Positions 1-64,000 of a stretch of DNA of 64,000 nucleotides are shown here, piece by piece. Origin of the DNA: Archangium gephyra (GTDB lineage Bacteria; Myxococcota; Myxococcia; Myxococcales; Myxococcaceae); the NCBI RefSeq assembly GCF_001027285.1, contig NZ_CP011509.1:11370501-11434500 (forward strand), written 5' to 3'. How positions within the stretch are numbered: position 1 is the first letter of the stretch; every line of letters starts with the position of its first letter. The translations under genes and the position numbers were made by a program. A model generated the notes under the pieces. The model made no database searches. It saw only the letters and a program-made list of their open reading frames with translations, and had not been told where the DNA came from.

Positions 1-33
1 GCTGGCCCCCAGGAGCAGCAAGGCCCAGGCCAT
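1..33 (-). CDS. Possible 5' end of a secreted-protein gene (cut by window edge)
   Basis: A minus-strand ATG opens eleven codons (MAWALLLLGAS) that run off the left edge and look like the hydrophobic core of a signal peptide. The frame is also open upstream of the ATG, without a better start or a clear ribosome binding site. Only the hydrophobic run supports this as a gene; no function can be given. It could equally be chance coding in GC-rich DNA. Confidence 0.25.
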   Translation of the reverse strand, partial: MAWALLLLGAS

Positions 34-239
34 GAGCAGGGCCCGTGAACTCGCGGGCTTGCACGAGGCAGCGAGCGCGGAAGGTCTCCATTCGCGATGG
101 GCAGTCCATGCGCTGAGACAGACAGCCCCCTCTCATCCACTTCCACGTGCGTAGAAGTGAAACGGGGGGGTCAGGATTTCGCGCGCGCGCCGTCTCTCTT
201 CCCAGAGCGATTCGAGGGAGACCTCGGGCGCTCCGATGA

Positions 240-312
240 GGCCCGTTCCGCCCGGGGCGGCGGCGGTCTGCAAAACCGTTGTAGCCGGGTTCGACTCCCG
301 GACGGGCCTCCA
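240..312 (+). tRNA. tRNA-Cys (GCA)
   Basis: The sequence folds as a tRNA with an encoded CCA end. The acceptor strands GGCCCGT and ACGGGCC pair over 7 bp, the anticodon stem GCGGT/ACCGT carries the loop CTGCAAA (anticodon GCA), and the T-arm is CCGGG-TTCGACT-CCCGG. The discriminator base is T, the main identity element known for cysteinyl-tRNA synthetase. The D-arm is short (about 3-4 bp with a 3-5 base loop), so the molecule is only 73 nt including CCA. It lies just beyond the 3' end of the convergent lipoprotein gene. Confidence 0.92.
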
Positions 313-383
313 CCTTCTTCATGCACGACGAGGCCCCGGCCCTTCGACTCGCCGGAGCCCCGCGAGGCCGCCACGTCCCGTGG

Positions 384-1181
384 CTACTGCTGCTGCTCTT
401 GCGGCAGCTGCCCGTCCTGGCCGCTCAGGTCCTGACTGCCGCCCGTGCCCTGCTGCGGATTCCGGCTCGTCACGTCCACGCGCAGCGCCGTCGGCTCACC
501 GCCCACGTCCTGGTACGAGGCGCGCACCTGGCTGCCCTCGGCGATGTCCGCGCTGGAGGCCTGGCGCCCATCCACCAGCACCTGCGTCTGCGCGTTGAGC
601 TGCAGGCGGATCTGCGGCTGCCCCGCTCCGCCCGCGCTGCTCAGCAGCAGCTCATCCGGGCTCGCGCTCATCACCCGGCCCGTCACCAGCTGCTGCAGCT
701 GCTGGCTTCCCTGCTGCTGGGCGCTCTGCTGCTGGGTGCGCGCCATCTGCTCCTGCTGCTGCGCGGCCTGCTGCTGCGCCTGCGCCAGCTCCTGCTGCTG
801 CTGGCGCTGCGCCTCCAGCGCCTGCTGCTGGGACTGCTGGATCTCCGCCTGCGCCTGCGTCGCCTGATTGTTCGCCTGCTGCTGGGTGCGCTGGGCCTCC
901 TGGAGCTCCTTCTGCGCCTTGGCCTCCGCCTCCTGCAGCTCCTGCCGGGCCTTCTCCACGTCCTGGCGTGCGTCGGCCACCTGCTTCTGCTCGTCAGCGG
1001 CGCGCTCCTGGACGTCCTGGGCCTGCTCCATCGCCTGCCGCGAGCGCTCCTGGGCCGCCTCCACCTGGGCGCGCGCGTCGTTCTGGTTGTCCTGCTGCTG
1101 TTGCTGCCCCTGCTGCTTGCAGCCGGCGGTGACTAGCAACGCGGCCACTCCGGCGGTCCACCACACCGAGCCCTTGAACAT
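384..1181 (-). CDS. Gln/Ala-rich coiled-coil lipoprotein
   Basis: The 265-residue product starts with a lipoprotein signal ending in the lipobox VTAGC (Cys at about 21), followed at once by a poly-Gln stretch. Residues 30-165 are a long Gln/Glu/Ala/Arg heptad-like region predicted to be coiled coil. Residues 167-265 form a more globular part (a GRVMSASPDELLL segment, then alternating hydrophobic strands) and end in another Gln run. It is probably envelope anchored, since the residue after Cys is Lys rather than Asp. No enzyme motif is seen. The CAG-rich codons create a Leu-rich phantom frame on the other strand. It diverges from the SusC-type gene and its function is unknown. Confidence 0.8.
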   Translation of the reverse strand: MFKGSVWWTAGVAALLVTAGCKQQGQQQQQDNQNDARAQVEAAQERSRQAMEQAQDVQERAADEQKQVADARQDVEKARQELQEAEAKAQKELQEAQRTQQQANNQATQAQAEIQQSQQQALEAQRQQQQELAQAQQQAAQQQEQMARTQQQSAQQQGSQQLQQLVTGRVMSASPDELLLSSAGGAGQPQIRLQLNAQTQVLVDGRQASSADIAEGSQVRASYQDVGGEPTALRVDVTSRNPQQGTGGSQDLSGQDGQLPQEQQQ

Positions 1182-1499
1182 GGACCCCTCCTGTCAGTTA
1201 CGAGACAGGCCAAAGATGGCGCCCATCGGCGCGACGCCAACCCGGAGTGCCCTCGGGGGGGGCTGCTCTGGCCGCCTGCCATCCGGACGTGGGATCAGGG
1301 GACGGCAACACCGGCCGTGAAACCCGGCGGCTGGGGCGCGAAAATTTTCGCGTCACCGGAAACCGAGCCCTAGCATACACGGTTTTCCGTTGGATTAGCG
1401 ACGTTGACGGTAGGCCCTCTTCCCACACACGATTCGCGGCCAACGGCAGCCCGTACAGGGGGGCCGCTCCATCCGCAGCAACGTTGAGGTGAAGAGCGA
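1182..1499. other. Divergent intergenic region
   Basis: This is a gap of about 318 bp between the start codons of the lipoprotein (minus) and the SusC-type receptor (plus), so it must carry promoters for both. A TTGACG at 1404-1409 could be a -35 element, but no convincing -10 lies 16-18 bp downstream. A local AT-rich palindrome (AAAATTTT near 1340) stands out. No small gene or riboswitch was recognised. Confidence 0.5.
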
Positions 1500-4400
1500 A
1501 TGACGCTGAAACAAGCGTTGATTTCGGGGTGCGCACTCGCACTCCTTTCCGTCGAAGCCAAGGCGCAGGAGCAGGGCGCGGCCGCCCCGCAGCCCGCGGC
1601 TCCGCAGCCGGCCACCACCGCGGCTCCGGCCCCGGCTCCGGCCAACACGCGCAAGGTTACCGGCAAGGTGCTGGATGCGCTGACGAACGATGGCCTGCCG
1701 CTCACGCGCGTCATCATCAAGGGCACCACCAAGGGCGTGGAGACGGAGCTGGACGGCTCCTTCAGCCTCGACATCCCCCAGGGCCCGGTCACGCTGCTCT
1801 TCTCCAGCCAGGACCACAAGGATCGCGAAGTCGTCGTCGGCGCCAACCGTGACACCGTGTCGGTGGCGCTGGACGCCACCTTCGTCGAGGAGATGGTGGT
1901 GGTGGGCCGCGCCAGCGAGCTGGCCCGCAAGCACCTGGCCAACTCGGTGGCCTCGGTGAACAACGAGGACCTCAACCGCGCTCCGGCCTCCACGGTGGAT
2001 CAGGCCCTCCAGGGCAAGGTGGCCGGCGCCAACATCCAGAGCAACTCGGGTGCTCCGGGCGGCGGCATGCAGCTGAAGCTGCGCGGCGTGTCCACCGTCA
2101 ACGGCTCCAGCGCGGTGCTCTACGTGGTGGACGGCGTCCTCATCAGCGACGTGGCCATCGCCTCGGGCGTCTACCAGCTGACCGAGTCGGTGCGTGGCTC
2201 CAACCCCTCGGCCACCCAGGACAACCAGGTCAACCGCATCGCGGACCTCAACCCCAACGACATCGAGAGCATCGAGGTCCTCAAGGGTGCGTCCGCGGCG
2301 GCCATCTACGGCTCCAAGGCCAGCAACGGCGTGGTCATCATCACCACGAAGAAGGGCAAGGCCGGCGCTCCCCGGGTGGACGTCACCCAGCGCGTGGGCA
2401 TGTACTCGCTCTCCAACACCCTCGGCTCGCGCCCCTTCTCCTCGCGTGAGGAAGTGGTGGCGCGCTACGGCGAGAGCGTGGCGGCCCAGTACTGGACGGG
2501 CAAGACCTTCAACCAGGAGGCCCTGCTGGCCGGCCGCCGCGACGTCTCCTACGAGACGCTCGCCAGCGTGAGCGGCACCTCGGGTGACACCCGCTACTTC
2601 GCCTCCGCCATGGTGAAGGATGACAAGGGCATCATCCAGAACACCGGCTACCAGAAGCAGTCCTTCCGCCTCAACCTCGGGCAGAAGCTGGGCAGCGACA
2701 TCGAGGTGAACGCCAGCGCCAACCTCGTCCACACCCTGGGCAACCGCGGCCTCACCAACAACGACAACACCAACATCACCTACTACATGGCGCTGGCGTC
2801 CACGCCCACCTTCGTGGACCTGAACGCCAACAGCGCCGGTGTCTTCCCGGCCAACCCCTTCGTCTCCAGCAAGGCCAACCCGCTGCAGACGGCCGCCCTC
2901 ATGACGAACGATGAGGACGTGTGGCGCCTGCTCGGCTCGGCCGACGCGGTGTGGAACGCCTACAAGAGCGAGACGCAGAGCTTCAAGGTGCTCGCCAACC
3001 TCGGCGTGGACCGCTTCCAGCAGCAGAACAAGGTGTTCTCGCCCAGCACGCTCGCCTTCGAGCTCCCGCTGGACGGCCTGCCGGGCACCTCGCTGCTCGG
3101 CTCCAGCGAGGTCCTCAACATCAACACCGGCGTCAACCTGGTGCACAACTACAAGCCCGCCAGCGGCGCGGTGAACGCCACCACCTCGGCCGGCTTCCAG
3201 TACGAGCAGGGCGGCGTGGACTCGCTCTACGTGCGCAGCAGCGGGCAGATCGCCGACCAGCAGAACGTGAGCTCCGGCACGCAGCTGAGTGTGCGCCAGA
3301 ACCGGCAGCTCGTGCGTGACCGCGGCTTCTACCTCCAGGAGGAGATGCTGCTCATGAACGAGCACCTCACCCTGGTGGGCGCGGTGCGCGGCGAGCAGAG
3401 CAGCGCCAACGGTGACCCCAACCAGCTCTTCTTCTTCCCCAAGCTGGCCACCGCCTACCGCTTCCAGCCCTTCCACCCGGCGGTGAACGAGTTCAAGGTG
3501 CGCCTGGCGTACGGTGAGACGGGCAACCGGCCCACCTACGGCCAGAAGTACCGCTCGCTGTCCTCCATCAACAACATCGAGGGCCTGCCGGCCATCCTCG
3601 GCACCGGCGTGGCCGGCTCGCCGACCATCCGCCCCGAGCGCCAGCGGGAGTTCGAGGCCGGTGTGGACACGATGCTCTTCAACGGCAACGCCGTGGTGGA
3701 GCTCTCCGTCTACCAGCGCAACATCTACGATCTGCTGCTGCCGCGCACCATCCCCGGCTCCACGGGCTTCACCACCGAGTTCACCAACGGTGGCGAGATG
3801 TTCAACCGGGGCGTGGAGGCGATGCTCCAGCTCACCCCGGTGCGCACCACCGACTGGGAGTGGACGTCCAACACCACCTTCACCCTCAACCGCAGCCAGG
3901 TCACCTCGCTGCCCGAGGGTGACGTGCCCATCCCCGTCTTCGGCACCAGCCTGGGCGAGTTCCGCCTCCAGGAGGGCGCCAGCGCCACGCAGATTGTCGG
4001 CGACGTGGTCGACGAGAACGGCAAGTCGGTGCTCAAGAAGATCGGCGACACGGAGCCGGACTTCCGCATGGGCTTCAGCAACACGGTGAAGTACCGCGAC
4101 TTCAGCCTGTCCTTCCTGCTCGACTGGCAGCAGGGCAGCGACGTCATCAACCTCACCCGCTTCCTGTACGACGCCAACAAGAACTCGGTGGACTACACGA
4201 CGCGCGGCGCCCAGCGCCAGAAGGACTGGGTGGCTGGCAATGCCGCCGTGTACGTGGAGGACGCCTCGTTCCTCAAGCTGCGCGAGGTGACGTTCAGCTA
4301 CAACCTGCCCGCGTCCCTGCTCTCCAAGGCCCCCATGGTGAAGTCGGCCCGCCTCAACATCAGCGGCCGCAACCTGCTCACCTTCACCAACTACTCCGGC

Positions 4401-4511
4401 CTGGATCCCGAGGTGAGCAACTTCGGCAACCACCCCATCGCCCGCAACGTTGACGTGGCCCCCTTCCCGCCCAGCCGCAGCTTCTGGACGTCGCTCGATG
4501 TGGGGTTCTAG
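1500..4511 (+). CDS. SusC/RagA-type TonB-linked outer-membrane receptor
   Basis: This 1003-residue TonB-dependent transporter would import a ligand across the outer membrane. Residues 1-22 are a signal peptide. An Ala/Pro-rich linker is followed by a carboxypeptidase-like regulatory beta-sandwich (about 48-130), typical of SusC proteins. The plug follows, with the SusC hallmark SGAPGGGMQLKLRG near 183-197 and YVVDG and SIEVLKG motifs. The rest is a 22-strand-type barrel ending in Phe (LDVGF), the usual outer-membrane assembly signal. The ribosome binding site is TGAGGTG. The SusD-type partner starts 4 bp after the stop. Such pairs are common in Bacteroidota and sparse in Myxococcota, so transfer is likely, though codon use matches the neighbours. 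The substrate is not evident, as no glycan hydrolase is adjacent. Confidence 0.93.
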   Translation: MTLKQALISGCALALLSVEAKAQEQGAAAPQPAAPQPATTAAPAPAPANTRKVTGKVLDALTNDGLPLTRVIIKGTTKGVETELDGSFSLDIPQGPVTLLFSSQDHKDREVVVGANRDTVSVALDATFVEEMVVVGRASELARKHLANSVASVNNEDLNRAPASTVDQALQGKVAGANIQSNSGAPGGGMQLKLRGVSTVNGSSAVLYVVDGVLISDVAIASGVYQLTESVRGSNPSATQDNQVNRIADLNPNDIESIEVLKGASAAAIYGSKASNGVVIITTKKGKAGAPRVDVTQRVGMYSLSNTLGSRPFSSREEVVARYGESVAAQYWTGKTFNQEALLAGRRDVSYETLASVSGTSGDTRYFASAMVKDDKGIIQNTGYQKQSFRLNLGQKLGSDIEVNASANLVHTLGNRGLTNNDNTNITYYMALASTPTFVDLNANSAGVFPANPFVSSKANPLQTAALMTNDEDVWRLLGSADAVWNAYKSETQSFKVLANLGVDRFQQQNKVFSPSTLAFELPLDGLPGTSLLGSSEVLNINTGVNLVHNYKPASGAVNATTSAGFQYEQGGVDSLYVRSSGQIADQQNVSSGTQLSVRQNRQLVRDRGFYLQEEMLLMNEHLTLVGAVRGEQSSANGDPNQLFFFPKLATAYRFQPFHPAVNEFKVRLAYGETGNRPTYGQKYRSLSSINNIEGLPAILGTGVAGSPTIRPERQREFEAGVDTMLFNGNAVVELSVYQRNIYDLLLPRTIPGSTGFTTEFTNGGEMFNRGVEAMLQLTPVRTTDWEWTSNTTFTLNRSQVTSLPEGDVPIPVFGTSLGEFRLQEGASATQIVGDVVDENGKSVLKKIGDTEPDFRMGFSNTVKYRDFSLSFLLDWQQGSDVINLTRFLYDANKNSVDYTTRGAQRQKDWVAGNAAVYVEDASFLKLREVTFSYNLPASLLSKAPMVKSARLNISGRNLLTFTNYSGLDPEVSNFGNHPIARNVDVAPFPPSRSFWTSLDVGF

Positions 4512-4515
4512 GACC

Positions 4516-5925
4516 ATGAGGACTCGCAACAACATGAAGAACATGAAGAAGGTGGTCCTGGCGCTGTGCGCCACGGTGGGGCTTGGCGGGTGCGGTGACC
4601 TGACGGTCCCGGACCTCAACAACCCGAGCCTCGAGTCGTTCCAGGAGACCCCGACGCGCACGGCCGTCATCAACGCGTCCACCGGTCTGCTCATCGGCTC
4701 GCGTGCCGGCATGACCAACCAGAACGGCTACGTGGCCCTGACGGGCGTGCTCGGCCGCGAGGGCATCGTGCTGGACTCGGCGGACCCCCGCTACGTCGGC
4801 GAGATGCTGCAGGCGGCCTCGCTCAACGGCGGCAGCCCGGCCTTCGGCGGCAACTTCTGGAACAACCCCTACGCCAACATCCGCAACGCCAACACCCTCC
4901 TCAACGCCCTGGCGAAGGTGGACGGCGTCACGGAGGCCGAGAAGAACGCCATCCGCGGCTTCGCCAAGACGATCCAGGCGCTGGACTTCCTGGTCATCAT
5001 CAACACCCGCGACACCCACGGCGCGCCCATCGACGTGAACCGCCCGTTCGGCGCCGACCTGGCTCCCATCGAGAGCAAGGAGAAGGTGCTGGCGCACATC
5101 GCCAATCTGCTCGACGAGGCCTATGCGGACCTGGCGGCCGGTGGCACGGCGTTCCCCTTCCCGCTGAGCAGCGGGTTCAAGGACTTCACCCCGCGGACGG
5201 ACGGCAAGGTGATCGACATCACCGTGCCCAACTTCAGCAAGGTCAACCGCGCCCTCAAGGCCCGGGTGGACGTGTACCGCGAGCGCTGGACCGAGGCGCT
5301 GGTGGACCTGGAGGAGTCGTTCATCACCACCGCCCCCGGCAAGCTCGACCTGGGCGTCTACCACGCCTACAGCACCGGCTCCGGCGACGTGAAGAACACG
5401 CTCAACGGCCCCAACATCTTCGCCAACCCCATCCTCCTGCTGGATGCGCAGCGCAAGTCGGACGACACGCTGGATGAGCGCGTGGCGCGCAAGGTGAAGG
5501 ACGCGGAGAACCCCGGCGAGCTGCCCGGAGTCATCGAGAAGTTCTCGAAGGGCTTCGCGGCGTACGAGTCGGACAGCGCTCCCATCCCCATCATCCGCAA
5601 CGAGGAGCTCCTCTTGCTGCGCGCCGAGGCCAACATCCGGCTGGGGCTGTACGAGGCGGCCAAGACCGACCTCGACATCATCCGGGAGACCTCCGGTGGC
5701 CTGGACCCGCTCCCCGAGACGCTCGAGGGCGAGCAGGCCATCAACGAGCTGCTCTATCAGCGCCGCTTCTCGCTCCTCTTCGAGGGCGGGCACCGGTGGA
5801 TCGACATGCGCCGCTACGGGAAGCTGGAGGAGCTCAAGCGCGAGGATCCCCCGGGCATGTCCTTCAACGTCCACCCGCGCTTCCCCATCCCGACGACGGA
5901 GTTCGTGGGCCGGCCGACGCCGTAG
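4516..5925 (+). CDS. SusD/RagB-type nutrient-binding lipoprotein
   Basis: This surface lipoprotein is the expected lid and ligand-binding partner of the upstream SusC-type transporter. The lipoprotein signal ends at GLGGC with Cys near residue 26. Family features are the early DLNNPS segment, a helical TPR-like body, and the C-terminal signature RRFSLLFEGGHRWIDMRR at about 416-433. The length of 469 residues fits the family (450-600). ATG 4516 is preferred; in-frame ATGs at 4534 and 4543 are alternatives, while the longer frame would overlap susC. The 4-bp gap implies co-transcription. A strong hairpin follows the gene. Confidence 0.92.
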   Translation: MRTRNNMKNMKKVVLALCATVGLGGCGDLTVPDLNNPSLESFQETPTRTAVINASTGLLIGSRAGMTNQNGYVALTGVLGREGIVLDSADPRYVGEMLQAASLNGGSPAFGGNFWNNPYANIRNANTLLNALAKVDGVTEAEKNAIRGFAKTIQALDFLVIINTRDTHGAPIDVNRPFGADLAPIESKEKVLAHIANLLDEAYADLAAGGTAFPFPLSSGFKDFTPRTDGKVIDITVPNFSKVNRALKARVDVYRERWTEALVDLEESFITTAPGKLDLGVYHAYSTGSGDVKNTLNGPNIFANPILLLDAQRKSDDTLDERVARKVKDAENPGELPGVIEKFSKGFAAYESDSAPIPIIRNEELLLLRAEANIRLGLYEAAKTDLDIIRETSGGLDPLPETLEGEQAINELLYQRRFSLLFEGGHRWIDMRRYGKLEELKREDPPGMSFNVHPRFPIPTTEFVGRPTP

Positions 5926-5950
5926 TCCTCCTTCTTCTCTGAGGGAATGA

Positions 5951-5986
5951 GCGGGCGGGCATCCATGCGATGCCCGCCCGCTTTCG
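5951..5986 (+). terminator. Rho-independent terminator after the SusCD pair
   Basis: A perfect 12-bp inverted repeat (GCGGGCGGGCAT / ATGCCCGCCCGC) with a 7-nt loop is followed by a T-rich stretch (TTTCGTTT). It lies 25 bp after the SusD-type stop and 20 bp before the Hsp70-like start, which separates the two transcription units. Confidence 0.85.
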
Positions 5987-6005
5987 TTTAGAGTGGCCCT
6001 CCCCC

Positions 6006-7547
6006 ATGAATGCCCCCGCGAGTGGCCCCATCCTCGGCATTGACTTCGGCACGACCAACACGGCGGCGGCGTTCTTCGACCGGCAGGGGAAGCTGAAGCT
6101 GGTGCCCGTGTCGGACAAGAACTTCATCCTCCCGTCGGTGGCCTGGTACCACGCCGCGGACAAGGCGATTGTGGGCCCGGCCGCGCGCCGGCAGATCATC
6201 GATGATCCGCGGCACACCATCTTCGGCAGCAAGCGCTTCCTCGGGCGGCGCTACCAGTCCGAGTACGTGCAGAAGCACCGCGAGCGCTTCGCCTTCAACC
6301 TGGTGGAAGGCACGGACGGCTACTGCGCGGTGAAGGTGTACAACCGGGTGACGCCGCTCAACGAGGTGGCGTACTTCATCCTCCGGCACACCCTCACGCT
6401 GGCCAACCACGCCGCGGGAGAACCCTTCTCCGAGTGCGTGCTCACCGTGCCGGCCCACGCGAGCATCCGCCAGCGCGAGGCGGTGCGCCACGCGGCCGAG
6501 CGCGCGGGCCTGAAGGTGCGCGCCATCATCAACGAGCCCACCGCCGCGGCGCTCTACTACGCCAACCTGCGCAGCCCGGAGCAGACGGTGATGGTGTTCG
6601 ACCTGGGCGGCGGCACCTTCGACGCCACGCTCATGTCCGTGCAAAACCGGGTGGTGAAGGTGCTGGCCACCGGCGGAGATGCCTTCCTCGGTGGCGCCAA
6701 CTTCGACGAGTGCATCGTCGAGCACCTGGCCGAGGAGTTCCACCGGCAGCACGGCGTGGACCTGCGCGGCAACAAGATCGTCATGCAGCGGCTCGTCTTC
6801 GCCGCCGAGTCCGTGAAGATCCAACTCTCCCGCGCGGAGGTGGCGGAGCTGCGCGTGCCCTGCATCACCCAGGGGCCGGACGGCGGCTTCCTGGACTTCC
6901 AGTTCCGCCTCACGCGCAAGCGGCTGGAGGAGATGACGTCGCGGCTCATCGAGCGCACCGTGTCCGCGTGTGACGAGGTGCTGGAGCGCGCGGGCCTGAA
7001 GGCGGCCCAGGTGGACGAGCTGGTGCTGGTGGGCGGCCAGACGCGCATGCCCGCCATCCGCGAGCGCCTCTCGCACTTCCGCCGCTTCTCCTCGGAGAAG
7101 GACGTGCACCCGGAGCTGGGCGTGGCGGTGGGCGCCGCCATCCTCGGCCGCAACCTGTCCCGGCCCGGCGGCACCGGCCTCATGGACGTGGTGCCCATGC
7201 CCCTCAGCGTCATGCTCCCGGGCGGCGCCACCCACGAGGTCATCTCCGCCAACACCCCCGTGCCCTGCCGCAAGTCCGTGTCCCTGGAGGCCCTGCCCCC
7301 CGGCCCCACGCCCCTGCCCGTGCTCGTCTTCGAGTCCCTGGACACCACCAGCGTGGACCGCGAAGTCCTGGGCACCCTCCAGGTGGGCCCCGAGTGGCGC
7401 CGCGGCGGCGCGCCCCGGCTCGAGCTGCACATGGGCCAGGACTTCGTCCTCCGCACCTACCTGGCCGCTGGCGACGGCAAGCCCGTCCCCGCTCCCATCG
7501 TCGATGCGAGCCCCCCAATGAGAGCGCCCCGGGCCGCGGCTTCTTGA
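6006..7547 (+). CDS. Hsp70/DnaK-family ATPase, orphan and short
   Basis: This 513-residue protein has the Hsp70 ATPase fold. Phosphate-1 loop GIDFGTTNTAA is near residue 11, phosphate-2 VFDLGGGTFDA near 197, and the adenosine-binding segment VLVGGQTRMPAI near 341. The substrate-binding beta domain (about 385-500) is short and the alpha-helical lid of true DnaK (about 640 residues) is missing. No dnaJ or grpE is adjacent, so this is an accessory Hsp70, not the housekeeping chaperone. ATG 6006 is chosen because the motif follows directly and the upstream extension runs into the terminator. The tail is Pro/Ala-rich. Confidence 0.9.
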   Translation: MNAPASGPILGIDFGTTNTAAAFFDRQGKLKLVPVSDKNFILPSVAWYHAADKAIVGPAARRQIIDDPRHTIFGSKRFLGRRYQSEYVQKHRERFAFNLVEGTDGYCAVKVYNRVTPLNEVAYFILRHTLTLANHAAGEPFSECVLTVPAHASIRQREAVRHAAERAGLKVRAIINEPTAAALYYANLRSPEQTVMVFDLGGGTFDATLMSVQNRVVKVLATGGDAFLGGANFDECIVEHLAEEFHRQHGVDLRGNKIVMQRLVFAAESVKIQLSRAEVAELRVPCITQGPDGGFLDFQFRLTRKRLEEMTSRLIERTVSACDEVLERAGLKAAQVDELVLVGGQTRMPAIRERLSHFRRFSSEKDVHPELGVAVGAAILGRNLSRPGGTGLMDVVPMPLSVMLPGGATHEVISANTPVPCRKSVSLEALPPGPTPLPVLVFESLDTTSVDREVLGTLQVGPEWRRGGAPRLELHMGQDFVLRTYLAAGDGKPVPAPIVDASPPMRAPRAAAS

Positions 7548-7624
7548 GCCACGGCTCCGGGGCGGGATTCAACCCGGGGTGAGCACCCCGGCCCGCTCCC
7601 ACGGGGGAGCGGGAGGGTGACGCG

Positions 7625-9397
7625 TCACTGCACCGAGAAGATCAGGTCGTCGTGGTCGTCGTACCCGCCCGTGGTGCACGAGCCCGCGGTGCCGTTGTAG
7701 CGGAAGTTGGCGCGGATGGCCTGGGTGGCACCGGCCGGCAGCGTGTACGTGGCGGTGATGGTGCGCGCCCCGGAGCCCGCCGGCTTGTACGAGCCGATGA
7801 GCGTCCACACCGGGCTGCTCGCGTTGGCCGCGTAGTACAGGTCCAGCGTGTCCGCCGTGCTGGAGTAGGCCCACACCGTGGCCGTCACCGTCACCTGCTT
7901 GCCGGCCGCCAGGTTCGTCCCGTCGTTGGTGGCCACCTTGAGGCGGTCGTTGGACTCGTCCGAGTGGTAGGTACCGGAGGTGCCATCCACGCACGTGCCG
8001 CCGATGGTGTTGGGGCGGTTCACCTCGGGGCCCAGGCCGCCACGGCCGTTGAGCAGCGTGCCCGAGTCGCAGCCCGCGCCCGACGCCGTGCACCGGGGCG
8101 CCTTGAGCGTCGCGTCGAAGGTGGCCGTGTTGATGGTGCCACCGGGGGTGCCGCTGTCCACCGGCGGAGGCGTGTTGCCCGTCGTCGCGCCCTTGGCCAC
8201 TTCACCCATGAAGGACACCGCCAGCTTGGCGAACTTCACCGAGTTGGCCGCCGTGCCGCCCGTGTACGTCAGCGTGTCGCCCGCGGTGTGGATCTGCGGG
8301 TTGTCCGTGCTCATCGTCGCCTCGAAAGGCATCGTGGCCGGGTAGCCCGCGCTGTTCCACGAGGCGTGGTCCGAGCAGCCGTAGCCGCACGTGATGTTCG
8401 TCCAGGTCAGCCCCGGCTGGTACGTGGAGATGAGGCTGGTGGTGAAGCTGTTGAGCGAGGCGTTGGTGTTGTCCTGCACCATGCCGAAGTCGTAGCTGGA
8501 GCCCTTGTAGTTGGTCATGTCCAGCTGGAGCACGCCCACCACGTTCGTCCCGGCGTTCTTGAACGAGGTGGCGATGGCGTTCGAGCCGTAGAGACCCACC
8601 TCCTCGCCGGCATAGGCCATGAACTTCACGGTGCGCGCCGGCTTGTAGCCATTGGCCACGGCCACCCGGAAGGCCTCGGTGACGGAAGCCACGCCCGAGG
8701 CGTCGTCATCCGCGCCCGGCGCCGCGGCGGTGGAGCCGCTCTGGTTGATGGAGTCCAGGTGGCCGCCGATCACCACCACCTCGTTGGGGTGCGTGGTGCC
8801 CGTGATGGTGGCGATGACGGACTGCTGCAGCCAGGAGTGCGCGAAGAAGGCCACGGAGATGTCCGTGCGCGAGCCCGCGATGGTGGTCCACTGGCTCTTG
8901 AGCCACGTGGCCGCGTCCGCGCCCGACTGCACGTTGTAGCGGCGCGTGGTCCAGTTGGTGGACAGCGAGTTGATGGTGTTGCGGATGTTGAGCTCCTGCA
9001 CGCCGCTCAGCATCGCGTTGACGGACGGGCCGTTGTTGATGTTGTAGCTCACCAGCGACGCCAGGGACTGCGGCGCGGTGGAGCCCTCCACGGCCGCCAG
9101 CGCCTGCTGCTCGGTGTCATGGGCGATGAAGCCCGCGCACCGGTTGAGCTTGTCGTGCATCGCCGCGGCCAGCGTCTCCAGCTGCGACTCGCGCACGCGC
9201 AGCACCGCCACCCCGCCCTTCTCGAGCGCCGGAGCGGGAAGGGCCAGGCCCTTCTGCTGGAACGAGGCGCGCGCGGGCTCCAGCGCGTCCGTCCCGATGG
9301 TGATCCACACCTCCTTCTCCTTCGGGGCGGCCTCCGCGAAAGCGGGGGCGGCACACGCGAGCATCGCGACGACCGTTCCAAACTTCCTGATTGCCAT
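7625..9397 (-). CDS. Secreted M28-family zinc aminopeptidase with C-terminal accessory domain
   Basis: This 590-residue exported peptidase likely releases N-terminal amino acids from peptides outside the cell, fitting myxobacterial predation. A signal peptide (MAIRKFGTVV...AFAEA) and a propeptide of about 120 residues precede the catalytic domain. Co-catalytic zinc ligands match Vibrio-type aminopeptidase: His in GGHLDS (about 211), Asp in GADDDASG (231), Glu-Glu in AGEEVGLYG (264), Asp in QLDMTNYKG (292) and His in GCSDHASW (344). Residues 450-590 form a beta-rich domain with paired cysteines seen on other myxobacterial secreted enzymes. ATG 9397 has GGAGAAG just upstream; longer upstream starts lack a signal peptide. 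Confidence 0.93.
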   Translation of the reverse strand: MAIRKFGTVVAMLACAAPAFAEAAPKEKEVWITIGTDALEPARASFQQKGLALPAPALEKGGVAVLRVRESQLETLAAAMHDKLNRCAGFIAHDTEQQALAAVEGSTAPQSLASLVSYNINNGPSVNAMLSGVQELNIRNTINSLSTNWTTRRYNVQSGADAATWLKSQWTTIAGSRTDISVAFFAHSWLQQSVIATITGTTHPNEVVVIGGHLDSINQSGSTAAAPGADDDASGVASVTEAFRVAVANGYKPARTVKFMAYAGEEVGLYGSNAIATSFKNAGTNVVGVLQLDMTNYKGSSYDFGMVQDNTNASLNSFTTSLISTYQPGLTWTNITCGYGCSDHASWNSAGYPATMPFEATMSTDNPQIHTAGDTLTYTGGTAANSVKFAKLAVSFMGEVAKGATTGNTPPPVDSGTPGGTINTATFDATLKAPRCTASGAGCDSGTLLNGRGGLGPEVNRPNTIGGTCVDGTSGTYHSDESNDRLKVATNDGTNLAAGKQVTVTATVWAYSSTADTLDLYYAANASSPVWTLIGSYKPAGSGARTITATYTLPAGATQAIRANFRYNGTAGSCTTGGYDDHDDLIFSVQ

Positions 9398-9734
9398 ACG
9401 CTTCTCCTGGCGACGGTGCTTCTGGGGGGGGGACTCCGCGAACCGTACCTGCCCGGTTCGCAGGAAAGGCAGACTTATCCGCCAACACGAGAACTTATTG
9501 TACGCCGGGCAGAACAGGAAATAACTTGGAGTGTCGGATTGAAAACGGGCCCCGAGGAGACCTGCGAGGGGATGGCGCCCTGCGGCAATGCTTGCGGGCT
9601 CAACGACTCCAGCCCCGCGGCGGGCCGTGTCCAGGAGGACGGGTGGAGTCCTTCTGGGTTTCCCAGTGTGGTAGCACGCGGCCACCGTCAGGGGGGGATG
9701 GGCCTTCCCCTGCGCCGCGACAAGGGTTTCAAGG
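9398..9734. other. Divergent intergenic region
   Basis: This 337-bp gap lies between the divergent peptidase and SET-domain genes. It should hold both promoters. Part of it is less GC-rich (around 9475-9545, with TTATTG and AAATAAC tracts), as expected for promoter DNA. No confident -35/-10 pair, small gene or RNA was found. Confidence 0.5.
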
Positions 9735-10157
9735 ATGCAGCCAGGAGAGGCACTCTTCGTCCACCCGGGATTGAAGGTCAGACCGTGCGAGTGGGGCTAT
9801 GGCGTCTTCACGGACGTGGACATTGCCGAGGGGACCATCCTGGAGGAGTGCCACTACCTCAAGGTGCCCTTCCGCGCCGTGCGCAACTCCACCCTGTCCG
9901 ACTACGTCTTCAACATCGAGTGGGGTCCGCACGAGGAGGATCGCGGCGGCGAGTGGGTGGCGATCGTGATGGGCTCCGGGATGATCTTCAATCACTCGCA
10001 GGAGCCCAACGTGTCGTACTACCGGGGCTACCAGAAGGGCCACTCGCCCAAGGACGTCTTCACCTTCTACGCCCTGCGCGACATCGAGGCCGGCGAGCAG
10101 CTGTGCATCAGCTATGGGGAGAACTGGTGGAAGACGCGCGGGCAGGACATGCCCTGA
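9735..10157 (+). CDS. Stand-alone SET-domain protein (putative protein lysine methyltransferase)
   Basis: The 140-residue product is essentially a single SET domain, which would transfer a methyl group from S-adenosylmethionine to a lysine. The order of motifs is canonical: GYGVFTDVDIAEGT (residues 21-34), NHSQEPNVSYY near 88-98 (the knot-forming NHS motif), a FYALRDIEAGEQL segment near 112-124, and the closing SYGENWW with the catalytic-site Tyr. There is no pre-SET or post-SET cysteine cluster. AAGGG lies 8 nt before the ATG. The substrate is unknown; bacterial SET proteins are scattered and probably exchanged between lineages. The next gene starts 54 bp later. Confidence 0.85.
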   Translation: MQPGEALFVHPGLKVRPCEWGYGVFTDVDIAEGTILEECHYLKVPFRAVRNSTLSDYVFNIEWGPHEEDRGGEWVAIVMGSGMIFNHSQEPNVSYYRGYQKGHSPKDVFTFYALRDIEAGEQLCISYGENWWKTRGQDMP

Positions 10158-10211
10158 GCCTCGGGGAGCGCGGCTTGTCGCTCCGTCCGGGCCCGTGACA
10201 TAAACCCGGGC

Positions 10212-11873
10212 ATGCGCATTGGTCGTCTTGGACTCCTGGGTCTGGCCACGCTGGTGGCCGCATGCGAAGAGAAGCCTCCCGCCAAACCCGCGACGTACCG
10301 CGTGGGCGGCACGGTCTCCGGGCTCTCCGGCGGCGCCCTCACCCTCCAGCTCAACGGACAGCAGAGCCTCACCCGGAGCTCGGACGGGCCGTTCTCGTTC
10401 GAGACGCCGCTGGAAAACCGGAGCGACTACGCGGTGACGGTGGCCAGCACGCCCGCGGAGCAGGAGTGCTCCGTCGAGGGTGGCACCGGCAAGGTGGCCG
10501 GCGCGGACGTGAGCTCCGTCCAGGTGCGCTGCGGGACGAGGACGTACACGCTCGGAGGAAGCGTGGAGGGCCTGCGCGGGACGCTCGGGCTGAGCCTCGG
10601 AGGCGAGACGCTCCAGGTCACCGCGGCGGGGGGCTTCACCTTCACGACGAAGCTGCCGCGCGGCGGCGCGTACACGGTGGGCGTGGCCACCCAGCCCGAG
10701 GGCCAGCGCTGCACCGTCTCGAACGGCACCGGCACGGTGGCCGGCAACGTGACGAACCTCTCGGTCCGCTGCGTCGACTGGTACACGCTGGACTCCGCCC
10801 AGGCGGCCAGCCTCGTCATCGGCCAGAAGGACCTCACCAGCGGCCTGCCCCACCAGGCGCTCCCCCCCGGCGCGAACACGCTCGATGGCCCCTGGGGCAA
10901 CCCGGTGCTCGCGGGCGGGCGGCTCTACCTCTCGGACCAGAACTCCCACCGCGTCCTCGGCTTCAACGGCGTGCCCGCGGCCAACGATGCCTCCGCCGCC
11001 TTCGTCCTCGGACAGCCGGACTCCACCACCGTGACTGCCGGCAGCGGCGCGGGCAACCTGGACAGACCGACGGGGCTCGCCAGTGATGGAACCCGCTTCG
11101 CGGTGGCGGACTACCGCAACAACCGCGTCCTCCTCTACCCGGCGCTCCCCGCGAGCACCGGGACCGAGCCCACGCGGGTGCTCGGCCAGCCCGCCCTGGA
11201 CACCCGCGACACGGCTTGCAGCCGGGACCACCTGGGCCTCCCGCAGGGCGTGTTCATCGGCCACGGCAAGGTGCTCGTGGCGGACAGCGGCAACAACCGC
11301 GTCCTCGTGTGGAACTCGTTCCCCACCACGAACGCGGCCCCGGCGGAGCTCGTCCTCGGCCAGACGTCGTTCGACTCCTGCGCCTCCCATGACGCCGCCC
11401 CCTCCGCCTCCACCCTCTACAGCCCCACGGGCCTGTGGACGGATGGAACCCGCCTCGCGGTGGTGGATACCGCCAACAGCCGCGTGCTCCTCTGGAACAG
11501 CTTCCCCACCGTGAATGGACAGCCCGCGGACGTCGTCCTCGGCCAGTCCGGCTTCACCTCGCGCACCACGGACACCACCGCCTCCACCCTGCGGATTCCC
11601 ACCTACATCGCCTCCACCGGGCAGCAGCTCTTCGTGGCCGACAGCCAGAACCACCGAGTGCTGGTGTGGAACCAGTGGCCCACCGCGAACGGCGCGCCGG
11701 CGGACATCGTCCTCGGGCAGCCGGACTTCGTCACCGGCGTCGAGGCCTCGCCGCCGACGGCGCCCACCACCGCCAGCGGCCTCAGCCAGCCGGGCGGCGT
11801 CCTCCTGGCGTGGCCCCAGGTGCTGGTGCCCGACAGCGGCAACAACCGCGTCCTCGTCTTCACCAGCCGCTGA
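10212..11873 (+). CDS. NHL/beta-propeller lipoprotein
   Basis: This is a 553-residue lipoprotein with lipobox LVAAC (Cys near 18). Residues 30-190 hold two copies of a beta-sandwich module (GGTVSGLSGGALTLQLNG and GGSVEGLRGTLGLSLGG), each ending in a CTV/CSV...VRC pattern that probably forms a disulfide. From about residue 200 there are five or six propeller blades with the NHL-like motif VADSGNNRVLVWNSFPT and spacers LGQPDF/LGQTSF. It probably acts as a surface binding or scaffolding protein; no catalytic motif is seen. Related multi-copy proteins are frequent in myxobacteria. Confidence 0.85.
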   Translation: MRIGRLGLLGLATLVAACEEKPPAKPATYRVGGTVSGLSGGALTLQLNGQQSLTRSSDGPFSFETPLENRSDYAVTVASTPAEQECSVEGGTGKVAGADVSSVQVRCGTRTYTLGGSVEGLRGTLGLSLGGETLQVTAAGGFTFTTKLPRGGAYTVGVATQPEGQRCTVSNGTGTVAGNVTNLSVRCVDWYTLDSAQAASLVIGQKDLTSGLPHQALPPGANTLDGPWGNPVLAGGRLYLSDQNSHRVLGFNGVPAANDASAAFVLGQPDSTTVTAGSGAGNLDRPTGLASDGTRFAVADYRNNRVLLYPALPASTGTEPTRVLGQPALDTRDTACSRDHLGLPQGVFIGHGKVLVADSGNNRVLVWNSFPTTNAAPAELVLGQTSFDSCASHDAAPSASTLYSPTGLWTDGTRLAVVDTANSRVLLWNSFPTVNGQPADVVLGQSGFTSRTTDTTASTLRIPTYIASTGQQLFVADSQNHRVLVWNQWPTANGAPADIVLGQPDFVTGVEASPPTAPTTASGLSQPGGVLLAWPQVLVPDSGNNRVLVFTSR

Positions 11874-12103
11874 GCCCTACCTGGCCCGTCTGCCCGGCCG
11901 CTCCCCTGTCGGGCAGTCCCACTTTCCGAGGAACCGGTGTTCCTCGGGGTCACGGACTATCCGAATTTCATCCTCCATGTATGATTACGTACAATCACGG
12001 GGAGAAAAGGGGATGACGTTGGAAGCTCCCTGAGCCGGAGCTACTGGCGAAGTCTCCTGGAAGCGCTCCCCGAGCGTGAATGCTTCGTAGGGGACGTCGC
12101 CGG

Positions 12104-15193
<3,090 letters not shown>

Positions 15194-15201
15194 GAACGGT
15201 G

Positions 15202-16500
15202 ATGAACAGGTCCAGGTTCGCGCTCACCCTGTCCGCGGCGCTCCTCGCGCTGTGGACCGTGCCCGCCGAGGCCCAGACGCCCCGCGGCAAGCAGAAGCCC
15301 CCCGCGTCGCGCAAGGCCGGCGCGAAGCTGCCCGGCGCCAGGCTGTCCGGTGCGAAGAAGCCCGGCTCCAAGCTGTCCGGCACGAAGCTGCCCGGCTCCA
15401 AGCTGTCCGGCTCCAAGCTGAAACGCTCCAAGCAGCGGCCCGGTGCCGTGGAGCAGCCCGCCGAGGACACGTCCCTCTCCGGGCTCCCCACCGCGTCCGA
15501 CGCGCCCCTGGAGGCCGCGCCTTCGTCGCCCGACCTGACGCCTCCGTCCCCCACGCAGCAGCAGGCGAGCAGCGCCCCCGAGGTGCTGGGAGATCGGCCC
15601 TGGGCCAAGGGCGTGTCGCCCGAGCAGCAGCAGGCCGCGATGGCGCTCTTCCAGTCGGCCAACTCGCTGCTCAAGGAGTCCGTCTTCGTCCAGGCCGTGG
15701 AGAAGTACCGCAAGGCGCTCGAGGCGTGGCCGCACCCCGCCATCCACTACAACCTGGCGCTGGCGCTGATGAACCTGGACCAGCCCGTGGAAGTGCACGA
15801 GCAGCTGGTGGCCGCGCTGCGCTACGGCCCCGCGCCCCTGGAGAACGAGAAGTACGAGTACGCCCGCAACTACAAGACGCTCATGGAGCGGCAGCTCGCC
15901 CGGGTGGACATCGCCTGTGACACGCCCGGCGCCACCGTGACGCTGGATGGCCAGACGCTCTTCGTGGCCCCCGGGAAGTTCTCGGGGCTGGTGCGTCCCG
16001 GCGCGCACAGCATCGTCGCCACCAAGGAGGGCTTCCTCCCCACCGACCAGAGCCGCACGCTGCTGCCCGGGGAGACGGCGGCCCTCGAGCTGAAGATGTT
16101 CACCTCCGAGGACCTCATCGAGTACCGGCGCAAGTGGGCCGCGTGGATGCCCTGGATGGTGGCGGGCGCGGGCGTGGCCGTGGGCGCCGGCAGTGGCTGG
16201 CTCCACCTCCAGGCCCGCGACAACCTGCGCGCCCTCGATGCCGGCGTCACCCAGTGCGGCGGCTGCTTCCTCACGCCCGCCCTCGACGCCACCCTCACCC
16301 GGGGCAACACCTACCAGGCCCTCGCCATGGGCGGGTACGCCGTCGGCGGCGCCGCGCTCATCACCGGCGTCGTGCTCGTCTACCTCAACCAACCCCAGCC
16401 GTTCCGCATCGATCCCAGCCAGAAGAAGCTGGAGGTCGTGGGTATCGCGCCCCTCGTTGGCGGCGGTACGGGCGGCATCCTCACCACCTTCCGTTTCTGA
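15202..16500 (+). CDS. PEGA-domain protein with TPR-like segment and two membrane helices
   Basis: The product begins with a signal peptide (MNRSRFALTL...AEAQ). A Lys/Pro/Ser/Gly repeat tract with units like KLPGSKLSGS (about 35-75) and a Pro-rich linker follow. Residues 140-230 are TPR-like (FQSANSLLKE, VEKYRKALEAWPHPAIHYNLALAL). Residues 235-300 are a PEGA domain (VDIACDTPGATVTLDGQ...RPGAHSIVATKEGF), and two hydrophobic helices lie near 315-335 and 375-395. PEGA modules usually bind surface structures or cell wall. The upstream kinase stop overlaps an alternative GTG start at 15190, so translation is probably coupled and the two proteins likely work together. Confidence 0.85.
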   Translation: MNRSRFALTLSAALLALWTVPAEAQTPRGKQKPPASRKAGAKLPGARLSGAKKPGSKLSGTKLPGSKLSGSKLKRSKQRPGAVEQPAEDTSLSGLPTASDAPLEAAPSSPDLTPPSPTQQQASSAPEVLGDRPWAKGVSPEQQQAAMALFQSANSLLKESVFVQAVEKYRKALEAWPHPAIHYNLALALMNLDQPVEVHEQLVAALRYGPAPLENEKYEYARNYKTLMERQLARVDIACDTPGATVTLDGQTLFVAPGKFSGLVRPGAHSIVATKEGFLPTDQSRTLLPGETAALELKMFTSEDLIEYRRKWAAWMPWMVAGAGVAVGAGSGWLHLQARDNLRALDAGVTQCGGCFLTPALDATLTRGNTYQALAMGGYAVGGAALITGVVLVYLNQPQPFRIDPSQKKLEVVGIAPLVGGGTGGILTTFRF

Positions 16501-16522
16501 AAGACCCCCGAGAGCCCCCCTT

Positions 16523-19453
16523 ATGAGACGAGAGCAGCCTCTCCAGATGAACGGCCGCGCCGCCGCGCTCGCCCTGGCGCTCCTGGCCCTCCCCCTTCTC
16601 TCCTCCTGCTTCGAGCCCACCAGCGTCCAGTGCCCCTCCGGCCTCTTCTGCCCCACCGGCCAGAAGTGCGCCGCCCGGCAGGACGTGTGCATCAAGACGG
16701 ACTGTGGCGACGGCATCGTCCAGCAGGGCGAGTCCTGTGACGACGGCAACATCGTCGACGGCGATGGCTGTAGCCGCACCTGTACGTCCATTGAAATCTG
16801 CGGCAACCAGATCGTCGACGTGGCCCGCGAGGAGGTCTGCGACGACGGCAACACCCGCGACAAGGACGGGTGCAGCGGCAACTGCAAGTCCAGCGAGCTG
16901 TGCGGCAACGGCATCGTGGACCGGGCCGTGGGCGAGGTCTGCGACGACTTCAACACCCGCTCGGGTGACGGCTGCAGCGCGGACTGTCTGTCCCTGGAGC
17001 TGTGCGGCAACGGCTACACGGACACCGCCAAGAACGAGAAGTGCGACGACGGCAACAACGAGAGCGGTGACGGCTGCAGCTCCGACTGCAAGTCCCAGGA
17101 GAGCTGCGGCAACGGCTACAAGGACACCGTCAAGGGCGAGGTCTGCGACGACGGCAACAACGTCAACGCCGACGGCTGCAGCTCCGACTGCCGCTCCAAC
17201 GAGTCGTGCGGCAACGGCACCAAGGACGTCTCCGTGGGCGAGTTCTGCGACGACGGCAACAACGTGAGCGGCGACGGCTGCAGCTCCGACTGTCTGTCCG
17301 GCGAGGGCTGCGGCAACGGCGTGCGCGACCCGGAGGAGCAGTGCGACGACGCGGGCGAGTCCACCTCCTGCAACGCCAACTGCACGCTGCGCATCTGCGG
17401 CGACGGCATCGTCAACCGCACCGCCGGGGAGCAGTGCGACACCCGGGGCGAGTCCCCCGAGTGCAACGCCAACTGCTCACTGCGCCGGTGTGGGGATGCC
17501 ATCGTGAACTCCAGCGCCGGGGAGAACTGCGACAACGGCACCACCGCCGACTCCACCTCCTGCGACAACGACTGCACCATCCCCTTCTGCGGTGACAGCC
17601 ACGTCAACGGCCCTCGCGGAGAGGTGTGCGACACGGGCGGCAACACCCTGACGTGCAACGCCAACTGCCTGCCGGCCGCCTGCGGCGACAAGTACCTCAA
17701 CACGGCGTCGGGCGAGCAGTGCGACGACGGCCCCAACTCGCCCTACTGCGACAACGACTGCACCCCTCCCCTGTGTGGTGACAGGACGCTCAACACCGCC
17801 GCGGGCGAGAAGTGCGACGACGGCAACACCCTCAACGACGACGACTGCCTCGGCTCCTGCCAGCCCAACATCTGCGGCGATGGCCGGATCAACGTCAACG
17901 GCCCCGCCCGCACCGAGGCCTGCGACGACGGCAACACCTCCACCGAGAGCGAGTGCTCGTACAACACCCGCACCTGCACCTACTGCAACGCCACCTGCTC
18001 CTCGGTGCTCAACCTGACGGGCCGCTACTGCGGTGACGGGGCGAAGAACGACACGAGCGAGAAGTGCGACGACGGCAACAACACCACCGAGACCGAGTGC
18101 ACCTACGGCACCAAGAACTGCTCGGCCTGTGACGCGGCCTGCTCGACGCCCCTCACCCTCTCCGGCCGCTACTGCGGTGACGGGGCGAAGAACGACACGA
18201 GCGAGTCGTGTGACGACGGCAACAACGTCACCGAGTCCGAGTGCAGGTACAACGAGAAGACCTGCACCCTGTGCAACGCGGACTGCTCGGCCCCCATCGA
18301 GCGCACGGGCCGCTACTGCGGTGACGGCACCCGCAACGACGCGAGCGAGGCCTGCGACGACGGCAACAACACCAGCGAGGGCTCCTGTCCCTATGGCCAG
18401 GCGACCTGCGTCGCCTGCAACGCCAACTGCACCTCCGTCCTCAACCTCTCCGGTACCTTCTGCGGTGACGGCATCAAGAACCACCCCAGCGAGGTCTGCG
18501 ACGACGGGGACAGGCTCGACAACACCGAGTGCCCGTATGGCCAGGCGAGCTGCAACATGTGCAACGCCAACTGCACGGACTTCATCCCCCTGACGGGCCG
18601 CTACTGCGGTGACGGCGCGAAGAACGACCCGAGCGAGGCGTGTGACGACGGCAACACGACGAATGAGATTGAGTGCCCGTATGGCCAGGCGAGCTGCAAC
18701 ACGTGCAACTCGACCTGCTCCGCCGTGCGTCCCCTCTCGGGCCGCTACTGCGGTGACGGCCTGAAGAACGACGCGCGCGAGGTGTGCGACGATGGCAACG
18801 TCACCACCGAGACGGAGTGCCCCTACGGCACCACGAGCTGCCTGCGGTGCGACGCGGCGTGCGCCAAGGAGCTGCCGCTCACCGGCCCGTACTGCGGAGA
18901 CAAGCGCGTCACCAACACCGAGGTGTGCGACGACGGCAACACCGATACCTGCGGCAGCTGCAGCCTCTCGTGCAACCGCAACCAGCTCGCCAAGGCCAGC
19001 GGCACCATCACCAACGTCGCGGGCACGCTGCTGCGCGATGGTGACCGGTTCACCATCTCCGACGGCTTCAACCTCACCGCGGTGACGTTCGAGTTCGACA
19101 AGTTCGGCGGCGGTGTCACCAAGGGCAACATCCAGGTCTCCTACAACGACTCGGATTCGGCGGCGCAGATCGCCAACCTGGTCGCCACCGCCATCAACAC
19201 CAAGGTGACGACCGTGGCCTTCGACATCACGGCGGTGGCCAGCGGGCACATCGTGACCGTCACGCACACGCGGCAGGGCTCCTACGGCAACCGGGCCATG
19301 TCCGAGTCCGTCAACGGCACCCTGGACTTCAAGGTCAACGGCATGTCCGGTGGCGGCGGCTATGACTGTCCGTCCGGCACGCGGTGCATGAGCGACGCGG
19401 ACTGCGACCCCAACCTGGTGTGCCTGCCCGACGGCACCTGCGGAGCCCTGTAG
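16523..19453 (+). CDS. Surface lipoprotein with 20 cysteine-rich (DUF4215-type) repeats
   Basis: The 976-residue lipoprotein has lipobox LLSSC (Cys near 29 from this start; ATG 16547 is an alternative). From about 50 to 820 it contains twenty repeats with the core CGDG-x(n)-E-x-CDDGN, the 'Myxococcus cysteine-rich repeat' family. The first six are short with GDGCS-DC spacers; repeats 14-19 are longer and nearly identical ([10 protein letters not shown], then TE-C-Y and a second Cys pair). Residues 820-950 form a cysteine-free beta domain, and the C-terminus has another Cys-rich motif ([13 protein letters not shown]). Acidic DDGN loops may bind Ca2+. It lies 22 bp after the PEGA gene and is probably co-transcribed. 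Confidence 0.9.
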
Positions 19454-19475
19454 GACCGCCGTCCTGGCAGTGAAG

Positions 19476-19530
19476 CCGCCGGCGCGGCCTGGCGCTCGTC
19501 ACCCGAGCGCGCCAGGACGTGGCCGGCGGT
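19476..19530 (+). terminator. Hairpin after the cysteine-rich lipoprotein gene
   Basis: A long imperfect inverted repeat (GCCGCCGG...CCTGGCGCTCG / CGAG-CG-CGCCAGG...CCGGCGG) begins 22 bp after the stop and is followed by TCTCGTTTCCC. It is a plausible plus-strand terminator, although the U-tract is weak. Confidence 0.55.
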
Positions 19531-19550
19531 CTCGTTTCCCGCTCCAAAAA

Positions 19551-19584
19551 GAAGACGCCCGGGGCCGTGGGGCACCCGGGCGTC
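19551..19584 (-). terminator. Rho-independent terminator for the M4 protease gene
   Basis: A perfect 10-bp stem (GACGCCCGGG / CCCGGGCGTC) with an 11-nt loop lies 31 bp past the minus-strand protease stop. On the minus strand it is followed by TTCTTTTTGG, a good U-tract. It separates two convergent genes. Confidence 0.85.
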
Positions 19585-19615
19585 AGGACTTCACTTCACC
19601 AGCTGGCCGCGAGGC

Positions 19616-21892
19616 TCAGTAGGTGCCCTTCATCGTCACGGCCGTGTACGCGCTGTAGCCGTAGGAGCAGGCGTACCAGGTACCGGCGCTCGGGGCGTTG
19701 ATGGTGCAGCTCTCCGTGTTGCCGTTCAGGTACGGACGGCAGTTGTAGCTGCTGAGGGTGGGCTGCGCGCCGAAACGCACGTACAGGTCCGCGTCACCCG
19801 TGGTGCCCGTCTTGCCCGTCTGGTTGAAGACCACCGAGGTCTTCCCGGCCGGCACGTTCAGCGTGAAGCAATTCCAGGCGGCCGAGGCACCCGAGTACTG
19901 GGCCGACTCCACGCCGCTGGTCAGCACGTTGCCACCGCCGGAGCCCGCCGTGTACGAGCCCTTGAGGCTCATGCCCGAGGCGGCCGAGTAGCCGTAGATC
20001 TTCACGTAGTAGGTGCCAGCGCTCGGAGCGGCGAAGGTGCAGGTCTCCGTGTTGCCACCGGCGTACGGACGGCAGTCGTACGCGGAGGTGGTCGGCTCGG
20101 AGCCGAACTTCACGTACATGTCGCCGTCACCCGTGCCACCGCTCAGGTTGAAGGCCAGGTTGGAGGAGCCCGCGGGCACCGCCAGCGTGTAGGTGCAGCT
20201 CCAGGCGTTGGTGTCCGCGGCGATGCCGGTGACGGTCACGCCGTTGGAGAGCGCGACAGGCGCCGTGCAGGTCGGCGGAGGCGGGGTGGTGCCACCGCCC
20301 ACGCCCACGGCCTCCCAGGCCTGGGTGACGGAGGCCTTCTCCGCCGCGCCCGTGCCGTAGAGCAGCTCGGCGGCCTGCTCGGTGTACGTCTTCGCCTGGG
20401 CGAAGGTGGTGGAGGCCGTCATCAGGTCCACGTTGGCCTTGTAGAAGATGGCGCCGGCCTTCTGGATGCCGATGCCCGTGACGTTGGTGGTGGTCACGTT
20501 GCGCGGGTGCGTGCCGCCCGTGGACAGCAGCTTGAAGGCCAGGTTGGCGATGCCCGAGTTCCAGTGCACGCCGCCGTTGTCGGACGTCCCCGTGTAGCGC
20601 GTGGGGTAGTAGTCCTTCGACGAGCCATCCTGCGTGGGGTTGGCCATGTAGCGGAGCGCGTCACCCGGGGTGTTCGGCGTCCACACGTCGTCGCCCACCA
20701 TCCACACCGCCGCGTCCACCACCCAGCCGCGGTTCCACGACTCGCAGTAGGCGCCGAAGATGTCGCTCAGGCCCTCGTTGAGGGCGCCGGACTCGTTGGA
20801 GTAGGTGAGGTTGGACTCGGAGCTGGTCACCGCGTGCGTCAGCTCGTGCACCGTCACGTCCAGCGACTTGCCCAGCGGCGCGGCGTCCACGCCGTTGCTG
20901 TCGCCGTACACCATCTGGGTGCCGTTCCAGAAGGCGTTGGTGTAGCTGGTGCTGTAGTGCACCGTGCTCTTCAGCTGCGCGCCCGCGTTGTTGTACGAGT
21001 CACGGCCGAAGTTCTGGAAGTAGCACTGGTAGGTGGTGCCCAGGTGGCCGTAGTTGTCGTCCACGTGGGTGTCGCCGGTGGCGGCGCCGCCCTCGGAGCG
21101 CTTGAGGGTACCGGGCAGGCTGGTGCCGTTGTTGGCCGAGTACACCGCGCGGTTCTGCGCCGCGTGGATGTCCGTGGTGACCAGCTCGACGCCGCCCGTC
21201 AGGGCGTTGACGAAGACATGGTCGCGGATGGGCAGCTCCGCGCCCTCGCCCGTCACCACCACCTCGTAGGCCAGCTTCAGGCGGCTGTCCTTCTCGGAGC
21301 GCACGTACACCAGGCGGGCCTCGCCCTCGGAGGCCAGTGCGCGGCCCGAGGTGCTGTCCAGCGCGGCGACCCGGGCGGCCTCACCGGAGATGCGCGCGGT
21401 GGAGGCAACGAGCTCCCCGTCACGGGCCGAGCCGTTGGCGGCATAGATGCGGCCCTCGTGGTCCACGTGCACGATGAGCTCGCCCCCCACCACCGGCAGC
21501 CCGTTCTTCGTCTGGCCGTAGCGGATGTGGGTGTGGCCCTGCTCGTCCACGGAGACGCGCTTCACCACCAGGTCCGTGGCCCGCAGGCGGAAGACGGGGG
21601 CGATGCGCTGGAGCGCGTCACCCACGCGGGAGCTCGCGTCACGGGGCGCGAGGCCCCGCAGCGACTGGCCCGCGGAGCCGAAGTCGCCACGCACCATGAA
21701 GGGCACCACGCCGTCCTCGTGCGTGCCGAGCACCTGGGCACCGGGAATGGCGCTCAGCGCGGCCTTCACGTCCGAGGAGCCGAGGGTGTCGACGTCGCCG
21801 GTGTTCTCCTTCAGCGACTCGTCCGAACCCTCCACCGCGCAAGCCGCCAACGGCAGCGCGAGGAGTGCAGCCAGAATACGATTCCGAACCAA
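19616..21892 (-). CDS. Secreted M4 (thermolysin-like) metalloprotease with two PPC domains
   Basis: This 758-residue secreted zinc protease is likely used to digest prey protein. It has a lipoprotein-like or Sec signal (ending LAACAVEG), a long FTP/PepSY-type propeptide (about 40-210) and the M4 catalytic domain. The zinc site is VTVHELTHAV (His near 349 and 353) with the third ligand in ALNEGLSDIFGAY near 370. Two bacterial pre-peptidase C-terminal domains (about 545-650 and 660-758) follow, each with a YDCRPY/YNCRPY-N-ESC core; they usually aid export and are removed on maturation. The length agrees with known myxobacterial M4 proteases. Confidence 0.95.
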   Translation of the reverse strand: MVRNRILAALLALPLAACAVEGSDESLKENTGDVDTLGSSDVKAALSAIPGAQVLGTHEDGVVPFMVRGDFGSAGQSLRGLAPRDASSRVGDALQRIAPVFRLRATDLVVKRVSVDEQGHTHIRYGQTKNGLPVVGGELIVHVDHEGRIYAANGSARDGELVASTARISGEAARVAALDSTSGRALASEGEARLVYVRSEKDSRLKLAYEVVVTGEGAELPIRDHVFVNALTGGVELVTTDIHAAQNRAVYSANNGTSLPGTLKRSEGGAATGDTHVDDNYGHLGTTYQCYFQNFGRDSYNNAGAQLKSTVHYSTSYTNAFWNGTQMVYGDSNGVDAAPLGKSLDVTVHELTHAVTSSESNLTYSNESGALNEGLSDIFGAYCESWNRGWVVDAAVWMVGDDVWTPNTPGDALRYMANPTQDGSSKDYYPTRYTGTSDNGGVHWNSGIANLAFKLLSTGGTHPRNVTTTNVTGIGIQKAGAIFYKANVDLMTASTTFAQAKTYTEQAAELLYGTGAAEKASVTQAWEAVGVGGGTTPPPPTCTAPVALSNGVTVTGIAADTNAWSCTYTLAVPAGSSNLAFNLSGGTGDGDMYVKFGSEPTTSAYDCRPYAGGNTETCTFAAPSAGTYYVKIYGYSAASGMSLKGSYTAGSGGGNVLTSGVESAQYSGASAAWNCFTLNVPAGKTSVVFNQTGKTGTTGDADLYVRFGAQPTLSSYNCRPYLNGNTESCTINAPSAGTWYACSYGYSAYTAVTMKGTY

Positions 21893-22368
21893 GGGGGGTA
21901 CCTCCTGCTGGGCGGTGACGGAGCTGCCACCGCGGGCAGGGTCCGCTATCAGCAGGAGTCATGCCGTCTCGTGAAAACGCGTCCTCCTCGTCTCACGCTC
22001 ATTCCCCGAGAAAACGCGGTGGAGCATGGATGTCCCACTGCCTCCGCGCCGCCGTGTAACCGGCCTTGACACGAAATGGCCCAAGCTCGCGAAATGATTG
22101 TGTTTCAAACGAACGCGGGGACTGACCTGGATCCGGACACTTCTGGCGCGAGGATGTCCCCCACCACCCGCCCACCGCCAGGGCGAGACCCACGTCGGAG
22201 GCCGAACATCCAGCCGGACCATTCATTCCCGGAGCGCTCACCGGGCAGGCTTGGAACGGCCCTGTGACAACCAGGGGGCCAAGGGCCAAGGTGGCTGATT
22301 CATTTGACTTTCGACGCGATGCGGAAGAATTGGAAGCGTCGCTTCATCCTCAGCCATCACAGGTCTCC
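21893..22368. other. Divergent intergenic region with candidate promoter
   Basis: This 476-bp gap lies between the M4 protease (minus) and exbB (plus). It includes TTGACA at 22066-22071, a good -35 match for plus-strand transcription, but the -10 about 17-19 bp downstream (GCGAAA or GAAATG) is poor. The exbB frame stays open up to 22264, so a longer start cannot be excluded. No RNA gene or small ORF was recognised. Confidence 0.45.
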
Positions 22369-23085
<717 letters not shown>

Positions 23086-23088
23086 GTC

Positions 23089-23523
23089 ATGGCCGGCGGC
23101 GCTCAGGACAACGACGAGGAGATCACCGGCATCAACGTCACCCCGCTGGTGGACGTGGTGCTGGTGCTGCTCATCATCTTCATGGTGACGGCCAACTTCA
23201 TCGTCCGCGAGACGGTGGAGGTGGACCTGCCCCGGGCCGCCAATGGCGGAGAGACGGTGCAGGGGCTCGTCAACGTGGTGCTGGACAAGCAGGGCAAGCT
23301 CTTCTTCGACGGCGCGGAGGTGAGTGAGGAGGAGCTGCGGCGCAAGGTGGTGGAGTCGCTGGCCAAGGACAAGGAGACGCGCGCCATCATCAGCGCGGAC
23401 CAGAGCCTGCCGTACGGCCGGGTGATGCGGCTCATCGACGTGGTGAAGGGCGAGGGCATCGCCAAGTTCGCCCTCAACATCGAGAAGGACGCGGCGCCCG
23501 CGGCTGCACCCGCGGCGCCCTGA
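23089..23523 (+). CDS. exbD: ExbD/TolR-family biopolymer transport protein
   Basis: The 144-residue protein has the ExbD layout: a short cytoplasmic N-terminus, one membrane helix (about 20-40) carrying the essential proton-pathway Asp22 in NVTPLVDVVLVLL, and a periplasmic domain. The tail is Ala/Pro-rich. It starts 3 bp after exbB, so the two are translationally linked, and tonB follows 16 bp downstream. Confidence 0.95.
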   Translation: MAGGAQDNDEEITGINVTPLVDVVLVLLIIFMVTANFIVRETVEVDLPRAANGGETVQGLVNVVLDKQGKLFFDGAEVSEEELRRKVVESLAKDKETRAIISADQSLPYGRVMRLIDVVKGEGIAKFALNIEKDAAPAAAPAAP

Positions 23524-23539
23524 GGGGTGTCCCAAGGCC

Positions 23540-24337
23540 ATGAGCCAGGCCGCGCTCGATCCATCCGTGTCCATCCGCCGCGACTCGTCGCGGGCGGTGC
23601 TCCTCTTCCTGCTCGTGTCCCTCGGGGTGCACGCCGCGGGCTTCTTCCTGTTGTCGCGGATGCAGGAGCGCACGCTGCCCGCCATCCAGCGTCCGGTGGA
23701 GCTGGTGATGGTGGAGGTGGCCAGGCCGCCCCCGCCGCCGCCTCCGGCCCCGGAGGAGCCCAAGCCGCCCCCGCCCAAGCCGAAGGTGGCGCCCAAGCCG
23801 CCGCCGGTGAAGGTGGCCCAGGCCGAGAAGCCGCCCCCGCCGCCTCCGCCCGACGCGGCGCCTCCGCCTCCCAACGACGCGCCTCCGCCCGAGCAGCCCT
23901 CCAAGCCGGTGCCCCTCGTGGTGGGCATCTCCATGTCCTCCACCACCAGCGCCGGTGGCTTCGCCGCTCCGGTGGGCAACACCGTCTATGGCAGGACGGG
24001 GGACAAGGCCACGGACCCCAAGGAGGTGAAGGCCTACTCGGCGCCCAAGTACGTGCCCGTGTACCAGGTGGACACCGAGCCCAGCGTGGCCTCCGAGGTG
24101 AAGATTCCCTACCCCGACGAGGCCCGGCGCGCGGGCGTCGAGGGCACGGTGACGCTGTCCATCACCATCGACAACGAGGGCCGCGTGGTGAAGGCCTCCA
24201 TCGTCAAGGGACTCGGCTACGGGCTGGACGAGGCCGCTCGCACCGCCCTGATGCGCTTCCGCTTCAAGCCGGCCATCAAGAACGGGGAAGCCGTCTCCAC
24301 GGAGATGAAGTACTCGTACACGTTCGTGCTGGACTGA
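23540..24337 (+). CDS. tonB: TonB-family energy transducer
   Basis: The 265-residue protein has one N-terminal membrane anchor (about 20-37), a Pro-rich periplasmic spacer with PPPPPPAPEEPKPPPPKPK-type repeats (about 60-125), and a C-terminal TonB fold (about 180-265) with IPYPDEARRAGVEGTVTLSITI and the family-typical YGLDEAARTALMRFRF. It would couple the ExbBD proton channel to outer-membrane receptors such as the SusC-type protein 20 kb upstream; that link is inference. It ends the exbB-exbD-tonB operon. Confidence 0.93.
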   Translation: MSQAALDPSVSIRRDSSRAVLLFLLVSLGVHAAGFFLLSRMQERTLPAIQRPVELVMVEVARPPPPPPPAPEEPKPPPPKPKVAPKPPPVKVAQAEKPPPPPPPDAAPPPPNDAPPPEQPSKPVPLVVGISMSSTTSAGGFAAPVGNTVYGRTGDKATDPKEVKAYSAPKYVPVYQVDTEPSVASEVKIPYPDEARRAGVEGTVTLSITIDNEGRVVKASIVKGLGYGLDEAARTALMRFRFKPAIKNGEAVSTEMKYSYTFVLD

Positions 24338-24356
24338 CCGGCACGCAACACCGGGA

Positions 24357-24380
24357 CGGGCGTCCACCCCTGGACGCCCG
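24357..24380 (+). terminator. Hairpin ending the exbB-exbD-tonB operon
   Basis: A perfect 10-bp stem CGGGCGTCCA / TGGACGCCCG with a CCCC loop lies 19 bp after the tonB stop. No U-tract follows, so it may act as a weak intrinsic terminator or an mRNA 3' stabiliser. Confidence 0.6.
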
Positions 24381-24450
24381 GACTCTCCCTCCCTCGCCGC
24401 TCCACGCTCCGGTGTAGAGTCCCTCGCCTCCCTACCGCCGAGGATGCCGG

Positions 24451-24783
24451 ATGACGCTCTCCGCCGAGGATCGCTTCAACATCGAGGTCATCAAGCTGCT
24501 GCTCCAGGTCGCCTGGGTGGACCGGGAGATCACCAAGGCCGAGCGCATGGTCGTCCTGGGCCTGGGCCGCAGCTGGAACGTGCCCGAGGCCGAGCTGCAC
24601 TCGCTGATGGACCGGTTGGACATTGGGGGCACCATGCCCGAGCCGGACCTGGAGGTGCTGCGCACCCGCCCGGACGAGGTGCTGGAGGCCGCCCGCGCCC
24701 TGTGTGTCTCCGACGGCAAGCTCGCCGAGGGGGAGAAGACCATGCTCGAGCGCATCACCTCCCGGCTGGGTGTGACGCCCTAG
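24451..24783 (+). CDS. TerB-like helical protein
   Basis: The 110-residue all-helical protein matches the TerB/DjlA-N domain pattern: an acidic first helix ending VAWVDREITKAERMVV and a mirrored second half with ARALCVSDGKLAEGEKTML. The paired D-x-E/T-x-x-E segments are the metal-binding signature of TerB domains. No tellurite-resistance gene cluster is nearby, so the name says little about function. It is followed 17 bp later by the aldo/keto-reductase-like gene and may share its transcript. Confidence 0.8.
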   Translation: MTLSAEDRFNIEVIKLLLQVAWVDREITKAERMVVLGLGRSWNVPEAELHSLMDRLDIGGTMPEPDLEVLRTRPDEVLEAARALCVSDGKLAEGEKTMLERITSRLGVTP

Positions 24784-24800
24784 GCCACACCCGGAGTACG

Positions 24801-25637
24801 ATGGAGGCCTCCACCCCGGGAGCCTCCATGAGCGCCACCGCGCAGGCCTCTTCCTCGCAGGACTTCACCCACCGCTACCTCCCCACCTTCGGCAAGCGGG
24901 TGCACCGGCTGGGCCTCGCCGGCAACTACGGCATCGACGAGGCCGGGCTGGGCGCCGCGCTGGAGCGGGGGCTGAACTACATCTTCTGGACGCCGCGCCA
25001 GGGCCGCCTCACCCGCGTGCTGCGCGAGGCCCTCAAGCGGGACCGCGAGCGCTTCGTCCTGTGCGCCGGCCCCTCCTTCGGCTGGTTCCCCGGCCAGGTG
25101 CGCCGCGGCGCCGAGCGCGCCCTCAAGGTGCTCGGCACGGACTACCTGGACCTGTACCAGCTGTACTGGCTGAGCCGGATGAGCGCGTGGACGGAGGGCA
25201 CCGTCGAGGAGCTCCAGAAGCTCAAGCAGGAGGGCAAGGTGCGCGCCCTGGGCGTCTCCATCCATGACCGCCCGCGCGCCGGCAAGCTCGCCGAGGACTC
25301 GCCGCTGGACTTGCTGATGATCCGCTACAACGCGGCGCACCCGGGCGCCGAGCGCGACATCTTCCCGCACCTGGAGAAGCGCAAGCCGGCGCTGGTGGCC
25401 TACACCGCCACGGACTGGCGCCGCCTGCTCAAGCGCCCGCGCGGGTGGGAGGGCCGCGTGCCCACCGCGGGTGACTGCTACCGCTTCTGCCTCACCAACC
25501 CCCACGTGGACGTGGTGCTCACCGGCCCGGCGAGCCTGGCGCAGCTGGACGAGAACCTGGCCGCGCTGGAGCGGGGCCCGCTCTCGTCCGAGGAGCTGGA
25601 GTGGATGCGGCGCTTCGGCCAGGTCGTCCACGGCTGA
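24801..25637 (+). CDS. Aldo/keto-reductase-fold protein with degenerate active site
   Basis: The 278-residue product follows the AKR TIM-barrel pattern (ALERGLNYIFW, VLGTDYLDLYQLYWLS, LKQEGKVRALGVSIHD, LLMIRYNAAH, VDVVLTGPAS). The usual catalytic tetrad is not apparent. Where active AKRs read D-T-A-x-x-Y-G, this protein has IFWTPRQG, and the conserved His of the DLYxLH strand is Tyr (DLYQLY). It may bind a nucleotide without normal reduction, or work by another chemistry. ATG 24801 has GGAG at good spacing; ATG 24828 is an alternative with its own GGGAG. Confidence 0.8.
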   Translation: MEASTPGASMSATAQASSSQDFTHRYLPTFGKRVHRLGLAGNYGIDEAGLGAALERGLNYIFWTPRQGRLTRVLREALKRDRERFVLCAGPSFGWFPGQVRRGAERALKVLGTDYLDLYQLYWLSRMSAWTEGTVEELQKLKQEGKVRALGVSIHDRPRAGKLAEDSPLDLLMIRYNAAHPGAERDIFPHLEKRKPALVAYTATDWRRLLKRPRGWEGRVPTAGDCYRFCLTNPHVDVVLTGPASLAQLDENLAALERGPLSSEELEWMRRFGQVVHG

Positions 25638-25668
25638 GGAGCCGGGGACGCGCCGCGGACGCCCGGGC

Positions 25669-26088
25669 TCAGGCCACCGCGGGCTTCTCGGCGGGCGCCA
25701 GGTGCACGTCGATGTTCTGCGAGCCCTTCACGCCCAGGAACGTCTCCACGTTGCCCTTGCCGCCCGGCTCGAAGGTGATGGTCTGCATGTTCGAGCCGAG
25801 CTTCGCCTCGATGGTCAGCTTGCTGCCGCTGGCGGTGTACGTCGCCTGGGAGGCGCGGTTGCCGTTGAGGGTGACCTCGGCCTTGCCGTCCTCGTTCAGC
25901 TTCAGCGTGAGGGAGAGCTCGCCCTTGTAGAAGACCGTGTCGATCTTCCCCTTGAAGGCCGCCTGGTTGGCGCCGAGGTCGATGAACTCGCCGTTGCCCA
26001 CGTTCACGAAGAAGACCACCTTCGCGAAGATGTTCAGCTTCGCGCCCGCCGCGGTGCCACGTCCGATGAAGTTGCGGAAATCGACCAT
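25669..26088 (-). CDS. Conserved-looking protein of unknown function, 139 aa
   Basis: The protein is not recognised. It has no signal peptide and looks like one small beta-rich domain: alternating hydrophobic strands (NIFAKVVFFVNVG, GELSLTLKLN, KAEVTLNGNRA, SKLTIEAKLG, QTITFEPGG) with short polar turns, resembling a lipocalin-like or beta-sandwich fold. GGGAG precedes ATG 26088; longer upstream frames give low-complexity Arg/Ala sequence typical of noncoding DNA. It is flanked by convergent and co-oriented genes without functional hints. Confidence 0.7.
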   Translation of the reverse strand: MVDFRNFIGRGTAAGAKLNIFAKVVFFVNVGNGEFIDLGANQAAFKGKIDTVFYKGELSLTLKLNEDGKAEVTLNGNRASQATYTASGSKLTIEAKLGSNMQTITFEPGGKGNVETFLGVKGSQNIDVHLAPAEKPAVA

Positions 26089-26233
26089 GTTCTCCCAGTC
26101 CGATGCCGATGAGTGAGACGGGGCACGGGCCCCGGCGCCACGCATCGTAACAGCGCCCGCCGTCACCGCCCGCCGCTGTTTCGCATGACGCGGGCGGACA
26201 GACGTGGACTGTCGGACAAGGAGGCGGCCCCGC

Positions 26234-26857
26234 TCAGCGGACCTGCACGGTGTTGCCGTCGACGCTGGCATTGCGCGGCCGGGCGAAGCGGGCCAGCGAG
26301 ACGGTGGGCGAGTAGGTGCTGGTGAAGTTGACCAGCATCAGCGTCATCAGGGACGCCCTCTCCCCGAGCGGGCGCTCCATCAGGGGCGCCGGGAAGGCCA
26401 CATGGAGCGCCTCCTCCAACGGCCCGCCACAGGTGCGCTGGCCCACGAAGCCGTCCTCGGCGCGCCGCAGCACGTAGCCGCAGCCCCCCACGACGCCGTG
26501 GAGCCACTCCTTGTCCACGGTGAGGTCCACCGGGAGGCCCCCGAAGCTGCCCCAGACGCGGGTGTCATCTCCCTCGGCGATCTCCAGCCGCGTCCCGCGC
26601 GCATCCACCGAGCCGGTGATCTCCTGCCAGTTCCACCGCAGGGAGACGGGCCTGTCCCGGAAGCGGCCTCGCAGGGAGTTGTCGCCGAGGACGAGCGAGG
26701 ACGCGGGGCCCGTGACGTAGGAGCCCTGCAGCAGCAGGGGCTCTCCCGCCGGTTGGCCCAGGGGATACGCCGGCCCTCCGGTACGGGAGAGGGAGTGGGA
26801 ACCCGCACACCCGGCCCCCAGGAGCATGAGACCCGACAGCAGCAGCAGACGCGACAT
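26234..26857 (-). CDS. Lipoprotein of unknown function
   Basis: The 207-residue lipoprotein has the signal MSRLLLLSGLMLLGAGC (lipobox GAGC, Cys near 17). The mature part is beta-rich with periodic Gly-Leu-Arg strands (SLVLGDNSLRGRFRDRPVSLRW, DTRVWGSFGGLPVDLTV) and a Cys pair (VVGGCGYVLRR...GQRTCGG). It ends with a strand containing NASVDGNTVQV. No known family is recognised. It lies 80 bp downstream of the Sel1-repeat gene on the same strand. Confidence 0.75.
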   Translation of the reverse strand: MSRLLLLSGLMLLGAGCAGSHSLSRTGGPAYPLGQPAGEPLLLQGSYVTGPASSLVLGDNSLRGRFRDRPVSLRWNWQEITGSVDARGTRLEIAEGDDTRVWGSFGGLPVDLTVDKEWLHGVVGGCGYVLRRAEDGFVGQRTCGGPLEEALHVAFPAPLMERPLGERASLMTLMLVNFTSTYSPTVSLARFARPRNASVDGNTVQVR

Positions 26858-26937
26858 GGCAGCCCTCCGATTCGCTTGGCCGTAACACTCCAATAAACGC
26901 ACGGCCTGGAAGGGCATATCGGCCGGGAGCGCGCGCC

Positions 26938-28545
26938 TCAGAACGCCTTGGAGCTCTTCTTGCTCTGCTTCTCGGCCTTTGCCTTCTTGTTCGCTTCCAC
27001 CTCGGCATCCATGGCCTTCTTCGCGGTGGGGACCGTGAAGGTCAGGAAGGTCGTGGTGGAGGGCCAGCCCCGTGAAACGGTGATGATCACGCCGTCCTTC
27101 CGCTTCCAGGTATGCACCACGTCCCCGAGGCTGATCTTCCCTTTCTTGGAGGTCGGTGCTCCGTACTTCGCCTGGACCATGGAGGAGATCTGGCCGACCT
27201 GTTCGGTGTTCATGAAGGAGGGGAACTCGTATTCGAAGACCGCCAACTGACCCGTGGCATCCACATAGCCCACCTTGAGCTTCTCGGCGCCGTCGAGCAG
27301 GCCCTTGGCCGAGTAGAGGTCGTACCAATAAGCGTCGTCCTCGCGCTCCGGCACCACGCCTTCCTTCTTGATGGCTGCCCGCATCTCCTGCCGCGTCGCG
27401 GAGGAGAGCACCACATCGAATACGATCGTTTGCGATGCCGCATCGCGCTTCGTTTCCGGCAGCGCGGCGGCACGCTGCTTGTCCTGGCCCACCTGGCCGA
27501 GGTTCTTGCACCCCGAGGTAGACCCGCCCTTACAGGCCTTCTCATAGAGTGCGGCGGCGCGGCGCTCGTCCTTGGGGACGCCGAGGCCCTCCGCATGCAT
27601 CGTGCCGAGGAGATTGCAAGCCGGCGCGTCCCCGCCCTCGCAGGCCTTCTCGAACAGCACGGCGGCGCGGCGCATGTCCTTATTGACGCCCTGGCCCTCC
27701 ATATAGCTCAGGCCGAGTCTGATGCACCCCTGGGCGGACCCGCCCTCGCAGGCCTTCTCGAACAGCACGGCGGCGCGGTGCTCGTCCTTGGGGACGCCGC
27801 GGCCGTCCACATGGAACAGGCCGAGGTTGTTACACCCCGGGGCAGACCCGCCCTCACAGGCCTTCTCGAACAGCACGGCGGCGCGGTGCTCGTCCTTGGG
27901 GACGCCGAGGCCCTCCGCATAGAGCGTGCCGAGGTTGGTGCAACCCGGGGCATTCCCGCCCTCGCAGGCCTTCTCATGGAGTGCGGCGGCGCGGCGCTCG
28001 TCCTTGGGGACGCCGAGGCCCTCCTCATAGAGCGAGCCGAGGCTGGTGCAACCCGGGGCATTCCCGCCCTCGCAGGCCTTCTCGTGGAGTGCGGCGGCGC
28101 GGCGCTCGTCCTTGGAGACGCCGAGGCCCTTCTCATGAATCACGCCGAGGAGATAGCAACCCGAGGCATCCCCGCCCTCGCAGGCCTTCTCGAACAGCAC
28201 GGCGGCGCGGCGCATGTCCTTATCGACACCCTCGCCCCTCGCATAAGCCAGGCCGAGTTTGCCGCACGCCACGGCATCCCCGCCCTCGCAGGCCTTCTCG
28301 TGGAGTGCGGCGGTGCCGCGCGCGTCCGGGGGGACGCCGCTGTCTTCCTGGGATGCCTCGGCACTGACGGGCGGCTTCTTCTCGGGCGAGGGGGGGACCG
28401 GGGCCCCTTGCGCAACAGGCTCCTGACCCGGGCTGCTCGGGGCGGACGAGGCCTCCTGCTGCGCCATGGCACCTGTACCCAGCAACCCGATGACCACGCA
28501 CAGCGCCACGCTTCGCCGAGCCACGCTTCCACTCCATCCAGACAT
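26938..28545 (-). CDS. Secreted Sel1/Hcp-type repeat protein
   Basis: The 535-residue exported protein has a signal peptide ending AMAQQ and a Ser/Pro/Glu linker. About eight 36-residue Sel1-like repeats follow (roughly residues 78-350), with the core KACEGGDAxxCxxLGxxYxxGxGVxKDxRRA. The two cysteines per repeat (C-x7-C) match the disulfide-stapled variant known from Helicobacter Hcp proteins and suggest a periplasmic or extracellular location. Residues 365-535 form a separate domain (TIVFDVVLSSATRQEM...GDVVHTWKRKDGVIITVS) ending in a Lys/Ser-rich tail. GAGGGGGTG precedes ATG 28545. The likely role is protein-protein interaction. Confidence 0.85.
   Translation of the reverse strand: MSGWSGSVARRSVALCVVIGLLGTGAMAQQEASSAPSSPGQEPVAQGAPVPPSPEKKPPVSAEASQEDSGVPPDARGTAALHEKACEGGDAVACGKLGLAYARGEGVDKDMRRAAVLFEKACEGGDASGCYLLGVIHEKGLGVSKDERRAAALHEKACEGGNAPGCTSLGSLYEEGLGVPKDERRAAALHEKACEGGNAPGCTNLGTLYAEGLGVPKDEHRAAVLFEKACEGGSAPGCNNLGLFHVDGRGVPKDEHRAAVLFEKACEGGSAQGCIRLGLSYMEGQGVNKDMRRAAVLFEKACEGGDAPACNLLGTMHAEGLGVPKDERRAAALYEKACKGGSTSGCKNLGQVGQDKQRAAALPETKRDAASQTIVFDVVLSSATRQEMRAAIKKEGVVPEREDDAYWYDLYSAKGLLDGAEKLKVGYVDATGQLAVFEYEFPSFMNTEQVGQISSMVQAKYGAPTSKKGKISLGDVVHTWKRKDGVIITVSRGWPSTTTFLTFTVPTAKKAMDAEVEANKKAKAEKQSKKSSKAF
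27490..28310 (-). repeat. 108-bp tandem repeats inside the Sel1 gene
   Basis: Seven to eight direct repeats of 108 bp encode the 36-residue Sel1 units. The GCCTTCTCGAACAGCACGGC-type segment recurs almost unchanged at DNA level, which suggests recent duplication or gene conversion between units. The spacing is exactly in frame. Confidence 0.85.
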
Positions 28546-28828
28546 GCCACACCCCCTCGATGTGTGGGCGGGACGCTCCGGCGTCGCGGCCACGGGGCCC
28601 GAATCCTACGCCCTCGGGGACCGATGGCTCCAGAACCGTGGTGCGTCCCAGCGCGCCGGCAACGTACGTCCACAGGCTTTCACTTTCGCTTCCAATCATT
28701 TCCGCACGGTGTGGAAGGGCAATCGGCCCGGCGGCGAGGGAGCGTGCGGGCCCCTCGCGTCACGCGGAGCACCTGGATGCTCCATCTGGGTGGCCGTGTG
28801 AGAGCGGCCCCGCAGGAGGACAGACGAC

Positions 28829-29110
28829 ATGAACAGGGAGAGCATCATCCGGGCCTGGAAGGACCCGGCGTACCGGGCGAGCTTGTCGCCCGAGCAGCGG
28901 GCGGAGTTGCCGGAGCATCCGTCCGGCGTGGCGGAGCTGGATGAGGGCGCGTTGGGACAGGCCGTCGGAGGTTTTCAGCTGAACCCCGTGATCATCCCGA
29001 GATTCCGCAACTTCATCAGCGCGGTCGACGGATGCCCGTCCGTGTTCTGCCCCTTCGAGGAGCGGGACATCCGCATCAACCCCGCGCCCACGATCGCGGC
29101 GCGCCTCTAA
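28829..29110 (+). CDS. Class II lanthipeptide-precursor-like peptide (orphan)
   Basis: The 93-residue peptide has a leader resembling the mersacidin/lichenicidin precursor family: MNRESIIRAWKDPAYRASLS near 1-20, an acidic ELDEGALGQAV helix and a double-Gly cleavage site (VGG, about 45-47). The predicted core, FQLNPVIIPRFRNF... to the C-terminus, has two Cys (CPSVFC), two or three Ser and one Thr, enough for one or two lanthionine rings. AGGAGG precedes the ATG. No LanM synthetase, protease-transporter or other RiPP enzyme is in the window, so maturation would need a distant enzyme, or the peptide has another role. Family assignment rests on motif memory. Confidence 0.7.
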   Translation: MNRESIIRAWKDPAYRASLSPEQRAELPEHPSGVAELDEGALGQAVGGFQLNPVIIPRFRNFISAVDGCPSVFCPFEERDIRINPAPTIAARL

Positions 29111-29186
29111 GCGCCCACGCGGTCCCGTTGCCCTGACCACGACGCGCGTTGCTGGGCAACACCGGCTTCGGGGATAGTCCACGGCC

Positions 29187-31040
29187 ATGGTCCGCGCCCT
29201 GGCCGTCTCGGTAGTGCTCGCCGTCCTCACCGCATGTCCCAAGGGCGCGAGCCACGGCCCGCCCCTCGCACCGGCCGCCCCGCCCCCCGCACCGGTCGCC
29301 CCGGCCCCCGCCGGCCCCGCGACCTGCGACGAGGCCCGGACGCTCGCCACCGCCGCCTGGACGCGCCACCGCGATCGCCTCGCGCCGCTGGCCATCCGCG
29401 CCCTCGCCGACGCCACCCCGGCGATCGTCGCCCTCGCCGACGCGTACATCGGCTACCTTGAGGATCTCGTCGCCGACCGCCGCGGCCCCGCCTCGCTGGC
29501 CCGCGAGGCCGCGGCCCTGCGCGCCCGCTTCACCGAGCTTCCACCCTTCGTCGCCGCCGACATCCCCGACGTCATGACCGCCGAGCAGCGCCACCTCGCC
29601 CTCCTCGGCGGCGCGCGCCGCCTCGAGACCCTCGTCGTCCTGCTCCTCAAGACCGAGTTGCGCTACGTGAGTGACAGCGACCGCTCGCGCGCGCGCAAGG
29701 CCAGCCTGAAGCAACTCGGCGAGGCCCGTGTCGCCGCGCTCAAGGCCGCGCGCGAGGTCCACGATCGGTGGCGCCTCGCCGAGATCGCCGCGCGCACCCC
29801 CGAGCTCGCCGCCGTCGCGACCACGGCGGAGACCCTCGGCACCACCGAGGAGATGCCCGACGCCCGCGCCGCCACACGCCAGGCCCTCACCCTGTGCGCC
29901 CCCGCGGCCCCTCCGCCCACCACCGCCGCCGCGCCGCCGGCGCCCGGCCCCCACATCGGCTTCGGCCCCGAGCAGTGGCGCGCCCACCTCGAGGACTCCG
30001 GCTACGTCCCGACCCACAGCGGGGGCATCCTCGAGGTCGGCACGGGCCGGGCCCGGCTCGTCGTCATCGGCGGCCCGCTCGCCGTCGTCGCCCTCGACCC
30101 CGCCCGAGGCAAGCCGCGCTGGCGTCGCGCCTTCAACTCCGGCGGCGAGGGCCGCTGGCGCAGCCACCAGAGCCCTGGAGGCAACCTGCGCTGGCCGCGA
30201 CTGGTCGCCCACGCGGAGACGCTGTTCGCCCTCGACGCCGACTACGTCCTCCACGCCCTCGACCCGCGCACCGGCGATGACCGCTACACGCTCGAGCTGG
30301 CCGGGGGCATCGTCACCCCCCCGGTCCTCATCCGCGACCGGCTCTACGTCGTCTCGCGCTACGGCGAGCTCGTCGCCCTCGACCCCCGCGATGGCCGCCG
30401 CCTGTACACCCGGCTCGTCGGCGAGACGTCCACCGCCCCCGTCGCCGCTGGCGACACCCTGTTCATGGTCGATGATGACGGCTACGTCACCGCCGTCGAT
30501 TCACGGACGGGCGACTTCACGTGGCTCACCCGGCCCATTCGCGAGGTCGAGGCCGGCCCCGTGCTCGTGGGCGACACCCTCGTGTTCGCCGAGCCCGGGG
30601 GCACGCTCCACGCCCTCGCCACGGCCACCGGCGCCCCGCGGTGGACCCGAGCCATCACCGCCGCTCCCGCCGCCCTCGTCGGCCTCGAGGAGGCCGTGTT
30701 GTTCCTCGGCGAGCGCGGAACCCTCATCTCCGTGGATGCCCGCACCGGCGAGCCCCGCTGGTCGCGGGAGTATCCCTACGCCGCGAACGACGCCACGGAC
30801 GAGAGGCCCCAGGCCACCGTCGTCGCCCCGCCGGCCGTCCACGGAGACACCCTCCTGCTCTCCTTCCGCTCGCCCCTCACCCTCGCCGCGCTCGACGTCC
30901 GCACCGGCCTCGCCCTCGCCGGCCAGCACTCTCCCGATGGCTCGAGCCCCGTCACCCCGCTCGGCGTCGGTGACGGCCGCCTCTACGCGTTCACCGCCCA
31001 GAGCAACCTGGTCGCCTACACCTCCCGGCCCGTGCCCTGA
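29187..31040 (+). CDS. PQQ-binding-like beta-propeller lipoprotein
   Basis: The 617-residue lipoprotein has lipobox LTAC (Cys near 16) and a Pro-rich linker. A helical region (about 45-230) contains an Arg/Ala-rich segment similar to a coiled coil. From about 265 to the end lies an eight-bladed PQQ-type propeller with repeats such as LVALDPRDGRRLYTRLVG, TAVDSRTGDFTWL and LISVDARTGEPRWSREY. Free-standing propellers of this kind (as in BamB) scaffold proteins; the PQQ-dehydrogenase active site is not evident. It lies 76 bp after the lanthipeptide-like gene on the same strand. Confidence 0.85.
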   Translation: MVRALAVSVVLAVLTACPKGASHGPPLAPAAPPPAPVAPAPAGPATCDEARTLATAAWTRHRDRLAPLAIRALADATPAIVALADAYIGYLEDLVADRRGPASLAREAAALRARFTELPPFVAADIPDVMTAEQRHLALLGGARRLETLVVLLLKTELRYVSDSDRSRARKASLKQLGEARVAALKAAREVHDRWRLAEIAARTPELAAVATTAETLGTTEEMPDARAATRQALTLCAPAAPPPTTAAAPPAPGPHIGFGPEQWRAHLEDSGYVPTHSGGILEVGTGRARLVVIGGPLAVVALDPARGKPRWRRAFNSGGEGRWRSHQSPGGNLRWPRLVAHAETLFALDADYVLHALDPRTGDDRYTLELAGGIVTPPVLIRDRLYVVSRYGELVALDPRDGRRLYTRLVGETSTAPVAAGDTLFMVDDDGYVTAVDSRTGDFTWLTRPIREVEAGPVLVGDTLVFAEPGGTLHALATATGAPRWTRAITAAPAALVGLEEAVLFLGERGTLISVDARTGEPRWSREYPYAANDATDERPQATVVAPPAVHGDTLLLSFRSPLTLAALDVRTGLALAGQHSPDGSSPVTPLGVGDGRLYAFTAQSNLVAYTSRPVP

Positions 31041-31054
31041 GAAGCGGGCGCGGA

Positions 31055-32704
31055 TCACCTTCTCCGCTTGCGCCCCCCCGTCGCCCTCACCCCGCGTCCA
31101 TCGGCGGCGGGGCGCGCGTCCAAGGCCGGGGAAACCGAAACCGGCGGCGCATGCGGCCCAAGCGCCAGCCCGGCCAGCATGGCGAGCGTACCGTTGAGGA
31201 CGAGGAACCAGCCGAGGACATTCGCGCCGCTCCACTCCGAGAGGCCGGTGTCGGGGTAGTAGCTGGTCGTCGTGACGCCCCCCAGGGCGTCGAGCCAGGT
31301 CACCAGGAAGAACGGAGCGTAGAACGCCGCCAGGGCGATCCTCCACATGCGCGCCTGCTCGGGGTCAGGCGAGGCGGCCACGCGGGCCATGGCGGGCAGG
31401 AGCAACAAGAGGCCGGACAGCGGCTGGAAGCCCTGGAGGAGATCGATGCGCGCGTCCATCACCAGGAACCAGGAGCAAGCGAGCAGGGTGGCCGGCGCGG
31501 CGGCCCGGCGCAGCCCCGCGGGAGCCCGCTCCCGCAGGATCAGGGCCGCGAGGACGAGCAGCGCCGCGGCCAGGGCGGCCGCGTAGGCGAGGGACGAAAG
31601 CTTCATCCATGCCGGCAGGAGCAGCTCGGAGGGTTGGAGGCCGGTCGGCGTCGGCCAGGGGGACCCGGTGAGGAGCTCCCAGCCGCGCAAGCCGTCGTGG
31701 CCCGCCAACTTCACGGTGGTCGAGGCCAGCACCGCGAACCCTCCCGCGGCGAGCAGCCTCCGCGAACCGAGGCGCTCACCCAGCCGGCGCGCACGCTCCA
31801 CGGCACCGTGGAGGAAGCGCTCGAACCCGCCCCGCCGCACCGGTGCGTTCGTGGCGGCGGCGAGCTGCTCCTCGAGCTGCGCGCCCACCCAGGAGACGTA
31901 GACCAGGCACCAGAACGCCAGCAGCCCGAGCAGCGGGAGATACTCGCCAGCGAGGAACGCGTGCAGTTCGTTCCAGTAGGGAAGCGCGCTCCAGAGGACG
32001 TAACCCGCGATGGCGTGCATGGCGAGCGCGGAGAACCCCTCCTCCGCCTGCGAGGGGTGCCGGGCGAAGGCGGTCCTTCGCCCGCTGCCCGGCTCCACGA
32101 ACAGGTAGGTGGTCACCCAGACGCTGTCCCCCCCCTTCGCCGCCAGCCGGCCGATGAGCTCCTGGAGGATCGCGCGCTTGCCGCGGAGGATGCGCACGTG
32201 CACCTCCGAACCGAGCAGGATCACGGGCAGGACCAGCAGCCAGAACCGCAGGTCGAAGGGGATGGCGACATCCAGGACCTTGGGCGTGATCACGAAGGCT
32301 TTCCGGTACGCCTCGCGGAGCTGCTGCCCCTCCTCCCAGATCGGCCGGGCGGGCGGCGCTCCCTGGGCGATGGCGGCGCGGTGTCCCGGGGTGTCACCCG
32401 CGAGGAACCGGGTGAAGGCCGGATGGTTCTCCAGCTCATCGCCCGTGAACGCGTCCTGGATCGGATCGAAATGATAGAGCGCGAGCCTCCGCGAGCCGTC
32501 CCAGTCTCCTCGGGGATCCAGGGCCTGGATCCTCTTGCGCACCGCGGCCGCCTCTCCCGTGCGGATCCCGTTCCAGGCAGCGGAGAGCGAGACCGTGAGC
32601 AGGAGCAGGAGGCCCAGGCGCCACCGGAGGTTGAGGGAAACCTGCTCCGCGACCGCGTCATGCGCTGCTTGGAGGGCCTCGATGTCCGTGGAGGGGTCGG
32701 CCAT
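31055..32704 (-). CDS. Polytopic membrane protein of unknown function
   Basis: The 549-residue protein is unrecognised. The first helix (about 27-46) is followed by a large extracytoplasmic domain (about 50-165, Asp/Arg-rich). Further hydrophobic segments occur near 170-190, 225-290, 350-375, 395-440 and 470-525. The C-terminus is Arg-rich. The layout recalls a transporter or sensor subunit. GGGAG precedes ATG 32704. It is the last gene of a minus-strand run with three shorter or damaged genes, and converges on the propeller gene 14 bp away. Confidence 0.7.
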   Translation of the reverse strand: MADPSTDIEALQAAHDAVAEQVSLNLRWRLGLLLLLTVSLSAAWNGIRTGEAAAVRKRIQALDPRGDWDGSRRLALYHFDPIQDAFTGDELENHPAFTRFLAGDTPGHRAAIAQGAPPARPIWEEGQQLREAYRKAFVITPKVLDVAIPFDLRFWLLVLPVILLGSEVHVRILRGKRAILQELIGRLAAKGGDSVWVTTYLFVEPGSGRRTAFARHPSQAEEGFSALAMHAIAGYVLWSALPYWNELHAFLAGEYLPLLGLLAFWCLVYVSWVGAQLEEQLAAATNAPVRRGGFERFLHGAVERARRLGERLGSRRLLAAGGFAVLASTTVKLAGHDGLRGWELLTGSPWPTPTGLQPSELLLPAWMKLSSLAYAAALAAALLVLAALILRERAPAGLRRAAAPATLLACSWFLVMDARIDLLQGFQPLSGLLLLLPAMARVAASPDPEQARMWRIALAAFYAPFFLVTWLDALGGVTTTSYYPDTGLSEWSGANVLGWFLVLNGTLAMLAGLALGPHAPPVSVSPALDARPAADGRGVRATGGRKRRR

Positions 32705-32763
32705 GGCTCCCGTCTACCACGAGCCGCGCGCGCGACCGTGGCTCGCCTACCCGCTTGCCCCCC

Positions 32764-32913
32764 TCACGAGGCCATGCCCGTACTCGGGGAAGACGGCGTC
32801 GACTTGCGGAGGGTGCCGTACACGCCGGTGACCGAGCGCAGCGTCGCGCCCGCCAGCTGCGTGTTGCGCAGCTCGGGGTAGAGGTTGCGCAGCGCGAGGC
32901 CCACCTTCTCCAC
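32764..32913 (-). pseudogene. Coding-like 49-codon fragment
   Basis: A minus-strand stretch reads VEKVGLALRNLYPELRNTQL and continues in high-GC3 codons to a stop, which looks like the C-terminal part of a helical protein. Only a GTG is available as start, without a clear ribosome binding site, and upstream the frame turns to Arg/Pro-rich noncoding-like sequence. It may be a gene remnant or a very small gene. No family was recognised. Confidence 0.35.
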
Positions 32914-32996
32914 CGGGTTGGAGTTGCCGCGTCGCGTGGCGTCGCGCCGGGTGGACCGGGGTGGAGGCTCACCCCGGCCACTCGGAGCTCGTTCCG

Positions 32997-33871
32997 TTAA
33001 AACTTGATCTTCTTGAGGAAGATGGAGAACTGGCACGAGAGGCCACGGACCGCGAGGTGGTCGCCCCAGATCTTCCAGCGGCAGTCGGGCATGCCGATGA
33101 TGCAGCTCACGGAGCTGACGTACAGCCCGTTGGTGCCCACGCCGAGCGACACGGAGACATAGGTCAGCGCCAGCTTGCCGAGTGCCTGGCCCGCCTTCTG
33201 GAGCTCTTCGGGCAGGAACCGCGCGAGGTCGTCGCCGCCCGCGAGGTCGGCGAGGTCGGCGAGCTTCGCCAGGGAGACGCCCTGGACGTTGCCGAACAGC
33301 GTGAGCTCGTCCACGCCCCAGCGGCTGGTCGCGGTCACGTCGAGGCCGATGCCGGCGCTCGGCACGGCGAGCGTGCCGGTGTAGGCGACGACCGGCTGGA
33401 AGTCGCGGTTCTTGCTCAGCCACTTCGCGTCGTGCGGGCTGTAGATGCGCAGCCGCGGGTTCTCGAAGCGGACCTTGCCGAGCGCGCCGCCCTGGCCCAG
33501 CCCGGCCTCGAGGAGCACGCCGGGCACGTCCTTGCGCTGCCAGGGCCACTCGCGGGGGTTGAGGGGCAGGGTGACATCTGTCTCCTTGGGGATGCGGATG
33601 GTCCCGCCCAGCGTCAGGGGCTCACCGTTGCCGAAGGTGAGAACCTGGCGTCGACCGGAAGATCCGGGACCTGCATGAAGCTGGAGCGGCCGGACACGCG
33701 CACCTGGTTGGGCCCACTGTCCGGCGCGGACTCCGCCGCGCTGATGACCAGGGGTTGGTTGCCGTAGTAGTCGACGAGCAGGCTGTCGATGTTCGAGGTC
33801 AGGGTACCAGCGCTGGTGACAACCTTGCCATCCAGGCTCTGGAGCGCATTCTTCAAGTCCTGGCTATTCAT
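32997..33871 (-). pseudogene. Frameshifted gene of unknown function (about 290 aa if restored)
   Basis: ATG 33871 opens MNSQDLKNALQSLDGKVVTS and runs 85 codons to a stop at 33614. The coding signal then continues in another frame from near 33650 (VLTFGNGEPLTLGGTIRIPK, then LEAGLGQGGALGKVRFENPR) to a stop at 32997. A single missing base near 33648-33652 would join the parts. The restored protein has no signal peptide, is rich in beta strands, and ends with a Cys-containing segment (SCIIGMPDC...GLSCQFSIFLKKIKF). It may be a true pseudogene or carry a sequencing error. Confidence 0.65.
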
Positions 33872-33926
33872 CTCATATCACCGTGTAAGGGGAGAAGGTT
33901 CGGGAGCATCCGGTTGGCTGGGATTG

Positions 33927-34342
33927 CTAGCCCTCGGCTGCATAGGTTTGCAGCGCCCCCTGGGTCTCCTCCGCCCACTCGGGCTCGAGCATGCTCTTCC
34001 CGTTCGCGTCGTAGTGGGAGATGTAGACGCGTTCGCTGTTGTCCGGGAGCTCGCCCGCGGCGGCCTTCTCATTGGCCCTGGCGTACTCCGCTGGCATCTC
34101 CTTCTTCGGTACGCACCGGAAGATGGTCGAGGACTTACAGGGAATCATCCCGTAGCCGAGGGTCTCCTGCGTGGCCTGCTTCGGCATGGAGAGGAAGCCG
34201 TCCACCCGCATGAAATAGCCATCCTCGGTGATGGCGAAGTTGGCGGGCTCGATCGCCTTGTTGCAGGCCACGAGCAGTCTTCTTCACGTCCGCCTTGTCG
34301 GAGCGCGAGGCGGCGTGCTTGTGGATGATGCTTCTGGGGCAT
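33927..34342 (-). pseudogene. Twice-frameshifted small gene of unknown function
   Basis: ATG 34342, with GGAG 8 nt upstream, starts MPQK. The coding signal then switches frame to IIHKHAASRSDKADVKK and switches again to LLVACNKAIEPANFAITEDG, which continues for over 100 codons to a stop at 33927. Two single-base insertions (near 34330 and 34278) would explain this. The restored protein of about 137 residues is hydrophilic, with a Cys in GMIPCKSS and another in IFRCVPKKE. Function unknown. It lies 55 bp upstream of the other frameshifted gene. Confidence 0.6.
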
Positions 34343-34595
34343 GCGCGTTCTCCTGGGGCGTCGGAAGACTGAGACAGGTGGGGCTTCTTTTCGGGCAACA
34401 CCTCCCTCTTCCCTCAAGAGGGAGGCGGCTCGAGGAAGGGCCCTGTCAGCCCCGTGCCTCCACGCGCGTGATCCGCTCACGGGGGCAGGCGGCGACCGCC
34501 GCCTGAAGAGACCCGCTGACGGAGGACGCTTCTGACCGGTCGCTCGGTGGCTCGGGTACCACTGAAGGGCATCGGGATTGCCGCGGGTGGGGGTC

Positions 34596-35702
34596 ATGGC
34601 GACTTTTTTTCCGATGCTCCACCAGTTCCTCATGACCCACCGCGAGCAGATCATCGCCCTCACACGGACGAAGATCGCCGCGCGTGTGGCACCGCGAGCG
34701 GCGCAGGAGGAGCTCGAGAATGGAATTCCCTTGCTGGTGGATCAGCTCATCCAGGCGCTTCAGGCCGAGGCACCGCACTCCGCCGCCATTCAACAGGAGA
34801 TGGAGCAGAGCGCGGCCCTGCACGGCCAGGACATGCTGCGCAAGGGGTACACCGTGGCCCAGCTCGTCCACGACTATGGGGCCGTCTGCCAGGCCATCAC
34901 CCTGGTCGCGGCCGATCAAGGCACGGCGATCTCCGCGGAAGACTACCGCTTCCTGAATGGCTTCCTGGACGATGCCATTGCCGAAGCGGTCACCGGGTAT
35001 GGGAGCCAGCGTGAACGGGTGCTGTCTCAGCAGGAGACAGGGCGCCTGGGCTTTTTCGCGCACGAGCTGCGCAACCTCATCTCCGCCGCGAGCCTGACGT
35101 ACCAGGTGCTGAGGAGCGGACGCGTGGGCATCACCGGCAACACCGGGGACGCGCTGGGCCGCAGCTTGAAAGCCCTCCGCGACCTGGTGGATCGCTCACT
35201 CGCCGAGGTACGGCTCGAAGCTGGAGTCGGGAAGCGGGAGCGCGTCCGGGTCGCCGAGCTCATTGAAGACGTCGAGGTCACCGCCACGATTGATGCCGAG
35301 GAGCGGGGGCTCCAGCTCCTGGTGCACCCCTCCGAGTACGGGCTGGAGGTGGTGGTGGACCGGCAGTTGATCGAGGCGGCCATGGCCAACCTGCTGCAGA
35401 ACGCCTTCAAGTACAGTCGTGCGGGGGGCCACGTCTTGCTGCGGGCGTACACGAGCGAAGGGCGTGTCCTGATTGAAGTCGAGGATGAGTGTGGCGGGCT
35501 GCCGCCAGGAAAGGCCGAGGAACTCTTTCGTCCCTTCGAGCAGCGAAGCAGCGACCGGAGTGGGCTGGGCCTCGGGCTCGCCATCAGCCTGCAAAGTGTC
35601 GAAGCGAATGGTGGCGAGCTGTCCGTGCACGACCTTCCGGGCAAGGGGTGCGTCTTCACCATCTCGCTCCCGTTGGCGCCCCCCTCTCCGTCCGTGAACT
35701 GA
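34596..35702 (+). CDS. Sensor histidine kinase with RsbRD-like N-terminal domain
   Basis: The 368-residue soluble kinase has an N-terminal helical domain (about 1-155: FLMTHREQIIALTRTK, GYTVAQLVHDYGAVCQAI) similar to the N-domain of RsbRD-type stress regulators. A HisKA-type dimerisation helix follows, with the phospho-acceptor His in FFAHELRNLISAA near 162. The HATPase domain shows an N box (LLQNAFKYS), G1 DECGGLPPG, an F box and G2 RSGLGLGLAIS, and ends ISLPLAP. No transmembrane segment or receiver is present, and no response regulator is adjacent. ATG 34596 is chosen over 34578 because the GGGTGGGGG tract then sits at ribosome-binding distance. Confidence 0.88.
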   Translation: MATFFPMLHQFLMTHREQIIALTRTKIAARVAPRAAQEELENGIPLLVDQLIQALQAEAPHSAAIQQEMEQSAALHGQDMLRKGYTVAQLVHDYGAVCQAITLVAADQGTAISAEDYRFLNGFLDDAIAEAVTGYGSQRERVLSQQETGRLGFFAHELRNLISAASLTYQVLRSGRVGITGNTGDALGRSLKALRDLVDRSLAEVRLEAGVGKRERVRVAELIEDVEVTATIDAEERGLQLLVHPSEYGLEVVVDRQLIEAAMANLLQNAFKYSRAGGHVLLRAYTSEGRVLIEVEDECGGLPPGKAEELFRPFEQRSSDRSGLGLGLAISLQSVEANGGELSVHDLPGKGCVFTISLPLAPPSPSVN

Positions 35703-35783
35703 AGCCCCGTGCCGGGTTCCCGGTCTTCCCACCCCTCGCCTCGACAGGGTGTCGCTGGCCCCCTCTTGCGCTCCAGTCCGATT

Positions 35784-35809
35784 CATAGCTAGATATATAG
35801 CGTGCTATG
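35784..35809. promoter_or_regulatory. Candidate MarR operator/promoter
   Basis: An AT-rich island in GC-rich DNA carries the inverted repeat CATAGC-N14-GCTATG, with TAGATATATAG between the arms that could serve as a -10 region. It lies 15-40 bp before the chosen start of the MarR-GNAT gene, where an autorepressing MarR protein would be expected to bind. Confidence 0.55.
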
Positions 35810-35824
35810 CACTGGAGGCACGGC

Positions 35825-36805
35825 ATGGAAGTCGATCTTCTGGCGGGGTTTGGCGTGGGGTTCCTGGGCAGCCGGCTCAAGCGCCTGGCCGAGCGGATGC
35901 AGGCCGACGCCGCCGAAGTGGCGCGCTCGCTGGACCTGCCGATCCAGCCGGCCCAGGTGTCGCTGATGCTGGCGATCCGCCTGCACGGCCCGATCACGGT
36001 GGGCGAACTGGCGGAGCGCCTGCAAATGGCCCAACCCACCGTGACCCGCGCCCTCGGGACCCTGGAAGATTTCGTCGAAGCGCGGCGCTCGCCGGACGAC
36101 CAGCGCTCGAAGCGCCTGGTGCTGACGGAGAAAGGCGAGGCCTTGATGGTCCGCATCCAGACGCAGCTGTTGCCGCGCATCGAGCCCGCCGCCGCCTCGC
36201 TGGTCGAGGGGCTGTCAGGCGACTTCATGCAGGGCCTGGCCCAGGTGGAGGCGCGGCTGGCCGAGGCCTCGCTGCTGAGCCGGATCGAGGCCGCCGGTCC
36301 GCCCGCGATGTGGGCACGCGACTTCTCCGACGACCTGGCCGAGGCCTTCTATCGGATCAACGCTGAATGGATCGAGGACATGTTCGCCCTGGAGGAGAAC
36401 GACATCGCCCTCCTGTCGAGGCCGCGCGAGCTGATCCTCGACAAGGGCGGGGTGGTGCTGTTCGCCGAGACGCCGGAGCTGGGCGTGGTGGGGACCTGCG
36501 CCCTGATGCGGTCCAAGGACGGCTGGGTCGAGCTGACCAAGATGGGCGTCCTGAAGAGCGCCCGGGGCCTGAAGGTCGGCGAGTTCCTGCTCACCAAGAC
36601 CCTGGAGCGGGCCTCCAGCCTGGGCTTCGGCAAGGTCTATCTGCTGACCAACAAGAAGTGCGCGGCGGCCATCCATCTCTACGAGAAGCTGGGCTTCGTG
36701 CACGACGCCGAGATCATGCGGCTGTTCGGGGCGCGCTACGAGCGCTGCGACGTGGCGATGTCGTACCGGCCGAGGGGTTGGAGCGATAGAGGGCGGCGCA
36801 CGTGA
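35825..36805 (+). CDS. MarR-family regulator fused to a GNAT acetyltransferase
   Basis: Residues about 20-145 are a winged-helix MarR domain (GPITVGELAERLQMAQPTVTRAL recognition region, wing RRSPDDQRSKRLVLTEKG). Residues about 170-315 are a GNAT domain with VVGTCALM, VELTKMGVLKSARGLKVGEFLL (acetyl-CoA loop) and AIHLYEKLGFVHD near the end. Such fusions probably couple DNA binding to acetylation of a small molecule or protein. GGAGG sits 6 nt before ATG 35825; ATG 35807 lies inside the presumed operator. An MFS exporter follows 53 bp later, a classic MarR-controlled arrangement. Confidence 0.88.
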   Translation: MEVDLLAGFGVGFLGSRLKRLAERMQADAAEVARSLDLPIQPAQVSLMLAIRLHGPITVGELAERLQMAQPTVTRALGTLEDFVEARRSPDDQRSKRLVLTEKGEALMVRIQTQLLPRIEPAAASLVEGLSGDFMQGLAQVEARLAEASLLSRIEAAGPPAMWARDFSDDLAEAFYRINAEWIEDMFALEENDIALLSRPRELILDKGGVVLFAETPELGVVGTCALMRSKDGWVELTKMGVLKSARGLKVGEFLLTKTLERASSLGFGKVYLLTNKKCAAAIHLYEKLGFVHDAEIMRLFGARYERCDVAMSYRPRGWSDRGRRT

Positions 36806-36858
36806 AGCACTCAGTGCGTCGCATGTGAGCAACGAGCGTGCTACGCGGTAGGAGCACC

Positions 36859-38139
36859 ATGAACTCCTCCTCGCCCCCGCAGCGTGCATCGTACTGGGGT
36901 GCGCTGCGTCTGCCGCTGTACCGCTCGCTGTGGATCTCCGCGTTCGTCTCGAACCTGGGAACGTGGCTCGAGCGTGTGGCCGTAGGTGTCTACGTCGCTG
37001 AGTCGACCGGCCGCTCCGGCTGGAGTGGCCTGGCCGCGGCCGCACTCTTTCTTCCCTCCTTGGTGATGGCTCCAGTAGGGGGGGCGCTGAGCGATCGCTT
37101 CGACCGCCGCGGTTATCTGCTGACCATCATCTGGATTCAGATTCTCGTCAGCGCACTGCTCACGTTGCTGGCATTCCGCGGACAGCTCTCGATGCCCGTG
37201 TTGCTGCTCCTGTTGGTAGGCATCGGATGCTCGGCGACGATGATGTGGCCCGCCTTCAACGCCATGCTGACCGAGCAGGTCCCCGAGGAAGTGGTGAGGA
37301 GCGCCATCGTGCTCCATTCGGGGCAATTCAATCTCGCGCGGATGGTGGGCCCCGCCATTGGCGCCGCGGTCATCGCGGTAGGAGGAGTGCCGTGGGCCTT
37401 TGCCATCAACACGCTCAGCTTCCTGGCCATTCTCCCGGTCGTGATGGGGCTCAAGCGTCAGCGGCCAGAGTCCTCCGGGAGCGAGCCGCTGTGGGTTCAA
37501 ATCCGGCAAGGCATCGATGCGGTCCGGGCAGAGCCTGGAATTCGAACGTCGTTGACCTTGTCAATGAGCTCTTCTTTCCTGGTCGCACCGTTCATGGGCC
37601 TGGTGCCGATTTTCGTGATTCGCGATTTGCATTCCGACGCGGCAGGAGTCTCGCTGCTCATGACGGTGCAGGGGCTCGGTGCAGTGGTCGCGGCCGCGGC
37701 CTCCACGGCGTGCATGGAGATTTTCGGCGCGCGAAGGTGGATTGCGGGTGCCGCGATCTCGCTGATGATTTTCGACGCATTGTTCTGGCTCATGCCGACC
37801 GTCTCGACAGCGGCGATGATGATGACCCTGCTCGGTGCGGCCTATCTGGCGATGATGAGCGGAGGCAAGAGCGTCTCATTGTCGCGAGCACCTCGCTCCG
37901 TCCGCGGCCGGGTAGCGAGTTTGTATACGGCCGGAGTGGATGGCTCTTACGGTCTCGGCGTCGCTGTCATCGGAGGGTTGGGAGACCTCATCGGCGTGCG
38001 TGCCGCCTCGCTCATCGGGACCGCGGCCTTCGCCACCATCGTGCTCACCTGGGGGAGACGTGGCGGAGTGCTTCTTCCCGAATTGACGGAAACGCCAGAG
38101 CCGGCGCGCCGCACGCCTACGGCCGAGGTCGAGCCCTGA
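36859..38139 (+). CDS. MFS transporter (enterobactin-exporter/DUF894-type)
   Basis: The 426-residue inner-membrane protein has about twelve hydrophobic segments and the MFS motif A-like loop GGALSDRFDRRGYLL between helices 2 and 3. Sequence style (SNLGTWLERVAVGVYVAEST, VGPAIGAAVIAVGGVPWAFAIN) is that of the EntS-like exporters. GGTAGGAG precedes ATG 36859. It probably exports a small toxic compound or siderophore-like molecule under control of the MarR-GNAT protein upstream; the substrate is unknown. Confidence 0.88.
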   Translation: MNSSSPPQRASYWGALRLPLYRSLWISAFVSNLGTWLERVAVGVYVAESTGRSGWSGLAAAALFLPSLVMAPVGGALSDRFDRRGYLLTIIWIQILVSALLTLLAFRGQLSMPVLLLLLVGIGCSATMMWPAFNAMLTEQVPEEVVRSAIVLHSGQFNLARMVGPAIGAAVIAVGGVPWAFAINTLSFLAILPVVMGLKRQRPESSGSEPLWVQIRQGIDAVRAEPGIRTSLTLSMSSSFLVAPFMGLVPIFVIRDLHSDAAGVSLLMTVQGLGAVVAAAASTACMEIFGARRWIAGAAISLMIFDALFWLMPTVSTAAMMMTLLGAAYLAMMSGGKSVSLSRAPRSVRGRVASLYTAGVDGSYGLGVAVIGGLGDLIGVRAASLIGTAAFATIVLTWGRRGGVLLPELTETPEPARRTPTAEVEP

Positions 38140-38222
38140 GGCCGCTGAGGGGTCCTCCCCCACGCCGCGCGTCCCACGGAGTGTTGTGGCAGTTGGCTCC
38201 TTGGGAGTGGGTTCGAATCGAG

Positions 38223-38237
38223 GCGGCGGGAATCGAA
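38223..38237. repeat. Left 15-bp direct repeat of island (T-arm-like att candidate)
   Basis: GCGGCGGGAATCGAA is identical to 45431-45445. On the minus strand it reads TTCGATTCCCGCCGC, the pattern of a tRNA or tmRNA T-loop and 3' stem, a common integrase attachment core. No complete tRNA can be folded here. Confidence 0.55.
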
Positions 38238-38426
38238 GCCGCGAAGGGCGGATCCGCGTTCCCTCAGGACCAGAGGTCCACCCCTGTTTTCCCTCTGGAA
38301 ACGGAGCACCTGTCTGTCCGGGCGATTCCAGGCGCGTCCATTCGATTTGGTCCTTTTTTGGTCCCCTTGGACCTCGCCTGCCAGGCCCGGGTGGCCTCCC
38401 CACCGCCCGGGCGCATACCTCGGACG

Positions 38427-38446
38427 GCTCCCGTCAGCGGCCTTCC
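38427..38446. repeat. 20-bp direct repeat, copy A, flanking the IS91 N-terminal remnant
   Basis: GCTCCCGTCAGCGGCCTTCC differs by one base from 39261-39280. The following CCTCTCTGC..CAGCCCACC also resembles the sequence after the C-terminal transposase remnant (near 42320). These probably mark degraded ends of one element family. Confidence 0.55.
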
Positions 38447-38534
38447 CCAGCCTCTCTGCGTCAGCCCACCCACTCCACACGCCTCTCATCCTTAGCAAGC
38501 CTGGCGGAGTCATGTGAGAGCCTGGCGGTAGCGT

Positions 38535-39220
38535 GTGCCCTGGCGAGGTGTGGCTGGGGAGGGGCTGGTGGGGGCGCACGGGTGGGAGTACCGGCGGAGG
38601 CGACCGGAGGGGACAGTGTTGTATGCGGCGGTGAGGGACAACCTCGCCACGCTGCTGGCGGAGGCGAGCGAGCTGGGGCGCGGCCTGCCCCGGTACGTGG
38701 AGCGGGACTTCGCCAGGTACCTGGAGTGTGGAGTATTGACGCACGGCTTCGCGCGGGTGCGCTGTGTGAGTTGCAAGGACGAGCTGCTCGTCGCCTTCTC
38801 GTGCAAGGGACGAGGGGTGTGCCCGTCCTGCAGTGCGAAGCGGGCGCATGTGACGGCGGCGCACCTGGTGGAGCGGGTGCTTCCGCACGTGCCTTATCGA
38901 CAGTGGACGCTGTCCTTTCCGCACCGGGTGCGGTGGGTACTCCTCAAGGACGCGGGACTGCTCTCGGACGTCCTCACCGTCTTCCTGCGCGCGGTGTTTA
39001 TCAGGCGCACTCGCTGCAGCAGAGGCAGCGCTGGACGGAGGTGGACGTGCGGCCCCCTCCCCGAAAGCAACCCCGGTGCGCCGCCCTGGAGGGATTCTCC
39101 CTGCATGCCAACACGCACCTTCACGCCAACGACAGGCTGGGGCTGGAGCGGCTGTGCCGCTACGGGGCGCGCGGTGCGCTGACGCTGGAGCGTTTGTCAC
39201 GAGCGGAGGACGCCAGGGGG
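38535..39220 (+). pseudogene. IS91-family transposase remnant, N-terminal and middle parts
   Basis: The N-terminal zinc-binding domain of an IS91-type (Y2 rolling-circle) transposase is readable: [13 protein letters not shown], then CVSC...[18 protein letters not shown], and [20 protein letters not shown]. Near 38999 the frame breaks. A middle piece (EGFSLHANTHLHANDRLGLE, then RLCRYGARGALTLERLS) reappears in another frame near 39090-39220. The region between them, including the catalytic His-hydrophobic-His and Tyr motifs, is deleted. The element cannot move by itself. Confidence 0.8.
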
Positions 39221-39260
39221 GCTCCACTCAGAGTGCACCGGCATGGCTCACAGTTCGTGG

Positions 39261-39280
39261 GCTCCCATCAGCGGCCTTCC
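39261..39280. repeat. 20-bp direct repeat, copy B
   Basis: GCTCCCATCAGCGGCCTTCC is the second copy of 38427-38446 with one mismatch. It lies just past the middle fragment of the broken transposase, so the two copies bracket that remnant. Confidence 0.55.
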
Positions 39281-39383
39281 TCTGCCCCTCTGCTCCCCCC
39301 CGCGGCCCTCGACATTGCCCCCATTCCTCTTATGCGCCTTCCCACCGCGTGTCGTACCCAGTCCCCTCACACGAACTCTTTGA

Positions 39384-39560
39384 CACCCTCTCGGGGACAA
39401 GGGCCAGCCGCTCTACCTCCAGAAGCACCGGCTAACACAGGAGGACGTGGAACTCACGCTCGTGGTAGAACGGCGCCCTGCGAAGGCCGGGCTGGAGCCG
39501 CTCAACATGCTCATCGACCGCAAACCCAGGGACAACACGGTGGACGTGGAGCTGCAATGA
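39384..39560 (+). pseudogene. C-terminal gene fragment resembling an M1-aminopeptidase tail
   Basis: A frame open from 39384 reads LYLQKHRLTQEDVELTLVVE and then AGLEPLNMLIDRKPRDNTV before a stop. The AGxxPxNxLIDRxxxDN pattern is the C-terminal signature of ABC-permease/M1-aminopeptidase fusion proteins; this assignment is from memory. Nothing upstream continues the gene. Its stop (TGA) overlaps the start of the next gene as ATGA, which may have captured that gene in its reading register. Confidence 0.55.
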
Positions 39561-40696
39561 AATCATTCTATCTCTACTGCTTCCTCATGGCGCTGGCGAC
39601 GAGCGGCTGTTTTTTGTTTCGGCCGGACAATCTCCGTGGCCGCATGTTGGAAAAGCCAGTCATCGTTGATGTTTCGGGCCACGAGTTCAAAACGCTTCGC
39701 ACCGCAATCGAGGACACCGCGAAGACCGCGCTGCAAGGCACTGGTCTCGCGTGGGGTGGCATCAACGTAAAACACGCTGGGGCTGTCACCTTCCATATCA
39801 TCGACGCGCGCGAGTATGACCGGCAATGCGATGATGCCCAATCCTGCAGTCTGGCCCGAAAGCTCCAACACAATTGCGTTGCATTCTCCCCCACGGCGAT
39901 TGCGTGCGACCTCTCGCTGCTCTGGCTCATCCACCGGGATGCGGTGCGCATCGCACTCAGCACGCTACTCCATCCTGAAACCCAAAAGCCTCTTTTTCCA
40001 AGGGCCGCCTACCGGGAGCAATTCTTTCGCGGAGAGCGAATCTCACAAATGCCCATTGACATGATTGCCAAGATGAAAGAGATCGACTCAATGGTTGAGC
40101 GAACCAACCGCCAACACATCTTGGAATCGCGCAATCGCATCCTCAGAGGCTTTTTGGAACTGATTCTCTTCCACGAATTCGGCCACATCGTAAAGAAACA
40201 TATCGCTGGGAGGGGCGCAGTGCCGTCCTGCGCTTTGGATGCGCGTTCCGTCAACCTCGTGAACCTCTGTCAAAAGCCTTCCCCCGCGGAGGAAGAGGCA
40301 GACACATTCGCGCTAACGGTTCTGTCTCGGCGAGTCGACCCCACCCAAGACACTCCCGAGCGTTACATCGCGGAATGGTGGATTGAAGAGTATCAACGCG
40401 CCAACTATGAAGCACTCGCGGACTGTTGGCTTCCGCTGGGCTGGAAGTGGTCCGCCGCGCCAGAATCCGAAAAGCTCTGCTTCTATGGGCGGTGGTTGGA
40501 GCGCGTCTCCACAGGCTCCCATCCCGCCTGGTTTCGCCGGTATCTTCAATCTGTAGAAATGCTGGAAAGCCGTGGGGTAACCTTGCCCGATGCAGCCGAG
40601 GCCAAGACCTCAGCGCGCACTGCTTTACAACTGATAGAGATGTTCTGTTCGTCTCAAGAGAATCGTTCGCTGCCCATTCAGCAGCCCGGCTCATGA
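39557..40696 (+). CDS. Lipoprotein with HEFGH zinc-metalloprotease motif
   Basis: The 379-residue lipoprotein has the signal MKSFYLYCFLMALATSGC (Cys near 18). In the middle is a zinc-protease motif, ILFHEFGHIVKKH (near 206-218), followed about 35 residues later by PAEEEADTFAL, whose acidic residues could supply the third ligand, as in gluzincin-like peptidases. Cys pairs are scattered through the protein. No close family is recognised. Base composition is clearly lower in GC than in neighbours, which suggests recent transfer. The next gene starts 22 bp later and is probably co-transcribed. Confidence 0.75.
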   Translation: MKSFYLYCFLMALATSGCFLFRPDNLRGRMLEKPVIVDVSGHEFKTLRTAIEDTAKTALQGTGLAWGGINVKHAGAVTFHIIDAREYDRQCDDAQSCSLARKLQHNCVAFSPTAIACDLSLLWLIHRDAVRIALSTLLHPETQKPLFPRAAYREQFFRGERISQMPIDMIAKMKEIDSMVERTNRQHILESRNRILRGFLELILFHEFGHIVKKHIAGRGAVPSCALDARSVNLVNLCQKPSPAEEEADTFALTVLSRRVDPTQDTPERYIAEWWIEEYQRANYEALADCWLPLGWKWSAAPESEKLCFYGRWLERVSTGSHPAWFRRYLQSVEMLESRGVTLPDAAEAKTSARTALQLIEMFCSSQENRSLPIQQPGS

Positions 40697-40718
40697 ACAC
40701 AATAGGAGAGCAATACCC

Positions 40719-41570
40719 ATGTCTCAGTTCGCAAGAATCATTGTCTTGGCGGTTCTGCTTCCCCTGACGAGCCAAGCTGCAACGGAGGTGCGCTCTTGTA
40801 TCAGCGACTCCAAGAATTGGCTGGGAATGGGACTGAACAGCGATCAGCCTTCACCGGCTCCCTCCAGCCTGGACACAACCTGTGGTCAACGCACGAGCCG
40901 CCTCGCTGACTTGGCCGAGCCTATCGCCAGTAGCAGCGATGTGGTCGTCATCCGCTTCACCTCCGACGGACAGACGGCCCTGCCTCTTACGTCCGTGGCC
41001 TCACCGTCCGTCACGATGACCGTTGAAGGGCAGACCCTCCCTGTCGCATATGCGACCACCGCCTATGAAATCTACTTCGGCCTCAACCAGTTGAGCACCT
41101 ACAAGCATGGAACCCTGGTCACGCTCCATGTGACGCACGACAGCAACACCGAGGATCGCTACTTCCGCCTCGTGCACAGGTTCTCTCCCTATGGCTTGGG
41201 AAATACCGAGAGCTATTTCTGGGTCCCCCTGGCCCTCTTCAGCACGGACTTCAAGAGTTCGGAGAACGGCATCACCCTCGCCTCCATGCCAGTGGGGCTC
41301 GCGGTGGGAGGCCGACTGTATTTCGACAACGGCTTCTATCTTGGTGGCTCTGCGGTCGCGAGCTGGCTCATCTTCAAGAACCAGGGCCCTGCCGAGGGCT
41401 ACAACGTCCAGAGCGCCGCGATTGGCGCCGTCATTGACGTGAACAATTACGTCTTCGTCGGCACGGCCTATGGCTTGGACTTCAGGGCCGGGGCAACCCA
41501 TCCAGGTCTCATGTTCGTTGTCGGCCCCGGGCCAAGCCTGCTGCAGGTGTTCAAGTCCACACCGCATTGA
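40719..41570 (+). CDS. Secreted beta-rich protein of unknown function
   Basis: The 283-residue protein has a signal peptide (MSQFARIIVLAVLLPLTSQA) and a beta-rich mature part. Two early Cys (CISDS, TTCGQR) may pair. A middle SVTMTVEGQTLPVAYATTAY segment looks like an Ig-like or adhesin strand set, and the C-terminal half (GGRLYFDNGFYLGGSAVASW, AIGAVIDVNNYVFVGTAYGL) resembles amphipathic barrel strands. It could be an outer-membrane protein, but it ends in His, not Phe. It sits between the HEFGH lipoprotein and a small membrane protein on the same strand. Confidence 0.7.
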   Translation: MSQFARIIVLAVLLPLTSQAATEVRSCISDSKNWLGMGLNSDQPSPAPSSLDTTCGQRTSRLADLAEPIASSSDVVVIRFTSDGQTALPLTSVASPSVTMTVEGQTLPVAYATTAYEIYFGLNQLSTYKHGTLVTLHVTHDSNTEDRYFRLVHRFSPYGLGNTESYFWVPLALFSTDFKSSENGITLASMPVGLAVGGRLYFDNGFYLGGSAVASWLIFKNQGPAEGYNVQSAAIGAVIDVNNYVFVGTAYGLDFRAGATHPGLMFVVGPGPSLLQVFKSTPH

Positions 41571-41658
41571 CATCGAGAGCGGCTACCACGCCGGCCAACC
41601 GTTGGCTGGCGTGGTAGACTGGAAGCTGCTTCGGGCTCATACCTGGAAGGGGAGCCCC

Positions 41659-41847
41659 ATGGATTCACCTCGCAAGCCACTCCCCGCAGTCGTGGACCCA
41701 GAGCAGGTCCACCGCAGCATGAAGAAGCTGGGCGGCGTGGGCACCGCCCTCATCAACACGCCGATGGTGGTGTGGTTCTGGGACAACTGGCCCGTCGTGG
41801 CGGGCGTGGTGGCCCTCATCTTCTGGTTCGCCTTCGTCAACGTCTGA
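41659..41847 (+). CDS. Small single-pass membrane protein, 62 aa
   Basis: The product has a charged N-terminus (MDSPRKPLPAVVDPEQVHRS) and one strong membrane helix (about 38-60, WDNWPVVAGVVALIFWFAFV). GGAAGGGGAG precedes the ATG. After its TGA stop the same frame stays open for 39 more codons (FTEWMTKRYRRTHVEWMRLV, then a second hydrophobic stretch ending WWVFV), so the present stop may truncate a two-helix protein. Function unknown. Confidence 0.6.
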   Translation: MDSPRKPLPAVVDPEQVHRSMKKLGGVGTALINTPMVVWFWDNWPVVAGVVALIFWFAFVNV

Positions 41848-41859
41848 TTCACCGAGTGG

Positions 41860-41967
41860 ATGACGAAACGCTACCGCCGCACGCATGTGGAGTGGATGCG
41901 ACTGGTGGGCACGGTACTCGGCAACATCGTGGCCGGCTGGGTCACCGACTGGTGGGTCTTCGTATAG
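41860..41967 (+). other. In-frame continuation after the small membrane protein's stop
   Basis: Thirty-five codons (MTKRYRRTHVEWMRLVGTVL, then GNIVAGWVTDWW) continue the reading frame of the 62-residue protein beyond its TGA. They contain a Trp-rich hydrophobic segment. This could be a separate tiny ORF, the distal half of a gene broken by a nonsense mutation, or a readthrough extension. No ribosome binding site is evident for the ATG. Confidence 0.35.
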
Positions 41968-42273
41968 CTGCGTGCACCGGGCGATCTCGAGCTCCCCCAA
42001 GCAGGAGCGGAGGAGGCGAACGAGGCGCCCCAGGCAGCGGCCAGCGAGAAGCCGCTAAAGGAGAGGACGCCGCGAGTGGACTGGGCCGAGCTGCTCAGGA
42101 GGACATTCGACTTCGACGTGTTCGCCTGCGTGAGGTGTGGGGGCAGGCGTCGGGTCTTGGCGTACTTGAAGAACGCGGCAGGGGTGCGCGCGATTTTGGA
42201 GCACCTGGGCTTGCCCACGGCAGGTGCGAAGTTGGCCCCGGCGCCAGGGCCACCCCAGGCCACGTGGTGTTGA
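41968..42273 (+). pseudogene. IS91-family transposase remnant, C-terminal part
   Basis: The frame reads WAELLRRTFDFDVFACVRCG, then GRRRVLAYLKNAAGVRAILE and HLGLPT, ending PPQATWC. This is the conserved C-terminus of IS91-type transposases with its CxxC pair. The upstream 30 codons are a Glu/Ala-rich linker. No start codon or catalytic domain is present. Together with the N-terminal remnant 3 kb upstream it frames the low-GC cargo. Confidence 0.8.
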
Positions 42274-42365
42274 GCGCCAAGCGCACAGCCCGGGTCGCAC
42301 CCGGCCGCGGCCCTCCTCGGCCTCTCTGCACCAGCCCACCACCCTCCACAGCGCCCCCTTCCGTC

Positions 42366-42824
42366 TTATGCTCTGGCAAGGGCCCAGTCCGGCTCCCAGG
42401 CCTTCGCCAGGGCGCGCATGACGCGGGCGACCACTGCCCGGGTGAGTAGCCGCTCGCTTCCGAGAGGCTCGAGAGGAAAGACCACGCTCGCGCTGCTGCT
42501 CACGTGCGTCGCCGTTCCAGCGGAGGTGACAGACGCACTCACCCCGTGAGTCCCCTCCACCGGGCCCGTCCACGCCTGGAAGATGAAGCCGCCTTCTGCG
42601 AAGCGGCTCTTGCTTCGCGAAAAGAAGCGCGTGAAGGCCTCTCGCGTCGGAACAAAGTCGAGCTGCAGCGCCTCCTCGGCCGAGCGGCCCTCCTCGTACC
42701 AGCGAGCCAGGCTCGGATGGCACTCCGCCAGCAACCGGAAGAATGTCTCCGCTCGCCCTGCCCACTCCTCTCGCGACTCCGAGCGCGGGCGCCAGAATGC
42801 GGTGGCCGAGTAGCTCTCCCTCAC
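42366..42824 (-). CDS. Imm52-like immunity protein
   Basis: The 152-residue cytosolic protein begins VRESYSATAFWRPRSESREE and continues RAETFFRLLAECHPSLARWY, the pattern of the Imm52 family that protects against Tox-REase-5-type polymorphic toxins; this is by recall, not by search. GTG 42824 overlaps the stop of the preceding 206-residue gene (GTGA), so translation is coupled. The gene is the last of the toxin operon. Its stop coincides with the outer part of an IS91-end-like sequence, so the cargo was joined very close to the gene. Confidence 0.7.
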   Translation of the reverse strand: MRESYSATAFWRPRSESREEWAGRAETFFRLLAECHPSLARWYEEGRSAEEALQLDFVPTREAFTRFFSRSKSRFAEGGFIFQAWTGPVEGTHGVSASVTSAGTATHVSSSASVVFPLEPLGSERLLTRAVVARVMRALAKAWEPDWALARA

Positions 42825-43441
42825 ATGAAAATCCCCGGGGCAGTCTCCAACGCTGCGCGCAGTTCCTCGACGGTCGTTTCCTTCTTCTCCGCAATGGTGG
42901 GCGCGTGCCAGGTCGAAGCGACTGAGCCAGCGGGGGACTCGCACGCGACCTCGACCGTTACCTGGCCGAAGTGACCCGGCCAGGAGTGCTTCCGCAGTTC
43001 CGCCGCGTGTCGAACTGGGTCCACGAACGTGAAGCACGGCCACCGGGGCAGGCGGATAGTGCTCATGTCACAGCCGTTGAAGCCAACCCCGTGGAGCTCG
43101 GCCTCCGAGAAGTCACAATCCTCGATCCCGCCTGGCTTGAACCGCGACGTGTCAACAAGGGCCTCGCGGAACCCGAACTCGTTGCCCCTGAATCGGCCCT
43201 TGAATCGACACCCCTTGAAGGTCATCTGCGCCCACACCACCCCCTTGAGCTGGCCTTTCGCCTGGATGGTGCAGTTGATGAACTGCCCGCCCATGGGCAC
43301 CAGCGACCGCCCAGCCGCACTGATGATGACAGTGGAGTCGCGCACCGTGAGGTCCGGGCCAAGCCAGTAGATCGGCCCCTTTTTAAGCTCCAGCCGCTCG
43401 CCGACAATCTCTCGTTTCTCGTAGTGGATGTTGGGAGTCAC
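42821..43441 (-). CDS. Unrecognised 206-aa protein between toxin and immunity genes
   Basis: It has no signal peptide or membrane helix. The centre (about 60-130) has short repeating strands with Cys and Phe at regular spacing (GGQFINCTIQAKGQLKG, MTFKGCRFKGRFRGNEFG, IEDCDFSEAELHGVGFNG), resembling a pentapeptide-repeat or right-handed beta-helix stack. The C-terminal 50 residues are helical and acidic. It starts 7 bp downstream of the toxin stop and overlaps the immunity gene. It may be a second immunity or a toxin-chaperone protein; this is inference from position. Confidence 0.7.
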   Translation of the reverse strand: MTPNIHYEKREIVGERLELKKGPIYWLGPDLTVRDSTVIISAAGRSLVPMGGQFINCTIQAKGQLKGVVWAQMTFKGCRFKGRFRGNEFGFREALVDTSRFKPGGIEDCDFSEAELHGVGFNGCDMSTIRLPRWPCFTFVDPVRHAAELRKHSWPGHFGQVTVEVACESPAGSVASTWHAPTIAEKKETTVEELRAALETAPGIFM

Positions 43442-43448
43442 GCGGGCC

Positions 43449-45098
43449 TCAGAAGAAGATCATGCGGAAGAAGGTGCTCGCCATCCGCCGTCCGTGCAGC
43501 GCGAAGTTCGACTCGGTGCCGGACAGGATTTCGTAATGGTAACTCTGTCCGCTCGGGCCCGTGATGTCGACACCCCGGCTGTTCCAGGACAGCCCCGGGA
43601 ACCGCAGTTTCATCTGCGCCTCAACCCAGCGCCCGCGCGCCTGACGCTCGAGCAGATTCGCTCGATGCTCAAGACCGCGCCGGAGCATGTCCCTGATGGC
43701 CTCTTGCTCCTCCCTTTTAAGCTTCGCCGGCGACCACCCCGCAGCAACCTCGTTCACTGCCGCCTGCAGCTCGTCGCCCAATGCGTCCCGAGCTGGAATG
43801 TCGTGGATGCTCTTCCCGGGAGGGAGGTGCCACCGCTCCCCATCGCTGAGGACGACCTGCTTGTTGCCGCCGCGGTGCTGAATGACCACCGTGCCCGAGC
43901 GCCCACCAGCAGCTCCGCTGCTCCCGCTCTTCGCCAGGACGTTGATGGCCACCGGCGCCTGCGGGGAGGTGAGGACGACGAGCTCGCGGCTCTCCTCTAC
44001 CACTACCTCCACCGCAGCCGCCTCCTCCATGGCCACGGCCACCGAGCCCTCCATCCCCTGGGCCGCCCATTGCGCCTGCACCTGGTTGAACCTCGGCAGT
44101 GAGCGCACGTGCGCCGCCACCTCGCCGAGAGTCCGCCCGCTGAGTGTGGCCACCGCCAGAATGAGAGCCCGGGCCGCATCCGTCCCAATCAGCCGGCCGA
44201 AGGCCTCGCCGGCGTCGCGCAGCTCCTCGAAGGTGGTGGCCTCGTGCGCCCGCTGAGCCATGGTGGCCCAGCCGTCAACGAGGCCCCACATGGCGTCCAC
44301 GCCCAGCCAGGCCACCAGCACCACGGACAGCGCGGCCGCCACCGCCTTCGTGCTCGGCTCGGGGAGCAGCCAGAGCGCCAGGTACAACCCCGCCGCCCAT
44401 ACCAGCGAGGAGAGCACCGCCTTCGGGCTCAACTCCCGCCCGAGGGCCGCCTGCGTCTCGTCGAGCACCGTGCCGAAGGCGAGGGCAAGGGCCAGCGTGC
44501 GCCTGTCGTCCGTACGCAGGTAGGGCGCATCCGTGAAGAGGCCCAGGCAGTCGCCGCCACCGCGGTGCTCGCACCAGCGCAGATACTTCTCCTTTAGCGC
44601 CGCCTCGGCCTCGGGCTGGAGCGGGCCCTTGTCGTCGAGCGGCACCAGGGTGAGCACCCTGTCGCGGTACACCTCGGCGAGCAGCTCCTCCTCTGGCATG
44701 GCCTGGAGCAGCACCTGGGCCGTCTCCTGAGCCGTGCCCTTCACCTGGAAGCGCGTGCCGAGCTCCTGCACGGCGCGCCGGTACTCGGCCGCAGTGAGTG
44801 TCACCACGTGGGTGTTGCCGTGCGCCGTAGGGCTGTCAGCGAACACGACGACCACCGGCTCGAGCTTTCGCGGCGCTGACCGCGCCTCGTTCGCTGGCGG
44901 CGATGGCCACCGACGCACACCAGCGAGCTGGCCCCCTACGGGGGCCTGGGTTGCACACGCCGCGAACAGGAAGAGGACGATGAGCCCGAAGGCCCCTGCA
45001 GCTGCCCAGCGTGGCGGGCCCCACGTCCTCCCTCTCTGAGCCTCGAGCTGCTTACCGTCGCCCGCCCTCGCCCAAGGACTTCGGTACTCGTTCGGCAT
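43449..45098 (-). CDS. SitA5-like polymorphic lipoprotein toxin
   Basis: The 549-residue protein resembles the SitA (swarm inhibition toxin) lipoproteins that myxobacteria pass to kin by TraAB-dependent outer-membrane exchange. Its lipobox is LFAAC (Cys near 47) after an Arg-rich leader. A conserved-type delivery region (about 70-330: THVVTLTAAEYRRAVQELG, EKYLRWCEHRGGGDCLGLF) has hydrophobic helices near 225-270. A linker precedes a C-terminal toxin domain (about 480-549: GRWVEAQMKLRFPGLSWNSR, GPSGQSYHYEILSGTE), which fits a restriction-endonuclease-like Tox-REase-5 domain. ATG 45098 has GGGGGAAAGG upstream. Immunity candidates follow directly. Family name is from recall. Confidence 0.75.
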   Translation of the reverse strand: MPNEYRSPWARAGDGKQLEAQRGRTWGPPRWAAAGAFGLIVLFLFAACATQAPVGGQLAGVRRWPSPPANEARSAPRKLEPVVVVFADSPTAHGNTHVVTLTAAEYRRAVQELGTRFQVKGTAQETAQVLLQAMPEEELLAEVYRDRVLTLVPLDDKGPLQPEAEAALKEKYLRWCEHRGGGDCLGLFTDAPYLRTDDRRTLALALAFGTVLDETQAALGRELSPKAVLSSLVWAAGLYLALWLLPEPSTKAVAAALSVVLVAWLGVDAMWGLVDGWATMAQRAHEATTFEELRDAGEAFGRLIGTDAARALILAVATLSGRTLGEVAAHVRSLPRFNQVQAQWAAQGMEGSVAVAMEEAAAVEVVVEESRELVVLTSPQAPVAINVLAKSGSSGAAGGRSGTVVIQHRGGNKQVVLSDGERWHLPPGKSIHDIPARDALGDELQAAVNEVAAGWSPAKLKREEQEAIRDMLRRGLEHRANLLERQARGRWVEAQMKLRFPGLSWNSRGVDITGPSGQSYHYEILSGTESNFALHGRRMASTFFRMIFF

Positions 45099-45321
45099 GG
45101 CGCTGGCCTTTCCCCCAGGTGCGACAGCCCTGAAGGATAGGATGCGGGACGCCCAACCATACAGGGGGGGCACCGCCCCTCCACTCCGAGTCTCAGTCGC
45201 GGGGCGAACTCCGCACGGCTCGCGACGAACCGCTCCAGGGAGTCGAGCCAGGCCGTTCCGTACACCACGGTGCCGTCCGCGTCGTAGCCCGGAGGTGCTT
45301 GATGACAGCCCCCTCCAGGGT

Positions 45322-45375
45322 GCCTCCGGGCTGCGGCCTCTTGCCCAGGGGCCCGCCCAGCGCGCGTGGTGTTGA
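45322..45375 (+). pseudogene. Trace of a further IS91 transposase C-terminus
   Basis: The last 18 codons before a TGA read GASGLRPLAQGPAQRAWC, close to the ending GAKLAPAPGPPQATWC of the remnant at 42273. Bases after both stops also match briefly (TGGTGTTGAGC.CCAAGC). It may be a second truncated element at the right border; the match is short. Confidence 0.4.
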
Positions 45376-45430
45376 GCCCCAAGCCCTCACGCAGCTCCAC
45401 AAGCCCACGCCCCTTGCCGCCGCCTTGGAA

Positions 45431-45445
45431 GCGGCGGGAATCGAA
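45431..45445. repeat. Right 15-bp direct repeat of island (T-arm-like att candidate)
   Basis: This is identical to 38223-38237. Here the minus strand extends to GGCGGGTTCGATTCCCGCC, a full T-arm with stem and loop, followed by CGCTTCC. The matching 5' acceptor GGAAGCG is not found 60-80 nt away, so this is a partial tRNA or tmRNA end rather than a gene. Confidence 0.55.
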
Positions 45446-45515
45446 CCCGCCGCCTGGTGCCGTCGCCGAACCGGCCGGGGCCCACCGCTCGAGGAAGGCC
45501 CGCGGCGCCTCCGCG

Positions 45516-46478
45516 CTACTCCGCGGGGACGACGAAGTCCTTGATGACGGCCATGTGCTGCATGTTGGTGGCGCCGCTGTCCGTGGACAGCGCGGGGGAG
45601 ATGTCCGAGAGCGGCGAGTACACGCGCGTGTCCACCACGAGGCCCGCGCTGAAGGAGCTGGAGCCGATGACGGTGGACGTCTGGTAGGCGCGCAGGTCCG
45701 AGTCCACCAGCACGTGGTCGTACGGCTTGGCGCGGGTGGCGTTGGTGTTGGTGTTGCCGTTGCGGTCCGCCGGGTACGGGCTGCCGGTGGTCACCACCTG
45801 GGCGAAGGTGCTGAAGCTGCTCTCCGAGCGGGTGTCGGTGTTGAAGTCACCGCCGATGGCCAGGTAGTCGCCCGTGGGGATGCTGGCCTTGATGCGGGAC
45901 ACCAGGTTGCTGGCCTCGTTGTTGCGCGTGGTGGCATCCGCGGTGAGCAGGTGCACGCTCACCACCCAGAGATCCCTGGGGCCGGGGATATTGATGCGCG
46001 CCCAGGCGAAGTCGCGGTTGGTGACGTACGGGTCATCCCACTCGCCCGAGGCGACGATGGGCCAGCGGCTGATGACGCCGTTGGGGATCTGCGCGCCGGC
46101 CTCGCGGTAGTAATAGAAGGTGGAGCCAAAGGCGGTGTTGACGAAGTTCCGGATGGCGGTGGCCGAGTTGTCGCCGTAGTTGAACTCCTGGATCATCACC
46201 ACGTCCGGCTTCGTGCCCTGGAAGATGCGGGTGCCGTGGCCCGGGTCGTAGCTCTGGTAGTTGCCGCTGGAGATGTTGGCGGCCATCAGGCGCACCCGGG
46301 CGGTGAGGAGCTGGGAGTCGGTGGAGCCCACCTCGGAGCCCACCTCCGTGGCCGGCAGGGGCTCGGACTCCGTGCTCTCCGTGCCGGTGCCGCACGCGGA
46401 CAGCGAGAGGGTGAACAACGACAGCATCAGCCTGGACCCGAAACGGGTCTTCCTCGAGGGGGCGAAGCTCTGGTGCAT
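45516..46478 (-). CDS. Secreted endonuclease/exonuclease/phosphatase (DNase I-fold) lipoprotein
   Basis: The 320-residue protein has a lipoprotein signal (lipobox LSAC, Cys near 29) and a DNase I-like fold. Motifs in order are VRLMAANISSGN, VVMIQEFNYG (metal-binding Glu), DLWVVSVHLLTAD (catalytic His), IGGDFNTDT (Asp/Asn) and YDHVLVDSDL. The expected final SDH motif is replaced by a segment ending ATNMQHMAVIKDF, where the His before Met-Ala can serve. It would hydrolyse nucleic acid or phosphoesters outside the cell. It lies 140 bp downstream of the TIGR03118 gene on the same strand. Confidence 0.88.
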   Translation of the reverse strand: MHQSFAPSRKTRFGSRLMLSLFTLSLSACGTGTESTESEPLPATEVGSEVGSTDSQLLTARVRLMAANISSGNYQSYDPGHGTRIFQGTKPDVVMIQEFNYGDNSATAIRNFVNTAFGSTFYYYREAGAQIPNGVISRWPIVASGEWDDPYVTNRDFAWARINIPGPRDLWVVSVHLLTADATTRNNEASNLVSRIKASIPTGDYLAIGGDFNTDTRSESSFSTFAQVVTTGSPYPADRNGNTNTNATRAKPYDHVLVDSDLRAYQTSTVIGSSSFSAGLVVDTRVYSPLSDISPALSTDSGATNMQHMAVIKDFVVPAE

Positions 46479-46618
46479 GGGTTCCGTCCTGTGCGCGGGA
46501 TTGGGGGCGCGAGGGGAACCCTAGGCTGCCTGCCAGGCAAGCGACAGCCCGGTGCATATGGTTGGGACCGCACGTTTCTCCGGCGGTCCCAACCGTTCAT
46601 ACCGCGCCGCGGCATGCC

Positions 46619-47773
46619 TCAGTTGGACTCGGACTCCTCGGGCTCCGGAGCGAGGTGCTGGCAGGGGACGCGCATCGCGTCGAGGCGCCCGTAGAGGCCA
46701 TGCGTCTCGCGCTCAGGGCCCGCGGTGAAGAAGAGCGTGTCGGTGGGCTGGTTCGCCACGCCGCTGCCGAAGGCCAGTCCCCACAGGCCGTCGATCCGGA
46801 TCGTCGAGCCATCGGGCCGCTCCAGCCGCCCCTCGCGGTGGCCGGTCTGCGGGTCATAGACGTTGATGACGCCATCGCCGAAGTTGGCCACCAGGAGCTT
46901 GCTGCCGAACTTGCCGAAGCTGGCCGGAGCCAACGCCAGACCCCAGGGGGCGTTCAGCCTGCCGCGCGAGATGAGGCGCCGGACGAAGCGGCCATTGGCG
47001 TCGAAGATGCTGACGTAACCCAACCCACTGCCGGTGACGGCCTCCTCCCGGCCCCGGTCCTGCCTGGCGTAGGTGACGTAGAGGTTGCCGTTGATGTTCT
47101 GGATGCCGAAGGGCGCGAAGCCCGAGGGGAGGAAGGGATCCGTGAAGGAGCCCGGAAGCGTGGCGGGCGCGAAGGTGCTGTCGAAGACGTCGATCTTCCC
47201 GTTGTGGAAGTCCGTCGCGTACAGGAAGAACCCCGTGCCATTGGGCGCGAGGGCGAGGCCCTTGTAGTTGGCGCCGGTGCTGGAGTTGTCCACGACGGTG
47301 AAGGAGTTGGTGAGATTGATGGCCGGCGCCCAGGCGGTGATGGAGCCCTGCTCGGTGGCGAAGATGAAGAAACTGTTCGCCGTGGTCCCGCCCTCGGTGA
47401 CGGTGAACTGGCCGGTGCCGTTGAAGACGATGCCGGTGGGCCTGCCCGTCCCGGTGTCCCCCGGAGGCGGCGGCACGGTCACGACGAGCGCGTTGGGAAC
47501 GCCGTCACCGGTATAGAGCGTGGAGAGGCCGGTCCCGTTGTCATTGACCCAGACGAGGCCGAAGGGGTTGAACGCGATACCCCATGCGTTGACGAGGTTC
47601 GGGTCCACGTTCTCCGCGACCCCCGCCCTGTCGGCGACGAGGTTGCGCTGCACATAGGCATTGGGTTGCTTGCAGGAGTTGTTGGCGAAGCTGGCCACGG
47701 GCACCAGCGAAGCGGCGAGTGCGAGCGCCAGCGCAGGGCTCCGCCAGGAGCCCCGAAGGAATGAAGCATTCAT
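46619..47773 (-). CDS. TIGR03118-family secreted beta-propeller protein
   Basis: The 384-residue protein has a signal peptide (MNASFLRGSW...VASFANNS) and the TIGR03118 pattern: NLVADRAGVAENVDPNLVNA, GIAFNPFGLVWVNDNGTGLS, GIVFNGTGQFTV, APWGLALAPASFGKFGSKLL and LLVANFGDGVINVYD. Family members are secreted six-bladed propellers of unknown function. GGAGGGGG precedes ATG 47773; the much longer upstream frame is low-complexity Pro/Arg sequence and is rejected. Confidence 0.9.
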   Translation of the reverse strand: MNASFLRGSWRSPALALALAASLVPVASFANNSCKQPNAYVQRNLVADRAGVAENVDPNLVNAWGIAFNPFGLVWVNDNGTGLSTLYTGDGVPNALVVTVPPPPGDTGTGRPTGIVFNGTGQFTVTEGGTTANSFFIFATEQGSITAWAPAINLTNSFTVVDNSSTGANYKGLALAPNGTGFFLYATDFHNGKIDVFDSTFAPATLPGSFTDPFLPSGFAPFGIQNINGNLYVTYARQDRGREEAVTGSGLGYVSIFDANGRFVRRLISRGRLNAPWGLALAPASFGKFGSKLLVANFGDGVINVYDPQTGHREGRLERPDGSTIRIDGLWGLAFGSGVANQPTDTLFFTAGPERETHGLYGRLDAMRVPCQHLAPEPEESESN

Positions 47774-48177
47774 GTGTGTCCCCCCTCCAGAGGCCGCCAG
47801 GACAGCGGCCTCGTCGGACGGGAACGTGGGAGCCGGGACAAGGAGGGACAACCCACCCCGGCGGCCATGAGAGTCGAGCACTACTCTCCCCTCACCCATT
47901 TCCCTCGGCCATTTCCCTCGGCCATTTCCCCTCTCCCCCGGGAGAGGAGCCCCCCGTCGTTCAAAGGGGGGGCAAGCCCCCCGGGGTGAGGATATCGAGT
48001 TCCCGGGTGGAACCCGTGCACCGGACCGAGCCGGCCGCACGCCTGTAGCCCTGGCGGGCGTACGAAGCCCCGTGCTTGTTCCCCTGTCCCCGAGTGCACA
48101 TCTCGGAGTCGTTGACGACCGCGTGGAAGCGGCGGGTCCAGGATCCGCCCGTGGTCCGTACAGGGGAGCGACGAGCG
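47774..48177. other. Intergenic region with short tandem repeats
   Basis: A gap of about 404 bp between divergent genes. It contains two and a half tandem copies of a 13-bp unit (ATTTCCCTCGGCC, about 47898-47930) and an imperfect hairpin CTCTCCCCCGGGAGAGG (47931-47947). Promoters for both neighbours should be here. No gene is supported. Confidence 0.5.
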
Positions 48178-48534
48178 ATGCGACGAGCGATCGTGGGCGC
48201 GGGGCTGCTGCTGGGACTGGCCGGCTGCGCGGGGGTGCAGCAGGTGCCGCCCACCGAGCAGTTGGTGGACTCCCAGGTCTCCATCCGCCAGGCGGAGGAG
48301 GCCGGAGCCGAGACGGTGCCGGATGCGGCGCAGCACCTGCAGTGGGCTCGGGAGCAGGCGAGCGAGGCGCGCCGACTGCTCGAGCACAACGAGCGGGACA
48401 AGGCGGCGCTCTTCCTGAAGCGCGCGGCGGCGGACGCGGAGCTGGCCCTGGCCCTGGCGCGTGAGGCACCGGCGCGGGCCGAGGCCGATCGGCTGCTCCA
48501 GCAGGTCCAGCAACTCCAGGGCACGGTGCAGTGA
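48178..48534 (+). CDS. DUF4398-type helical lipoprotein
   Basis: The 118-residue lipoprotein (MRRAIVGAGLLLGLAGC, Cys near 17) has a mature part that is one long helical hairpin with the DUF4398 pattern: ARxAExAGAETxPxA, LQWAREQASEARRLLEHNER, and an Ala/Glu-rich end. Its stop lies 23 bp before the chosen start of the OmpA-family gene, which carries the same domain at its N-terminus. They are likely co-transcribed and may assemble together in the periplasm. Confidence 0.82.
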   Translation: MRRAIVGAGLLLGLAGCAGVQQVPPTEQLVDSQVSIRQAEEAGAETVPDAAQHLQWAREQASEARRLLEHNERDKAALFLKRAAADAELALALAREAPARAEADRLLQQVQQLQGTVQ

Positions 48535-48557
48535 CAGCCACACGTAAGGAGAAGGTC

Positions 48558-49664
48558 ATGCGGGGATGGAAACGTCTGACGTGGGGCGTGCTAGGGGCCG
48601 CCGTGTTCGCGGGGTGCGCGGCCAGCACGCCGCGAGAGCTGCTGGATGCACGCTATGCCTATCAACGGGCCTCCACGGGGCCGGCGGCCCAGTTCAGCCC
48701 GGATGCGCTCGTCGAGGCACGCGAGGCCCTCAACGAGGCCAACCGCGCCTTCGAGCGGGAGCGGGACTCGGAGAACACGCGCACGCTGGCGTACGTGGCG
48801 CTGCGCAAGGCGCAGATCGCCGAGTCGCGCGCCCGGGCCATCGTGGCCGAGCAGGAGCGGGTGGCGGCGGAGCAGCAGCTCGCCATGGCCCAGGCCTCGG
48901 ATAGCGTGAAGACGCGGCAGGAGCTGGAGCGGGCCCGCGCCGAGCTCGCCGAGGCCCAGCGTCTGCGCGCGGAGGCGGAGCAGCGGCAGTCCCAGCTCCA
49001 GCAACAGCAGCAGCAGGAGGCCATGGCGCAGGCCGAGCAACAGAAGCTGGAGCAGGCCCGGCGCGAGGAGCAGGAGCGCCAGGCGCGGCTCGACGAGGCC
49101 CAGGCGAAGATGGATCAGCTCAATGCCCAGCTCGAGCAGGAGCGCCAGGCGCGCCTCCAGGCCGAGCAGCGCGCCGCCCAGGCCGAGGCCGAGGCCCGCG
49201 CCCAGGCCCAGGTGGCCAGCGATCTGCGCAACATCCGGCAGGTGCAGGTGAAGGAGGAGGCGCGTGGACTGGTGCTCACGCTCTCCGGCAGCGTGCTCTT
49301 CCGCTCGGGGAGCGCGGATCTGCTGCCAGGGGCCAGGCGCCGGCTGGACGAGGTGGCCGAGGCGTTGAAGAAGACGCAAAGCCCGCTCGTCATCGAGGGC
49401 CACACCGACAGCCAGGGTCCCACGGAGCTCAACGAGGAGCTCTCCTACGAGCGCGCCGGAGCGGTGCGGGACTACCTCGTGGAGCGCGGCGTGGACAGCG
49501 AGCGCGTCCGCACCGAGGGCCGCGGCGAGGAGCAACCCGTCGCCTCCAACAAGAACGCCGAGGGCCGCGCGAACAACCGCCGGGTGGAGATCGTCATCGA
49601 GCGCGGTATCGGCGGAGCCGGTGAGCAGCAGCAGCCGCAGACGCAGCCCCCGCCGGGCCGCTGA
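48558..49664 (+). CDS. OmpA-family lipoprotein with DUF4398 and coiled coil
   Basis: The 368-residue protein links outer membrane to cell wall. Its lipobox is FAGC (Cys near 20). A DUF4398 helical domain follows (about 25-100), then a long Glu/Gln/Ala/Arg coiled coil (about 100-230). The C-terminal OmpA domain (about 235-355) has VLFRSGSADLLPGARRRLDE, VIEGHTDSQG, LSYERAGAVRDYLVERGV and the peptidoglycan-contacting NNRRVEIVIE. The tail is Gln/Pro-rich. AAGGAGAAGG precedes ATG 48558, so the slightly longer start is not used. Confidence 0.92.
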   Translation: MRGWKRLTWGVLGAAVFAGCAASTPRELLDARYAYQRASTGPAAQFSPDALVEAREALNEANRAFERERDSENTRTLAYVALRKAQIAESRARAIVAEQERVAAEQQLAMAQASDSVKTRQELERARAELAEAQRLRAEAEQRQSQLQQQQQQEAMAQAEQQKLEQARREEQERQARLDEAQAKMDQLNAQLEQERQARLQAEQRAAQAEAEARAQAQVASDLRNIRQVQVKEEARGLVLTLSGSVLFRSGSADLLPGARRRLDEVAEALKKTQSPLVIEGHTDSQGPTELNEELSYERAGAVRDYLVERGVDSERVRTEGRGEEQPVASNKNAEGRANNRRVEIVIERGIGGAGEQQQPQTQPPPGR

Positions 49665-49691
49665 GCCGGGAAGCAGCACCCACCGGACATG

Positions 49692-49726
49692 AAAAGGCCC
49701 CGTTGCCTCCTGGAGGCAGCGGGGCC
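49692..49726 (-). terminator. Bidirectional terminator between OmpA-family and BMP genes
   Basis: A 14-bp stem with one G.T pair (GGCCCCGTTGCCTC / GAGGCAGCGGGGCC) and a CTG loop is preceded on the plus strand by AAAA, so it gives a U-tract for the minus-strand operon. It sits between convergent stops. Confidence 0.85.
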
Positions 49727-49749
49727 CGGTGCTTCCTACCCGGTGCGCG

Positions 49750-50946
49750 TTACGGCTTCGCCGGAGCGGCCGTCAGCTGCGACGGGTGGCTGGGCACCTG
49801 GAGCTCCCCGGAGACGATCTTCGCGCGCAGCTCCTCGACCTTCTGGAGGGCCTCGGCCTTGCCCGGGAACTCCACGCGCACGGGGGCGTAGGTGACGCCC
49901 CCCTCCTTGAGGCCCAGCATCACGTCACCGCCCTCGAGCTTGCCCTGGGACAGGTCACGCACGGCCTCGTAGACGCCCAGGTCCACGCGCTTGAGCATGG
50001 AGGTCAGCACCGCCTCGGGAGCCAGGTGCGACTGGTCCGAGTCCACGCCGATGGCGAACACCGGCTTGCCGGCGGCGCGCGCCTCCTTCACCGCCTGGAT
50101 GACGCCGAGGCCATCCGAGCCGGCCGCGTGGTAGACGATGTCCGCGCCCTTGTTCACCAGATCCTGGCCCACCTGCTTGCCGGCGGACACGTTGTCGAAG
50201 CTGCCCGTGTAGTTCACCAGCACGGTGGCCTTGGGGTTGACGGCGGCCACACCCGCGCGGAAGCCCGCCTCGAACTTCTTGATGAGGGGGACCTCCATGC
50301 CGCCCACGAAGCCCACCTTGTTGTTCTTGGAGGCCAGGCCCGCCAGCGCGCCCACGAGGAAGCTGCCCTGCTCCTCGCGGTACATCACCGTGCGCACGTT
50401 GGGCAGCGTGTAGACCTTGCCGTCCGCGGACACCAGCGGGCTGTCGATGAGCAGGAACTTCGCGTCCGGGTTGCGCTTCGCCACCGTCTCCACCGCGTTC
50501 TCGAGCATGAAGCCCACGCCGACGGCCAGCGACACGCCCTCGTCCACCAGCGTCTGCAGGTTGGGCTCATAGTCCTCGGGGACCTTGCTCTGCAGCACCA
50601 CCGGGGAGATGCCCACCGGCGCGATGCCGCGCGTGGCCAGGTCCTGCGCGAGCGTCTCCTTCAGCTCCTCCGGGGTGGCGTCCTTGTAGCTGCCCCCCTC
50701 CATCTTCTTGCCCGCGCCCCACAGCTCCAGGCCGCGCAGCGCCGAGTCGTTGAAGGAGTGGTCACCGCGGCCTCCCACGTCCGTCACCAGGCCCACCTTC
50801 AGCGTCTTCGGCTTGGGCGCGGCGGCGGCCGGCGCGTTGGCCGAAGGGGCGGCCCCCGGCTTCGTCTCCTCCTGCTTCTTGCAGGCGGACGCGAGCACCA
50901 GGGCGGACAGCAGGGACAGTCGCAGGAAGGAGCGGGAAGGGGCCAT
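49750..50946 (-). CDS. BMP-family ABC transporter substrate-binding lipoprotein
   Basis: The 398-residue lipoprotein (lipobox ASAC, Cys near 22, then an Ala/Pro linker) matches the Bmp/Med nucleoside-binding family: KVGLVTDVGGRGDHSFNDSA, GVGFMLENAVETVAKRNPD, GSFLVGALAGLASKNNKVGF, VGGMEVPLIKKFEAGFRAG and ADIVYHAAGSDGLGV. It would capture purine nucleosides or a similar ligand for an ABC importer, whose permease and ATPase are not in this window. It is the last gene of a minus-strand run ending at a strong hairpin. Confidence 0.9.
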   Translation of the reverse strand: MAPSRSFLRLSLLSALVLASACKKQEETKPGAAPSANAPAAAAPKPKTLKVGLVTDVGGRGDHSFNDSALRGLELWGAGKKMEGGSYKDATPEELKETLAQDLATRGIAPVGISPVVLQSKVPEDYEPNLQTLVDEGVSLAVGVGFMLENAVETVAKRNPDAKFLLIDSPLVSADGKVYTLPNVRTVMYREEQGSFLVGALAGLASKNNKVGFVGGMEVPLIKKFEAGFRAGVAAVNPKATVLVNYTGSFDNVSAGKQVGQDLVNKGADIVYHAAGSDGLGVIQAVKEARAAGKPVFAIGVDSDQSHLAPEAVLTSMLKRVDLGVYEAVRDLSQGKLEGGDVMLGLKEGGVTYAPVRVEFPGKAEALQKVEELRAKIVSGELQVPSHPSQLTAAPAKP

Positions 50947-50998
50947 GGCGCGGTGGTTAGCAGAGCCGCGCCCGCCCCTCAAGTCAGCCCCGGGACGC

Positions 50999-51928
50999 TC
51001 ACGCCAGGAGCGCCGCGCCGATCAGCCCGCTGTCGTCACCCAGCTCGGCGTCGGAGATGAGCAGCCCCTCGCGCGAGGTGGTGGAGGCGAACGCCTGCAC
51101 CCCCTCCACCACGCGCCGCCGGATGCCGGGGCAGTGCGTCAACACGCCACCGCCCAGGATGAGCCGCGCCGGGTTGAGCACCGTCACCTGGTTGGCGACG
51201 GCGACGGCCAGCATGAGGCTGGCGCGCTCGTAGATTTCACGCGCCTCGGCGTCACCCGCCTCCGCCGCCTGCTCCAGCGTCACGGGCGTCACCCGGGCCG
51301 GGTCTCCGCCGGTCAGCTCCTTGAGCACCTGCGAGCGGCCCGTGGCCAGCAACTCCCGCGTCTGCGCGATGAGGTTGTGGCCCCCCGCGTAGGCCTCCAG
51401 GCAGCCCAGCTCGCCGCAGCCGCACCGGCGCCCGTTGGGCACCACCTTGATGTGGCCCAGCTCGCCCGCCACCCCGCCGCCGCCCGTCACCAGCCGGCCC
51501 CCGGCGATGATGGCGCTGCCCACGCCCGAGCCCACGAACACCGTGTACATGTCCTGCGAGCCGCGCCCCGCTCCGGCGTTGAGCTCACCCCAGGCGGCGG
51601 CCGACAGGTCATTCACCACCCGGACGGGGTAGCCCAGCCGCGTGCGGAGCATCTCTCCCAGCGGCACGTTGCGCCAGCCGAGGTTGGGCGCCACGGCCAG
51701 CACGCCGGACTCGCCATGAATCTGCCCGGCCGCGCCCACGCCACACCCCTGCACGGGCGTGCCCGCGGTATCCACCGCCGCCTTGGCCGCGTGGGCAATG
51801 GACTCCACCACCGCCGAGGGGCTGCGCTCGCCGAGCGCCATCTTGGCCGAGGCGATGATGTTGCCCTTCGCATCCACCACCGCCGCGCGGGCGAAGGTGC
51901 CTCCCAGGTCGATTCCCAGTGTGGGCAT
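50999..51928 (-). CDS. ROK-family sugar kinase (glucokinase-like)
   Basis: The 309-residue cytosolic kinase has the ROK pattern: phosphate-1 GIDLGGTFARAAVVD near residue 5, NDLSAAAWGELNAG, the GHIKV motif carrying the zinc-ligand His, the zinc loop CGCGELGCLEAYAGG near 165-180, and the ATP site LILGGGVL. It probably phosphorylates glucose or a related hexose, feeding the phosphomannomutase/phosphoglucomutase encoded two genes upstream. GGAGG precedes ATG 51928. The gap to the preceding FMN-reductase gene is only 21 bp. Confidence 0.9.
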   Translation of the reverse strand: MPTLGIDLGGTFARAAVVDAKGNIIASAKMALGERSPSAVVESIAHAAKAAVDTAGTPVQGCGVGAAGQIHGESGVLAVAPNLGWRNVPLGEMLRTRLGYPVRVVNDLSAAAWGELNAGAGRGSQDMYTVFVGSGVGSAIIAGGRLVTGGGGVAGELGHIKVVPNGRRCGCGELGCLEAYAGGHNLIAQTRELLATGRSQVLKELTGGDPARVTPVTLEQAAEAGDAEAREIYERASLMLAVAVANQVTVLNPARLILGGGVLTHCPGIRRRVVEGVQAFASTTSREGLLISDAELGDDSGLIGAALLA

Positions 51929-51949
51929 GCGTGTCCTCCGGTCGGGCAA

Positions 51950-52504
51950 TCAGCCCTTGAGCTTGGAAACGAGAGACGAGACGAGCGCGGCCACTTCCTT
52001 GCGCCGGGCCTCGTCCTTGAAGCTTCCATCCGCGTTGAAGGCCTCCATCGCCCGCGGCAGGTGCACCTGCGCGGGCAGCACGTGCACGCCCGTGGAGGCC
52101 ATCACCTGCCGCAGGTGCGGCTGCATGCGCGAGGTGCCGAAGACGCCCGGCGTGGCGCCCATCAACCCCGCCCACTTCTCCTGGAAGAGGCGCTCGGGCG
52201 GACGCGACACCCAGTCGATGAGGTTCTTCAACCCGCCCGGGATGGAGGAGTTGTACTCGGGGCTGGCGATGAGCAGCCCGTTGGCGCGGGCCAGCCTGTC
52301 CCGCAGGTCCTTCACCAGCGGAGGCCAGCCCTTCGCCTCCACATCCTGGTCATAGATGGGCAGCTGCGCGAGCACCTTGGGGTCCACGGCATCGACCTCG
52401 GCGCCCTGCGCGCGGGCCTCCGCGACGGCGAGGTCCAGCAGCTTCTTGTTGAATCCCCCCGTGCGGACGCTGCCGCACAGGGCCAGGATGTGGGGAGTGG
52501 CCAT
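51950..52504 (-). CDS. NADPH-dependent FMN reductase family protein
   Basis: The 184-residue flavodoxin-fold protein shows the FMN phosphate loop GSVRTGGFNKKLL near 10-22 and the family motif SPEYNSSIPGGLKNLIDWVSR near 80-100. It is likely a flavin or quinone/azo reductase using NAD(P)H in the cytosol. It lies 15 bp after the mutase gene and 21 bp before the ROK kinase gene, so it belongs to the same transcript; a metabolic link is not obvious. Confidence 0.92.
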   Translation of the reverse strand: MATPHILALCGSVRTGGFNKKLLDLAVAEARAQGAEVDAVDPKVLAQLPIYDQDVEAKGWPPLVKDLRDRLARANGLLIASPEYNSSIPGGLKNLIDWVSRPPERLFQEKWAGLMGATPGVFGTSRMQPHLRQVMASTGVHVLPAQVHLPRAMEAFNADGSFKDEARRKEVAALVSSLVSKLKG

Positions 52505-52519
52505 GGCGTCCTTCCTAGC

Positions 52520-53887
52520 TCAGGCGACCTCGCGCTGCACCTTCGCCACCGTGCCCTCGATGAGCTGGCGGATCTCCTCCAGCCGCGCTTCCGTCTTCGC
52601 CTCGAAGCGCAGCACCAGGATGGGCTGGGTGTTGGAGGCGCGGATGAGGCCCCACCCGTCCGGGAAGGTCACCCGCACCCCGTCCACGTCCACCAGCGAG
52701 TGGCCCGCCTTGCGCAGCGTCTCGGTGGCGCGCTTGACGATCTCGAACTTCTTCTCCTCCACCGTGTCCACGCGCAGCTCGGGCGTGGCGAACGTCTTGG
52801 GCACGTCCCCGAGCAGCCCGGACAGCTTCGCCTTCTCGTGGGTCAGGATCTCCAGCAGGCGCGCCGAGGAGTAGATGGCGTCGTCGAAGCCGAAGTAGCG
52901 GTTCTTGAAGAAGATGTGGCCGCTCATCTCGCCGGCCAGCTCCGCCTGCTCCTCCTTCATCTTCGCCTTGATGAGGGAGTGGCCCGCCTTCCACATCACC
53001 GGCTTGCCGCCGTGCTTCGCGATGTCGTCGTACAGGGTGTAGGAGCACTTCACCTCGCCGACGATGGCGGCGCCCGGGCTCTCCTTCAGCACGTAGCGGC
53101 TGAAGAGGATCATGATCTGATCGCCCCAGAGGATGTTGCCCTGGTCGTCCACCACGCCGATGCGGTCGCTGTCGCCGTCATAGGCGATGCCCACCTCGGC
53201 CTTCTCGCGCTTCACCGCCGCGATGAGGTCCTGCATGTTCTCCACCACCGTGGGGTCCGGGTGGTGGTTGGGGAAGGTGGCGTCCATGTCGCAGAAGAGC
53301 GGCACCACCTCGAAGCCCATGCTCTCGAAGAGCGGCACGGCCACGGCGCCGCCGGTGCCATTGCCCGCGTCGATGACGATCTTCATCCCCTTGCGGCCCA
53401 CCTTCACCGTCTGACGGACGAAGTGGTAGTAGGGCGTGTGGATGTCGAAGGGGCTGACGACGCCCGGCGTGGGGGCCTTCTCGAAGTCGCGCGCCTCGAT
53501 GAGCTTGCGCAGGGCCTGGATCTCATGGCCGTGGAAGGTCGTCTTGCCGGCGCCAATCTTGAAGCCGTTGTACTCGGGCGGGTTGTGGCTGCCGGTGATC
53601 ATCGCCAGGCCGTCCACCGGCAGGGTGTTGGCGGCGAAGTAGGTCAGCGGGGTGGGCACCACGCCGACGTCGAGCACGTTCAACCCGGTGGAGGTGAGGC
53701 CACGGCAGAGGGCGTCGCGGAAGCGCGTGGAGGACTCGCGGCAGTCGCGGCCGACCACGATGGAGCGTCCACCCTTGCGCCGCACCACGGTGCCGAGTCC
53801 CTTGCCCAGCAGTTCCACCACCTCGACGGTGAGGTCCTTGTCCACCAGGCCACGGATGTCGTACTCGCGGAAGATATGCGCGTTCAT
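52520..53887 (-). CDS. Phosphomannomutase/phosphoglucomutase
   Basis: The 455-residue enzyme interconverts hexose 6- and 1-phosphates for polysaccharide and LPS precursors. All four alpha-D-phosphohexomutase sites are present: start REYDIRGLVD, VGRDCRESS (about 47), phospho-Ser loop MITGSHNPPEYNGFK near 95, metal loop YDGDSDRIGVVD near 235, sugar loop region GEMSGHIFFKNR near 320 and phosphate-binding IRASNTQPILVLRFEA near the end. This is the PMM/PGM (AlgC-like) subgroup. ATG 53887 gives the conserved N-terminus; longer starts do not. It heads a four-gene minus-strand run. Confidence 0.95.
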   Translation of the reverse strand: MNAHIFREYDIRGLVDKDLTVEVVELLGKGLGTVVRRKGGRSIVVGRDCRESSTRFRDALCRGLTSTGLNVLDVGVVPTPLTYFAANTLPVDGLAMITGSHNPPEYNGFKIGAGKTTFHGHEIQALRKLIEARDFEKAPTPGVVSPFDIHTPYYHFVRQTVKVGRKGMKIVIDAGNGTGGAVAVPLFESMGFEVVPLFCDMDATFPNHHPDPTVVENMQDLIAAVKREKAEVGIAYDGDSDRIGVVDDQGNILWGDQIMILFSRYVLKESPGAAIVGEVKCSYTLYDDIAKHGGKPVMWKAGHSLIKAKMKEEQAELAGEMSGHIFFKNRYFGFDDAIYSSARLLEILTHEKAKLSGLLGDVPKTFATPELRVDTVEEKKFEIVKRATETLRKAGHSLVDVDGVRVTFPDGWGLIRASNTQPILVLRFEAKTEARLEEIRQLIEGTVAKVQREVA

Positions 53888-53957
53888 GAGGCTGATTCCT
53901 GAAGCCCTCGAAGGGGGAGGCTGGGGGTCGAGGGCGGCGCCCTTATACACAAGCGCG

Positions 53958-54041
53958 GGGCGGGGGGGTATCCAAGCGGGTCTCCTGGATGCACGGGCCG
54001 TGTAACCCCCCGAGACTCCTGGTTCGACCCCCGCCCTCCAG
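53958..54041 (+). other. Degenerate tRNA-like sequence
   Basis: A stretch starting GGGCGGGGGGGTATCCAAGC has a D-arm-like segment (TATCCAAGCGGG), a possible anticodon loop (CGTGTAA) and an end TTCGACCCCCGCCCTCCA, in which GGGCGGG and CCCGCCC can pair over 7 bp and a CCA follows. The T-stem and anticodon stem do not close properly, so it is not a functional tRNA as read. It could be a tRNA pseudogene or an old attachment remnant. Confidence 0.35.
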
Positions 54042-54048
54042 CGCACGG

Positions 54049-56814
54049 CTACGGGGTGCTCTTCGGGTCCGCCGGATTGCTCCCGGCGTCCCGCTCGTCC
54101 CCGTCCAGGAAGCCGTCCTCGTCCCGGTCGAGGCCCATCCGCGTGCCCGAGCCCGGCGGCGTGCAGGTGTACGTCAGCGCCACCCGGCCCGAGGCCGCCA
54201 TCTGCCGGAGCACCGCCTCCGGGAGCACGGGGAACGCCTTCCGGTCGGACACGAACCGGCGCCCCCCCGTATAGAGGAAGCCCTGCTCGTGCTGGCCCTG
54301 CTGGCTCTTGGCGATCAGCTCGCACTCCCCCACGTCCGCGCGGGCCATGAGGAGCTCCAACACGGGGCCCACCGCCGCGGCGTTGGCGCGGGTGAGCGTC
54401 ACCTGCTGGCCGACGATGGGCGCGAGGTTGCTGTCGAAGGCGAGCATGAAGCTCTCGAGCTTGCGGCGCATCGCATCGCCCTCGGCGTTGGCCGGGAGAC
54501 CCGTGACGTTGTCCGGCCCCTGCGTGAAGGCCATGACGCTGTTGAAGCGGAACATGGTGTCCACGCTGCCGTCATGGATGAAGCCAAAGCCTCGCACCTG
54601 GTCACCCATGAACTGGTTGTTGCCGGGGTTGAAGATGGGCGTCTGCGGCATGCCGAACATGCCGACCTTCTGGTACATGTTGCGCAGGTGCGGCACCTTG
54701 AGCACCTGGGCCGCGAAGGGGAACGCGCTCCGGCCGTCCGAACCGAAGAAGCCGGGAATCAGCGCGTCCGGGTTCGCGGTGGGCTTGATGAGGTGGCACG
54801 TCTCGCACGAGATGTGGAAGACGATGTTGGAGGGCACGTCGAAGAAGAAGTCGCGTGCCTCCTGCTGCTCGGGCGTCAGGGAGTTGTCGAGCGCGCGGAC
54901 GGGGTTCGGCGGGTACATCATCCGCAGCGCGAAGTCCGTGAAGGCCTGCATGTCGGCCTCGGGGATGGGCCCCTCGCGCCCGAGCAGGTCCGCGAACGCG
55001 CCGTTGAACTTCTTGAACGCGGCCTCTTCGTCGAAGGAGCCACTGTCCGGCTGGGCGCTGGGCGCCTCGTTGCCCCCGGTGCGGTCGCCGCGCCAGTGCA
55101 TGGGTCCATGGTTGGCCATGCCGCGCAGGCTCTGGGTGACCATGGGCCCCTTCAGGGGATGGAAGTCCGGGTTGATGATCGGGCTGCCGATGAAGGGGCC
55201 GGGGTTGGTCTCCACCCCGTTGTCCGGGTTGCCCAGGTCCCACGCCAGGCTGTCGAAGTCACCGAAGACGTGGCACGTCGCGCACGACGAGTCGCCGTGG
55301 CTCGAGCTGAAGGACGCGTCGTACAGGAAGCGCCGCCCCTTCACGATGCTCGGCGGCTCGGGGTTGTACATGGCCACGTGGCCGAGCTCCGCGCGGCCGC
55401 GGGTGTCGATGACGGAGATGGAGTTGTCGAACCGCGTCATCACATACAGCCGCTTCCAGCGCTCATCGAGCACCAGCCCCGTGGGCCCACCACCGGTGAG
55501 CGGGATGTGGTGGGCGGCGCTGGGGACGAAGGTGTCGTTCTCGAGCTCCGCCGTGTTGAAGATGCCCACCTTGTTGGAGCCCAGCGCGGCGACGTAGAGC
55601 GTCGCGCCGTCGCCGGAGACCACCATTCCCGTGGGCAGGGCCAGGCTCTTCTGGCTCTCGGCGTTCGGGACGGGCGCGCAGCAGGCGTCGTAGTCGATGT
55701 GCTTGTTGAGGTGGCGCGGTGTGACGCCGGCGCTGCTCAGCACGGTGATGCGGTTCTCGTGGAAGCGCCCCTTCACCGAGTGGCCCGAGAACTCGCCGGA
55801 GCCCTCGAAGCGCTTCTGGTTGAAGGCCTCGGTGTTGGAGACGTAGACCTTCCCACTCACCGGGTTGACGGCCATGTTGTAGAGGATGGTGCCCACTCCG
55901 GCGAAGAACCCGGACGGGCCCGGAAGCTGCGCCGGAGGGTTGGCCATCGCGTCGATGACGAAGACATCCTTGTCCGGCAGCGAGAAGCGCACGGCGTTGT
56001 CCCAGATGCGCTCCAGCTCATCCACCCAGTGGGCACCGTTGTATTTGACGATGAGCCCCACCTCGGGCTGCGACCGCCCGTCGACGCTGGTGTTGGGCGC
56101 GGGCAGACCGCCCTTGGCCTGGCCTCCATCCGGCACGAGGATGTGGGAGAGCGTTGTCGTCCGGTTGCCAGAGTGGAAACCGGCGGCGTAGACGCGCGAG
56201 CCGTCCGGCGTCACCGCCAGCGCGCGGGGCGTATCGCTGAAGAGCGTCAGGATGGTGCTCGGCAGGTGACTGGCCGAGCCCGCGTTGAATACCCAGACAT
56301 CGGCACGGCCGATGCCGGGCGTGGTGAGCTGGGGATCGAACGGGAGGTTCTGGCCGCGGTGCGCCGTGGTGATGAAGGCGCGGCTCCGGCCCGGCCCCGC
56401 GAAGACGATGTCGCGCGGCTCATCGCCCACGAGCAGGGTGCGGGTGACACGCCCGCCGTTTCCATTGCCGCTCAGCTCGACGACGCTCACGCTGTCCGAG
56501 AGGTGGTTCACCACCCAGACCTCGGTGTTGCTGCGCGCCGCCACGGCGACGGGCTCGAGCCCGACGGGCACCGAGGCGCGGTGCGTCAGACCACCACCAT
56601 GGACCCGGAAGATCTCCAGACGGTTGTCCGGGGTGTTGACGGCGAAGAGCAGCTTGCCGTCCGGTGACAACTCCAGGGGGCGGACCTGTCCACTCTCGAA
56701 GAGGGTGAACGAGGACTCCGCGTACGCGGGAGCCCCCGCGAAGAGACAGACGGCCATGGCCGCGGCGGAGAGCCAGGAAGTCACTGGGAAATACGTATCG
56801 TGATGTCGTTCCAT
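54049..56814 (-). CDS. Secreted YVTN-type beta-propeller fused to cytochrome c-like domains
   Basis: The 921-residue exported protein starts with a signal peptide (ending AGAPAYAE). A beta-propeller follows with surface-layer/YVTN-like blades ([58 protein letters not shown]). Downstream are two c-type haem sites: [14 protein letters not shown] near 505 and [12 protein letters not shown] near 665, with candidate Met/His ligands in between, similar to MauG/di-haem peroxidase architecture. The C-terminus ([13 protein letters not shown]) resembles an EF-hand-type Ca2+ loop. It may be a periplasmic or surface redox protein. ATG 56814 gives a proper signal peptide; a TTG at 56853 is the alternative. 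Confidence 0.85.
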
Positions 56815-56983
56815 CTGGAGTGCCCGCACTGGTGTGAGTGAATGGAGGTCCAAACCCGCCTGGAACTGGCCCCCCTCACCGTGCAGTGAATCACTTTTTC
56901 AACAATGGAACGAGCAGGATTTCCGTAATTTCCCGCAATGCCGGTAATAACCTACCCAGACATACCCCTGGGAGGAGGAGCGC

Positions 56984-59900
56984 CTACGCGGCCTTGGGAT
57001 CTGCCTCCGCGGTGGGGAGCCTGAAGGTGGCGGTGGCGCCCAGTCCCAGCCCCGCGCTCTCCAGCGTCAGCTTCCCGCCCATGAGCTGCGCGGCGAGCGC
57101 GCTGGAGTGCAGGCCAATGCCATGGCCTTCCTTGCGGGTGGTGAAGCCCTGGGTGAAGAGCCGCCCGTGCACCTCGGGCGCGATGCCCCTGCCATTGTCC
57201 ACGACCTGGAAGAGGACCCACTCCCCTTCCGCATACAAGCGGATCCGGAGCTGGCGTTGCCCCGGGACCACCGGCTCCATGGCCTGTCTGCCGTTGCTGA
57301 GCAGGTTGAGGAGGATCTGCAGCAACCGGTGCCTGTCCACCTTCATCCTGGGCAGCGGCGCCAGCTCCTTCGTCACCTGCACGCTCCACTGTTGCAGGAC
57401 GCCCGCCTGCAGGCGCAGGGCCTCTTCCAGCACCTCGGCCAGGTCACATTCCTCCACCAACAGCGTGGACTTGGCGTAGGCCTGCTGCATCTGGATGATG
57501 GTGCGCACCCGATCGACGTTCTTCGACAGGTCCTCCATGCCCTGTTGCAGGGAGACGCGCTCCTGGGCCAGCTCGCCCGCGAGGCCGGAGAGATAGGTGA
57601 ACAGCTGGTGGCCGCGGGGATCCTTCGTGAGGAAGCCCGCGAGGTCATCGCGGTGCTCCGCCAGGAGGTGGACCACCTGCTCGACGCGGCCCATGCGCGA
57701 GGCCGCCACGGTGCGGCGCAGTGCATCACTGTCCACCACGAGGCTCGTCAGGGCGTTGCCCACGTCATGCAGCACGCTGGAGGCGACCTCGGCCTTGCCC
57801 ACCATGCGAGCCGTCTCCACCAGGTTCGCCTGGGCCAGCTTCAGCTCGCGCGTGCGCTCCTCCACGCGAGACTCCAGCTCCTCGTTGGCCTGGCGCAGGG
57901 CGGCCTCGGCCTGCCGCACCTCGGAGTAGAGCCGCGCGTTCTCCATGGAGATGGAGGCCTGGGAGGCCAGGTGTTGCAACAGTGTGATGCGGCTGGGATT
58001 GAAGGCCTCGGCCGTGAGGGAGTTCTCCAGGTACAGCACGCCGTAGAAGGCCTCCTTGCGCGTCAATGGCAGACACAGCACGGAGCCGGCCTGGTTGGAC
58101 ATGCCGGCCGGGCTGGAGAAGGCGTGGGGTTGGGAGGTGTCCTCGATGAGCACGTGCTCGCCGGTGCGCCGGACATAGGTGATCAGCGACCAGGGCAGCC
58201 GCTGGGAAGCCAGCTCCGCGGGCACCGTCCGCACCTCGTCCTCGGCGGACTCCACCAGCGCCGCCACCGTCAACGCCTCTCCTTGCAGCAGCAGGAGGGC
58301 TCCCCGCTGGGCCCCGGCGTTCTCCATGGCCACCCGCATGAGGGTGCCCACCAGCCGCTCCAGCTCCATCTCACTGGAGAGGGCCTGCTGGGCCTTGACG
58401 AGGCTGAGCGCGTCCAACAGCTTGGAGCCCGTGTCATAGCTGGTGGTGCCCTGGCCACCGAGGACCAGCCGGGAGAGGTCCGGCCACAGCTCGTCCAGGT
58501 GCCGCACCTTGCCCTCGGCCCCCCACTGCAGATAGGCCTCGCGCGCCTGGCGGGCATAGGCCAGGGCGATGAGAGGGATTCCCGCCTCCTTCCAGAAGCG
58601 AGAGGCCAGCTCGCTGGCCACGGCGACGTGGTGGATGAGGCCATGCTCACGGGCCGCGTCGATGGCCTCCTCGTAGCCGCGCAGGGCCATCTCCAGTCTG
58701 CCATGCAGGCGGTGCAGCTCCGCCGCCACCATCCGCTCGGGGGCCCGGAACGTCTCCGGACAGCTCGAGGCCCACTCCTCCAACTGCCGGCGGTGCTGTT
58801 GGATGTCCTTCAGGTACTGCTCTCGCAGTGGCTCCGAGGCCTCCCGGCAGCACGCCGCCAGCGTCAGGGCCCTGTAGAGATGGTGGTCCAACAGCTGGAT
58901 GCGGCCGAGCACCGCCCAGAGCATCCCCTGGGCCTTGTCCGCCGCCTGGCGCGCCTCCTCGTAGGCACCCACCATGAAGCGCGAGCGCGTCTTGATGACG
59001 GGATACGAGCACTTCAACGGGGCCATACCGGTGGCCAACAGGCCCTCGATGTCCTCCTCCCGGAGCCCCTCCCCGTTCAGCGTGCCCAAGGACTCGGTGA
59101 GCCCTCGCATCTGCCGCGAGAAGGCGCGGAGCAACCCGGTGATGTTCGCCGCGTCCCGGAAGCCGGCCCTGCGCGCGAACTCGGCATGCGTGACGGCCTC
59201 GCGCTCCACCTCGGCCAGCTCCGCACCCATGGAGAGCTGAAGCCAGACGATGAAGATGCAGCAGTAGCCGGCGATCTGCAGGTCCCCCGACAGGAGCGCC
59301 TGCTGGAAGGCCTTCTGGTAGAGCTCCTTCGACTCCCGCAGCGGCCGCACCCAGAGGCTCACGTGTCCCTGGGTGAAGAGGACCCGGGCCCGGTAGGCGG
59401 AGATGTCATGGCGCTCGACGAACTCACTCGCCAGCCTGCCAAAGGCATATCCCCGGTGGGGCTCCTTGAAGAGGCAGCTCGTCACGAAGCCATACCAGAC
59501 ATAGGCGGACGCGGACTCGCTGGTGCTGCCATGGCGCAGCGTCAGGGCCACCATGTGGCACAGGTGCAGGGCCAGGAGCGTCTCGCTGGTGAAGAAGGCC
59601 GGCGCGAACAGGGCCCCGAGCAGCCCCATCACCGTCTTGCGCTCCGGGTCCGTCATGGGGGGCAGCTCGATGAGGCTCTCGATGGAACGGCCGCCCAGCA
59701 GCGACTCCACCTCCTGCCGGGCCGCGGCGACCTCGTCCCAGGTGGGCCGCGCGGGCAGGCGCATGCCGAAGCGCTCCAGACACTCCAGCAGACAGGCGGC
59801 GGCGGCCTCGGGCTGGTTGGCGGTGAGGAAGATGCTGCTCTCGAGCCGGTAGGCCGCCGCCAGCTCCTGGTGCGAGAGCGGCCTCGCGCGAAGCTCCGCG

Positions 59901-62290
59901 ACGATGCGGCGGGCCTCGGGGCCATTGCCACTCAGCAGCTCGCTGCTGGCCTGTCCCAGACGCAGCTTGAAGGCCAGCTCGGGCGCCGTCTCCCACAGGT
60001 CCCCGGGCATCAGGCGCAGGGCCATGGCGAAGTAGCCAATGGCCGAGCGGTGGGCGGAGGAGGACTGGGCGCGGAAGCCCGCCTCGGCATTGAGCCGCGC
60101 CAGCCGGGTGCGCTCCGCCTCGTCCCCCATCAACTCCACGCCCGCGTTGAGCTGCCCCACCACGTCGAAGAGGCGCTCACGCAGCGCGTCGGGCGAGAGG
60201 CGGGCCCATAGCAGCCGGCCAATCTCCAGGTGGAGGGCCTTGCGCTCCTGCTCGGCCAGCAGGGCGTAGGCGGCCTGCTGGATGCGGTCATGCAGGAAGC
60301 GGTAGTGCTGAGCGCCGCTCTGCATCACCAGCTCCTCTTGGAGCGCCGGCTCCAGGAGAAGCTCCACCTCGGAGAGGTCCTGCTGGGTGAGGAGGGCCAG
60401 CTTCTCCAGCGGGAAGGTGTTGCCCACGCACGAGGCCACGCACAGCAGACGCAGGGCCGGAGCGGGCAGCTTGCGCAACCGGCCGGCCATGAAGTCCACC
60501 ACGTTGTCCGACCAGGCCATGGCCCGCACGGCCTCCGCGTTCCAGAGCCATCCCCCCCGCGGCAACCGCTCCACCAGTCCCTCCTGGTAGAGCGTCTGCA
60601 GGAACTGGAGGAGGAAGAAGGGGTTGCCTCCCGTCCTGCTCTGGAGGAGCTCCGACAGCGGCTCCAGCACCTCGCGGGCCGCACCGGGCAGGGCATCCGC
60701 CACCAGCTGCCGCGTCTGCGTGGGCGAGAGCGGCCCCAGATGCAGCTCCTTGAACCGGGCCCCCTCCTTGCGCGCTTCCTCCAGCACCAGCGCCAGCGGA
60801 TGCGCGGGGCCCACCTCGTTGTCCCGGTACGAGCCAATCAGCAGCAGGGGCGGCGTGTCCGGATGGGTGACCAGGAACTTCAGCAGCTTGAGGCTGGCGA
60901 AGTCCGCCCACTGCAGGTCGTCCAGGAAGAACACCAGCGGCCGACGCGAGGAGGCGAACACCCCGAGGAAACGCTGAAAGAGGCGGTTGAAGCGGTTCTG
61001 CGTCTCGGTGGGCGGCAACTGTGGCGCGGCTGGTTGCTTGCCCACGACCCTCTCCAGCTGGGGCACCAGGTCCACCAGCACCTGTCCGTTTCCCTCGAAG
61101 ACCTCCACCAGCCGCTGACGCCAGGCCGCCACCTCCTCGTCACTGCCCGCCAACACCTGCTGCACGAGCGCTCGCGTGGCCTGGGTCAACGTGGCGTAGG
61201 GCACGTCCCGCTGCAGCGGGTTGAACTTGCCTCGGAGGAAGAAGCCCCGGCGCTCCAGCACGGGCTTGTGCAGTTCCTGGACGATGGAGGACTTGCCGAT
61301 ACCCGAGTAACCCCGCACCACCACCCACTCGGGCCGTCCCTCCCGCGCCACGTCCTCGAAGGCCTCCAGCAGCGTCCGCACCTCCGCCTCGCGGCCGTAG
61401 AGCTGTTGGGGCAGCTGGAAGCGGGCGCGGAAGTCCCGCAGGCCCGGCGGGAAGTCCTCGCTCACGCCCCGCAGCAGCGCCTCGTGGCACCGCTCCAGGT
61501 CCGCCTTCAGCCCCTCCGCGCTCTGGTAGCGCTCGTCCGCGGCCTTGGCCAGCAGCTTGAGCACCACCGCCGAGAGCGTGGGAGGAATCGCGGGCACCAG
61601 CTGGCTCGGGGACACGGGTGTCTGCGAGATGTGCGCGTGGAGCCACTCCAGGGGATCCCTGCCTCGAAAGGGCAGGCGCCCCGTGAGGAGCTGGTAGAGC
61701 GTCACCCCCAGCGAATAGAAGTCCGTGCGGTAGTCCACCACCCGGTTGATGCGCCCCGACTGCTCCGGGGACATGTACGGCAGCGTGCCTTCCACGAGCG
61801 CGACGGTGGCGCCCTCCACGTGCTCCACCTGCCGCAGGGAGGCGAGGCCGAAGTCGATGAGCCACACCTGCCCTCCCGGCGACAGGAGGATGTTGGCGGG
61901 CTTGATGTCCTTGTGGATGACGCCGCGGCGGTGCATCTCCGCCAGCGTGGCGGCCAGGGAGATCGCGATGGAGAAGAAGGCGGGGAGCTCGAAGGGCTGG
62001 CCCAACCGCTCCGAGAGAGCCTGGCCCCCGATGTCCTCCAGCAGCAGCACCGGCCGCTCCCGGAGCACCTCGCAGCCCTGGGCGGCGAGCACTCCGGGCG
62101 TCCCGCTCAGCCGCTGCAACACGTCGTACTCGCGCTGGTAGCGCGCGCGCTCGCGGGGGCCGAGGTGCTCGTTGCGCGGAGTCTTGACGATGACGGGTAC
62201 CGAGTCAGCCTCGCGCAACGCCTGGAACAGCAGGCTGCTGCTCGTCATCTGGAAGAGGCCGAGGAGTTTGTACCCGGGGATGTCCATCAT
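56984..62290 (-). CDS. Giant trifunctional Ser/Thr kinase - AAA ATPase - GAF - sensor histidine kinase
   Basis: The 1768-residue signalling protein contains, in order, a Hanks-type kinase (about 1-265; HKDIKPANILLS near 135, IDFGLASL near 155, PYMSPEQSG), a predicted ATPase of the COG3899 type (Walker A YSGIGKSSIVQE near 327, Walker B FFLDDLQWAD near 460), a long helical TPR-like region (about 720-1290), a GAF domain (about 1320-1480; LCLPLTRKEAFYGVLYLENS) and a coiled coil. A histidine-kinase core follows, with His in SSVLHDVGNALTSL near 1560 and HATPase motifs NLLSNGRQA, DNGRGIAPE and EGHGIGLH. It probably integrates several cues; no receiver is adjacent. Confidence 0.92.
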   Translation of the reverse strand: MMDIPGYKLLGLFQMTSSSLLFQALREADSVPVIVKTPRNEHLGPRERARYQREYDVLQRLSGTPGVLAAQGCEVLRERPVLLLEDIGGQALSERLGQPFELPAFFSIAISLAATLAEMHRRGVIHKDIKPANILLSPGGQVWLIDFGLASLRQVEHVEGATVALVEGTLPYMSPEQSGRINRVVDYRTDFYSLGVTLYQLLTGRLPFRGRDPLEWLHAHISQTPVSPSQLVPAIPPTLSAVVLKLLAKAADERYQSAEGLKADLERCHEALLRGVSEDFPPGLRDFRARFQLPQQLYGREAEVRTLLEAFEDVAREGRPEWVVVRGYSGIGKSSIVQELHKPVLERRGFFLRGKFNPLQRDVPYATLTQATRALVQQVLAGSDEEVAAWRQRLVEVFEGNGQVLVDLVPQLERVVGKQPAAPQLPPTETQNRFNRLFQRFLGVFASSRRPLVFFLDDLQWADFASLKLLKFLVTHPDTPPLLLIGSYRDNEVGPAHPLALVLEEARKEGARFKELHLGPLSPTQTRQLVADALPGAAREVLEPLSELLQSRTGGNPFFLLQFLQTLYQEGLVERLPRGGWLWNAEAVRAMAWSDNVVDFMAGRLRKLPAPALRLLCVASCVGNTFPLEKLALLTQQDLSEVELLLEPALQEELVMQSGAQHYRFLHDRIQQAAYALLAEQERKALHLEIGRLLWARLSPDALRERLFDVVGQLNAGVELMGDEAERTRLARLNAEAGFRAQSSSAHRSAIGYFAMALRLMPGDLWETAPELAFKLRLGQASSELLSGNGPEARRIVAELRARPLSHQELAAAYRLESSIFLTANQPEAAAACLLECLERFGMRLPARPTWDEVAAARQEVESLLGGRSIESLIELPPMTDPERKTVMGLLGALFAPAFFTSETLLALHLCHMVALTLRHGSTSESASAYVWYGFVTSCLFKEPHRGYAFGRLASEFVERHDISAYRARVLFTQGHVSLWVRPLRESKELYQKAFQQALLSGDLQIAGYCCIFIVWLQLSMGAELAEVEREAVTHAEFARRAGFRDAANITGLLRAFSRQMRGLTESLGTLNGEGLREEDIEGLLATGMAPLKCSYPVIKTRSRFMVGAYEEARQAADKAQGMLWAVLGRIQLLDHHLYRALTLAACCREASEPLREQYLKDIQQHRRQLEEWASSCPETFRAPERMVAAELHRLHGRLEMALRGYEEAIDAAREHGLIHHVAVASELASRFWKEAGIPLIALAYARQAREAYLQWGAEGKVRHLDELWPDLSRLVLGGQGTTSYDTGSKLLDALSLVKAQQALSSEMELERLVGTLMRVAMENAGAQRGALLLLQGEALTVAALVESAEDEVRTVPAELASQRLPWSLITYVRRTGEHVLIEDTSQPHAFSSPAGMSNQAGSVLCLPLTRKEAFYGVLYLENSLTAEAFNPSRITLLQHLASQASISMENARLYSEVRQAEAALRQANEELESRVEERTRELKLAQANLVETARMVGKAEVASSVLHDVGNALTSLVVDSDALRRTVAASRMGRVEQVVHLLAEHRDDLAGFLTKDPRGHQLFTYLSGLAGELAQERVSLQQGMEDLSKNVDRVRTIIQMQQAYAKSTLLVEECDLAEVLEEALRLQAGVLQQWSVQVTKELAPLPRMKVDRHRLLQILLNLLSNGRQAMEPVVPGQRQLRIRLYAEGEWVLFQVVDNGRGIAPEVHGRLFTQGFTTRKEGHGIGLHSSALAAQLMGGKLTLESAGLGLGATATFRLPTAEADPKAA

Positions 62291-62432
62291 GGTGGTACAG
62301 CGGGTTTCTAACACCTCGCCGGAGCTGCCCCCAAGGCGGGCAGGCGGCCGTCGCCCTCTCGAAGCCACACACCCCACTCAGGGTGAGGGTCATGGCCGCA
62401 CACCGTATGGCCTTCCCCTGACGGGGTAACCT

Positions 62433-63593
62433 CTAGCGGGCGCGCTCGCGGGCTTCCTGCTCGCGATCGAAGTCCACGAGGGCCTGGACGATGCGCTCGC
62501 GGGAGTCGGTGAGCAGCAGATAGCGCGCGTAGTCCTGGCCCCGGGCGAGGTGCTCCAGGAGCGGATAGACGGGCCGCGTGCGCGTCCAGAAGTCCTGGCC
62601 GAGGAAGATCATCGGGCTGATCACGCCCACGGTGTTGTAGTGATTCTGGCAGGCGTCCTGGAAGATCTCCTGGATGGTGCCGGCGCTGCCCGGGGAGTAG
62701 ATGACGCCGCCCCGGGCGATGGTGAGCAGGCCATCCTCGCGCACGCTGTTGGCGAAATACTTGGCGATGTGCGTGGCGAAGGGATTGGGCGGCTCGTGGC
62801 CGTAGTGCCAGGTGGGGATGCCCAGGCTCTCGCTGACGACACGGTCCGCGTCACGCAGGGGCCAGGTGGCGCGCACCTCGAAGGCACGCGAGAGCCACTC
62901 GCGGTCCTTGTAGCTGGGGGCCTTGGCGAGGAGCTCGAGGGCGGCGGACAGCTCGGCATCGGTGCGTCCGGCGAACCAGGCCCCCACGTGCGTGGCCTCC
63001 ATGGCGCCCGGCCCACCTCCGCTCACCAGGAAGAAGCCGAGGCGCGCCAGCTCCCGGGCCAACTCCACCACCGTGCGGTACTCGGGCTGGCCCCGGAGCA
63101 TGGAGTGGCCGCCCATGATGGCCACCACCCTACGCGGCCGGCCCTGGCTCTGCTGCGCGAGCACCTCCTCCATGGCGTCGGTGATGGAATGGTCGTGGAG
63201 CCGCTGCGCCAGCGTCTCCAGCAGCGAGGGCGAGTTGGCTCCGCCGCGCGAGTTCCAATGGGCGTAGATGCGGGCATCGGGCGTGTCGGCGTAGCTGTCG
63301 GGGTGCGCGGGGTCGAAGCCCGCGTACAGCTCCTCGGGAGAGTAGAGGCCGCCCCGGTAGGGCGAGTAGGGCAGCCCCGAGAAGGGCGGGAAGACCATGG
63401 CCCCGTGAGCAATCACGGCCTGCAGCGCCTGCGTCTCGAGCTGGCAGCCCAGGAAGACGGTGCCGGTGAGGTCCGCGCCCAGCAGCACCCGCGTCCGCCC
63501 CGTCAGGTCGAGCCCCTGGAGGATGACGTTGGCGAGGCTCTTGCCGCCCGCCAAGTGCTGCTCGAATACCACGAGGGTTTCAATCTCGACCAA
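62433..63593 (-). CDS. LOG-family (lysine-decarboxylase-like) nucleotide-processing protein
   Basis: The 386-residue protein has the Rossmann core of LOG/PpnN-type enzymes: VVAIMGGHSMLRG, FLVSGGGPGAMEATHVGAWF (phosphate-binding Gly loop) and GGVIYSPGSAGTIQEIFQD, which corresponds to the PGGxGTxxE motif with Ser-Ala replacing Gly-Gly. An extra N-terminal domain (about 1-170) makes it longer than plain LOG proteins. It probably hydrolyses the N-glycosidic bond of nucleoside monophosphates or binds such ligands. TTG 63593 is chosen because GGGAG lies 6 nt upstream; no ATG fits before a low-complexity stretch. Confidence 0.85.
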   Translation of the reverse strand: MVEIETLVVFEQHLAGGKSLANVILQGLDLTGRTRVLLGADLTGTVFLGCQLETQALQAVIAHGAMVFPPFSGLPYSPYRGGLYSPEELYAGFDPAHPDSYADTPDARIYAHWNSRGGANSPSLLETLAQRLHDHSITDAMEEVLAQQSQGRPRRVVAIMGGHSMLRGQPEYRTVVELARELARLGFFLVSGGGPGAMEATHVGAWFAGRTDAELSAALELLAKAPSYKDREWLSRAFEVRATWPLRDADRVVSESLGIPTWHYGHEPPNPFATHIAKYFANSVREDGLLTIARGGVIYSPGSAGTIQEIFQDACQNHYNTVGVISPMIFLGQDFWTRTRPVYPLLEHLARGQDYARYLLLTDSRERIVQALVDFDREQEARERAR

Positions 63594-63773
63594 GAGGAAC
63601 TCCCGAAGATGGAGGGGACTCGAAGGTAGCAGGACAGGGCCCCGCCAGTACGCTACTTCTCGGACGAGAGCCGCAGGAAATCTCCTGCAAGGCGATGACG
63701 GCCGCTTGCGACAAGCTCCAGTGCGCGCCTTCCACGACAGAACAACCTCAAGGTGCTGCGCGTCCATCGATCT

Positions 63774-64000
63774 CTAGGATTTCTGCGCCTGCATCTCGGC
63801 CCACACCTTTTCCACAAGCACTCTGAACTCGGCATCTTCCGGAACGGTATTTTTTTCGCTGTCTTTGATTGTCTCCTTGTAGAGTTCCTCTCCACCCAAT
63901 TCAAACGCACGCTGCAGCATTTCACTCACGAGTTCCCGACGTCCGCTCAAGAAGTTCACATACGCCAGATTTCCAAGGACAAAATAATCATTTGGGTCTT
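63774..64000 (-). CDS. C-terminal part of a helical, TPR-like protein (cut by window edge)
   Basis: The frame is open to the right edge and reads DYFVLGNLAYVNFLSGRREL, then EMLQRAFELGGEELYKETIK and a stop after VEKVWAEMQAQKS. The helix-turn-helix periodicity suggests a TPR-type repeat pair near the C-terminus. The start lies outside the window (an internal GTG at 63959 is not convincing as a start). GC content is lower than in neighbouring genes, hinting at another accessory segment beyond the edge. Function unknown. Confidence 0.65.
   Translation of the reverse strand, partial: DPNDYFVLGNLAYVNFLSGRRELVSEMLQRAFELGGEELYKETIKDSEKNTVPEDAEFRVLVEKVWAEMQAQKS

Follow-up and report, generated by a model that had tools for sequence, protein, structure and literature searches.

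A stand-alone mersacidin/lichenicidin-family precursor gene of Archangium gephyra, probably modified in trans by a distant LanM synthetase

A LanM synthetase is usually found in the same cluster as the precursors of class II lanthipeptides. This is not required, as prochlorosin precursors do without it. The prochlorosin synthetase ProcM bears a CCG zinc ligand motif. In the prochlorosins and synechococsins (ProcA-ProcM and SyncA-SyncM), one class II synthetase goes with many precursors scattered over the genome, which combine conserved leaders with varied cores (PMC10783134). A system from the genus discussed here is LanII-2B of A. violaceum, in which two of four Ser/Thr are dehydrated and two of three Cys cyclised; both lanthionine and methyllanthionine occur in it, and its antibacterial activity is weak, with an MIC of 130 uM (PMC9576775).

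Here we describe a precursor gene which resembles those of the mersacidin/lichenicidin family in its leader, its Gly-Gly site and its core of Ser/Thr and Cys, and which differs from them in the lack of a LanM, exporter or immunity gene in its surroundings and in a long Cys-free tail. Likeness of its core to mersacidin or lichenicidin is not expected, because the family model TIGR03898 covers the leader only. The gene lies in a stretch of 64,000 nucleotides (the window; 11,370,501-11,434,500) of the single-contig A. gephyra genome (G000; 12,489,432 bases). It was compared with the nearest relatives in the genome set, all Archangium: A. lansinium MIWBW (G001), A. violaceum Cb vi76 (G004) and the further genomes G002, G003 (complete) and G005. 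Two more genomes, G064 and G065, belong to genus g15, as does G069, Hyalangium versicolor.

The precursor gene and its conservation

The open reading frame at 28829-29110 (+) encodes a 93-aa precursor of the mersacidin/lichenicidin family of class II lanthipeptides. In a profile search TIGR03898 matched it with 70.1 bits (E 1.1e-19, curated cut-off 23.5) over profile positions 2-44 of 44, corresponding to residues 6-48 of the peptide. A Pfam search of the peptide gave zero matches, and in an equivalent search of control genomes nothing scored above the TIGR03898 cut-off. GC3 of the frame is 0.91, like that of genuine genes of this genome. The leader reads MNRESIIRAWKDPAYRASLSPEQRAELPEHPSGVAELDEGALGQAVGG; the double-Gly occupies residues 47-48, and the core contains S64, C69, S71, C74 and T88. 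The preliminary description, which had proposed a class II lanthipeptide-precursor-like peptide with such a leader, a double-Gly site, a CPSVFC core and a good ribosome binding site, is thus borne out by the profile match, and all of the named elements are present. The gene is composed as follows.

28814-28819 (+): Shine-Dalgarno sequence AGGAGG, read directly, 9 bases 5' of the ATG
28829-28972 (+): leader peptide, 48 aa, its Gly-Gly end being the predicted C39 cleavage site (TIGR03898; dN/dS comparison)
28973-29107 (+): core peptide, 45 aa, consisting of a 15-aa N-terminal extension, SAVDGCPSVFC and the Cys-free tail PFEERDIRINPAPTIAARL
29018-29050 (+): predicted ring segment with candidate lanthionines Ser64-Cys69 and Ser71-Cys74
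29108-29110 (+): stop codon

The tail contains DIRINP, similar to YIRVNP of Cys-free precursors with the same leader.

An ortholog, 70% identical, occupies the same genomic place in A. lansinium. Its ring segment, SAVDACPSLFC, keeps the Ser and Cys. Between the two species we obtained dN 0.067 and dS 0.41 for the leader, 0.128 and 0.33 for the ring segment and 0.39 and 0.47 for the whole core, all rough figures from one ortholog pair and 88 codons. These substitution rates indicate purifying selection on the leader and a weaker form of it on the ring segment. The upstream block at 20760-26923 is common to both genomes. A Sel1-repeat gene (26938-28593, -) stands between this block and the precursor in A. 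gephyra and is missing in A. lansinium, and the downstream genes differ. Conservation is limited to a promoter-plus-ORF cassette (28760-29082) that starts at the -35 block. The corresponding site in G002-G005 lacks the gene; A. violaceum Cb vi76 is closer to A. gephyra there than A. lansinium is, yet the gene is absent.

LanM enzymes and dispersed precursors

Genome-wide profile searches of A. gephyra found five TIGR03898 precursors and two LanM enzymes, both with a CHG zinc motif. LanM-A, at 8.177 Mb (TIGR03897, 1013 bits), has two precursors upstream of it, together with a C39-ABC exporter located at 8.168 Mb. LanM-B, at 4.044 Mb (complete, 942 bits), is likewise accompanied by a precursor and a C39-ABC gene of its own. 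There is no LanM near the window gene, as was claimed earlier, and the closest one, LanM-A, is 3.2 Mb away. Two of the five precursors are dispersed, far from either LanM: the window gene and a second one, located at 11.861 Mb. The window gene is therefore an orphan locally, not genomically: the genome does contain LanM enzymes and further copies of the leader. Neither of the outcomes named beforehand as refuting the preliminary description, a leader unlike those of lanthipeptides or a genome devoid of LanM, was observed. Two stand-alone LANC_like genes without a DUF4135 dehydratase domain were also observed on the A. gephyra contig, at 9313405-9314484 and 8284466-8285584.

Dispersal is more pronounced in A. 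lansinium, where 13 precursors exceed the TIGR03898 cut-off and only one DUF4135 synthetase is present, LanM-A (87% identical). Four of these precursors are found no more than 11 kb from it; nine, including the ortholog of the window gene, are dispersed over 11 Mb. A hand count, restricted to genomes assembled into one or two contigs and without drafts, took as dispersed every precursor separated from all LanMs by more than 20 kb. Such precursors made up 18 of 30 in Archangium (G000-G003), three of five in G064 and G065, and one of 18 in other Myxococcaceae. LanM-A itself is found in five of the six Archangium genomes, with 79-93% identity.

Other dispersed precursors resemble the window gene. 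In an alignment, the window peptide and its ortholog have SA(V/I/F)D.CPS...C, in slightly varied form, in common with seven further dispersed precursors. An orphan with the variant SAIDACPS occurs in at least three different neighbourhoods; in the complete genome G003 it has kept the promoter (G003:C1:4665043, L034), and this genome has no LanM-A ortholog. A close relative of the second A. gephyra orphan (11.861 Mb) stands among the same neighbours in A. lansinium, and its relatives in G002 and G003 stand among different ones; the orphan therefore persists independently of local genes. It carries Asn at the position of the first ring Ser in the others. The same leader type also precedes Cys-free cores (L024+, L103 and the second L040 gene). 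Such cores cannot form lanthionines, as in L024 and L136, and the leader therefore also serves non-lanthionine peptides. The L024 (+ strand ORF from 1808) and L136 (- strand ORF) cores, from two genomes, have GPDQDL.DF...TPYIRV in common.

A promoter and 5' hairpin upstream of the precursors

Dispersed and LanM-A-linked precursors have the same upstream design, namely GTCACA-N14-ACTCCATC, then a 5' hairpin, then the Shine-Dalgarno sequence. The window copy consists of the following elements.

28758-28764 (+): -35-like element CGTCACG (family consensus cGTCACA), found by position weight matrix (PWM), with an exact degenerate match at 28760-28786
28779-28787 (+): -10-like element GCTCCATCT (family consensus ACTCCATCC), 14 bases after TCACG
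28792-28809 (+): 5'-UTR hairpin GGCCG-loop-CGGCC between promoter and Shine-Dalgarno sequence, z -2.05

In precursors with KDP-type leaders, TCACA is followed after 14 (13-15) bases by ACTCC, 43-62 bases upstream of the start codon. The exact pair is present in 27 of 56 such precursors, compared with 0.08 on average over 50 shuffles, which preserve base composition only, and the 56 sequences are non-independent, as they include close orthologs; the spacing is fixed despite differing spacers. None of eight LanM-B-type precursors has the pair, even with one mismatch allowed. A PWM trained without the window copy and its ortholog places 28760 first among 127,904 window positions (17.5 bits, next 11.6). 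The pattern shared by these genes can be read from the sequence itself, as can the family and leader type of the peptide, its conservation and the enzymes in the genome. Neither a consensus sigma-70 promoter nor an intrinsic terminator was found near the window gene.

Most paralogs have a hairpin in the equivalent upstream position, with a sequence that varies between genes; across 44 upstream regions the mean z is -2.5 against a base-shuffled control. Because the longer stretch 28765-28850 is not unusually stable when folded (z -0.65), we limit the claim to the local hairpin between the -10 block and the Shine-Dalgarno sequence. An Rfam search of the 5' region returned two weak, chance-level matches, both far below gathering.

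Compared with a reversed control, the strict promoter pattern is enriched in most precursor-bearing genomes, e.g. 19:1 in G005 and 18:0 in G004, more weakly in A. gephyra (6:3). Four precursor-free genomes of genus g38 gave no enrichment (5:2, 2:4, 3:2 and 2:2). We considered that the promoter might be a purely RiPP-specific signal and rejected this idea, because it is also upstream of other genes and A. violaceum has 18 sites and one precursor. The regulon may thus be wider than RiPPs. In A. gephyra the pattern precedes a microviridin-family RiPP precursor (MKKNAKDKVARKGGKPFFAHLLEAQELEQVSGG..., with a GG motif; NF033738, 51.9 bits) at G000:C1:6565500 (L238 1500-1600). Elsewhere it was seen upstream of genes that, named by eye, encode a small SnoaL-like protein, a secreted enzyme-like protein and response regulators (G004:C31:63388, L226; G005:C1:890619, L225; L243 in G002; L245 in G064). 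Described ECF41 promoters follow TGTCACA-n16-CGTC (PMC3426412). The present pattern resembles them by TCACA in the -35 block and by similar overall spacing, and differs by its -10 block, ACTCCATC (ACTCC) instead of CGTC, so that it does not qualify as ECF41. That some ECF-type sigma factor recognizes it is our guess.

Proposed modification in trans and comparison with known systems

We suggest that the window precursor is probably modified in trans by LanM-A, as one of a dispersed set of precursors. Modification in trans, which had been raised earlier as an option, is favoured because the genome encodes LanM-A and a C39-ABC exporter, and because its LanM-linked paralogs agree with the window gene in leader type and promoter. 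It is also favoured because A. lansinium has only one LanM for 13 precursors, nine of which are dispersed, the ortholog of the window gene among them. We infer the following course of events. The gene would be transcribed from the promoter that it has in common with the precursors beside LanM-A, possibly with an ECF-type sigma factor, and the mRNA would start with the short hairpin, followed by the strong ribosome-binding site. LanM-A would then attach to the leader, remove water from Ser64 and Ser71 and join the resulting residues to Cys69 and Cys74 in thioether rings. Finally, a C39-ABC exporter, most likely the one at 8.168 Mb beside LanM-A, would cleave after Gly48 and export the product. 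As to its biological role, we can only guess at antagonism of competitors or prey.

The pairing with LanM-A agrees with leader profiles, on which the window leader scores 75.1 bits for the LanM-A-linked and 60.2 for the LanM-B-type set, a margin of only 15 bits in a partly circular comparison, the LanM-A set being itself of KDP type. The LanM-A-linked profile also gives the higher score for every KDP-type leader. A. violaceum Cb vi76 has a LanM 93% identical to LanM-A and one precursor found, located beside it; because the part of this precursor behind the GG comprises exactly four Ser/Thr and three Cys, it is almost certainly LanII-2B. If the LanII-2B cluster is that of Cb vi76, a LanM-A ortholog is experimentally active. 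Against LanM-A count the G003 orphan in a genome without its ortholog, the Cys-free cores behind the same leader, Asn in the second orphan, the promoter upstream of unrelated genes, and the CHG zinc motif in place of CCG.

Some of these observations would fit other explanations. The peptide might be exported and cleaved only, as a signal or effector, either linear or with disulfide bonds, whose leader is borrowed for the C39 exporter. Cys-free paralogs with the same leader, one type of which is conserved in two genomes (L024+, L136-), and the microviridin-family precursor with its GG motif under the same promoter pattern speak for this, whereas the ring segment has kept its Ser and Cys across species while the remaining core diverged, and the leader type is that of LanM-linked precursors; we regard it as unlikely. 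About equally unlikely is modification by LanM-B, or by LanM-A together with a free-standing LanC-like cyclase. LanM-B (4.04 Mb) is complete at 942 bits, two LANC_like genes stand alone at 9.31 Mb (L022) and 8.28 Mb (L023), and G003 keeps a related orphan without LanM-A. But precursors of the LanM-B type differ in their leader and do not have the shared promoter, and A. lansinium retains the ortholog with LanM-A (87% identical) as its sole DUF4135 synthetase.

It is quite improbable that the gene is a functionless, decaying remnant of a lost cluster. The gene can be lost, since A. violaceum Cb vi76 has no gene at the site though it is closer to A. gephyra there; against decay, the frame is intact, dN is below dS in leader and ring segment, and the promoter is retained. 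Least of all do we believe that the gene forms a local operon with that of the propeller (PQQ_2) lipoprotein and has a secretion-linked role beside it, as the preliminary description had envisaged. The propeller gene is on the same strand and begins 77 bases past the stop codon. Nevertheless, synteny comparison largely refutes this explanation: in A. lansinium the same upstream neighbours and the cassette are followed by other genes, with neither propeller nor Sel1 gene beside the ortholog, and we rejected the operon because of the missing propeller gene.

Modification by LanM-A would place the window gene in a larger scheme. The common promoter design of the scattered precursor genes suggests a one-enzyme, many-peptides system in Archangium. 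In the literature covered, which takes in little of the subscription journals, we found no report of dispersed lanthipeptide precursors in Nannocystis, Archangium, Hyalangium or Myxococcota. Provisionally, we thus consider the dispersed, co-regulated set in these predatory soil bacteria new, the scattered mode as such being already known from the prochlorosins of marine picocyanobacteria; provisionally new is also the design of promoter, 5' hairpin and Shine-Dalgarno sequence common to dispersed and LanM-A-linked precursors. The shared promoter offers a handle beyond cluster-based mining, as it locates precursors far from biosynthetic genes and predicts the timing of production. Why one genome keeps many such peptides becomes testable, with a single enzyme gene and a single promoter type to perturb.

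From LanII-2B, of the same genus and made with two rings by a LanM 93% identical to LanM-A (if its cluster is that of Cb vi76), the window gene differs in its core (..STGCTDGVPTCGIVPFC.. in LanII-2B) and in that the LanII-2B precursor stands beside its LanM. With prochlorosins and synechococsins the likeness lies in many dispersed precursors per LanM, as met in A. lansinium. The leaders there are of Nif11 type, in Archangium of mersacidin type (only TIGR03898 matched the window peptide), and both Archangium LanMs have CHG instead of the ProcM-type CCG. We tentatively propose, as a possibility that we would not yet call probable, that Archangium and Hyalangium possess a genome-wide peptide regulon, in which one CHG class II synthetase serves dispersed, fast-changing, stand-alone cassettes of promoter, hairpin and GG leader, with microviridin-family precursors under the same promoter, a combinatorial system independent of the cyanobacterial prochlorosins. 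If this is true, it would represent a second, unrelated case and would show that scattered substrates served by one enzyme have arisen more than once in evolution, without any requirement for a synthetase of the ProcM type.
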